38,166 nt of DNA from contig JAJONO010000066.1 in NCBI GenBank assembly GCA_021323535.1, forward strand, positions 1 through 38,166. Direction: 5' to 3'. Below, one piece after another: positions 1-38,166 of the stretch. This DNA comes from Bacteroidota bacterium (GTDB lineage Bacteria > Bacteroidota > Bacteroidia > B-17B0 > Aurantibacillaceae). Both the position numbers and the translations under genes were made by a program. The notes below the pieces were generated by a model that had not been told where the DNA came from, ran no database searches, and worked only from the letters and a program-made list of their open reading frames with translations. Each line of letters starts with the position of its first letter. The stretch's first letter is position 1.

Positions 1-81
1 TCCAGGTATAAAAGAAGCATTCACATCTTTTAAAACAGGTTTTTCTCCGTATGAAATATGAAGATCACTGATCTTTATCAT
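1..81 (-). CDS. ABC transporter ATP-binding protein, N-terminal fragment
   Basis: Partial gene: the first 27 codons run from an ATG at 81 to the window edge and are open. The peptide begins MIKISDLHISYGEKPVLKDV and ends FIPG. This is the usual N-terminal strand pattern of ABC ATPases, with the aromatic 'SYG' A-loop just before the Walker A motif, which would lie outside the window. The start overlaps the last 17 bases of the upstream membrane-protein gene, so the two are translationally coupled and probably form one ABC exporter. Substrate unknown. The family call rests on a short stretch but the pattern is typical. Confidence 0.8.
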   Translation of the reverse strand, partial: MIKISDLHISYGEKPVLKDVNASFIPG

Positions 82-1042
82 GACAATATGTTTTTAAATT
101 GTTAACCGCGTAACTGTAACCAAGCGACACAAACAATACAAGCAGTAACAGCACAACAGGATTAAATAATACCATCTGCAGGAAAAGCAGCATGATGCCG
201 TTTCCTCCAAACTGAGCGTGTGGCTGGTATTGCTGGTATTTGCGAATGATGGTGGCCTGTGGGTTAATCAAACAAATAACAAATACAAGTATGGCTTTTT
301 CGTAATCCTGCGGATTAAAAATAATGTACAAGCCGATGGGAACAACAAATAAACTGAAAGAGTATTTCAACGCTATGATAGTTTTGTTATAAAGAAAACG
401 GTTGGCACTCATTTCCTGCTGACTGATAAGAAGCGAAGGTTCGTATGGAAAATAGAACAACATGACAACAATGCTCAGGAACCAGCATAGCACCAGTGAC
501 AGGGTAGGTAAGAAGGAGAGAAAAACAGAAAGGAGAAAGAAGACGATAAATAACCAGGTGAATCGTCTTAATCCACTCAGCCATTCGTAATGTGCAGAAG
601 GAATAATCTTTTTGTGAAGATTGAATAACCGTTGCTTTGAACTCATGCGCAGCCTTGGAAGAAGGCTAACAATGATACACAGTACCGGTACAATTACAAT
701 GCTTAACCATTGTTTTGTAAGAATAAGTATGGGAACAAACAACAGGAAATAAAACAGGTATTCCTCGGCGAAGCGGGACTTTGGCGAAGTGAAGTGCGTA
801 TGTACAAAATTAAAGTCGGAACGTTTTAAATGGAAGTTGAGAATGAAAATACAAAAGATGGATGGCAGAATAAAAGTGCTGATTGAAGGAAGTACAGAAA
901 CACTCATCCACCACAGAACAAATAGATAAATGGAAAGAATAATGAAGGAAGCAAAAAATGAAGTTATAACGGCGCTCAGTGAACTGTCTCTGAACAAACC
1001 GATTTGTTTAAACCGGATCTTTATTAAACCTAATTGCTGCAA
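65..1042 (-). CDS. Polytopic membrane protein, probable ABC exporter membrane subunit
   Basis: A 325-residue, very hydrophobic protein with about nine or ten predicted membrane segments in pairs (for example around residues 25-65, 97-130, 163-200, 228-265 and 285-315). Basic loops separate the pairs, as in bacterial ABC-2-like permeases. I do not recognise the family by motif. The functional call comes from context: its 3' end overlaps the start of an ABC ATPase by 17 bases. The only plausible start near the 5' end is TTG at 1042, 28 bases after the stop of the DUF2461 gene; a later ATG would remove a membrane segment. Substrate and direction of transport cannot be told from the sequence. Confidence 0.7.
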   Translation of the reverse strand: MQQLGLIKIRFKQIGLFRDSSLSAVITSFFASFIILSIYLFVLWWMSVSVLPSISTFILPSIFCIFILNFHLKRSDFNFVHTHFTSPKSRFAEEYLFYFLLFVPILILTKQWLSIVIVPVLCIIVSLLPRLRMSSKQRLFNLHKKIIPSAHYEWLSGLRRFTWLFIVFFLLSVFLSFLPTLSLVLCWFLSIVVMLFYFPYEPSLLISQQEMSANRFLYNKTIIALKYSFSLFVVPIGLYIIFNPQDYEKAILVFVICLINPQATIIRKYQQYQPHAQFGGNGIMLLFLQMVLFNPVVLLLLVLFVSLGYSYAVNNLKTYCHDKDQ

Positions 1043-1070
1043 CGGGTAACAAAGTAAACCTTTAATGGCT

Positions 1071-1730
1071 TTACTTTTGCTGCGCGTTTCTTAAATAATC
1101 TAAAAACGGGTACATGGCCTTAAAGCCTTCAACAATGTTTTTGAGGTTTTTAGGATCCATCATTTCTTTATCAGTGAAATAATGCGACACTAAAAAGTGT
1201 TTATTTTTCAGAATCTCAATGTGTGGGTGCTCCTTGTCGTATCCCTTCGGAACAGTTTTGAGTTTATCTTCTTCATCTAACCCCTTAAAATATTTTCTGA
1301 AAGCAGGAGCCTTCATGAGTTTTAAAAACGGAGCAGGGTTGTAGTCAATTTCCTGGCGAATGGCCTGCAACATGTCAGGTTCAGGCATATAAACACCTCC
1401 TGCAAGGAAACTTCCTCCCGGTTCACAATGCAGGTAATATCCTGCGGTAAGAGATTTCTTTCCACCAGGGTTCATACTGGCGCCCATATTGGTTTTGTAT
1501 GGCGTTTTGTCTTTGCTGAAACGCACATCCTTGTAAATTCTGAAAGCACATTGTTTACCGGTTAACGAAGGATCGATCTTCTTGTCAAACTTCTTAATGC
1601 CTGAAAGAACATCATCGATATAAGTTTCGAATTCCTCTTTTGCTGCAAGATACTCATCCTTATGTGCGTCGAACCAGTCCTTATTATTGTTCGATTTTAA
1701 TTTCTTTAAAAATGTAAATACGTTTTTCAT
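1071..1730 (-). CDS. DUF2461 (TIGR02453-type) family protein
   Basis: A 219-residue soluble protein that matches the DUF2461 family in length and pattern. It has the N-terminal FL..L..NN.KDWF segment (about residues 7-20), the central CAFRIYKDVRFSKDKTPYKT block (about 61-80), the GYYLH and GGVYMPEP segments (about 97-120), and a C-terminal basic region. No biochemical function is established for the family as far as I know. The ATG at 1730-1728 overlaps the stop codon of the AI-2E-family permease in a 4-base ATGA, so the two genes are coupled. No signal peptide or membrane segment is seen. Confidence 0.85.
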   Translation of the reverse strand: MKNVFTFLKKLKSNNNKDWFDAHKDEYLAAKEEFETYIDDVLSGIKKFDKKIDPSLTGKQCAFRIYKDVRFSKDKTPYKTNMGASMNPGGKKSLTAGYYLHCEPGGSFLAGGVYMPEPDMLQAIRQEIDYNPAPFLKLMKAPAFRKYFKGLDEEDKLKTVPKGYDKEHPHIEILKNKHFLVSHYFTDKEMMDPKNLKNIVEGFKAMYPFLDYLRNAQQK

Positions 1731-2815
1731 TCGTCAAGATTTTCAGATATTTTTTTAAAAAATTTAAGATGGGTTAAAAATTCTTTAGCCACAATCCTTA
1801 TTAATGTATAAACAGGAAGAGCGATCACCATTCCGAAAATACCTCCCAAAGTTGCAGCCATTAAAGTAACAACGAATATTTCGAGCGGATGAGCCTTAAC
1901 TGAGTTTGAGAAAATGTAAGGTTGAATAATGAATCCGTCGAGAAGATTAATGGATAATAATGTAAAGAATATTTTGTTGATAGTTACTCCGATCAATTCG
2001 TAATTACCTGAACTGATACAGCCGCTCACGCCAAGAAAAATGGCAATGATCATAACAATCACCGAGCCTATATAAGGGATCACGTTTAAAACAGCCGCCG
2101 CAAAAGAAATAATGAGCGCGTTCTTGATCCCAAGTATACTCAGCGAAATCATTACCAGGCAACCTACAATAAACATATCAATGAACAAGCCTGCAAAATA
2201 CTTGCTTAACATTCTTTTACTGGTCTTGAATATCTCACGCATGGCGCCTTCCGAACCGGCAGGGGTAATGGTAAGCAGACTTTGTTTTACAATCTGTTCG
2301 TCTTTTAAAAGAAAGAAGGTGATGAACAGGATACACAAGGTTCCTCCTAAAATGGTTCCGAAATAATTAAAGATGTTGTTAATGGCGGCCTTTACGTTGT
2401 TAGGATTAATAAAGCCGGTTGCCTGCGCGGTAAGATTCTGTTTCAGATCCTCTTCATCTCCTAATTTAAGAAGATTTGATTTAATGAGTGGAAACTGGTC
2501 AAGGATATTATGAAGTACATCGTAGAAGTTTAATCCCGATAAAAAATTAATCTCAGTAATCAATGGTGGGATAATAGCGAAGAATAAAGCGCTCACAACA
2601 CCAACAATAACAATTATGGTTACAAGTGCCGCGATGCCATCGGGAATTTTTCTTTTTCCAATGCGTATTTTTTCAATTCTGTAAGTAAGCGGGTATCCAA
2701 CCAGGAACAATACCAGCGAAATCATGAGATAGATCATGATCTTGAAGAATAACCAGGCAAACAGAACAAGTGCCAGAAGACCAATGATGCGCCAGATATT
2801 TAGTTTGAAATTCAA
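1727..2815 (-). CDS. AI-2E family transporter (UPF0118 permease)
   Basis: Integral membrane protein with about eight membrane segments and the typical split: N-terminal helices, a soluble middle region, then a C-terminal bundle. The C-terminal half has the family pattern G.....IIQPYIFS..V..HPL.......A...G.IFGM..ALP, with NVIPYIGS before it. Members are exporters or antiporters, and few have a proven substrate. The frame stays open back to 2980, but that extra stretch reads through an intergenic repeat and is not protein-like. I therefore place the start at the TTG at 2815-2813, giving 362 residues, a normal family length. A TATATTTG box sits 6 bases before it. The 3' end overlaps the DUF2461 start by 4 bases. 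Confidence 0.85.
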   Translation of the reverse strand: MNFKLNIWRIIGLLALVLFAWLFFKIMIYLMISLVLFLVGYPLTYRIEKIRIGKRKIPDGIAALVTIIVIVGVVSALFFAIIPPLITEINFLSGLNFYDVLHNILDQFPLIKSNLLKLGDEEDLKQNLTAQATGFINPNNVKAAINNIFNYFGTILGGTLCILFITFFLLKDEQIVKQSLLTITPAGSEGAMREIFKTSKRMLSKYFAGLFIDMFIVGCLVMISLSILGIKNALIISFAAAVLNVIPYIGSVIVMIIAIFLGVSGCISSGNYELIGVTINKIFFTLLSINLLDGFIIQPYIFSNSVKAHPLEIFVVTLMAATLGGIFGMVIALPVYTLIRIVAKEFLTHLKFFKKISENLDE

Positions 2816-2821
2816 GTGAGG

Positions 2822-2829
2822 CAAATATA
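2822..2829 (-). promoter_or_regulatory. Bacteroidota -7 promoter box for the AI-2E permease gene
   Basis: On the minus strand this reads TATATTTG, an exact match to TAnnTTTG, ending 6 bases before the proposed TTG start at 2815. No clear -33 TTG was found. If used, the transcript would have almost no leader. Confidence 0.45.
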
Positions 2830-2859
2830 CTTTTTTTACCCAGATATTCTTTGATTTTT

Positions 2860-2922
2860 GCCACAGATTAAAGCGGATTTCGCAGATTGATATCTGTGCT
2901 AATCTGTGAAATCTGCGGCTTA
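2860..2922. repeat. Intergenic palindromic repeat (CACAGATT/AATCTGTG family)
   Basis: The left arm begins GCCACAGATT and the right arm ends AATCTGTGAAATCTGCGGCT. The arms are largely complementary, so the element can fold into a hairpin. It lies between the divergent AI-2E and GWxTD genes. Related copies are at 7231-7284 and 12224-12325, with decayed relatives at 4256-4345, 13034-13200 and 15638-15806. Confidence 0.8.
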
Positions 2923-2947
2923 TTCTGGAATTCTGATCAAAATAAAT

Positions 2948-2955
2948 TAAATTTG
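2948..2955 (+). promoter_or_regulatory. -7 promoter box for the GWxTD lipoprotein gene
   Basis: TAAATTTG matches TAnnTTTG exactly and ends 4 bases before the TTG start at 2960. This suggests a leaderless or nearly leaderless transcript. No clear -33 element is visible. Confidence 0.5.
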
Positions 2956-2959
2956 AATA

Positions 2960-4240
2960 TTGAAATCGCGGTATTCCCAAATATTTCCCGTCCTTTTTCT
3001 GCTAACTCTTCTGGCCTGCCAGACTAACAAGCGGCAATACACTTCCAAGCCTTCTAAAAGTCTTGTCAACCCCGATAGCGATCTTCTTGAAGTAAACGCG
3101 GTGGCTTATCATCTTAACGATTCGGTAACCAGTGTTTTCCTTGAGATCATGAATGAAAACCTTATCTACCGCAGGCTCGATACCGGGATTGCTTTCTACG
3201 CCGAGGTGCGTGTTTCCTACAGGTTAATGCTTGAACGTAATTCAAGTAAGATCATCGATAGCGCTTCTTTTACGTTAAACGACAAAGCAGACGAAACGGT
3301 TGATATTAAATCCATACGTTCCAGATTCAAGGTTAAAGCGAAGTATGGAAGAAATTATTTTCTCGATATAGAAGTACTTGATTTTCATAAAAAAACAAAG
3401 TATACAAAAGGTCTGAATATTTATAAACTGAATAATTTCAGCGGACAAAATTTCCTCGTGACTTCAGATAAAAAAGTATCGTTCCGTAACAATTTCCTTT
3501 CCGGCGATTTACTCGAAATTGAAACCATGAACCAAAATGTTTCAAAGGTAACGGTGGATTGTTATTTTAAAAATTTTCCTATTGCGTTACCGCCTTTCTC
3601 TTCAAAGGATCAGGACGAATTTAAATACAAGCCCGACAGTACCTTTACCATTAATCTTACTTCCGGTTCTTTTCAGCTGGTAATGCCTCCACGAGGGTTT
3701 TATCATTTAAAAGCAAATCCGGTAAGCAATGAAGGCGTATCGCTGCTCACTTTCGATAAAACCTTTCCAGGTGTGAGCGACAGTGAAGAAATGATAGAGT
3801 GTACGCGTTACATCATGAATAAATCAGAGTTTGATGAATGCAGAGCCGCCACAAATAAAAAAGAAGCCATTGATAAATTCTGGATCGATCTTGGAGGTAG
3901 TATCGAACGCGCCAAGGAACTTTTAAAACGTTATTATGGAAGAGTTAAAGAAGCGAACAAGTACTATACCAGCTATACACAAGGCTGGAAATCGGACAGG
4001 GGCATGATTTTTGTCGTGTTTGGTCCGCCTACCAACATTTACAAGAACAATAAAAGCGAAATATGGGTGTATGGCGTTGAAACCAGTACCAATGCAGTAA
4101 GATTTGTATTCAACAAGACCCAGAATCCCTTCAGCGATAACGATTATGTATTGGAACGTTCACAATTCTTTAAAGATGCCTGGTACAATGCCGTTGATAC
4201 CTGGAGACAAGGGCAGGTGTATCTGGACCGGAGCCGTTAA
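2960..4240 (+). CDS. GWxTD-domain lipoprotein
   Basis: A 426-residue predicted lipoprotein. Residues 1-20 form a short signal ending in the lipobox LLAC, followed by a Ser/Lys/Asn-rich tether. Near residue 340 the sequence TQGWKSDRGMIFVVFGPP is the hallmark of the GWxTD domain (here GWKSD), preceded by helices with FDECRAATNKKEAIDKFW. The domain is found in Bacteroidota and relatives; I know of no established function. The protein is probably anchored in an envelope membrane, facing the periplasm or surface. The start is the TTG at 2960: the next in-frame ATG would remove the signal peptide. A TAAATTTG box 4 bases upstream supports this. It is transcribed away from the AI-2E gene and followed by a repeat-like spacer. 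Confidence 0.8.
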   Translation: MKSRYSQIFPVLFLLTLLACQTNKRQYTSKPSKSLVNPDSDLLEVNAVAYHLNDSVTSVFLEIMNENLIYRRLDTGIAFYAEVRVSYRLMLERNSSKIIDSASFTLNDKADETVDIKSIRSRFKVKAKYGRNYFLDIEVLDFHKKTKYTKGLNIYKLNNFSGQNFLVTSDKKVSFRNNFLSGDLLEIETMNQNVSKVTVDCYFKNFPIALPPFSSKDQDEFKYKPDSTFTINLTSGSFQLVMPPRGFYHLKANPVSNEGVSLLTFDKTFPGVSDSEEMIECTRYIMNKSEFDECRAATNKKEAIDKFWIDLGGSIERAKELLKRYYGRVKEANKYYTSYTQGWKSDRGMIFVVFGPPTNIYKNNKSEIWVYGVETSTNAVRFVFNKTQNPFSDNDYVLERSQFFKDAWYNAVDTWRQGQVYLDRSR

Positions 4241-4255
4241 GCAATTTGATTATTC

Positions 4256-4345
4256 CACACAAATCACGTAAATGCCGCAGTTCGTCTTCTGTAATAGCCT
4301 AAAAATTCCGTAATCAGCGTTATCTGCGTGAAATATCCGGAACTC
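4256..4345. repeat. Decayed copy of the CACAGATT/AATCTGCG repeat family
   Basis: This spacer contains runs such as cacacaaatcacgtaaatgc and cgtaatcagcgttatctgcg. They resemble the repeat at 2860-2922 and 12224-12325 but are heavily diverged. No gene is visible in it. Confidence 0.4.
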
Positions 4346-4384
4346 AGACTTTTGATAAAAATTCCTAACTCTCATCGAAAAACC

Positions 4385-4416
4385 TTGACGAAGGATGAAA
4401 CATAATATTAAATTTG
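4385..4416 (+). promoter_or_regulatory. Promoter of the superoxide dismutase gene
   Basis: A TTG at 4385-4387 is followed 21 bases later by TAAATTTG at 4409-4416. This agrees with the Bacteroidota -33/-7 arrangement (TTG, spacer, TAnnTTTG). It leaves a short leader of about 20 bases before the ATG at 4444. Confidence 0.75.
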
Positions 4417-4443
4417 TATGTCTAATTATTAAAACAAACTAAT

Positions 4444-5055
4444 ATGGCTTTTGAATTACCTAAATTAAATTATGCATTCAATGCATTAGAACCACATATC
4501 GACGCAAAAACGATGGAGATTCACCACGGAAAGCACCACCAGGCTTACGTTACCAATCTTAACAACGCTATTGCAGGAAGCGACACTGAAAAAATGAGTA
4601 TCGAGGATATCTGTAAAAATATTTCTAAATATCCTGCAGCTGTCAGAAACAATGGCGGCGGTCATTATAATCACAGTTTATTCTGGGAAATTATGGCGCC
4701 TAACGCCGGCGGAACACCAAGCGGCGAAGTTGCTAAAGCAATTGATTCTGATCTTGGCGGATTCGAGAAATTTAAAACAGATTTCGCTGCCGCCGGAGCT
4801 ACACGTTTCGGAAGCGGCTGGGCATGGTTATGCGTTAAGGCCGATGGTAAACTTTGTGTTTGCAGCACGCCAAACCAGGATAATCCTTTAATGGACATTG
4901 CAGATTGCAAAGGCACGCCAATTCTCGGAATGGATGTTTGGGAACATGCTTATTACCTGAACTACCAGAACAGGAGACCGGATTATATGAACGCGTTCTT
5001 CAATGTGATCAACTGGAACAAGGTAAACGAACTTTATCTGAAAGCTAAAAAATAA
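4444..5055 (+). CDS. sodA: Superoxide dismutase, Fe/Mn family (Mn-type signature)
   Basis: A 203-residue enzyme that converts superoxide to oxygen and hydrogen peroxide. All four metal ligands are present: His27 (MEIHHGKHH), His77 ([11 protein letters not shown]), Asp164 and His168 ([18 protein letters not shown]). Two features point to the manganese type: Gly at the position before the second ligand where Fe enzymes carry Gln, and Gln145 in NQDNPL. A cambialistic enzyme cannot be excluded. No signal peptide, so cytoplasmic. The gene stands alone with its own promoter (4385-4416) and a strong terminator (5076-5104). The symbol sodA follows the Mn-type signature; some annotators would use sodB. 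Confidence 0.95.
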
Positions 5056-5075
5056 GTGTATTCTTATTGAAAAGG

Positions 5076-5104
5076 AAAGCTCGTCAGTATGGCGGGTTTT
5101 TTTT
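5076..5104. terminator. Rho-independent terminator after superoxide dismutase
   Basis: A 10-bp stem (5076-5085 with 5091-5100, including G-T pairs) and the five-base loop AGTAT are followed by a run of T to 5104. It lies 20 bases after the stop of the dismutase gene. It may also serve the convergent gene ending at 5138. Confidence 0.8.
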
Positions 5105-5137
5105 ATTGGCTTATGTTTGAGAGTAAGGAGTAATAGT

Positions 5138-5662
5138 TTACAGCGGACACTTCTGATTATACACATTCACAATCCGTTCAGGGTCAAAAGCATTTTTATC
5201 ATCGAATAATTTCTGGGATATTTCTTCGCAATCGTTACATAATTCCTGCAATGTTTTTTTCCAGTCCGAGCCCAATTCATGAGCTGTTTGTCTTGGCTCA
5301 TTAAATTTCCTTACAAAATATTTTATCTCTGGCGGACGGGAAGTTTCTTTTTTTTCTGTGAACACGAACAATGTAAGAGGGCCACTGATGCTTCTTTCAA
5401 CAAACAACCATTTTTTAAGAACACCACCTACACAAATAGATTCATTCACGGAACCTCCCGCCGAATAGCGCAGAACATCCTTAGCATTAAAAATCTGCGC
5501 AGCGCCATCTATTTCGCAAACTATTTTTGTGTCGTAAACGGCTTTTATTTTAGTTGGAATAGAATCGGTTTGAATAGTAATAACGTAATGATTGTTTTGC
5601 GCGTTAAGAAAACAACTTAAAAAGAAGAAAAGGACCGTCAGGAAATAAGCGGAATTCTTCAT
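5138..5662 (-). CDS. Secreted protein of unknown function
   Basis: A 174-residue protein with a Sec-type signal peptide (MKNSAYFLTVLFFFLSCFLN, probable cleavage before AQNN). The mature part has alternating beta-like segments (HYVITIQTDSIPTKIKAVYD, GPLTLFVFTEKKE) and a Lys/Glu-rich helical C-terminus with a Cys pair (LCNDCEE). I do not recognise the family. The start ATG at 5662 is preceded at 4 bases by TATATTTA, close to the promoter consensus. It is convergent with the dismutase gene and lies 22 bases downstream of the GNAT gene. Confidence 0.75.
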   Translation of the reverse strand: MKNSAYFLTVLFFFLSCFLNAQNNHYVITIQTDSIPTKIKAVYDTKIVCEIDGAAQIFNAKDVLRYSAGGSVNESICVGGVLKKWLFVERSISGPLTLFVFTEKKETSRPPEIKYFVRKFNEPRQTAHELGSDWKKTLQELCNDCEEISQKLFDDKNAFDPERIVNVYNQKCPL

Positions 5663-5684
5663 GAATTAAATATAGTAAAATTTT

Positions 5685-6263
5685 TTACTTCTTAGAATTG
5701 AAATCGGAAGCAAGTAAGGAAAATACAAAAGTGTCGGAGAATTTACCATCAAAGAAAAAATTCTCTCTGAAATACGCTTCTTTCTTAAAACCGGCACGTG
5801 TTAGTACGTTAACAGAAGCCACATTATCAGGCTTAGTGTGCCCTTCAATGGAATGAAGGTTCATGGAGTTAAATCCGTATCCAACTACCGCTTTTACCGC
5901 TTCAAGCATAATACCTTTTCCCCATAAATCGGGATGAAGAGCGTAGCCGATCTCAGCTCTGTAATGATCCTTATTAATTCTCCAGAGACAAATGTTTCCC
6001 TTCAAAAGCGGGTCGCCTTTAAGTGTTATGGCCCAGTTGATGGATTGTTCTTTTTTTTGTTCGCCAAGAATTTTTTTAATGAACTCAAGGGCCTCGCCAT
6101 TATTTTTACAGCGCGGCCGCCCAACGTAAGTCATCATGCGTTCATCAGAACGGAGAATGAACATTTCGTTCACATCTTTCTTAGTTACTTTTCTCAGAAC
6201 AAGACGCTCAGTTGTTATCTCAGGAAAGTTTTTAAAATCAGTTTGAATTTTTGGAAGGTTCAT
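5685..6263 (-). CDS. GNAT N-acetyltransferase, RimJ/RimL type
   Basis: A 192-residue acetyl-CoA-dependent acetyltransferase. The N-terminal ITTERLVLRKVTKKDVNEMF (about 16-35) and the C-terminal PDNVASVNVLTRAGFKKEA (about 145-163) are typical of the Acetyltransf_3 subfamily that includes ribosomal-protein N-terminal acetylases. The acetyl-CoA pyrophosphate loop is DLWGKGIM at about 112-119. The natural substrate is unknown; many such paralogues modify peptides or small amines. The start ATG overlaps the stop of the helix-hairpin-helix gene by 4 bases, so the two are coupled. No signal or membrane segment. Confidence 0.9.
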   Translation of the reverse strand: MNLPKIQTDFKNFPEITTERLVLRKVTKKDVNEMFILRSDERMMTYVGRPRCKNNGEALEFIKKILGEQKKEQSINWAITLKGDPLLKGNICLWRINKDHYRAEIGYALHPDLWGKGIMLEAVKAVVGYGFNSMNLHSIEGHTKPDNVASVNVLTRAGFKKEAYFRENFFFDGKFSDTFVFSLLASDFNSKK

Positions 6264-6553
6264 TCGTTGTAGGTTTTATCTTTCCAGTACCACCAGTTTA
6301 ATTTTTTCTCATCATGGTTCTTTTCCGTTACAAAATATACTGCGCAACGAAAGGTGTAAAGCATGCAGATGTCGTGAGTAATTCCAGTTACGGTATTGAG
6401 TTTATTATAAAGAACCGCAGGATTTTTTCCTTTAAGGTCGGACATGCTTCTTAATCCAATGTTCCAGAAGTCAAGCGAACAGGCTTTTCCTACGCTTGGA
6501 ATTTTCTGAAACTCTTTCAGTACTTTTTGTTTTTCTGTAGAGATATTATTCAT
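6260..6553 (-). CDS. Cdd1-like helix-hairpin-helix protein
   Basis: A 97-residue protein that fits the Cdd1 ('pathogenicity locus') family. It has an N-terminal helix-hairpin-helix (IPSVGKACSLDFWNIGLRSM, about 18-37), then DLKGKNPAVLYNKL, a Cys-containing core (CMLYTFRCAVYF), and the C-terminal LNWWYWKDK. Helix-hairpin-helix folds normally bind DNA without sequence specificity, but no role is established for this family as far as I know. It is the first gene of a coupled pair with the GNAT gene (4-base overlap). Confidence 0.85.
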   Translation of the reverse strand: MNNISTEKQKVLKEFQKIPSVGKACSLDFWNIGLRSMSDLKGKNPAVLYNKLNTVTGITHDICMLYTFRCAVYFVTEKNHDEKKLNWWYWKDKTYNE

Positions 6554-6648
6554 TGCGATTCTATCTTCAATTTCTTAAGCCGCGTGCCGGCGCTGAAGCT
6601 TTGGCACAGGCGCCAGATTCCACATATTTCCGCGGATTGCATTTTAAT

Positions 6649-7200
6649 TTACTTATGACTTATAAAAGTAATATTTAAATAATCATAAATGGTAGGATCG
6701 GAGTAAAAACATTCACCGGTAACAGAATTTTTTATTTCTACAAAATCATGGTCGCGAAAGAAGGGGTTTTTAAGATAACTGTGTATGTTTATCCCACAGA
6801 AATATAATTGTCCCGCTAACGGTCGCGCTTTCCATTCTTTGAGCCCTTTATTTTTGAAAATACGATTGAGGACAGATGCCTGGTAAGCAGCATAACCAAC
6901 ACAATGCGCGGTTTTAGTACGATACAATTCATTGGGATCGTTGCTGTTGTTCTCAAACGTATAATTTAATCGGTCGGAAGTAATGTCGAGCGAAAATTTT
7001 ATCAACGACTTTATTTTGGATGATTTGTCTTCCGTTTGTTCATCAATGTCTTTTGCGAGTTCCTGATTTCTGATAACGTAATTTCTGCGTTCGCCAATGG
7101 TTTTATAGCTGATCATTCCACGATATAGCCATCCTTTGAATAATAAGAGAAAGATGAATAAAAAGAGCAGAGTAAAAAATAAACGTTTCAGAAATTTCAT
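6649..7200 (-). CDS. Transglutaminase-like protein with N-terminal membrane anchor
   Basis: A 183-residue protein. Residues 5-22 form one very hydrophobic segment, probably an uncleaved anchor. The rest carries the transglutaminase-like (papain-fold) triad in order: Cys100 in TAHCVGYAAYQASVLNRI, His151 in DHDFVEI, and Asp168 in YSDPTIYDY. Members act as cysteine proteases or transamidases on peptides, and the substrate here is unknown. The domain is probably outside the cytoplasm. The gene is preceded by a palindromic repeat (7231-7284). The 95-base gap to the next gene downstream holds only decayed repeat-like sequence. Confidence 0.8.
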   Translation of the reverse strand: MKFLKRLFFTLLFLFIFLLLFKGWLYRGMISYKTIGERRNYVIRNQELAKDIDEQTEDKSSKIKSLIKFSLDITSDRLNYTFENNSNDPNELYRTKTAHCVGYAAYQASVLNRIFKNKGLKEWKARPLAGQLYFCGINIHSYLKNPFFRDHDFVEIKNSVTGECFYSDPTIYDYLNITFISHK

Positions 7201-7230
7201 TCACTCTAAATTAAAACTTATTCTCTGGTT

Positions 7231-7284
7231 AGCCACAGATTTCACAGATTTTAATCTGTGTTAATCTGAGTTATCTGCGGCTTA
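7231..7284. repeat. Intergenic palindromic repeat (CACAGATT/AATCTGTG family)
   Basis: The left arm AGCCACAGATTTCACAGATT and the right arm AATCTGTG...ATCTGCGGCTTA are complementary, giving a hairpin of about 20 bp with mismatches. It lies between the Dph6-like and transglutaminase-like genes. Confidence 0.85.
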
Positions 7285-7334
7285 AAGATCAAAGTTTTTT
7301 TGTTTGTTTAAAAAACGACGAATGATAATTACTG

Positions 7335-8048
7335 TTAAAGTTTCGGAAGAAGATCACAATACCAGAATCCAGTTTCATAAGGGTCGTTACAGGCATCGGT
7401 GTTATTGCTTGGACTATTATATTTCCTGTAAATAATTTCTCCGGTTTCTATAGCAATAGAGTTTTTAAAGATGGGCCCTTCAAATACGAAGGTGTGAAAC
7501 TCTCCGTTCTCCCCGCAAGGATCAACATTTTCAGGAAGATCGTTCAGGAAATCATAATCAATAATCCTTCCGGCAAAACTTTTATCAAGATATTTTTCAT
7601 TCACGCAGGTAATCACTGTTTTAAATCCAAGATCAATGAATTCGCGTATTAGCTCATCTGTTGGCTGTTTCCAGAGTGGAAATACACCTGTAAATCCTGC
7701 CAGGGCCAGTTTATCTTCACGGTATTTTCTTAGATCTTCAAGAAAAATATCTCCAAATACAGAATGTGTAATTCCTTTTTCTTTAAATACCGAAAGCGTT
7801 TCACTCATTACTTTTTCATAATCCTGCATCGTTGGATTTTCCGGGATCATCATTTTTACCAATGGAAGTCCAATATTCTGAGCCTGTAAGTCGAGAAGTT
7901 CGGTTCTTACACCATGCATTGAAATACGTTGGTATTGTTGACTAACGCTTGTAAGAAGTGATTCAATAACATACTCATTTTGTTGTTGAAGTTTGTAGAG
8001 AGCGAGTGCGGAGTCTTTTCCGCCGCTCCAGTTGAAAAATGATTTCAT
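7335..8048 (-). CDS. Dph6-related ATP pyrophosphatase (adenine nucleotide alpha hydrolase, DUF71)
   Basis: A 237-residue enzyme with the PP-loop SGGKDS at residues 8-13 and the family motif DPCGENGEFHTFVFEGPIF near the C-terminus (about 176-194). The family includes the eukaryotic and archaeal diphthine-ammonia ligase Dph6. Bacteria lack diphthamide, so bacterial members must do another ATP-dependent amidation or adenylation; a B12-related role has been suggested for some. The expected length of the bacterial form is about 220-240. Soluble, no signal. The start ATG at 8048 follows a short spacer made of the simple repeat AATGTTGAATGTTGAATGG. No B12 genes are in the window. Confidence 0.9.
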   Translation of the reverse strand: MKSFFNWSGGKDSALALYKLQQQNEYVIESLLTSVSQQYQRISMHGVRTELLDLQAQNIGLPLVKMMIPENPTMQDYEKVMSETLSVFKEKGITHSVFGDIFLEDLRKYREDKLALAGFTGVFPLWKQPTDELIREFIDLGFKTVITCVNEKYLDKSFAGRIIDYDFLNDLPENVDPCGENGEFHTFVFEGPIFKNSIAIETGEIIYRKYNSPSNNTDACNDPYETGFWYCDLLPKL

Positions 8049-8114
8049 GGAAGTGCTAAATGTTGAATGTTGAATGGAAAATGAAGCTATTCATTTAACA
8101 TTTATAATTTATAA

Positions 8115-8789
8115 TTAGTCGAAATACGGAATAAACTCTCCCTGCGTACATCCCGGAACAGGCACAAGGTTATCGCCTTTAATATCACAGCCAGCAATGG
8201 ACGTTAGTTTCTGATACCAGGTCTTTTCAAATTTCTTATCCAGTTTCGAAAGTTCAATGAGCATATGAAAACCGCCGCGGGTGTTCAGGATCTTAATACA
8301 ATCGGTGTTGATGTGTTTCGCCGCTTCTTCCAACACCACATTTTTATCCACATGATCGAAATCAAGATCAAAATAAATTTTACGCGAACAGCTTGTTTGA
8401 ATTTCAGACATTACTTCCTGGTGAGGATTGTAGCCCGAGTATTCTTTTGTAATGAGTTCGGCAAAACGTATAAGAGAAGATTTGGCTGCTTTGTCGAGTC
8501 CGCGTGGATTAGGGTTAATATACACCGCCAGTGCTTCCTGTGGAATAGGCTGGCCCTTTTGTCTGTAGGAACCCTCTTCGCATTCGAGTTGTTTTAGTTT
8601 GTCGAACAGGTAATCTTTGGTAGAAGTAAATCTTTTTAATTGTGCTTTATCGGAAGATAGTCCGGCGTTCCTTAAATATTTATTTCGTGCAAGAAGGGTA
8701 ACATAATAAATTTCGTTCTTCTGAAGTTCAGGTAACCAGTCAATGAATTCACGAAGTTTTTGTTCGTCTTTAATAATACGGTAATTCAT
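8115..8789 (-). CDS. Stand-alone archaeo-eukaryotic primase (AEP)-like protein
   Basis: A 224-residue soluble protein. I see the three AEP active-site signatures in order: motif [10 protein letters not shown] with Asp141, Asp143 and Asp145; motif [14 protein letters not shown] with His175; and motif [16 protein letters not shown] with Asp206 followed by the 'VPG' turn common in primases and primase-polymerases. This is inferred from the spacing and hydrophobic pattern, not from a search. There is no helicase, zinc finger or ligase domain. The N-terminal ~120 residues are helical and basic. It lies 11 bases after the lipoprotein gene and before the Dph6-like gene. If correct it could make primers or act in repair or tolerance. 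Otherwise it is a hypothetical protein of unknown role. Confidence 0.6.
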
Positions 8790-8800
8790 AAGAGAAAATA

Positions 8801-9175
8801 TTAATCGTACAGAGCCTGTTCAAGGTATACAGTGCAGCCATCAATGACGCATTCGGTTTGTTGTTTTTCGCCTTCGGCTTCCAGTTTTATGATCAGGCTT
8901 TTGATGTTGCTTAGGGACGTGGCTCTGAGAGTGACCTTTTCGTCTTCGCGGCAATTTTTAGTAAGGCTCCAATTGGCGTTGATCTCTTCGGTATGTGTGT
9001 CTGAAGGATTGTGTGTTCCAAAACGGTATTCAATGCTGGCAGAGCAGGGCAGTGAATCGTATTTCTTTTTAATGATCACGTCGTACTGCACGGTAAATTC
9101 TTTCTTTTTACAATTTGAAAGAGAAATACAGAAAAGAAAGGCGAAGGGAATGAAGATGTATTTATGGGTTTTCAT
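8801..9175 (-). CDS. Small lipoprotein of unknown function
   Basis: A 124-residue predicted lipoprotein. The signal peptide at residues 1-22 ends in the lipobox SLSNC, and KKKEF follows the cysteine. The mature part is short and beta-rich, with Cys in [17 protein letters not shown] and [11 protein letters not shown], so disulfides are possible. I do not recognise a family. It is probably an envelope protein. It is followed after 11 bases by the primase-like gene, but a shared function is doubtful. Confidence 0.75.
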
Positions 9176-9281
9176 TATGTTGAAGGTAAGAATCTTTTTT
9201 TATTTACGACTTGTAAAAACCATGGAATGAGTGACGGCTGTGAAAACTCTAGCCGTTGAAATAAATGAATGATTGAATAGG

Positions 9282-10454
9282 TCAATTTCCTCCAAAAAAC
9301 TTCCTTAGCTTTTTAAAAAGACCTTGTTCAGGCTCAGGTTCAATCTTTTTATTCAGGATTTCAGGTAGTTTCTGAAACGGATCATTCTCTGTTTTTGGTG
9401 AATTATGTTTTTTCTGCACGGATTCAGTTATGATATCCGTTTTAATTTTTAAAGCATCCGTATTTACCTTTTCTTCATAAGTCTTGCGACTCTTACGGGT
9501 AACTGAAGGCAAGTTATGTAGAATCGATGAAGCGAATCCGGCAAACTCGAAAGCATCCAGCACGTTCTTTTTGAAAACATCCAGATTGTAGGGAAGGGTA
9601 TCAGGATTAGTGATTACTGAAGCGTCTTCATAAAGCAGGATATTGTCGCCATAATTTCCGACTATTTTCTTTTTATATCTCCAATAATCCCAGGTTTCAT
9701 AAAGACTCGATCCTTTTGAGCTTGAATCTGATTTATGAATTACTGCATTCGGAAAGATAGGTTCCCAGTTTCCTGACAAGAGGTATTCCAGTTTTTTTAA
9801 ATCAACATTATCGGCGCTGCATTCATTTACTAAAGCCTGCAATGCCTGTGTTCTTGTTTCAGCATTAAAGGTTTCATGTTTCAGTAAATACATGAGATCA
9901 AAAAGATCTTTGAAGCGTGGACGAACCAATGACTGATGAATCTTCCAGGAGATCTGAAGGGCCAGCGGAACAGTATAAGGAACAATGAAAGCGTCGCCTT
10001 CAAGGGGGTTGTATAGCAGTGGAACAGGCGGCACTTCAATATCAAGATTAAAGGATAAATCGAAAGAGATATTACCTGTTATTTCATTCTCTTTTGATTT
10101 ATCGGTATAGTAGTATTTTATATCTGTATTTATCGTTGGAAAATCATCGGCCATAGCATAATCGATCATTCTCCAGAATGCGTTTTCACTGAAGCTTCTG
10201 AACCTGAAGTTGTCGTCCATTTTTAGTTCAGTCACCGCCGTGGCCCATGCATTGAATTTTTCTTTCGCGTCATCAATGTCGCTCAGATTATCCATGTAAA
10301 CCCAATCCAGGTCGTTAGGAACACGAATGGAAGTGTTGGGCATATACTGACGGGTTACAAAACTTCCTTTGAGCATAAAGGGTAACTTTAACTCTGAGGC
10401 TCTTCTTAAAAACGCTTCGTAAGCCAGTAATTCTATTTGTTTCTCTTGGTCCAT
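9282..10454 (-). CDS. AbiEii-type nucleotidyltransferase (putative toxin-like component)
   Basis: A 390-residue protein with the nucleotidyltransferase fold of the AbiEii/AbiGii family. The GS motif is at Gly30-Ser31, the paired acids at Asp48-Leu-Asp50 (NDLDWV), and a third acidic strand near FNLDIEV (about 135-141). A lysine follows at 171 (WKIHQ) and the family block RPRFKDLFDLMYLL is at 178-191. AbiEii is the toxin of type IV AbiE toxin-antitoxin/phage-defence modules and transfers nucleotides to RNA. The C-terminal ~130 residues are Lys/Ser-rich, low complexity and atypical. It lies 5 bases downstream of an unrecognised gene (10460-11047), where AbiE systems would carry the AbiEi antitoxin, but that gene does not look like AbiEi. 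A defence role is inference. Confidence 0.75.
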   Translation of the reverse strand: MDQEKQIELLAYEAFLRRASELKLPFMLKGSFVTRQYMPNTSIRVPNDLDWVYMDNLSDIDDAKEKFNAWATAVTELKMDDNFRFRSFSENAFWRMIDYAMADDFPTINTDIKYYYTDKSKENEITGNISFDLSFNLDIEVPPVPLLYNPLEGDAFIVPYTVPLALQISWKIHQSLVRPRFKDLFDLMYLLKHETFNAETRTQALQALVNECSADNVDLKKLEYLLSGNWEPIFPNAVIHKSDSSSKGSSLYETWDYWRYKKKIVGNYGDNILLYEDASVITNPDTLPYNLDVFKKNVLDAFEFAGFASSILHNLPSVTRKSRKTYEEKVNTDALKIKTDIITESVQKKHNSPKTENDPFQKLPEILNKKIEPEPEQGLFKKLRKFFGGN

Positions 10455-10459
10455 TATGT

Positions 10460-11047
10460 TTAATTTGGCAACCAGCCGTTATCGAGTAAAATATTTGTGT
10501 CGTAAATACAGAATTCCCATTCGTTTTTTGAAATGTTCCAGCCGCCGGATTTTAAATCTTCTATCAAAGTATCTACCCGTTGTTTATATTTTTCCTTGTC
10601 GTTTTCTCTCAATGTTACAAAACGGGTGGAGTTATCTTCCTTTAAAGCGTTAGAAGATAAATGGGCTTTGTGTTCCTTGCAAAGTTGAAGCAGCGATTTT
10701 GAATTCTGATAAATTACTTTTCCGTGCCATTCAAAATAAGCAGGGAAATTTCCTGTATCTATTAAATGAGAATCATTAAAAGGGATTTCAATTTTTACCC
10801 GCCTCACTTTTAAATTATGTTCATCAAATATTTTTTTATCTTCTGTGATCAGATTTAAAACTTCTTCCAGGCTTACGGAGTGAATCACTTTGGAATACAT
10901 GGGTTGTTTTACAAATTCCCCACGATCCAGTTCTATCAGTAAAGGTTTAGCGTTCTGTTTTTTACAGAATTTAATGAATGTTTGTTCTTCACCTTTCAAT
11001 AAATCTTCAATCGTAATATGTACCTCAAAGGGGATTCTGGCTTTCAA
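10460..11047 (-). CDS. Unrecognised partner protein of the AbiEii-like gene
   Basis: A 195-residue soluble protein with a TTG start at 11047; no ATG is near and TATATTTA lies upstream on the minus strand. It opens with FEVHITIEDL, has RVKIEIPFNDSHL in the middle (about 82-94) and a second segment AYFEWHGKV, then HKAHLSSNAL and TRFVTLRE. It ends with GGWNISKNEWEFCIYDTN and LDNGWLPN. The two halves look like related alpha/beta units, each with a strand containing H-x-[TS]. This loosely recalls 2H phosphoesterases or ferredoxin-like duplications, but I cannot assign a family. It is transcribed with the nucleotidyltransferase (5-base gap) and diverges from topoisomerase IB. Confidence 0.7.
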   Translation of the reverse strand: MKARIPFEVHITIEDLLKGEEQTFIKFCKKQNAKPLLIELDRGEFVKQPMYSKVIHSVSLEEVLNLITEDKKIFDEHNLKVRRVKIEIPFNDSHLIDTGNFPAYFEWHGKVIYQNSKSLLQLCKEHKAHLSSNALKEDNSTRFVTLRENDKEKYKQRVDTLIEDLKSGGWNISKNEWEFCIYDTNILLDNGWLPN

Positions 11048-11117
11048 AATGGAGCAATTAGCTATTAAATATACAAATGTTTCAATTTGGCATCAATTTT
11101 TTATCCCCCGAAATATC

Positions 11118-12221
11118 ATGCTATTATTAACGGAAGATATTTCGCTTTCTGAAAAAACAGTAAAAACCATTTTAAAGGATGGTGAAAAAGCGGCCGGGGC
11201 AGTGGATCTCATTTATGTAAACGACCGTCAGCAAGGAATAAAAAGAGTTAAGCAGGGAAGAAATTTCATTTACGTATCGGGCAGAAGAAAGATTAAAAAC
11301 AAAGGGCTTCTCAACCGCATTAAAAAGCTGGTGATCCCCCCGGCATGGAAAGATGTTTGGATCTGCAATCTCGAAAACGGACATTTACAGGCCACCGGTT
11401 TCGATCTTAAAAAAAGAAAGCAGTATAAATATCATTCACTCTGGAGCTCGTTACGTAATCATACAAAATTTTATGGGTTGTATGCTTTCGGAAAGGCTGT
11501 TCCTGAAATACGAAAACACATTGAACAGGATCTTTCGTTACCCGGACTACCACCTCAAAAGGTTCTGGCTATTGTAGTTTGTCTTATGGAACGCACCAGC
11601 ATCAGGGTTGGAAATAATATGTATGAAAAATTGTACGGCTCGTTCGGACTCACCACCTTAAAAGATCAGCACGTAAAGATCAATGGTAATGAACTCAAAT
11701 TCTCTTTTAAAGGAAAGAAAGGTATTATGCAAAACGTTAGTGTTAAGAATAAACGTCTTGCTGCTCTCGTAAAAGAATGTCGCGATGTTCCCGGGAAGGA
11801 ACTGTTCCAGTACTACGGGGAGGATGGAAAACGTCATAAAATTGATTCAGGTATGGTGAATGCCTATATTAAAAAAATAAGCGGACACGATTTCTCGGCT
11901 AAGGATTTCAGAACCTGGGCAGGAACTGTTCAGGCTCTTATGGCCTTTAAAGAGTTGGGAAGCAGCGATACCGCAACCGGAACAAAAAAGAAAATAGTGG
12001 CCGCGCTAGATATGGTGGCTGCTCATCTTGGAAACACAAGAACGGTTTGTAAAAAATATTACGTTCATCCCGTTCTCATTCATCTTTACGAAACCGGAAA
12101 ACTGGATAAATACCTTAAAGGTTCGGGGAGATTTAAGAAATGTAGCGTTCACGATCTCGAGTGTGAAGAGAAGCAGCTGATGAAGATCCTGCATCTGGAA
12201 AAAACAGAATATTCCTCTTAA
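11118..12221 (+). CDS. DNA topoisomerase IB (poxvirus-like bacterial type)
   Basis: A 367-residue enzyme that relaxes supercoiled DNA through a 3'-phosphotyrosyl intermediate. The N-terminal domain contains GRNFIYVSG and KKLVIPPAWKDVWIC (about 47-83). Catalytic residues recognisable by pattern are Arg163 (RTSIRVGN), a lysine in the FKGKKG hairpin (about 198-201), Arg265 (AKDFRTWAGT), and Tyr315 in KKYYVHP as the probable nucleophile. The frame is open back to 10890, but that part is antisense to the neighbouring gene. ATG at 11118 gives the usual bacterial length. It diverges from the AbiEii operon across only 70 bases. A palindromic repeat begins 3 bases after the stop. Confidence 0.93.
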   Translation: MLLLTEDISLSEKTVKTILKDGEKAAGAVDLIYVNDRQQGIKRVKQGRNFIYVSGRRKIKNKGLLNRIKKLVIPPAWKDVWICNLENGHLQATGFDLKKRKQYKYHSLWSSLRNHTKFYGLYAFGKAVPEIRKHIEQDLSLPGLPPQKVLAIVVCLMERTSIRVGNNMYEKLYGSFGLTTLKDQHVKINGNELKFSFKGKKGIMQNVSVKNKRLAALVKECRDVPGKELFQYYGEDGKRHKIDSGMVNAYIKKISGHDFSAKDFRTWAGTVQALMAFKELGSSDTATGTKKKIVAALDMVAAHLGNTRTVCKKYYVHPVLIHLYETGKLDKYLKGSGRFKKCSVHDLECEEKQLMKILHLEKTEYSS

Positions 12222-12223
12222 GG

Positions 12224-12325
12224 TAGCCACAGATTACACTGATTTCGCAAATGGTTTGCCTTTAATTATCTGGTTATTGATTTTAAGTAATTCTGCTTCT
12301 GTGAAATCAGCGAAATCTGCGGCTA
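12224..12325. repeat. MITE-like element with 25-bp terminal inverted repeats
   Basis: About 102 bases bounded by TAGCC...GGCTA. The left 25 bases (from TAGCCACAGATTACACTGAT) and the complement of the right end (TAGCCGCAGATTTCGCTGAT) agree at about 21 of 25 positions. It has no coding capacity. It is the longest well-preserved member of the family also seen at 2860-2922 and 7231-7284. Confidence 0.8.
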
Positions 12326-12354
12326 AAAAAGTCATGCAATACGGGTTATTTGTT

Positions 12355-12362
12355 TATATTTG
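12355..12362 (+). promoter_or_regulatory. -7 promoter box for the zinc-ribbon gene
   Basis: TATATTTG matches TAnnTTTG exactly and ends 7 bases before the ATG at 12370, pointing to a very short or absent leader. No clear -33 TTG was found. Confidence 0.5.
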
Positions 12363-12369
12363 AAATAAC

Positions 12370-12990
12370 ATGAATCCTGAATTTAATCAAGAAGAACGTG
12401 AACTGATCAAGCTGGTTGGTTTTTTCAAAAAACGTGCCGAACGCATGATAGAAGAAAAGAAAGTTGGCGAAGAATACAAACAACTTATTGAAACCTGCGA
12501 GAAACTTGTTGAACAGCTTCACGTACATGCGAAGAACCGTGAAATTGTTCTGGGTGAGCGCCAACAACTAAGTAATCTTGTAAAAGATAATGCCCGTTGT
12601 CCTAAATGCGATAGCATGGATCAACTAAAAATGATTGGTACAGATAAAAACGAACAAGGTTGGAAAAGCAACAAGTACAAATGTAGAAAATGTAATATCG
12701 AGTTTGTATGGAGCGCTCCGAATAATCCGTGGGACATGATTCCTTACGTAGAGAATTTTATTGCTAACCTTGAAAAGAAACTCGCCGACGAACAACCGGG
12801 TGAGCTTGCAGTTCAGGAAACAACGCGTGTCATAGACCAGATGAAGGCCAACGTAGCAAAATTAAAACCTGTTGTAGAAGCGTCTGACCTTGATTACGCC
12901 GAACTCGAAATGCGTGAAACTGAAATGGCTAACATCATTAAACAATTCAAAAAGACATTGATGATCGAGAAGATCAAAATGGAAGATTGA
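12370..12990 (+). CDS. Zinc-ribbon protein flanked by coiled coils, unknown function
   Basis: A 206-residue cytoplasmic protein. Residues 1-75 are strongly helical and charged (EERELIKLVGFFKKRAERMI). A zinc ribbon follows, with CPKCDS at about 77-80 and CRKCNIEF at about 104-107. The C-terminal 80 residues are again helical (VIDQMKANVAKLKPVVEASD). The ribbon between coiled coils suggests a nucleic-acid or protein-binding adaptor. I do not recognise a named family. It is a single gene with its own promoter box (12355-12362). Simple repeats and a decayed CACAGATT element follow it. Confidence 0.8.
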   Translation: MNPEFNQEERELIKLVGFFKKRAERMIEEKKVGEEYKQLIETCEKLVEQLHVHAKNREIVLGERQQLSNLVKDNARCPKCDSMDQLKMIGTDKNEQGWKSNKYKCRKCNIEFVWSAPNNPWDMIPYVENFIANLEKKLADEQPGELAVQETTRVIDQMKANVAKLKPVVEASDLDYAELEMRETEMANIIKQFKKTLMIEKIKMED

Positions 12991-13033
12991 TCGAGATGTA
13001 AAATGTTGAATGGAAAATGTAAAATGGAGTTTT

Positions 13034-13200
13034 AGCCACATATTTCACAGATTGACACAGATTTACCCGCACAGAAATTTATAGATAGCTTGGCTGCTAA
13101 TTTCACAAATCCTGATTTAACCTTGACTCCTTTTTTTCGCTTTAGCGGAAACATGCCTTTTTACATACACAGCTTTGTGGCCTTTGTGTTAAAACATAAA
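13034..13200. repeat. ~165-bp dispersed repeat, copy 1 (downstream of the C25-like gene)
   Basis: It begins with TAGCCACATATTTCACAGAT and ends with GGCCTTTGTGTTAAAACATA, stopping 3 bases short of the C25-like gene. A second copy in the same orientation lies at 15638-15806. The two share the order: CACAGATT-like start, 'tagatagct/agatagttt', 'aatttcac-aat-ctg', and the final CTTTGTGTTAAAA. Confidence 0.7.
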
Positions 13201-13202
13201 AG

Positions 13203-15410
13203 CTAATCAATAATCAATTTCTTAACCGCACTCCTGTTATTTTCATCTGTGATCTTAACAAGGTATAATCCTCTCCTGAATGTTGATACATCTACTTTTA
13301 ATCGTGACTTGATTTCTTTTACTGAATGAACCAGCTTTCCTTCGCTGTTGTAAATATTCATGCTGCAACTGCTGTACACCATTCCTGAAAGCGTAAACTC
13401 ATTGTTGGTTGGATTCGGATAGAGATCAATATCAGAATTCGTTAATAAAAGTTCTTTCACGCCAACACTATTGATCTGGATTACGAAATCACTGGTATCA
13501 CCCAAACACGTGCTTGATGCTATCAAAGTAATGGTATACGTACCGTTTGCTGTATAAGTGTAAACAGGATTTGTTGCAGTGCTGGTTGCACCATTTCCAA
13601 AATCCCATAAATAATTAGTAGCGTTGGTTGAAGTATTATTGCAGGTAATCGTGTTACTGTTCGAAAGGGCCAGGAACTGTGCTGTTACCGGAAGAGGTGG
13701 ATTTGCGTTCATGGCAGTATCTGCAATTCCTTCACTCATGTTGTAGTAAGTTCCGCTTGGTACATTTTCTAATACAAGGGCCCGCACCATATATTTATTG
13801 ATTCCTCCTGTTAACAAACAAACATCGGTGTAAGTCGTTCCTGTGATCAATGAAGAATTGATTTTTGTATAATCGGTGTTCACAGGATCTTTTCTGTAAA
13901 TATTATATCCAAGCACATTGGTTTGTGTGGATGCGCTCCAGCTTACATCACAGTTAAATCCGTTCTTTTGGGCAACTACGTTTGAAACAGGGGCAACAAT
14001 ATCGTTACGCAACGTGGGGTCGCCCATTAATCCGCCATTGTGTATCCATCCGCCATGAATACCGTAAATATTCGGATAATAAAGTGCAGATTGATAATTC
14101 TGGATCAAAGTTGTTGCATAACCTATATTTTCTCCGAGGCCCATGTGGTGAAAATACCAATGTGGACGACCAGACCATACATTCGTCAGAATTTTTCCCT
14201 GTGCAAGAGGCGCGCGTAAAAAATTATTGGTAATGTCCCAGTCACCAAAATAACTTCCGAATAACATGGTAAAAACTCCCTGAAGGTTTGCTGCGGCAAA
14301 GTTTGTTGTGTTTCCGATTCCTCCGGCGCTCACATAAGTTCCTCCTCCGGTTCCGTAGCTCCATTGGTAAGAAGTAGTAGCCGTTCCCATACTTGCAAAA
14401 TAATCTGCAGTTACAACATTTGTATTTCCTACCATGGCGCTTAAATTACCATAACCGCTGGCAGCAAAAGCTTCGCCGCTCATGTAACCGAAATTGTCGT
14501 CCACAACACCTTTTTTCTCTACTGTAAAAATCTTTTTTCTGTAATCGTGATCTTTGTCAAGATAGTTTTTCATCAGTTGCGTTTCTGTCAATGTGAATGA
14601 AGTCATGTTTGCAAGGTCAACTCGCCCTACTTGTAGTTCTGTCTGACTTGGAATAACACTCTGATCAAACTTTCCATCGCCCGGAACATTTTGTGTTCTT
14701 GCGGGAGAAGCGGTTGTAGAATTTACAGATACGTCGGTCCAGGAACCATTCACATCAGCATAATAAGCATCAGTAGGCCAGGCGCCGAGGTGATCGGGGT
14801 GACCATCCGGATTAAGATTTCCGCTATAAGGAACAGGTACATGTCCAAAAATAAACATGGCTTTTGTATTCACAGGATCATTGTTGTAATCGTTCACTAC
14901 AATAGATTTTACGTGAGTAACACTTCCTGTTCTTAAAACATCATGGCGTATTACTGTCCATCCATCGCCTTCAAGATCGTCTTCCAGTCGTTTTAATTCT
15001 GTTGCCAGAGAAACGTTGAAAGTGCTGTCAACCATAAGAATTAACTTACCACGCGATTCTATTGCCGGAACTTCAATTCCTGAATTTAAATAACCATAAC
15101 CGGTATAAGTAGACCCTGTTCGCTGAACTTTGTATTCATAAGAAATACCTGTGCTAACTGTATTATCTAAATAAGATGTAGTTGTTCCGCTTACTGTTGA
15201 TAATGCTACTCCCCACGTAGTAGCACTTTTCAGTTTTCTGAAGATGGTGTATTGTGTAGAAGTGCCGTTGGTTGGCCATCCTATTGTAATTTGTGCAGGA
15301 GAATTTTGTACAGTTGCGCTAAGCATCACCGAACAATCCTGTGATGATTGCGAGAAAGAAAGGGTAGAAAATAATAAGCTGAATAAAGCGGCGTAAATTT
15401 TTTTACTCAT
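13203..15410 (-). CDS. T9SS-secreted protein with gingipain (C25)-like fold, probably inactive
   Basis: A 735-residue secreted protein. A signal peptide is at 1-21. A fibronectin-III-like domain spans about 25-115. A C25-like region covers about 120-475, then a second Fn3 at ~478-565, a PKD domain at ~575-648 (YLWDFGNGATS), and a type A T9SS sorting domain at ~660-735 (IDLYPNPTNNEFTLSG, ending KKLIID). The C25 features are FIFGHVPVPYSG (187-198), DAYYADVNGSW (214-224), QVGRVDLANM (260-269) and GDPTLRND (463-470). Where active enzymes have the GHG and Cys motifs this protein reads YGTGGGTY and MLFGSYFGDW, so both catalytic residues appear missing. It would be exported across the outer membrane. 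Two repeat copies flank it. Confidence 0.75.
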   Translation of the reverse strand: MSKKIYAALFSLLFSTLSFSQSSQDCSVMLSATVQNSPAQITIGWPTNGTSTQYTIFRKLKSATTWGVALSTVSGTTTSYLDNTVSTGISYEYKVQRTGSTYTGYGYLNSGIEVPAIESRGKLILMVDSTFNVSLATELKRLEDDLEGDGWTVIRHDVLRTGSVTHVKSIVVNDYNNDPVNTKAMFIFGHVPVPYSGNLNPDGHPDHLGAWPTDAYYADVNGSWTDVSVNSTTASPARTQNVPGDGKFDQSVIPSQTELQVGRVDLANMTSFTLTETQLMKNYLDKDHDYRKKIFTVEKKGVVDDNFGYMSGEAFAASGYGNLSAMVGNTNVVTADYFASMGTATTSYQWSYGTGGGTYVSAGGIGNTTNFAAANLQGVFTMLFGSYFGDWDITNNFLRAPLAQGKILTNVWSGRPHWYFHHMGLGENIGYATTLIQNYQSALYYPNIYGIHGGWIHNGGLMGDPTLRNDIVAPVSNVVAQKNGFNCDVSWSASTQTNVLGYNIYRKDPVNTDYTKINSSLITGTTYTDVCLLTGGINKYMVRALVLENVPSGTYYNMSEGIADTAMNANPPLPVTAQFLALSNSNTITCNNTSTNATNYLWDFGNGATSTATNPVYTYTANGTYTITLIASSTCLGDTSDFVIQINSVGVKELLLTNSDIDLYPNPTNNEFTLSGMVYSSCSMNIYNSEGKLVHSVKEIKSRLKVDVSTFRRGLYLVKITDENNRSAVKKLIID

Positions 15411-15580
15411 GGGTTGTAATTATATCTTACCAATATATTTATCAAAAATGACAATGACAAGCAATAAGCAGCTTCTTTGAGTAGAAAGTAATCTAAACTT
15501 TTTAAATGAATTTTCTAAACCGATGTAAGAGTATTAGCGTTTGATCTGGAGATAATTTACAAGTCAAGCAGGGGTTTATT

Positions 15581-15628
15581 TCTCGCAGAGGCTCGCGGAG
15601 TTTTACGCAAAGTTTCGCAAAGCGAGAT
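15581..15628. repeat. Palindromic repeat bounded by TCTCGC...GCGAGA
   Basis: The region starts TCTCGCAGAGGCTCGCGGAG and ends with AAGCGAGATG. The outer six bases are exact inverted repeats, with GCAAAG/TCGCAAAG units inside. It resembles the 'cgcaaagacgcaaag' type of short intergenic repeat that I recall from bacterial genomes. Confidence 0.55.
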
Positions 15629-15637
15629 GCCTTAAGT

Positions 15638-15806
15638 TTGTGACACGGATTTCGCGGATTACACAGATCTGACTACATAAAATTTAAAGATAGTTTCGCT
15701 ATAAATTTCACCAATCTGGGTTTAGCTTTGCTTTCTTTGTTTTCTGCGAAGCAGAAAAACATTCCTTTTCACATAGCTTTAGGACCTTTGTGTTAAAAAC
15801 ATAGAT
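15638..15806. repeat. ~165-bp dispersed repeat, copy 2 (upstream of the C25-like gene)
   Basis: Same orientation as the copy at 13034-13200. It begins TGACACGGATTTCGCGGATT and ends ACCTTTGTGTTAAAAACATA. It is diverged but alignable along most of its length, including the 'catttccttttcacatagctttg/ggacctttgtgtt' type end. Confidence 0.65.
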
Positions 15807-15965
15807 GAATGCGTAGAAGCTAATTTGTAATTCTTAATTCAAGATTTCTCATTTCAAAAAAATCCCCGTCAATTCACCGGCCAGGCTTCATTAACGAGGA
15901 TCTGTTTTGCTAAACAATATTTTTATGACCAGGACTTGATTCTTGCATCTTGTATCTTGGTTCTC

Positions 15966-16000
15966 GTCCTTCGGCTTCCTTCGAATGTGCTCAGGACGAC
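15966..16000. repeat. Dispersed CCTTCGA...CTCAGGA(C/T)GAC repeat
   Basis: It contains CCTTCGAATGTGCTCAGGAC followed by GAC. Inverted-orientation relatives occur at 34640-34692 (GTCGTCC...TCGAAGG) and 35824-35853 (GTCATCCTGAGCGTAGTCGA). This is a short intergenic repeat family with at least three members in the window. Confidence 0.65.
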
Positions 16001-16020
16001 ACCTCCGGTTTTACTTGTAT

Positions 16021-16062
16021 GTCGTAGGGGGCAGGATAAGCGCTTATCCCGCCCGATTCGAC
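16021..16062. terminator. Strong stem-loop directly after the PKD-protein gene
   Basis: A perfect 16-base palindrome GGATAAGCGCTTATCC (16034-16049) is extended by GGGC/GCCC (16029-16032 with 16051-16054) and an outer GTCG/CGAC (16021-16024 with 16059-16062). It abuts the stop codon at 16063. It has no T-run on either side, so a terminator or mRNA-stabilising role is likely but not certain. Confidence 0.55.
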
Positions 16063-19000
16063 TTACTTTATGAGTGATACATGTCCGGTCAGGTCATGGT
16101 TTTTATTATAAACATCTTTTATGTACGCTTTCCAAACATAAACGTCTTGTTTGATTGCCTCATCGCTTCCTCTTGTTGTACCGTCCCAGGCCTGGTTAAT
16201 ATCATTTGTTTCAAAGAGGATATGTCCCCAACGATCGAATATTTTAAGATTAAAATCTTTGATGTTATATCCTTTTGCAAAGAAACCATCGTTAACACCG
16301 TCGCCGTTTGGTGTGAATGTGTTTGGAATATAAACCACCCACGACGGTTTTATGTTTAATTCTTTATAAGTAGTATCGCCGCAGCCATGTTCGTTCATTA
16401 CCACCTGGAAGATCATTGGTTTTGCTTTGTCGGCATTTTTTAAAGCGTGACTGAAATTAGGGCCACTATAATTAGAACCATCGTTGATATAGTAATTCGT
16501 TACAACAGCATCGCTGGCTTCTGATTTCACAGAAATATTTGGTTCCATTTCATCAATCTCTTCAGGTTCAACTTTAAATCCTGCCACCGGAATAGGATAT
16601 ACCTGCACAAATGAAGGCTGATTCATGGTTGAAATACATCCGCTGTCGCTCACCAGTTTTAATGTTACATTGTAGTTTCCTGTTCCGTAACAGTGTTTAG
16701 GGTTTTGCGAATAATCAGGCATGCTTCCGTCACCAAAGAGCCATTGCGTGGTAACAATATTTCCTGTTGCAATTGTTGAAGAGTTAGTGAACGAAACACA
16801 TAATTGCGGACAACCGATCCTGTTTTTCCCTGCGAAGAGTGGAACAGGTTTCGGATTTACATAAACTGATTTCGATTTTACATCGGTACATCCATGGATG
16901 GTTTGTACTTCGAGTTTCACTAAATAAGTTCCGTTAGCAGAGTAGGTAGCGGTTGGGCTTGCAAAAAGATTATCGATCACATTATCTCCGTTAAAATCCC
17001 ATTGGTTGCTTGATATTACTCCGCCGGGCGATGTAGAAAGATTGGTGAACGTTGTTACATCGCCAAGACAAGTTGATTTGGTAACAAAGTTGGCAATAGG
17101 ATTAGCGTAAACTATCACCGGGTTTACTTTTTGCGAACTGCATTGAAAATTGGTAATGGCTTGCAATCTGCAATTATAATTTCCGTATCCCGGATAAACA
17201 ATAGTAGGGTTCACATTGGTACTATCGTCCCAGATACCATCATCCTGGAAATCCCAGCGCCATTTACTGATAATTCCTCCTGTAATAATAGTAGTGTTGT
17301 TGAATTGCGTAGTCTGGTTCTGACAAGCGTTGTTCGACATAAAGTTTACAGTAGGAACACTGTGAACAGCTGTAGTAGCAGAGAAAACAGATACGCAGTT
17401 GTTGTTGGATGTTACTGTTAAAGTGATACTATAAGTGCCGGGGTTGAAGTAAGTATGTTGCGGACTATGCTGATACGAGTAACTTACATCGCCAAAGTTC
17501 CAGGCGTTGGAAATAATAGCGTTTCCGGGAGCGATAGAACTCTGGTTAGTAAAAATATTAGCGTTGCCATAACACACATTCTGCGTTGCGAAGGTTGCTG
17601 TTGGCATGGCATATACGGCTACGGTGTTTGTTCCAACATTTACGCAGCCAAAATTACTTGTGGCTAAAAGTGTAATGCTGTATGTTCCCGGAGCGTTGTA
17701 CAAATATTGTGCATTAGAAGTTGTAGCGTCTGGGGTTCCGTTGTTATCAAGATCCCACGAATACGTTGCAATATTTCCTGACGTAATAGTACTGTTGTTA
17801 AAGAAAGATGTTCCTGTTCCCTGGCAAACATTACTTCCATTGAAGTTAATGACAGGAAGAGGATAAATGACTACAGGATTAGTAATGTTGGCTATACAGC
17901 CCATGTTACTCATTGCTGAAAGGTTCACACCGAAGTTTCCATCGTTAGTATAATTCTGAGTTGGATTTACAACCTGCGAAGTGTTACCGTTACCAAAGTT
18001 CCAGGTATAACTTAAAATAGATCCGCTTGCAATATTAGACGTATTGGTAAAATTCACAGCTGCATTTTTACAGGTAGAAGGCGCGTTAAAACTCACCACT
18101 GGATTTGGGTGAATGATTATTGTGTTACTGGTAACGTTGGTACATCCATTATTCGATGATACACTTAAAGTTGTATTGTAAGTTCCGGCTACAGTGTAAG
18201 TGTAGGTTGGATTCTGTTGATTTGATGTTCCTGTTCCAAAATTCCAGCTGTAACTTGATACAGCGCCACTGCTTACAGTTGATCCGTTAAGAAAAGTTCT
18301 TTGTAAAGAACAAGGACCTGCCGCTGTTGATGTAAATGCTGCAACAGGATCGGGATAATGTGATAAAGTATAAGTAAATACAGGACCTGTGCAACCTGTT
18401 ACTAAAGTAGTAGAACAGGTGTAAATTCCTGCAGCGGTTGCATTAAGGCATTGTCCGGCCTGGTTAACGATTCCGGGACCGTTCCATGCGTAAGTGCCAA
18501 GTCCGGTTGGCGCGCAGAAATTTTTTACTGCACCAATACAAATAGTATCTGCGGTGCCACTAACGAAAGCCTGGCAGCTGCCATCAATGTATGCGTAACC
18601 GTAATGTCCGCCTAAAGCGCAATCATAAGTGGTGAAACGAATAGTAATGTTTTGTCCTATGTAATTGGTTAAATCTACAAGAACGTTGGTCCACGGTTTA
18701 TAAACCACACCGGCTTGAGTTGTTGAGTTAAAGAAGCCCGGAATATTTCCGCCCGCTGAAACATTGTAGTAAGTACAAGGAACCTGTGTGCCGGTACTGT
18801 CTAACATTTCGATAGCGAAAGCAGGTTGTTCGGCAGTATTGTGTCCCGGATCCTGGAACACCACAGCGTAACGGTAAGTAAAGTTGGCGTTGTTGGCGCT
18901 AACCATAAAAGTTTGTTCAATTCGATCGGCTTCTCCGCCGGTTTGGTTATCGCCTAAGCGAAGAGAAAAATTTCCTCCCGGAGCAACGAGTGGAAATCCT

Positions 19001-19428
19001 CCCGCAGGATCATTACCGTTCCCGGTAACCACCATTTGCTGGCCACCAGTCATAGGGCAACAGCCAAGAGGATTAAAGACAGGATGATAACCGCAGGTAG
19101 GGCTCCATCCTAAATAGTTTCCGTTTTCGAAGTCAATGTTTACACATGGTCCCGCGAAAAGGCTTTGAGCATTCGGTAGTGGTTTAAGGTTAGAGGCGGT
19201 GGGGGTGCTTTGGTTATTAGGTGAGTTCTCATGAATTTTCTGATGAGCAGAAATGAACTCTTTTTTTTCTGAGGGATTTAAGTGCAGTTTGTCGGCGTAG
19301 GCCGACCAGAACGAAAGATTAAAAGGCGTCTTGTTGTCCTGGGTTATATTGGCTTGTTGGTTCTGGCCGTAAGTTATTACCCGAATAACTATGACCAGCA
19401 ATGTGGTTAGGTAAAATTTCGTTTTCAT
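16063..19428 (-). CDS. Large T9SS-secreted PKD-repeat protein with type B sorting domain
   Basis: A 1121-residue secreted or surface protein. A signal peptide (~1-21, ending TYGQ) is followed by a Ser/Asn-rich pro-region. About residues 95-285 form a MAM-like or jelly-roll domain (NIDFENGNYLGWSP, YGYAYIDGSC) with several Cys. Seven PKD-type repeats follow, each marked by a W.F/WD..G..T core: WNFGTG, WNFGNG, WDLDNNG, WNFGDV, WRWDFQDD, WDFNGDN and WLFGDG. Near ~1030-1121 is a gliding-type (type B) T9SS domain: IPNTFTPNGDGVNDGF, IFDRWGHILFET, DVYVWKAYIKD. Such proteins are adhesins or cell-surface filaments in gliding or biofilm-forming Bacteroidota. No enzyme domain is seen. It stands alone between long spacers. 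Confidence 0.88.
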   Translation of the reverse strand: MKTKFYLTTLLVIVIRVITYGQNQQANITQDNKTPFNLSFWSAYADKLHLNPSEKKEFISAHQKIHENSPNNQSTPTASNLKPLPNAQSLFAGPCVNIDFENGNYLGWSPTCGYHPVFNPLGCCPMTGGQQMVVTGNGNDPAGGFPLVAPGGNFSLRLGDNQTGGEADRIEQTFMVSANNANFTYRYAVVFQDPGHNTAEQPAFAIEMLDSTGTQVPCTYYNVSAGGNIPGFFNSTTQAGVVYKPWTNVLVDLTNYIGQNITIRFTTYDCALGGHYGYAYIDGSCQAFVSGTADTICIGAVKNFCAPTGLGTYAWNGPGIVNQAGQCLNATAAGIYTCSTTLVTGCTGPVFTYTLSHYPDPVAAFTSTAAGPCSLQRTFLNGSTVSSGAVSSYSWNFGTGTSNQQNPTYTYTVAGTYNTTLSVSSNNGCTNVTSNTIIIHPNPVVSFNAPSTCKNAAVNFTNTSNIASGSILSYTWNFGNGNTSQVVNPTQNYTNDGNFGVNLSAMSNMGCIANITNPVVIYPLPVINFNGSNVCQGTGTSFFNNSTITSGNIATYSWDLDNNGTPDATTSNAQYLYNAPGTYSITLLATSNFGCVNVGTNTVAVYAMPTATFATQNVCYGNANIFTNQSSIAPGNAIISNAWNFGDVSYSYQHSPQHTYFNPGTYSITLTVTSNNNCVSVFSATTAVHSVPTVNFMSNNACQNQTTQFNNTTIITGGIISKWRWDFQDDGIWDDSTNVNPTIVYPGYGNYNCRLQAITNFQCSSQKVNPVIVYANPIANFVTKSTCLGDVTTFTNLSTSPGGVISSNQWDFNGDNVIDNLFASPTATYSANGTYLVKLEVQTIHGCTDVKSKSVYVNPKPVPLFAGKNRIGCPQLCVSFTNSSTIATGNIVTTQWLFGDGSMPDYSQNPKHCYGTGNYNVTLKLVSDSGCISTMNQPSFVQVYPIPVAGFKVEPEEIDEMEPNISVKSEASDAVVTNYYINDGSNYSGPNFSHALKNADKAKPMIFQVVMNEHGCGDTTYKELNIKPSWVVYIPNTFTPNGDGVNDGFFAKGYNIKDFNLKIFDRWGHILFETNDINQAWDGTTRGSDEAIKQDVYVWKAYIKDVYNKNHDLTGHVSLIK

Positions 19429-19518
19429 GGTAATGGAGTTTTGGGATTGTTTTCATTTTGTTTAGCATTTTGATTGTTTTTAAAATCATTTTCCTTGTTT
19501 TATAAGCCTCTGTGGATC

Positions 19519-19571
19519 TTACGCCACACAAGGGTTTTAAATAGAACGGGTTTGATATTATTTTACGCCAC
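19519..19571. promoter_or_regulatory. Two direct copies of TTACGCCAC upstream of the PKD gene
   Basis: TTACGCCAC occurs at 19519-19527 and again at 19563-19571, 44 bases apart (about four helical turns). The pair lies 90-145 bases upstream of the PKD-protein start. It could be an activator or repressor site pair, or chance. Confidence 0.3.
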
Positions 19572-19681
19572 GAATTTTAAAAGGTTATGAAAGGTTACGT
19601 TGTTTAGATGAATTTGGGTTAAACTGTAGATTAAAATGGGTTAAATAATAGTCGAACCTCAAAAAAACGCCTACCTTAGTG

Positions 19682-20170
19682 ATGATGAAAACGACCTTAT
19701 TAACTTTTTTTGTAATACTGTTCACAATTATTACTTCGTGTGAAAAGAAGATGACAGGAACCGTAAAAACCACCAGCACCGGGGCATCCCTGCACACCAA
19801 TATCTTTGATGCGAAGGTCGACGGGTTTACGTGGCAGAGTGATAAAGAAGGTTTTTCAACAAGTAAAAGTTCATTGTTCTATTTTGAAGGAAAAACTTCG
19901 AATAGCAATCCATATTCATCTGTTTCTTTTAATATGGTTCCTACAACAACAATTGGCGTAAACGTTTTAGGTACTTCTACCTGTGTTGCGAGATACCGCG
20001 ATACTTTAGGTTATTATTTTACAGCCAAAACAGGTACGTTCAATATTATTGCAATAGATACTTTTAAATATGGATATAAAGCATTGAAAGGAAGTTTCAG
20101 TTTTATGACTGATACCATCTCCGGAAAATTTCATAGTGTGACGAATGGGGTGGTGGACTTTAAATTATAG
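19682..20170 (+). CDS. Lipoprotein of unknown function (DUF6252-like)
   Basis: A 162-residue predicted lipoprotein. The signal peptide ends in the lipobox TSCEK at about residue 21. The mature part has a Thr/Ser-rich linker, then FDAKVDGFTWQSDKEGFSTS and several beta strands (SVSFNMVPTTTIG, GTFNIIAIDTFKYG, SGKFHSVTNGVVDF). This pattern resembles small Bacteroidota lipoproteins of the DUF6252 kind, whose function is unknown. Three start codons lie in a row (GTG 19679, ATG 19682, ATG 19685); I choose the first ATG. A weak promoter-like TACCTTAG overlaps the GTG. No operon partner; the next gene is convergent. Confidence 0.7.
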   Translation: MMKTTLLTFFVILFTIITSCEKKMTGTVKTTSTGASLHTNIFDAKVDGFTWQSDKEGFSTSKSSLFYFEGKTSNSNPYSSVSFNMVPTTTIGVNVLGTSTCVARYRDTLGYYFTAKTGTFNIIAIDTFKYGYKALKGSFSFMTDTISGKFHSVTNGVVDFKL

Positions 20171-20286
20171 TTGAATGTTGAAAGTTGAAACAAGAAACAT
20201 GAAAACTCCTACTTCACAGGAGAATACTATAAGTAAGAATATATTTGTGTAGTTTTTCGATCTTACAGTTGAAGATACGGAAAAAA

Positions 20287-20647
20287 TCAGGAGTCAGGAT
20301 CGCTGGCCTTATTTCCATCTTTAATTGTGCTTACCAGTTTCTGCAGATCCTCCAGAGGAATACCCTTAAGCACATCTTTCAGATTATAATCCACATTTGG
20401 CTTATAAAGCTTGGCCAGTGAGTGTTTATCACTATAAGTTTCTTTCTTACCCAGCGTCGAAAATAAAAGATCATTAGGTGTACAATTGAGAAGCATGCAA
20501 AGCTTTTCGAGATGCTTATAGCTAATGCTTCCTGTACGGTTGTTAAGCAAATTATGAGCTGTGTACGTTGGAAATCCCCAATTTGTAAGAAAGGAGAACG
20601 GCCTTTCCACGGGCCTTGAAAACAGGTTTTAAGTTAAGAGTGAGCAT
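20287..20647 (-). pseudogene. XRE/Cro-C1-type regulator broken by a frameshift near its N-terminus
   Basis: From ATG at 20647 the sequence reads MLTLNLKPVFKARG, the typical N-terminus of Bacteroidota helix-turn-helix regulators, but the frame is then lost. The rest continues in another frame from about 20610: ERPFSFLTNWGFPTYTAHNL, then LEKLCMLLNCTPNDLLF. The expected join is ARG-[I/x]-ERPFSFL. Restoring five bases between the two frames gives 122 codons without interruption. This is either a real 5-bp deletion or a sequencing error. A GTG at 20610 could restart translation but would lose the first helix. The C-terminal 50 residues (KLYKPNVDYNLKDVL) are outside the HTH. Confidence 0.7.
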
Positions 20648-20757
20648 AAAAAAGTTCTGATTTTTAAAATTAATTCTCCGAAAAATAAAACTACACTTTA
20701 AAAAATGGAGAAAGGTTTGTCAAAAAGGGGCATGCATTCTAAAAAAGGGAGCAGGAT

Positions 20758-20773
20758 TGTGTACCATGACACA
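20758..20773. promoter_or_regulatory. 16-bp inverted repeat, candidate operator
   Basis: TGTGT-ACCATG-ACACA is an inverted repeat with 5-base arms in the 235-base gap between the divergent XRE-type remnant and the DUF1801 gene. The position suits a regulator site, but the arms are short and the assignment is speculative. No other gene is visible in the gap. Confidence 0.3.
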
Positions 20774-20882
20774 CGTATTGCTAACAATAAATGCATTGGA
20801 AACCTTTGGTGGTTTATTTTAACTAATTGACTATTCGTTAAATAATGGATAGATTTACTTTGCTAAGTATTATAAATTTTAT

Positions 20883-21314
20883 ATGACCGTAAAAGCACAA
20901 ATCAAGGAATATATTGCCAGCCAATCCGAACCAAAACGTAATGACATGGAGGAGTTGCATCGCATCATTCAGCAGGTAATGCCTGCCTGTAAATTATGGT
21001 TCCTGGATGGTAAAAACAGTGAAAATAAAGTTGTTTCTAATCCTAATATAGGGTATGGATCTTACACTATTAAATATGCCGATAGAAGAACCAGGGAATT
21101 TTATCAGATTGGACTGAGCGCAAACACAAGCGGAATCTCTGTCTACATACTTGGTCTTGAAGATAAAAAATACCTGGCCAATACATATGGAAAAAAACTT
21201 GGGAAGGTAAGTGTGAGTGGATATTGCATTAAGTTTAAAACGCTGAAAGATATAAACATTAATGTACTTGAAGAGGCCATACAATATGGAGTTGAGGCCA
21301 CGAATGAAAACTGA
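20883..21314 (+). CDS. DUF1801 domain protein
   Basis: A 143-residue soluble protein of the DUF1801 (YdhG-like) kind. It has an N-terminal helix with EPKRNDMEELHRIIQQVMP (about 16-34), a core with GYGSYTIKYADRRTREFYQI (about 57-76), SVYILGLEDKKYL, and a C-terminal CIKFKTLKDININVLEEAI, which resembles the family's 'I.f..l.dl....l..li' ending. Function is unknown in general. Start ATG at 20883. A loose promoter (TTTACTTTG) lies about 25 bases upstream. Convergent with the next gene, with a 35-base gap and a weak AAGTTC/GAACTT hairpin. Confidence 0.8.
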   Translation: MTVKAQIKEYIASQSEPKRNDMEELHRIIQQVMPACKLWFLDGKNSENKVVSNPNIGYGSYTIKYADRRTREFYQIGLSANTSGISVYILGLEDKKYLANTYGKKLGKVSVSGYCIKFKTLKDININVLEEAIQYGVEATNEN

Positions 21315-21349
21315 GCCAATGAAATAATTGAAATTAAGTTCGACTAATT

Positions 21350-21742
21350 TTATTGAACTTTCTTAAAGCAAAGGCGCGAAAAACTTTTTCTGTCCGGAGG
21401 ATAGATTCTATCGATTTTATATTTCCATTTGGTATGAAACATAAATTTATAGTCGTAGACCGAATCAAAATTCGGGTCATAAGGCTCGTATAAATAAAGA
21501 AGTGAGTTCTGGATTTTCCACCGGCCCGACATGATACCCACCTCCTCAGTGCTGTCATATTTCTTTTGAGTCCAGTCTTCAAATACGAAAGTACTGTCGG
21601 ATCTGATCCTTAACTTCCACCATTCGCCACCACGATCATCGAATCCATCATATAGTCCGGGCTGAAGAGGTTGTTTGCTTTTACAGGCTACGCCCGGCAA
21701 AAAAAGAAAAATGATACATACATATATTTTAGAGTGAATCAT
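21350..21742 (-). CDS. Small lipoprotein, last gene of an unknown four-gene operon
   Basis: A 130-residue predicted lipoprotein. I place the start at ATG 21742 (MIHSKIYVCIIFLFLPGVAC) rather than at 21793, because this gives a clean signal peptide with lipobox GVAC and lies 7 bases after the stop of the upstream gene. The mature part looks like a small beta-barrel: GLYDGFDDRGGEWWKLRIRS, SGRWKIQNSLLYLYEP, WKYKIDRI, ending FSRLCFKKV. The pattern (response to 'S..F.F.....G.W......L.L') is common in Bacteroidota secreted proteins of unknown role. No catalytic motif seen. Confidence 0.75.
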   Translation of the reverse strand: MIHSKIYVCIIFLFLPGVACKSKQPLQPGLYDGFDDRGGEWWKLRIRSDSTFVFEDWTQKKYDSTEEVGIMSGRWKIQNSLLYLYEPYDPNFDSVYDYKFMFHTKWKYKIDRIYPPDRKSFSRLCFKKVQ

Positions 21743-21749
21743 CTTTACA

Positions 21750-22733
21750 TTAAACAACAGGAAGGAATGGAGCCTTTCTGTCTTTGATTTCATATTTGCA
21801 GTTTAGAGTTTCAGCTATTTCCAGCGGATCGCCAACAAAATGAGTAACTACAACATGCCTGTTGTCATTCAATATAAACCAAACGTATGAATAATTGTAA
21901 CAGGTAGAACTTGGTTTTGAGCAAAAGGTGATCTGGCAACGGAAAATATCCTCCCGGTTAAATTTAATTTCTTTAGCACCTTTTATATAGGTAAGTTCAT
22001 GCTTATTGGTGTTAATAATAATTTTTGCACCTGAATTCTTTATTAAATAAGTCAGATGTAGAATAAGCGGAGGAGCCCAGATGACAGGAAAGAAGAAATG
22101 AAATATAAATGGAACATGAAGTTCTTTATTGGCCCAAAGCCATAAATAAATACCGGAGGCCAACAAAAAAAGAACAAATCTTATAGAGAGTATATCTGAA
22201 TGAACCGCTTTAAAAGTGTATTCAATTTCATTTTCATTCTTTTTTATACCTGCCTTTCCGGGTTTTGGTTTAGGTTCTACTACAAGGTCGGCCATTTCTT
22301 TCACTTCCTTTTTCACTTTCACCACTGGTTCATGCTCAATATCTTCTTCTTTTGGAATTTCTTCCAGTTTGAGATGATTCTCAAGTTCTCCGTCAAACAG
22401 CAATTCAATGATTTCCTCGGGAGTTAAATCATCTTTCTCAAAGTCGTTCGAGACAAGGAAAACAGAACACTTATTTGCCGCTACATTTCTATAACCCATT
22501 TCAAACCTCTCAGCACTAATGCCCATAATTACAAGTTCTATTCCGTTATCGGAGGTAAAAACCATATGTGGTGCCGAGGCATTATCTGTGCTTCTATTGT
22601 AATTGTCAATTTCTTTGTCCCACGGAAATAACTGAAATTCTTCAACGGCTCTTTCCTTATCAACTTCACCTTTTTGGATGAATTGGTCAGAGAAATGTTG
22701 TGAGTATTGTATTTTTAATGTAAAGACAGGCAT
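21750..22733 (-). CDS. Membrane protein with C-terminal PH-like region, unknown function
   Basis: A 327-residue protein. Residues 1-120 are soluble and alpha/beta (MPVFTLKIQYSQHFSDQFIQ). About 121-175 is a charged Glu/Lys/Pro linker. Two membrane segments lie near 182-200 (FVLFLLASGIYLWLWA) and 208-232. The last ~90 residues (AKIIINTNKHELTYIKGAKE ... VWFILNDNRHVVVTHFVG) look like a bacterial PH-like domain facing the cytoplasm. I do not recognise a named family. Five bases separate it from the gene above and seven from the lipoprotein gene below, so the cluster is one transcript. Confidence 0.75.
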   Translation of the reverse strand: MPVFTLKIQYSQHFSDQFIQKGEVDKERAVEEFQLFPWDKEIDNYNRSTDNASAPHMVFTSDNGIELVIMGISAERFEMGYRNVAANKCSVFLVSNDFEKDDLTPEEIIELLFDGELENHLKLEEIPKEEDIEHEPVVKVKKEVKEMADLVVEPKPKPGKAGIKKNENEIEYTFKAVHSDILSIRFVLFLLASGIYLWLWANKELHVPFIFHFFFPVIWAPPLILHLTYLIKNSGAKIIINTNKHELTYIKGAKEIKFNREDIFRCQITFCSKPSSTCYNYSYVWFILNDNRHVVVTHFVGDPLEIAETLNCKYEIKDRKAPFLPVV

Positions 22734-22738
22734 AATAG

Positions 22739-23512
22739 TTATTCGTATTCGTAATAATACACTTCAGTTTCTTTCTTTCCATAGCTTTCAATTTTTTTTA
22801 TGAGTAAATTTTTGTCACTGATTATATTTTGTATCCTGAATTTTTTTCTTAAGAGACCAAATAGCCGGATATAAGTTGAACGGAATTCAATGACACTGCC
22901 ATTCACATCCTTATACTCTTTTCCTTTTACCTTGTACCTTTTGTATCCGTAATAACGCATGAAATAAAGATTAAAATGTTCGTTCTTTTTTGTTCTGATT
23001 ATTTTTTCGATCAGTTTTTTATTACTGCTATTTTCTGATAGGTTGTATTTTCTTGTTATTGTTTTGTGTTTCTTTGATGTATCACAAACCTCTATTATCT
23101 TATCAGACCCTAATTCATGAGTAAATGTAATTAGTTTTGTTGCAGGGTTTGGATACGCGTACTCCCAGGTAAAGCCAGAAGATGTTGTTTGTGCTGAATC
23201 ATTTTTTGGTCTGAAAAAATGTTTATCATGATAAACTGTGGTTCTTCCAAGCGAGTCGTGTGTTATATTAACAATGCTCGTAGTATCATAAACTATTTTG
23301 CCTAAGGAATCCTTATTAGCTCTAAGATAAACTGTCTGATAAATAAAACCTTTGTCATTAACGGATGAAATACTTTTCAGGACTTTATTACGCTCAAGAT
23401 ATACTTTAATGGCGTGAACGTTATTTGATTTAAGGATTTTATTATTGAATAATTGTGCCCGAAAGTTCAGGCAAAGAAGGAGCAATGGAAATATAAATAA
23501 AGGCCTTGGCAA
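22739..23512 (-). CDS. Secreted protein of unknown function
   Basis: A 257-residue protein with a signal peptide (MPRPLFIFPLLLLCLNFRAQ). The mature part is rich in Lys, Tyr and Asn and beta-like (SLGKIVYDTTSIVNITHDSL, EYAYPNPATKLITFTHEL), ending in KKIESYGKKETEVYYYEYE. It shows the 'DSLGR..VYHD' rhythm seen in YD-repeat-like secreted proteins, but I cannot name a family. The start is TTG at 23512, because no ATG or GTG is available between the upstream stop at 23528 and the signal peptide. Five-base gap to the membrane protein gene. Confidence 0.7.
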   Translation of the reverse strand: MPRPLFIFPLLLLCLNFRAQLFNNKILKSNNVHAIKVYLERNKVLKSISSVNDKGFIYQTVYLRANKDSLGKIVYDTTSIVNITHDSLGRTTVYHDKHFFRPKNDSAQTTSSGFTWEYAYPNPATKLITFTHELGSDKIIEVCDTSKKHKTITRKYNLSENSSNKKLIEKIIRTKKNEHFNLYFMRYYGYKRYKVKGKEYKDVNGSVIEFRSTYIRLFGLLRKKFRIQNIISDKNLLIKKIESYGKKETEVYYYEYE

Positions 23513-23527
23513 TTAGCTGAATATTTT

Positions 23528-23797
23528 TTATTCTTCGGGATTGTTTTTCCCTTTTCTCCTCTCGCGTTCTAATCGTTCCCTTGTCTTTTCATCGTAATAC
23601 AAAAAATCTTTTCGCATGCGTTCACCGGCGATAAACACATCTTTTTTAAAGAAAGAACAACAAGCTTCCACCTGTATTTCGGCGTTTTCATCGTCCATTG
23701 TTATGGTAGCTTGTTTATTATGAATAGGACAGGTCATTTTTTTAACAACCTGTTTGATCTGTTCTTCTAGTTTTTTATTCGGACGTTTAAGGTTCAC
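23528..23797 (-). CDS. Small Cys-containing cytoplasmic protein of unknown function
   Basis: An 89-residue protein. The N-terminal half is basic and helical (LKRPNKKLEEQIKQVVKKM). A short beta-hairpin unit with TCPIHNKQATITM and VEACCSFFKKDVF follows, and the C-terminus is highly charged (RERLERERRKGKNNPEE). The Cys/His set (C-x2-H ... CC) could bind a metal, but this is not certain. GTG start at 23797, preceded by TATCTTTA as a weak promoter box. It is the first gene of the four-gene run ending at 21350. Confidence 0.65.
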   Translation of the reverse strand: MNLKRPNKKLEEQIKQVVKKMTCPIHNKQATITMDDENAEIQVEACCSFFKKDVFIAGERMRKDFLYYDEKTRERLERERRKGKNNPEE

Positions 23798-23901
23798 GTT
23801 AGTTTTTTTGTAAAGATAATAAAGTAAACTATTTATTCTGCCAAATAACCGATCGGCGTACAGAATTAAAAGTGTTTGAAAAAAAGGCGGATTAGTTTTT
23901 A

Positions 23902-24264
23902 CTAAGTCTTTCTTTGTTTATAAATGAAAGAGGATTCAAATATAAAAATAACGAAGATTATAGAATAAGTTATAAAAAAAGTGAGATAAGCTTTTTCCGA
24001 AGCGGAATCTATTAAAGGGATATAAAATAAAAAAACTGAAAATATTGAAACAAGAAAAAGATAGCTTGCTTTTTTTGTGATATAAATTAAATAGATCTTA
24101 AGAAACTGTAATAATGTTAGTGCCGGCACAATCAGGAAAATAAAATAAAGCTGGTAGCCATACATGCGTTCATTAAGAAGAGAATAGAATATAAGTAACG
24201 AACATAATACAAGGATCAATTGAACAATTCCAATTCCAAGAATCCTGGAGTCTTTGTTATTCAT
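23902..24264 (-). CDS. Small integral membrane protein
   Basis: A 120-residue protein consisting of four membrane segments (about 9-29, 38-58, 66-82, 92-110) with short loops and a basic C-terminus (IYKQRKT). No family recognised. The start ATG at 24264 overlaps the end of the outer-membrane barrel gene by 8 bases, so it is probably translated with it. It may be a companion of the barrel protein or simply co-transcribed. About 100 bases separate it from the next gene. Confidence 0.7.
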   Translation of the reverse strand: MNNKDSRILGIGIVQLILVLCSLLIFYSLLNERMYGYQLYFIFLIVPALTLLQFLKIYLIYITKKASYLFLVSIFSVFLFYIPLIDSASEKAYLTFFITYSIIFVIFIFESSFIYKQRKT

Positions 24265-27061
24265 CTTTTTTCTCTTTCTTTTCGTGGTACTTCTTAAAGT
24301 TATACGTAAAGCTTAACATGAAGTAACGCTGCAGAATGTTGGTTTGCGCGTCTTCAATGTAAGTTTCGGTAGTTGTTCTTGTAATGCTGTTATTCTGTTC
24401 AAGAATGTCGAATGCATACAGTCGAAGTTCGGCCTGCTGGTTCTTTAAGAATTTATAAGCTACAGAAGCGTTGAGTAAGTTAATGTTCTGGTTCAAGCTT
24501 CCCGTTAAACCGGTATAATAGGTGTTGTTGTATTCTACCTGCAACTGCAACCACTTCCATGGCGTGTAAGTTACTTTGGCACGCGAATTCTGGTTGTAAT
24601 AAGTAGAGTTAAGACTGCTTTGCAAAGTATTACTTACATAATTATATGATGGAGTAGAGGAGAGTGTGAAATCAAGGTTCTCACTGATGTTGCTGCTTAA
24701 TACCAAGCCTAAGCTGGCGTTGGTTGTGTTTGAATAATTGATCTTATCATTGATCAACGCAGGAACATTATTATAATTTCCGGAAGCATTAATGTTAAGG
24801 TTGGATTTTAATTTTTTGATCGCGAAGCTGTAATTGATAAAGGTCCGGATATTGTAATAACCATCCATGTTAACCGGGCGGGTTATCTGCGATCCTTTAG
24901 CAAGAAAAATATCATTATAAACTGTAGTGTCGTTATTTGCAATGATGGTGCTGTTACTGATGTAATCGTCGGTGTAAGTTCCCCCAAGTAATGCAAAGAA
25001 AGAAGTAGCCTTATCTGTATTCACAGCTGAATATCTTAAATTGAAATTGTTCTGAAAATTTTGTCGGAGATCCGAGTTACCAATACTTAACTGCAGGGTA
25101 TTATTATTGTTGAGCACATCCTGTAACTGGTCAATAGAAGGCGCCTGGTTATTACTTTTATAACTGAAACGCAGGTTTTTCTTCGGCGTGAATTTGTACT
25201 GGAACCATAGGCTTGGTAGTACAGATTCAAATATTCTTGCTGTACTGTATTCTCCGGGAAATATTTGTTGTTTTGAAAGCAGGGCCTGCTGGTAAGATAC
25301 TCCTGTATTAAAGTTGACCTTGTTCTTAGTGTAACGGTAAGAAATTCCTCCTGCATTGGATGTGTATTGGTTATTGAAGATATTTGATAATGAAGAATCT
25401 CTCACGGTGTAATTGTCGCTGAAGTCCTGGGTATACGTATTCTTCTCAGATTCAGAAGCGGTATAATTTCCGGTGTAATCAAAAGATAGGGATGATGTTT
25501 TGCTGAGAGGTTCGGTGTAAACTATTTTGCCAATAGCAGAATATCCGAGTTTGTTCAACGCCGAACGCTGATCGATGGTATCTGCATACAAGCTATCAGT
25601 ATAATAGTTATTGTAGGTTTTAAGATTGTTGTCACCCTCACTCCTGTTGTAAGAGGGATTAAGATCCAATGAAATGGTTCTCCCTTTTTTGGCGAAGGAA
25701 TGCCTGTAAAGAATGGGAAGAGAAATATTAAATCCACTTAAGTAAGAGTTGAATCCGTTCTCGGTATTACTTATGGTTAAGGTGTTGTTAATGTTGATGC
25801 CGGACAAAGAACTTGTTCCGTCATTTAATTGCATCGAAAATTTTGGCTGAAGTATTAAAGAATTCAAAGAATCGAGTTTGGTTTCAATTCTTGAACTGAA
25901 ACGATGATTTGAATTGTTGCTAATTGCGCGGTTGGCTTCTTTGTAATTTAATCCGTTATTGGCGCCAACAACATATTGTCTTAATATATCTGATGTAGCT
26001 TTGTTTTCTGTCCAGTTAAAAAAGTAAGAGGCGCTCACCGTTGTTTTTTGTCCCCACTTATCTGAATAATTTAATCCCGCCGCATGTGTTGTGGTGATCC
26101 CGTTCCTGATGTTCACTAAAAAGTTATCGGAAGCATTATCAGATCCGCTTCGTCCACTACCACCGCCACGCCGACCGCTACGTCCTGAATTATTACTGCT
26201 TCCTGCAGAAACTCCTAAAAGATCTTCACTCGAGAAATTCTGTTCATTAATGTTGTTGCTCATTAACAGAAACGTAAATCTTCTTTTGTCTTTAAAACGG
26301 TTGAGCGTTAAGCCTGCTTTGTATTTATCTTCATAACCGTATCCGGCGTAAGTTTTTCCGAAGACACCATTTCTGAATTGAGGCTTGGTGACAATATTGA
26401 TTGTTTTACTGGTGTTACCGTCGTCAATTCCTGTAAACTGCGCCTGGTCACTTTTCTTATCAAATACCTGTACCTTTTCAATAATTTCTGCAGGAAGATT
26501 TTTTAAAACAGACGCGGCATCATCACCAAAAAAAACTTGTCCATCCACCGTTACTTGTTTTACATCTTCGCCCTGTGCCTGAACTTTTCCATCGGTTATA
26601 GTTACCCCAGGCATTTTACCAACAAGCTCTTCCGCAGTAGCGTCTTTGTTTGTTTTATATGCTTTTGAACTGTAGCTGGTAGTATCGCCGTTCTGTGTAG
26701 CAATGGGAGCTTTTGTAACGACTTCAACTTCTTTTAAAATTTTTGCCGAAGTTTTAAGAGATAAAATTCCGAGATCAAGATTGTCTGAAATATTAAGGCT
26801 CTTGTAATAAGTAGCAAAACCAACGTAGGTTATTTTAAGAATATAATTTCCGGCCGAAACATTATCAATATTGAAATTACCTTCAATATCGGTTACATTT
26901 CCTTTTACGAGTGAAGAATCGGGTTTAAGAAGCACAACGGGCGCTCCGATTGCGGCTCCGTTATTAGATTCGTTAACTGTTCCTTTGATATTAAAATTCT
27001 GAGAGGACAAAATGCCGCAGAAAACAAACAGGAAAAACAGAATGGGATATAGTTTGCGCAT
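24257..27061 (-). CDS. Outer-membrane beta-barrel with carboxypeptidase-regulatory-like domain (TonB-receptor-like)
   Basis: A 934-residue outer-membrane protein from ATG 27061; the longer open frame from 27136 lacks a signal at its front. The signal peptide (MRKLYPILFFLFVFCGILSS) is followed by a carboxypeptidase-regulatory-like beta-sandwich (~23-105: IKGTVNESNNGAAIGAPVVL, YVGFATYYKSLNI). A plug-like region spans ~130-235 (AEELVGKMPGVTITDGKVQA, TVDGQVFFGDDAASVLKNL). The remaining ~700 residues form barrel strands, ending in ILQRYFMLSFTYNFKKY. A Gly/Arg/Ser-rich loop (~280-310) lies in the barrel. This is the OMP_b-brl-type family often annotated TonB-dependent receptor; no TonB box is evident. 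Substrate unknown. It overlaps the downstream membrane protein gene by 8 bases. Confidence 0.88.
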   Translation of the reverse strand: MRKLYPILFFLFVFCGILSSQNFNIKGTVNESNNGAAIGAPVVLLKPDSSLVKGNVTDIEGNFNIDNVSAGNYILKITYVGFATYYKSLNISDNLDLGILSLKTSAKILKEVEVVTKAPIATQNGDTTSYSSKAYKTNKDATAEELVGKMPGVTITDGKVQAQGEDVKQVTVDGQVFFGDDAASVLKNLPAEIIEKVQVFDKKSDQAQFTGIDDGNTSKTINIVTKPQFRNGVFGKTYAGYGYEDKYKAGLTLNRFKDKRRFTFLLMSNNINEQNFSSEDLLGVSAGSSNNSGRSGRRGGGSGRSGSDNASDNFLVNIRNGITTTHAAGLNYSDKWGQKTTVSASYFFNWTENKATSDILRQYVVGANNGLNYKEANRAISNNSNHRFSSRIETKLDSLNSLILQPKFSMQLNDGTSSLSGININNTLTISNTENGFNSYLSGFNISLPILYRHSFAKKGRTISLDLNPSYNRSEGDNNLKTYNNYYTDSLYADTIDQRSALNKLGYSAIGKIVYTEPLSKTSSLSFDYTGNYTASESEKNTYTQDFSDNYTVRDSSLSNIFNNQYTSNAGGISYRYTKNKVNFNTGVSYQQALLSKQQIFPGEYSTARIFESVLPSLWFQYKFTPKKNLRFSYKSNNQAPSIDQLQDVLNNNNTLQLSIGNSDLRQNFQNNFNLRYSAVNTDKATSFFALLGGTYTDDYISNSTIIANNDTTVYNDIFLAKGSQITRPVNMDGYYNIRTFINYSFAIKKLKSNLNINASGNYNNVPALINDKINYSNTTNASLGLVLSSNISENLDFTLSSTPSYNYVSNTLQSSLNSTYYNQNSRAKVTYTPWKWLQLQVEYNNTYYTGLTGSLNQNINLLNASVAYKFLKNQQAELRLYAFDILEQNNSITRTTTETYIEDAQTNILQRYFMLSFTYNFKKYHEKKEKKDE

Positions 27062-27120
27062 ACTTTTTAAAATTAGACTTTTTTGAGGGGAAAAAGTAAG
27101 GACGTTAACAAAATTTAATG

Positions 27121-27207
27121 CTCGCTTTCTAACCACATAGACGCATTTTTTATAAAAACAATTATGCGTGGTAGGAGCGAGACATAGTATTTCGTCTTCG
27201 ACGAAAT
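27121..27207. repeat. Compound inverted repeat between phosphatase A and the barrel gene
   Basis: An outer hairpin has arms CTCGCTTTCTAACCAC...ACGCAT and ATGCGTGGTAGGAGCGAG (27121-27181). It is followed by a perfect 8-bp hairpin ATTTCGTC-TTC-GACGAAAT at 27189-27207. It lies 11 bases downstream of the phosphatase stop on the minus strand and could terminate or attenuate transcription. There is no clear T-run in that direction. Confidence 0.65.
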
Positions 27208-27217
27208 TTTCTGAGGG

Positions 27218-29323
27218 CTAAACCCTTACGCCAATGATGCAAACGTCGTCTACCTGCTCTAAATTTCCGCGCCAACTGTTCAAGGTGTCAATGAGAATGC
27301 CTTCCTGTTCATGCATAGGTTTGCTTTGAATGCTTATAAGAAGATCTTTGAGTTGTTTGTATTTGAATTTTTTACCTCTTGGTCCGCCAAACTGGTCGGC
27401 ATAACCATCGGTGAAAATATAAACCGTGTCGCCTTTCTGTAATTCTAATTTGTGATTGGTGAATGGAAGTCCTAAGCCTTTAAAATAACCTATCGGACGT
27501 TTATCAGGGTCGATTTCTTCAATCATTGTATTTCCGTTTCTGATGATCCATGCAGAGTTATTGGCCCCGGCATATTCTACAGTTTTATGATCGTTGCTGA
27601 AAGATAGAAGCGCCATATCCATTCCGTCTTTTGCTTCGCCTTGCAATCCTCTTTGTTTGAGTGAAGTTTTAACATGGTCACGCATCGATCCGAGTATAAG
27701 TGCGGGCTCTGTGATTTCTTTTTCATTTACAATTTCATTGAGAAAAGATATCCCTATCATACTCATAAAGGCGCCGGGAACACCGTGCCCCGTGCAATCT
27801 ACCGCCGTAATAATTTTTTTGCCGTTTTTTTCACTGAACCAGTAAAAATCTCCGCTCACAATGTCTTTCGGCATAAATAACACAAAGGAATCCGGAAATA
27901 ATTTTGTTTTTAATTCCTTTGAAGGGAGAACGGCTTCCTGTATCCTTAGAGCGTAGTTGATAGAATCGGTAATGCCTTTTTGTTTTTCTTCAATGATTTC
28001 TTTTTGCTGTTCGATCTCACTATTTTTCTGAGTCAGTTTTTCGTTAACCGATTTTTTATTCTGATATGCCCTGAACGACACAATGCTGAGAATAAGAATA
28101 AGCACCGCTACGATAATGAGAAAATTGGTAAACGTTTTTTGTTTCGATATTTCGGCCGATGAAAGTTTATTTTCTGTCAGTAACAGTTTATTTTCCTGTT
28201 CTTTTTTCTCATTCTGGTACTTGGCTTCCATATCGCTCATGGATTTTGTGTTGTTCTCATTGAAAAGAACAGTATTGAGCGCGTCGTACTTCTCAAAATA
28301 GAAGAGGGCAGAGTCGCTGTTGCCAAGTTTTTTAAATGTTTCACTTAATTTTTTGTTAATTGTCATTATATCCTGTTTCTTTTCCGAAAGAGTTGAATAG
28401 TGAAGAGCATTATGGTAATTATCTTTAGCTGCTTTGTATTGCTGCATTCTGGAAAGAATATCGCCGGTTTTCTGATACGCAGAGCCCATAGCGTTATTGC
28501 TTTTCAGTTCGTTTCCAATGCGGGTGAGGATTTCAGAATATTTCAGTGCGGTTTCAAAATCTTTTTTCTCAAGATAAACATCAATTACGTTGGCGTAAGA
28601 ACTTATAAGTCCGCGTTTATTTTTTGTTTCTTCTTTTACCTGTACCGAATTCAAAAAATAGGTGAGGGCGGAATCAACGTTTTTCATTTTAAAATGAACA
28701 ATTCCCACATTATTAAGCGACTGTCCTTCTGCAAACCTGTTTTTTATTTCTCTATCCGTACTAAGCGAACGGCGAAAATATGGAAGCGCCTGTGAAAATT
28801 TTTCCTGTATTGATAAGATCCGGCCAATGTATTTGTAGGAGTTGGCCATATTTCTTTTACTGTTCATTTTTTCGTAGAAGGCCACTGCTTCTAAATGGTA
28901 TTTAAGCGCCTGATTGTAATCTCCCTTTATTTCGTAAACTGCGCCATAAGAATCAAGAATAGAAGCTTTGGCATTTTCCTTACGGGAATTCATGGCATGT
29001 TTCATGGCGCTGTCGAGAAGGAGGAGAGACGTGTCCAGTTTGTTGTTCATGTAGTAAAGCTGGCTGCTGATATTCATCGCGAGAGCTGTTCTGTAATCGT
29101 CGTTTATTTTTCTGGAAATGGCAAGCAATTCCTTCAGATAAGGTTCGCTCGTATGCGGATCGGTTTGGAAGTATACTTCGCAAATCGTATTGAGAATATC
29201 GTAACGTACGGTATCAGGATGGTTCTGCTTAAGTAATAATTTAAGGGAATCGAGTTTTGGAGTTTGAGCGAATAGTCTGACTCCGCTTAAAATAATCAGA
29301 AATATGAAAATGATTTTCTTCAT
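27218..29323 (-). CDS. TPR-sensor SpoIIE-type serine phosphatase A
   Basis: A 701-residue membrane signalling protein. Signal peptide 1-19 (ends RLFAQ). About 40-350 is a run of tetratricopeptide repeats (ILDSYGAVYEIKGDYNQALK, SLNNVGIVHFKMKNVDSALT) outside the cytoplasmic membrane. A coiled coil leads to a membrane helix near 397-417 (FLIIVAVLILILSIVSF). A second coiled coil precedes the PP2C/SpoIIE phosphatase from ~450 to the end. Metal and catalytic blocks: PKDIVSGDFYW, DCTGHGVPGAFMS, DGMDMALLSF, FTDGYADQ and QVDDVCIIGVRV. Such enzymes dephosphorylate serine on partner-switch proteins, but no anti-sigma factor is nearby. It lacks the 17-residue insert present in its two paralogues upstream. 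The gap to paralogue B is 81 bases. Confidence 0.9.
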   Translation of the reverse strand: MKKIIFIFLIILSGVRLFAQTPKLDSLKLLLKQNHPDTVRYDILNTICEVYFQTDPHTSEPYLKELLAISRKINDDYRTALAMNISSQLYYMNNKLDTSLLLLDSAMKHAMNSRKENAKASILDSYGAVYEIKGDYNQALKYHLEAVAFYEKMNSKRNMANSYKYIGRILSIQEKFSQALPYFRRSLSTDREIKNRFAEGQSLNNVGIVHFKMKNVDSALTYFLNSVQVKEETKNKRGLISSYANVIDVYLEKKDFETALKYSEILTRIGNELKSNNAMGSAYQKTGDILSRMQQYKAAKDNYHNALHYSTLSEKKQDIMTINKKLSETFKKLGNSDSALFYFEKYDALNTVLFNENNTKSMSDMEAKYQNEKKEQENKLLLTENKLSSAEISKQKTFTNFLIIVAVLILILSIVSFRAYQNKKSVNEKLTQKNSEIEQQKEIIEEKQKGITDSINYALRIQEAVLPSKELKTKLFPDSFVLFMPKDIVSGDFYWFSEKNGKKIITAVDCTGHGVPGAFMSMIGISFLNEIVNEKEITEPALILGSMRDHVKTSLKQRGLQGEAKDGMDMALLSFSNDHKTVEYAGANNSAWIIRNGNTMIEEIDPDKRPIGYFKGLGLPFTNHKLELQKGDTVYIFTDGYADQFGGPRGKKFKYKQLKDLLISIQSKPMHEQEGILIDTLNSWRGNLEQVDDVCIIGVRV

Positions 29324-29404
29324 TGAATGTGCATTGAACGATGTACGAAAGTTACTGAATTTGAGTTTTGCTTTCCACGATTCTTTGTGAACATTCTTGA
29401 AATC

Positions 29405-31531
29405 TTAGAGTCTGATACCAATAATGCACACATCGTCTACCTGTTCTAGCGTCCCTTTCCAGGTGTCGAAGGCTGAAGAGAATATCTCCTTCTGTTCAGA
29501 ACAGGGTTTTGCATAATTGGCCAGTAACAATTCATTGAGTTGTTTATACTTAAATTTTTTACCTTTCTCACCACCGAACTGGTCGGCAAAGCCATCGGTG
29601 TACAGGTATAGTACATCCCCTTTTTTAAATTCAATGTTATGTAAAGTAAAAGGTTCTGTTCTTTCTCCCTGTCCCACTGGCATTTTATCAACGCCCAGTT
29701 CAATTATTTTTCCTTCCGAAATTAATACGGGAGAGTTATAAGCGGCTGAGTAAGTTATTTTTTTATTTGTAGTTCCTTCTTTTTCAAAACACACGAGTAT
29801 TCCGTCAAATCCGTCTTTTTGTCCGTCCTTGCTCACACTTCCTATTAATCGTTTCCTGGCGTAGTCTAGGATCTGGTTTGTTTCAGTAATTTTTTTTTCA
29901 TTAATAGCCTCACTTAAAAAGCCAATGTTCAATAAACTCATAAATGCTCCCGGAACACCATGGCCTGTGGAGTCGCATACGGCGAGGTAAAAGAGTTTAT
30001 GGTCTATAGTCGATAGTTTATAGCCAGGCTGGCCCTGAAGCGAACTCCGTTCTGTTTCAGTGGCCCAATAGAAATCCCCGCTAACAATATCTTTCGGTTT
30101 AAAGAACACGAAATGTTCGGGGAGATGCTGGTCAAGAAATTCATCGCTGGCAATAATCGTATTCTGAATTCGTTTTGCATAGCGGATGGAGTCCAGAACT
30201 TCTTTCCTCTGATCTTCCACAATTTCCTTTTGTTTTTCAATGATCTCTTTTTGTTGCTTCGTGATTTTAAATCGTTTAAAGAGAAAAAAAGAAAAAACAA
30301 TAACAACAAGAAGAATAACAATAACGGCTACGATCACAAAGTTCTGTCTTCTTTTCTCTGAAGAAGCAATGGCTTTATCCGCATCTCTTTTAATATTGTT
30401 TTCCTTCTCCTTTTGTTTTAGCTCGTAATTTTTCTGAATGTCGTTGAGCGATGAAACGTTATTTAGTTTTGATAAACTATCGTTCAGCTGATTATATTTT
30501 GTGGAGCTCTCATAAGCTTCTTTGTATTTTCCCTGGCCCGCCTGTGCAATGGATAAGCCTTTATAAGCCAGAACCTGATCATCGAGAAACTCATTTTCAA
30601 TACAAATGCGTAATTGTTCTTTAAGCATGGCCTCTGCTTTTGCATAATCCTGTTTGCGGTTATACAAATCGCCAAGATTTCCCATTGGTAACAACATTCC
30701 CGAAACATCGCCGATGGTTTTGTAGAGATTGAATGACTGATCGAAATATTTCCAGGCTTCTTCAAAGTTTCCTTTGTCGAGATAAAGTGTACCAATGTTA
30801 TTGCCTGCCATGGCCATGTTACGTTTGTCTTCAATTCGTTTAGAGATATTGTAGCTCTTCACATAGTAGTCCATAGCTTTGTAAGTATCATTGTTGCTAC
30901 CGTAAACTTTGCCAATGTTGTTGTAGCAAAGCGCCATGCCTTTTTCATCTTTTATTTTTTTACAAATGCTAAATGATTTGAAATAATATTTTAGCGCGTT
31001 CTTCCAGTCCTTTAGATCATCATAGATAAGACCTATATTCAGAAGGCTGGACGACATTCCATCAAGATTGTTAAGTTGCTCATCGAGTTCGTAGGATAAT
31101 AAAAAATAATTCAACGCGGTGGATAATTCGCCTTTGTCCCAGTAAACCAAACCAATGTTATTGTAGAGAACAGAATAATCCGAAGGTGTTCTGCAATATT
31201 TTAAACCTTTCAGATAAAGCTTAAGCGCTTCGTTGTATCTGGACATATTCCAGTTCGAAACTCCAAGACTACTGTAAATACCAACTATTCCAGAACTGTC
31301 GCCCGCTTTCCCGGCTATTTTTAGCGCCGTGTTCGCGTAGCTGATAGCCGTATCGAAACCAGAAGTCATATTGTAATAGTAGGCCAGGTTCCTAAGGTTT
31401 TTTATCCTCGCGGAATCAGTTTTAGCTTCCGAAATAATTTTTTTGATGGAATCAACTGTATGGTTGTTCTGGGAATAGCCGGACAGGAAAACGAAAAAGA
31501 AACACAGATGAAATATTTTTCCAGGTTTCAT
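29405..31531 (-). CDS. TPR-sensor SpoIIE-type serine phosphatase B
   Basis: A 708-residue paralogue of phosphatase A. Start ATG at 31531 gives a signal peptide (MKPGKIFHLCFFFVFLSGYS) and a 4-base ATGA overlap with gene C; the earlier start at 31552 is inside gene C. Six or seven tetratricopeptide repeats follow (YNNIGLVYWDKGELSTALNY, GNNIGTLYLDKGNFEEAWKY), then a coiled coil, one membrane helix (VIVAVIVILLVVIVFSFFLF), a second coiled coil and the phosphatase. Motifs: PKDIVSGDFYW, CDSTGHGVPGAFMS, DGFDGILVCF, LYTDGFADQFGG and DDVCIIGIRL. After FYWATE it carries the insert ERSSLQGQPGYKLSTIDH, absent from A. Confidence 0.9.
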   Translation of the reverse strand: MKPGKIFHLCFFFVFLSGYSQNNHTVDSIKKIISEAKTDSARIKNLRNLAYYYNMTSGFDTAISYANTALKIAGKAGDSSGIVGIYSSLGVSNWNMSRYNEALKLYLKGLKYCRTPSDYSVLYNNIGLVYWDKGELSTALNYFLLSYELDEQLNNLDGMSSSLLNIGLIYDDLKDWKNALKYYFKSFSICKKIKDEKGMALCYNNIGKVYGSNNDTYKAMDYYVKSYNISKRIEDKRNMAMAGNNIGTLYLDKGNFEEAWKYFDQSFNLYKTIGDVSGMLLPMGNLGDLYNRKQDYAKAEAMLKEQLRICIENEFLDDQVLAYKGLSIAQAGQGKYKEAYESSTKYNQLNDSLSKLNNVSSLNDIQKNYELKQKEKENNIKRDADKAIASSEKRRQNFVIVAVIVILLVVIVFSFFLFKRFKITKQQKEIIEKQKEIVEDQRKEVLDSIRYAKRIQNTIIASDEFLDQHLPEHFVFFKPKDIVSGDFYWATETERSSLQGQPGYKLSTIDHKLFYLAVCDSTGHGVPGAFMSLLNIGFLSEAINEKKITETNQILDYARKRLIGSVSKDGQKDGFDGILVCFEKEGTTNKKITYSAAYNSPVLISEGKIIELGVDKMPVGQGERTEPFTLHNIEFKKGDVLYLYTDGFADQFGGEKGKKFKYKQLNELLLANYAKPCSEQKEIFSSAFDTWKGTLEQVDDVCIIGIRL
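29973..30091. repeat. Near-identical DNA block shared by phosphatases B and C (copy in B)
   Basis: Of 119 bases, 116 match the block at 32093-32211; differences are at 30024, 30055 and 30061. It includes the sequence for the extra 17 residues (29999-30049) and an imperfect palindrome GGTCTATA...TATAGCC on the plus strand. The neighbouring coding sequence of the two paralogues is clearly more diverged. Confidence 0.9.
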
Positions 31532-33666
31532 ATTTTTATTCCAATTACGCAAACGTCGTCAACCTGTTCAAGGCTGCCTTTCCAATCTTCAAAACGGTTT
31601 TCGAGTTTGGTTTTTAATTCAGGAAGCTCTTCTTTACTGTTTTCAAGAAGGAGATTGTCGAGTTGTTTGGATTTGAATTTTTTTCCTTTTGGTCCGCCAA
31701 ACTGATCGGCATAACCATCGGTATAAAGGAAAAGAACATCTCCTTTTTTTACATCGATAGAAAAGAGTTTGAACGGTTCGGTTTTCTCTCCTTTACCAAC
31801 AGGCATTTTATCAGCTCCGAGTTCAATAATTTTTCCATCCGAAATAAGTACAGGTGCGTTATTGGCCGAGGCATAATCCATTTTATAATTATCACCTTGT
31901 TTTTCTATCCTGAGTAAAATTCCGTCGAAACCGTCTTGTTGTCCTTCTTTACTGATGCTTTCAATTAAACGTTCTCTTACGTGATCAAGAATTTTATTTG
32001 GTTCGTAAATATTTTTCTCTTTAATAGCCTCACTTAAAAAACCAATATTGAGTAAACTCATAAATGCTCCGGGAACACCATGGCCGGTGGAATCGCATAC
32101 GGCGAGGTAAAAGAGTTTATGGTCTATAGTCGATAGTTTATAGTCAGGCTGGCCCTGAAGCGAACTCCGTTCTGCTTCAGCGGCCCAATAGAAATCCCCG
32201 CTAACAATATCCTTTGGTTTAAAAAGGACAAAATGTTCGGGCAGGTTTTGTTTCAGAAATTCCTCGTGCGCCAATAGTGTGTACTGGATACGCTTTGCAT
32301 AATTGATGCTATCTACGATCTCTTTGTTTTTTTCTTCAACAATTTCTTTTTGCTCCTGTAATTCCATGGTGCGTTCTTTTACTTTTTGTTCAAGAACAAC
32401 GTTTTGTTCACGTACCAGTTTTTCGTTTTGCTGCGCGGCTTCCAGGGCCTCTTCCTGCGCTATCTCTTTATCTTTTTTATAATTACTGATCTTATCTCCA
32501 ATAGCCATGGATAAGAGAACAGCTTCGATTGCCGTTCCTATTTCGACAGCGTTATGTGTAAAATTATTGAACGGTATCAATTGAAGATCGGCGCTGATAT
32601 ACGTAAATAAACCTGCGAGGTAGAATGTCCAGCCTATTAAGTAAAACCTCGCTGGCCTGTATCCTTTTCTAAGTACTTTAATCCCTATAAGGAATGAGAT
32701 AACAGAAAACACGAGGCCAAACAGCTGCACAAGCATAATGGCTTCACGTTTTAAACCCGCAAAATCACAAATAAGAACAGAAATAAAAAGCACCAGCATT
32801 CCAATAGTTATTCTGTAACCAGTTTTATAATTGTTCTTCATATCAAGGAACACAATCGCGAACAGGCAAGAGGTGCAACCAAGGCAGAGTGGAACCCATG
32901 CCGGATGTTTATGAAAAATAAACTGGGCCCAATCCGGTAAATGGATCGAGTAACCAAGGGTGAAACTGATGAAGAAACCATTACTGATCACATAGGCCAT
33001 GTAAAAGAGATACACTTTGTCCTTAACCGAAAAATAAATGAACAGGTTGTAAATGATAAGCATAAACAGTAAACCGAAAAATCCTCCGTGAAGAATATCG
33101 TTTACATGATAATTCTCCATAAGCTCATCCAGTTTCCCTATTGAGAGATAAGCCTGTAATGGAACATCGGCCGAAAGTTTTACGAAAAAAGTAATTGTCG
33201 AATCTTTAGGAATGTCTAATGGAAATAAAGGATGCCGTACTTTAATATCTCTGTTCCTGAGTAAGACATGGAAACCTGATTTTGTTTCTTTAAAAGTGCC
33301 GTCAGGTTTAGGAAGATAAATATTGAAATGATCGGCGCTTGCATTTGTGTTTTCGAGATACCAGTTATTAAAATCCGATTGGTTGGTGACTTTTATTTTA
33401 ATCCAGAAAACCGACTTAGTAAGATTAAAATTGGGAATGTCGTTCGTACTTTTTCTGAAAGCAGTGTCAAATTCCGGTTTCGATATTTCTTCAAATGTTT
33501 TTGTGGTTGTTTTGTCCTCGAAAATAGCAATGCTTTGTCCGATCGGCTTTATTTCGTAGTTATTGGTAAGAACAATTGTTTCCTGGCCGAATGCAGCCAG
33601 CGAAAAAAACAACAATACGAACGATAGATATTTTATAAAATGTATTTTAATTGAGCTGCCTCGCAT
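31528..33666 (-). CDS. 7TMR-DISM SpoIIE-type serine phosphatase C
   Basis: A 712-residue sensor-phosphatase. Signal peptide 1-28. An extracytoplasmic 7TMR-DISM jelly-roll domain (~35-175: VFWIKIKVTNQSDFNNWYLE) is followed by seven membrane helices (~190-392), a coiled coil (~395-450) and the SpoIIE phosphatase. Motifs: PKDIVSGDFYW, CDSTGHGVPGAFMS, DGFDGILLRI, LYTDGYADQFGG and DDVCVIGIKI. DISM domains bind small ligands, often carbohydrates, so this protein may sense outside compounds. It also has the 17-residue insert. Start: ATG at 33666, 20 bases inside the end of the NmrA-like gene; an upstream TTG (33675) is possible. The stop overlaps gene B by 4 bases. Confidence 0.9.
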   Translation of the reverse strand: MRGSSIKIHFIKYLSFVLLFFSLAAFGQETIVLTNNYEIKPIGQSIAIFEDKTTTKTFEEISKPEFDTAFRKSTNDIPNFNLTKSVFWIKIKVTNQSDFNNWYLENTNASADHFNIYLPKPDGTFKETKSGFHVLLRNRDIKVRHPLFPLDIPKDSTITFFVKLSADVPLQAYLSIGKLDELMENYHVNDILHGGFFGLLFMLIIYNLFIYFSVKDKVYLFYMAYVISNGFFISFTLGYSIHLPDWAQFIFHKHPAWVPLCLGCTSCLFAIVFLDMKNNYKTGYRITIGMLVLFISVLICDFAGLKREAIMLVQLFGLVFSVISFLIGIKVLRKGYRPARFYLIGWTFYLAGLFTYISADLQLIPFNNFTHNAVEIGTAIEAVLLSMAIGDKISNYKKDKEIAQEEALEAAQQNEKLVREQNVVLEQKVKERTMELQEQKEIVEEKNKEIVDSINYAKRIQYTLLAHEEFLKQNLPEHFVLFKPKDIVSGDFYWAAEAERSSLQGQPDYKLSTIDHKLFYLAVCDSTGHGVPGAFMSLLNIGFLSEAIKEKNIYEPNKILDHVRERLIESISKEGQQDGFDGILLRIEKQGDNYKMDYASANNAPVLISDGKIIELGADKMPVGKGEKTEPFKLFSIDVKKGDVLFLYTDGYADQFGGPKGKKFKSKQLDNLLLENSKEELPELKTKLENRFEDWKGSLEQVDDVCVIGIKI
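32093..32211. repeat. Near-identical DNA block shared by phosphatases B and C (copy in C)
   Basis: Partner of the block at 29973-30091, 2120 bases away in the same orientation and reading frame. The 17-residue insert is encoded at 32119-32169. Confidence 0.9.
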
Positions 33667-34516
33667 AATCGGCAATGGTTGTTTCTGGTTTTCCTAATTC
33701 GTCCCAGGTTTTCTGAGCCATGAATTTTTCGGGATAATTATTCAGCGCTTCCAGGATATTGGCGCCATAGTTCATTTTGGTACTGAACATACCAAAAAAT
33801 TTTATGACTCCGAGCGGCGCTCGCGAAATACTCAGTTTTTCTTTTGTATAATGTTTCATGAATTCCTCCACGGCCCTATCGGCAGTAAAGGCCTGAGGAC
33901 CCTGGACATAATATTCCCTGTTACCGTTATTATGTTCAATGATGGCCCGTGCCACCTGTTTTCCATAATCGGCTCCCGAAATAAAAAACATGGGTTCTTT
34001 CGATTCTCCGGCCAGCATCATTTTATTGCCCATCTTGTACATATTAGAAAGGCTTTCCATAAAATTGGAGGGATAAAAAATAGTGTAAGGAATACCAGAG
34101 TCTTTGATCATTTTTACGGCTTTATGTTTGAGGTCAAATACCCACCAGTTGAAGCCGTCTTTTCCCTGGTGATCCATAATAATGGAGGAGAGGTAAGCTA
34201 TTCTTTTAATACCATTTCGCTTTGCCGAGGCAATAAGCATTTCCATGCCTTCGCTTTCAGTGTGCCAGGCATTTTTCTTTTCGTTTTGTTTAATAGAAAG
34301 GCTCAGGTAAACAACCTCTTTTCCTTTAAGAAGCGTATCCAGGTCAGAAGAACTGTTCATGTTGCCGCTCACTGTACTAATACCAGGTATGTCTTTTTTT
34401 AATTGTTCGGCATTGCGGGCAAGCGCTGTAACCTCAATACCATGTTTTATTAACTGAGTTGCAACAGGTTTGCCAAGCATACCGGATGCGCCTATAAATG
34501 CAACTTTTATTGACAT
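33647..34516 (-). CDS. NmrA-like NAD(P)-binding oxidoreductase
   Basis: A 289-residue protein from ATG 34516 (an upstream start at 34540 is less likely). The Rossmann-fold nucleotide loop GASGMLG is at residues 9-15, followed by a strand ending VTALARN. In the NmrA/atypical SDR family it is a redox sensor or small-molecule dehydrogenase. The middle has AYLSSIIMDHQGKDGFNWWV and PYTIFYPSNFMESL, and the usual catalytic Tyr-x3-Lys is not evident, as in other atypical SDRs. It is the first gene of the phosphatase run and overlaps phosphatase C by 20 bases. Whether it contributes to the signalling is unknown. Confidence 0.85.
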   Translation of the reverse strand: MSIKVAFIGASGMLGKPVATQLIKHGIEVTALARNAEQLKKDIPGISTVSGNMNSSSDLDTLLKGKEVVYLSLSIKQNEKKNAWHTESEGMEMLIASAKRNGIKRIAYLSSIIMDHQGKDGFNWWVFDLKHKAVKMIKDSGIPYTIFYPSNFMESLSNMYKMGNKMMLAGESKEPMFFISGADYGKQVARAIIEHNNGNREYYVQGPQAFTADRAVEEFMKHYTKEKLSISRAPLGVIKFFGMFSTKMNYGANILEALNNYPEKFMAQKTWDELGKPETTIADYARQLN

Positions 34517-34639
34517 ATTAACCTTTATGTAATTATACAAAATAATTTGAAATTAAACATCTTACTGATATCAAAGCATCCCATATACGAGCACAAGGCT
34601 GTCTATGTATCTATGCGGTTGAATTCTGACACCTATAGC

Positions 34640-34692
34640 CCGGGTTGTCGTCCTTATCACTCTCAGTGGTCGAAGGGCCTTGTGTTAAAAAA
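34640..34692. repeat. Decayed copies of GTCGTCC...TCGAAGG and CCTTGTGTTAAAA repeats
   Basis: It contains GTCGTCCTTATCACTCTCAG, GGTCGAAGG and GGGCCTTGTGTTAAAAAATA. These resemble the repeats at 15966-16000 and the ends of the ~165-bp repeats at 13200 and 15803. The rest of the 250-base gap between the divergent NmrA and ctaA genes shows no gene. Confidence 0.55.
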
Positions 34693-34726
34693 TAATGGAA
34701 ATCATCTCTTTTATCTGAGATTCTGA

Positions 34727-34757
34727 TTGCTAACCAAGCTCAAATGCCGTAATTTTG
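34727..34757 (+). promoter_or_regulatory. Promoter of heme A synthase gene
   Basis: TTG at 34727-34729, 20 bases, then TAATTTTG at 34750-34757 (TAnnTTTG). The box ends 9 bases before the ATG at 34767. The spacing agrees with the dismutase promoter. Confidence 0.7.
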
Positions 34758-34766
34758 CATCGCTTC

Positions 34767-35837
34767 ATGAACAGGATAAAAACTTCTCCCGATAAACAGG
34801 TTATCTACTGGTTGCTTACAGGGTGCGTACTGATTTACATTATGGTGGTGATCGGTTGTCTTACACGGCTTACCCATTCCGGGCTTTCCATTACCGACTG
34901 GAGTTTTATGGGGTCTGTTCCTCCACTCAATGAAGACATGTGGCAGGAGCGTTTTCATAAGTACCAGCAGAGTCCTGAGTTTGAGAAGATCAATTATACC
35001 ATGAAGCTGCAGGATTTTAAACCTATTTTTATGTGGGAATATGTTCACCGGATGACGGGCCGCTTAATGATGTATGTGTTTACTCTGGGTTTCATATGGT
35101 TTCTTATTAAGAAAAAGATCAGGAAAGACATGTGGCCGAAAATGGGACTGCTTTTTTTCCTGGGGGCCATGCAGGCTGTGGTAGGGTGGTGGATGGTTTA
35201 CAGTGGTCTTCAGCAACAGCCCGCGGTTAGTCATTACCGTTTAGCTACACATTTAATGAGCGCTTTTACTTTATTTGCCTTTACATTCTGGTTTGCCTTA
35301 CGTTTAATTTATCCGAAACAGGAACAGGAGAATGAGGGAAAAAAATTAAAGGCCGGAACTGTTTTGTTTTTTGTAGTTCTTATTATTCAGATCATTTATG
35401 GGGCGTTTACTGCAGGATATGTGGAAGGTGACTCGGCGAAAGTGCGACCAGGACATATCTTTAATACCTGGCCAAAAATGGGCGATCAATGGATTGCCGA
35501 TCAGGTAGGCATGAAACCCACTTTATTTGAAAACATGATGGAGAACCCCAGCGGCATACAGTTCATGCACCGCACCTTTGCTATTATTGTGGTATTAATT
35601 CTTGTTTACCTGTGGTACAGATCGAACAAACTAAAACTGACCAAACAACAGAACCTGGGAATTACTTTACTCGTTTATGGCGTAACGGTGCAATTCATTC
35701 TTGGCGTGCTTACGTTGTTGTACAACGTTCCCGTGATTATGGGGGCGCTTCATCAAACAGGCGCATTCTTTTTATTTGCAAGTTGTATCTACCTGTTGTT
35801 TCACCTTTTTAATAAACAAGCATCCCCGTCATCCTGA
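34767..35837 (+). CDS. ctaA: Heme A synthase, COX15/CtaA family
   Basis: A 356-residue cytoplasmic-membrane enzyme that oxidises the C8 methyl of heme O to formyl, giving heme A for aa3-type oxidases. Eight membrane segments in two related halves. The four conserved His are seen: His94 (WEYVHRMTGR), His162 (RLATHLM), His268 (FMHRTFA) and His329 (ALHQTGA). The N-terminal GCLTRLTHSGLSITDW is a family hallmark. Start: ATG at 34767; an earlier TTG at 34755 lies inside the promoter box. The last residues SPSS and the stop TGA lie in a dispersed repeat (35824-35853), so the native C-terminus may have been altered. No oxidase genes are nearby. Confidence 0.95.
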   Translation: MNRIKTSPDKQVIYWLLTGCVLIYIMVVIGCLTRLTHSGLSITDWSFMGSVPPLNEDMWQERFHKYQQSPEFEKINYTMKLQDFKPIFMWEYVHRMTGRLMMYVFTLGFIWFLIKKKIRKDMWPKMGLLFFLGAMQAVVGWWMVYSGLQQQPAVSHYRLATHLMSAFTLFAFTFWFALRLIYPKQEQENEGKKLKAGTVLFFVVLIIQIIYGAFTAGYVEGDSAKVRPGHIFNTWPKMGDQWIADQVGMKPTLFENMMENPSGIQFMHRTFAIIVVLILVYLWYRSNKLKLTKQQNLGITLLVYGVTVQFILGVLTLLYNVPVIMGALHQTGAFFLFASCIYLLFHLFNKQASPSS

Positions 35838-35853
35838 GCGTAGTCGAAGGAAA
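35824..35853. repeat. Dispersed repeat CCCCGTCATCCTGAGCGTAG at the 3' end of ctaA
   Basis: CCCCGTCATCCTGAGCGTAG followed by TCGAAGG is a copy of the family at 15966-16000 (other strand). It overlaps the last codons and the stop of ctaA and fills the 29-base gap to the M50 gene. Confidence 0.7.
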
Positions 35854-35866
35854 GGGGTAATACAAA

Positions 35867-36817
35867 ATGGACGATTATAACGGAGCACATAGATTTGAGC
35901 ACACAGTTGGAGGTTATCCTCCAAAACCTATTCTTATTGAACAAAAGAAGAATACGATCATGCGCTCAATGGTGAGTCTTCTCATTTACGCTTTGCTGTT
36001 CTATTTTCTGTTCGATGAAAATATTGCTTACATCGCTGCTATCCTGGTGGTGATCATTATTCATGAAATGGGGCATTTTGCCTTTATGAAGATTTTTAAG
36101 TACAGCAACGTCAAAATTTTTATTGTTCCCTTACTGGGTGCCTTCACGTCCGGAAAAAAACAGGAAGTGTCGCAGTGGCAACTTTGCCTTATTATCCTTG
36201 GGGGACCGGTTCCAGGTATTATCATCGGTAGCATTCTTTATTACATTAATCTGGACCTGCACAATGAAACCATTAAGATGCTGGCGAATTCTTTTCTTAT
36301 TATTAATCTGTTGAACTGTCTTCCGTTTTATCCTCTCGACGGCGGAAGGCTCATCGAAACGCTTTTCTTTAAACAGAATCATATTATCCGTCTGGTGTTC
36401 GGAATTATTTCTATCCTCGCGCTCGTTGGTTTATTTCTTTTCGCAAAGAGCTTTATCATGCTGGTGGTGCCAATTCTTATAGCCATGGAACTATACAATG
36501 AAACCAAGCATCACAAGATCCGCGATTATTTAAAACACGAACACATCAATTACCAGGTAGATTATAAAAGTCTGCCTGATAAAGATTACTGGCTCATAAG
36601 GGATTGTCTTTTATTTTCATTTCCGAAAAAATACGGTGGCGTTCAGCCGGGAGTTTATGAAATCAGCGTTGCCGAGCCTTTACTTATTCAGCATATTAAT
36701 GCTGTATTGCAGATGAAACTCAATTTCGACCTTAATCTTTTTCAACGCATTCTGGTACTGCTATTCTATATCGCGGCAATTGTATCGCCGTTTATTTTCT
36801 TTACTCTGAGTTTATAA
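35867..36817 (+). CDS. Site-2-protease-like (M50) membrane metalloprotease
   Basis: A 316-residue integral membrane protein with the M50 signature: HEMGH at residues 66-70 (zinc ligands His66 and His70, catalytic Glu67) in one helix, and NLLNCLPFYPLDGGRLIE (~147-164, third ligand Asp158) in a later helix. About six membrane segments. There is no PDZ domain, so it is a minimal S2P-type protease, and the C-terminal ~80 residues are cytoplasm-like and then hydrophobic. Such enzymes cut membrane-bound regulators or signal-peptide remnants; the substrate here is unknown. It begins with a soluble stretch of about 30 residues. The 29-base gap to ctaA suggests co-transcription. Confidence 0.88.
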   Translation: MDDYNGAHRFEHTVGGYPPKPILIEQKKNTIMRSMVSLLIYALLFYFLFDENIAYIAAILVVIIIHEMGHFAFMKIFKYSNVKIFIVPLLGAFTSGKKQEVSQWQLCLIILGGPVPGIIIGSILYYINLDLHNETIKMLANSFLIINLLNCLPFYPLDGGRLIETLFFKQNHIIRLVFGIISILALVGLFLFAKSFIMLVVPILIAMELYNETKHHKIRDYLKHEHINYQVDYKSLPDKDYWLIRDCLLFSFPKKYGGVQPGVYEISVAEPLLIQHINAVLQMKLNFDLNLFQRILVLLFYIAAIVSPFIFFTLSL

Positions 36818-36821
36818 CTTC

Positions 36822-36842
36822 AAAAGGGGGAATTACCTTTTT
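36822..36842 (+). terminator. Weak terminator after the M50 gene
   Basis: AAAAGG at 36822-36827 pairs with CCTTTT at 36836-36841 across an eight-base loop, followed by a short T-rich stretch. It lies 4 bases after the stop of the M50 gene. Stability is modest. Confidence 0.45.
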
Positions 36843-36903
36843 CTCTTGGTTATTTAAACATAAATTGGTTAATTTGGGTAATCAGTAATTATTATTTGCA
36901 TTT

Positions 36904-38166
36904 ATGTCTATTTGGAGAATAAAACCAGTATCGGCTTTTGAGGCCGATATGAAAAAAAGCGATCTGAAGCGTGTACTTACCAAGTGGGGACTTACTTCAC
37001 TTGGAATCGGAGCCATCATCGGAGGTGGAATCTTTACATTAACCGGTATTGCAGCCCACGATTATGCCGGGCCTGCTCTTGCTTTATCATTTGTTATTGC
37101 AGGAATAGGTTGTTTGTTTGCTTCGTTGTGTTATGCGGAATTTGCATCGGTGCTTCCGGTTGAGGGAAGTGCGTATGCTTACGCTTATGGAACCGTTGGA
37201 GAACTTTTTGCCTGGTTTATCGGTTGGAATTTAATTTTAGAATATATGATGGGAGCCACTACAGTTGCAGTAGCATGGAGTGGTTATTTTGTTAAACTTT
37301 TACATTTATTCGGTATTGATTTTCCAATATGGTTATGTAATGATTTCGCAACAGCTAGTGAAAAATGTCTGGCGGCAGGATTGGCAGCTCCATCATTTGC
37401 TTTCAATCTTCCCGCATTCATTATTACATGGATTGTTACAATGATCCTCGTAAAAGGAATTAAAGAGGCGGCAAACACAAATAATATTATAGTTGTTGTG
37501 AAAATTGCCGTTGTGTTGTTTGTAATCATTGTAGGAGCGTTTTATATTAATACCGATAACTGGACGCCTTTTATTCCTGCAGAAGTTCCAAAACTGGATG
37601 CTAAAGGTATAGCCACCGGGGATTTCAACTTTGGTTATGGTGGAGTGTTAACGGCTGCAACCATCGTTTTTTTCGCTTATATTGGTTTCGATGCGGTATC
37701 CACGCAGGCGGGTGAGGCTATAAATCCGAAGAAAGATGTTCCGTTCGCTATTGTTGCTTCATTGATTATCTGTACAGTTCTTTATATCCTCGTTTCTCTT
37801 GTTTTAACAGGAATGGTAAAATATGATCAACTTGATAAAGCAGCTCCTGTGGCCTCCGCGTTTTCTGGAATAGGGATTAACTGGGCGGTATTTATAATTA
37901 CGCTCGCGGCCACAGCCGGTCTTACTTCGGTAATGCTGGTGATGATGTTGGGTCAGACACGTATTTTCCTTGGTATGGCAAAAGACGGATTACTTCCAAA
38001 ATTCTTTCGTACACTTCATCCTTCATTTAAAACACCACACAAAAGCACAATTCTTGTAGGCGCTATTATTTCTCTGGTAGCGGCATTCACCCCTATTGAA
38101 AAGGTAAGTGAAATGTGCAGCATGGGAACACTTCTTGCATTCGCTATGGTGTGTGTTGCGGTGATG
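36904..38166 (+). CDS. APC-family amino acid permease (CAT-like), 3' end outside the window
   Basis: Open from ATG 36904 to the window edge, 421 codons with no stop, so the C-terminus is missing. The first membrane helix has the APC substrate-binding break: SLGIGAIIGGGIFTLTGIAA (~32-51). It continues with ALSFVIAGIGCLFASLCYAE and VEGSAYAYAYGTVGE. Helix 6 has FFAYIGFDAVSTQAGEAINP, typical of the cationic amino acid transporter (CAT/YfnA) group, and a later helix has VMLVMMLGQTRIFLGMAKDG. It should be a proton- or sodium-coupled amino acid importer with at least ten helices visible here. A TTATTTG-like promoter box precedes the start. Confidence 0.92.
   Translation, partial: MSIWRIKPVSAFEADMKKSDLKRVLTKWGLTSLGIGAIIGGGIFTLTGIAAHDYAGPALALSFVIAGIGCLFASLCYAEFASVLPVEGSAYAYAYGTVGELFAWFIGWNLILEYMMGATTVAVAWSGYFVKLLHLFGIDFPIWLCNDFATASEKCLAAGLAAPSFAFNLPAFIITWIVTMILVKGIKEAANTNNIIVVVKIAVVLFVIIVGAFYINTDNWTPFIPAEVPKLDAKGIATGDFNFGYGGVLTAATIVFFAYIGFDAVSTQAGEAINPKKDVPFAIVASLIICTVLYILVSLVLTGMVKYDQLDKAAPVASAFSGIGINWAVFIITLAATAGLTSVMLVMMLGQTRIFLGMAKDGLLPKFFRTLHPSFKTPHKSTILVGAIISLVAAFTPIEKVSEMCSMGTLLAFAMVCVAVM

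Follow-up and report, generated by a model that had tools for sequence, protein, structure and literature searches.

Heptamer-repeat DNA probably captured in frame at a phosphatase hairpin turn and passed among paralogues in a Bacteroidota genome

Two neighboring genes for predicted SpoIIE-type PP2C phosphatases in a Bacteroidota bacterium (GenBank assembly GCA_021323535.1, contig JAJONO010000066.1) carry a 51-bp in-frame insert, 26 bases of which fall in tandem copies of a degenerate seven-base word, ACYATHR. Here we describe this insert within a window of 38,166 nucleotides, the whole stretch of DNA analyzed, and follow its heptamers through the rest of the genome and through related genomes. 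Its history is probably that of a heptamer array which, along with 25 bp from outside it, came to lie in frame at a hairpin turn of the SpoIIE domain and was then spread by gene conversion. Our confidence in capture followed by conversion is lowered because the array makes up half of the insert, and because two of the four copies miss p <= 0.05 in a test for periodicity at lag 7.

The window contains three adjacent SpoIIE-type phosphatase genes, all on the minus strand. Phosphatase B (P0001, 29405-31552) joins TPR repeats (Pfam TPR_12) to a SpoIIE/PP2C domain (SpoIIE E 1.3e-15), and phosphatase C (P0002, 31528-33675) joins a 7TMR-DISM sensor (7TMR-DISM_7TM, 7TMR-DISMED2) to the same kind of domain (SpoIIE E 8.4e-20), while the third paralogue (P0003, 27218-29323; TPR and SpoIIE by Pfam and translation) has a 15-residue loop without the insert. 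Both B and C are predicted to be SpoIIE-type PP2C phosphatases; in B, the Pfam SpoIIE domain (PF07228), the conserved aspartates and the PP2C fold are all present. By translation and loop comparison, the inserts occupy minus-strand positions 29999-30049 in B (RSSLQGQPGYKLSTIDH) and 32119-32169 in C (RSSLQGQPDYKLSTIDH), between the GDFYW and DSTGHG motifs, and they add in both proteins the 17 residues RSSLQGQP[G/D]YKLSTIDH that had been read from the DNA in the original prediction. The loop from W to TGHG has 32 residues in B and C and 15 in P0003, the latter counted on the printed translation; the earlier counts of 31 and 14 are replaced, and the difference in length is the same. The surrounding 119-base block (29973-30091 in B, 32093-32211 in C, minus strand) lies exactly where it had been placed, with three mismatches, at 30024, 30055 and 30061.

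The insert had been described mainly as a palindrome, a description that the sequence does not bear out. Tandem Repeats Finder detects instead period-7 arrays at 29994-30023 and 32114-32145, with low scores of 32 and 36. Pattern matches place these arrays, on the sense strand of each gene (minus), at 29992-30024 in B (C4:29992-30017 and 29999-30024) and at 32112-32144 in C (C4:32112-32137 and 32119-32144), with 26 of the 33 bases of each array inside the insert. At up to three mismatches, the 26-mer TATGGTCTATAGTCGATAGTTTATAG occurs twice in the window and not once in 100 shuffles. The remaining 25 bp, GC-rich and outside the array (30025-30049 and 32145-32169), gave no significant copies in the genome outside phosphatases; a dispersed origin of this half was rejected, the placeable significant matches being phosphatases (E above 0.01 excluded).

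As modeled by AlphaFold2, the B domain (281 residues, mean pLDDT 86.5) has a fold that matches PP2C domains (best SiaA, 6k4e, E 1e-17). The insert spans residues 68-84 of this model and straddles the turn of a beta hairpin between GDFYW and DSTGHG, with strands at residues 59-69 and 82-95 and a mean pLDDT of 67 over insert residues 71-80. D59 and D93, which do not vary among the 35 sequences compared, sit at the far ends of the hairpin strands and would bind metal, as such aspartates do in PP2C enzymes. The expectation that the insert would be near the metal-binding loops finds no support in this model, in which it occupies the hairpin tip and would be separated from D59 and D93 by some ten residues of strand. 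The extra peptide is presumably tolerated, leaving the active site unchanged.

The heptamer array is one of a family specific to this genome, whose other members lie between genes. Four-unit ACTATNN arrays with at most two mismatches gave 89 matches in the bacterium's own genome and none for the reversed pattern; with at most one mismatch there were 35 matches in this genome and only one in 24 same-genus genomes combined. The unit consensus, A-C-(T/C)-A-T-(A/C/T)-(A/G), derives from 173 units in 45 arms outside the phosphatases. The 89 matches represent 41 sites, of which the SpoIIE loops are the only clearly intragenic ones. All site contexts were viewed, giving 40 distinct cores because the second window copy and contig C49 have one and the same core: 37 lie outside ORFs of 100 residues or just overlap an ORF end, and three lie inside an ORF, comprising two SpoIIE loops and locus L102. 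The last was rejected as an intragenic array, since a downstream ATG is the likely start and the array likely lies 5' of the gene. Several other heptamer words besides ACYATHR are present in the genome.

One reading in the original prediction was a small mobile palindrome that inserted a single time and then spread, and some of the data fit such an element: an in-frame insert is found in several genes, two inverted arms are present at some intergenic arrays (C1:100977-101054, C110:7860-7947, C123:42084-42150), and certain loops of relatives fold well (L237, L255). The dispersed relatives of the insert are heptamer arrays, however, and all 311 of the 311 26-mers from the 45 arms outside the phosphatases are distinct. 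Because no two of these arms have a 26-mer in common, no array is a fresh copy of another, and the palindrome was rejected as the main reading on this ground. By eye, the phosphatase copies are also single-armed, and no constant array ends were seen in the printed contexts. In-frame insertion in unrelated genes was found, and a defined inverted-repeat unit in near-identical dispersed copies was not; we regard a mobile palindrome as improbable.

The orientation of the arms raises a different possibility. With genes called by simple ORF rules, 29 of the 45 arms point toward a same-strand start codon, 22 of these within 32 nt (raw counts), 14 face the 3' end of a gene on the opposite strand, and two face neither within 150 nt. 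The arrays could be selected sites for a nucleic-acid-binding regulator that reads a 7-base register, also in the phosphatase, isoleucyl-tRNA synthetase (IleRS) and E2 mRNAs. We know of no binding protein for the arrays. The arms directed at start codons argue for such sites, as does the translational regulation that MacGregor 2015 (PMC4679880) proposes for TAACTGA repeats; the 16 remaining arms, and words that differ between arrays and between genomes, argue against them, and on balance we consider a regulator rather unlikely. As a separate observation, outward-pointing heptamer arms flank a terminator-like hairpin at a convergent gene pair in L364:1466-1575 (by eye).

Returning to capture and conversion, the own genome (G000; 5.31 Mb, 141 contigs) offers a large family of potential recipients. 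A SpoIIE-domain search yielded 97 match rows, and the number of genes is slightly lower because a few are split into two rows; ten of the rows are on contig C25. Among 77 distinct loops, 42 have 15-17 residues and 35 have 20-40. Four SpoIIE genes, and no others, carry near copies of the 119-bp block: the window pair and one gene each on contigs C49 and C112; the B block is 97% identical to the C49 copy and 90% identical to the C112 copy, and a fifth phosphatase, on C13, has only the first half of the insert in common. We counted the use of the same codon among codons for identical residues, in the block and in the rest of the domain. Between B and C the codon is the same at 19/19 positions of the block outside the insert and 16/16 in the insert, against 74/153 elsewhere (Fisher p 6e-6), so the block does stand out from the rest of the domain as had been claimed. 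The corresponding values for B and C49 are 18/20, 16/16 and 70/142 (p 5e-4); C and C49 give p 0.006, and pairs with C112 are weaker, with p 0.015 to 0.09. The codon test supports the proposed spread by gene conversion, which has recently copied the loop-containing block among three paralogues at least (B, C and the C49 gene).

Trees built without the loop require four changes to account for the four copies, which group as a single clade in 0% of the 200 bootstrap trees. One clade is nevertheless not rejected by the AU test (p 0.155), and one old insertion followed by duplication is accordingly not rejected for these four; the loops of family L as one clade are rejected (p 0.013). Two loop families of the own genome, S and L, have 8/8 and 4/4 of their matches in phosphatases. 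One common origin for all long loops was rejected, S and L having no places outside phosphatases at up to three mismatches and most long loops (61 of 89) giving p above 0.05 at lag 7. In another SpoIIE gene, a heptamer array lies elsewhere in the same domain (L455:16377-16427).

Several relatives have other 7-base repeats in the same SpoIIE loop. Orthologues with the same 17 residues, named in the original prediction as counter-evidence, were not found among the long loops of relatives: of 100 loops from 80 related loci, 80 are 15-16 and 20 are 19-39 residues long, and RSSLQGQP[G/D]YKLSTIDH is absent from these 20, as it is from the 37 loops of at least 19 residues among 58 loops of loci L246-L368, which are mostly same-genus. 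The heptamer CAGTNNN gave no matches in the own genome and 134 match rows, which overlap within arrays, in 10 of the 24 other same-genus genomes, compared with 14 rows in six genomes for the reversed control. By eye, CAGTNNN is accompanied by AACTGCC in the L255, L278 and L287 loops and stands alone in L246, the L237 loop combines GTGATGAG with CATCACTC, and some heptamer loops are built as inverted arms. The loops of L208, L218, L227, L237, L246, L255 and L278 are each 7-periodic with other heptamers (p 0.0025).

With identical DNA counted once, lag-7 identity over 36 loop clusters is 0.312, compared with 0.260 in control windows of the same genes (z 5.4); lag 14 reaches z 2.8, and no other lag between 2 and 24 goes beyond |z| 2.8. 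Because a lag of 7 is no multiple of a codon, the periodic signal resides in the DNA. Tested singly, 28 of 89 loops reach p <= 0.05 at lag 7, as against 3 of 108 control windows, and five draws of one random loop per cluster gave 6-10 of 36. For the insert itself the signal is weak, with p 0.015 for C and for C49, 0.06 for B and 0.10 for C112. With 61 of the 89 long loops above p 0.05, long loops are not all captured repeats, and this same figure, which includes families L and K, a YKAGTN loop and B, speaks for an ordinary variable loop, an inherited long specificity loop that looks repetitive by chance. The recurrence of some long loops in apparent orthologues (L252, L253, L259, L260) also speaks for it. 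Against it stand the 89 array matches with none for the reversed pattern, the lag-7 signal across loops and in IleRS, and the near-identical synonymous codons of the block; the genome-wide counts already disfavor it, and we hold it to be very improbable. RNA folding was also considered as a general loop feature and rejected, being hardly above control at z <= -1.5 (6-8 of 36 cluster picks, 14 of 108 control windows); single loops that do fold well are L237 (z -4.6 and -4.8) and L255 (z -3.2).

Heptamer DNA in frame is not limited to phosphatases, and occurs in the unrelated genes for SpoIIE proteins, IleRS, pyruvate dehydrogenase E2 and an MqnD-type enzyme. At 38 loci of relatives, a non-random choice among the 134 CAGTNNN match rows, 10 of 41 distinct arms lie in ORFs of at least 120 residues: four in SpoIIE loops, four in two E2 genes of 2-oxoacid dehydrogenases, which we take to be pyruvate dehydrogenase, one in IleRS and one in a protein without Pfam assignment. 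The E2 linkers consist partly of CAGTNNN heptamers in two species (L347:940-1034, minus strand; L343:1002-1026). In the own genome, four in-frame GTTGAAC units lie in a loop of an MqnD-type menaquinone enzyme (PF02621; L470:1953-2010). The inserted residues correspond to gaps in aligned solved relatives (8c8w, 2czl, 1zbm): 10 residues of the MqnD-type loop are gaps in 2czl, and the IleRS query has 14 extra residues at its loop relative to 8c8w.

For IleRS, the search covered 23 of 25 genomes, 21 of which gave a readable loop ahead of LAWTTTPW. The lag-7 identity of this loop is 0.426, against 0.258 (z 15), with further signal at lag 14 (z 8.6) and lag 21 (z 5.8). Lags 6 and 8, however, also reach z 5.1 and z 3.0, and the z values overstate independence because the 21 genomes are related. 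The heptamer words of this loop (L389-L411) differ between species of the genus; those assigned, by eye, are CAGTNNN in G007 and G021, CAATNNN in G012, CAACATN in G019, AAAGTTN in G010 and G022, and AACTGCC in G011.

A wider view comes from 1.04 Mb of sequence sampled from four genomes at hand-chosen, not random, places, where 7-periodic DNA lies mainly between genes. At a score of 18 of 28, there are outside ORFs 46 arrays at lag 7, 29 at lag 14 and 8-19 at lags 4, 5, 8, 10, 11 and 13; the lag-7 excess stands out in G000 (23) and G019 (12), but it is slight in G010 (6) and practically absent in G007 (5). Inside ORFs, lag 7 gives 14 arrays against 5-12 at other lags, and a general invasion of genes was rejected, this moderate-score count not being clearly above the others. 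At a score of 21, there are 16 arrays outside and six inside ORFs at lag 7, three and one at lag 14, and 0-1 outside and none inside at other lags, from which it follows that strong arrays are 7-periodic and that few are inside genes; two of the six inside ORFs are A/T-rich low complexity.

A course of events consistent with capture and conversion would have heptamer arrays landing occasionally in coding sequence, where most would be lost, with in-frame, stop-free arrays in a loop, linker or tail surviving. Gene conversion could then spread the survivors through a large paralogue family. In the present case, heptamer DNA typical of this genome was probably caught in a tolerant phosphatase hairpin turn and passed to paralogues, and captured heptamers of this kind show one way in which enzyme loops gain length. 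A bolder scheme, to which we attach little probability, is that each species has its own heptamer vocabulary and a process that keeps writing 7-base arrays, never identical, at gene boundaries and in tolerated enzyme loops, with SpoIIE and IleRS as recurrent landing sites; if it were true, a repeat-writing system would also be making new protein segments. Since the words differ between close relatives, a single IleRS or phosphatase loop may record the repeat of its lineage. Heptamer loops therefore offer a tractable route to the origin of the repeats and to possible binding partners. No description of heptamer repeats inside SpoIIE or IleRS loops was recognized among the listed titles and abstract openings of open-licence PMC papers.

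Tandem heptanucleotides dispersed in the genome are familiar from the STRR repeats of cyanobacteria, with words and hosts other than those here. The closest known systems are TAACTGA heptamer repeats and Rickettsia palindromic elements. TAACTGA direct repeats occur in Beggiatoaceae, Cyanobacteria and five Bacteroidetes, the largest position class ends 1 nt before a start codon, and intragenic sets mostly sit at protein peripheries or within hypothetical proteins, according to MacGregor 2015 (PMC4679880). The arrays described here resemble them as 7-base direct repeats in tandem, present in some genomes only, mostly intergenic and sometimes inside ORFs, and TAACTGA read in the register AACTGAT also has an ACT core. 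Many TAACTGA repeats point at start codons, as 29/45 arms may do here by raw counts, with 14/45 facing an opposite gene's 3' end. Unlike TAACTGA, the word here is a degenerate one that varies between species of one genus, and its heptamers enter loops inside the catalytic domains of conserved enzymes, whereas the heptamer repeats of these sources are described as mostly intergenic. Rickettsia palindromic elements, palindromic units of about 150 bp (PMC10969869), likewise place repeat DNA in frame in unrelated genes; the arrays here differ from them in being short heptamers without recognizable unit ends.
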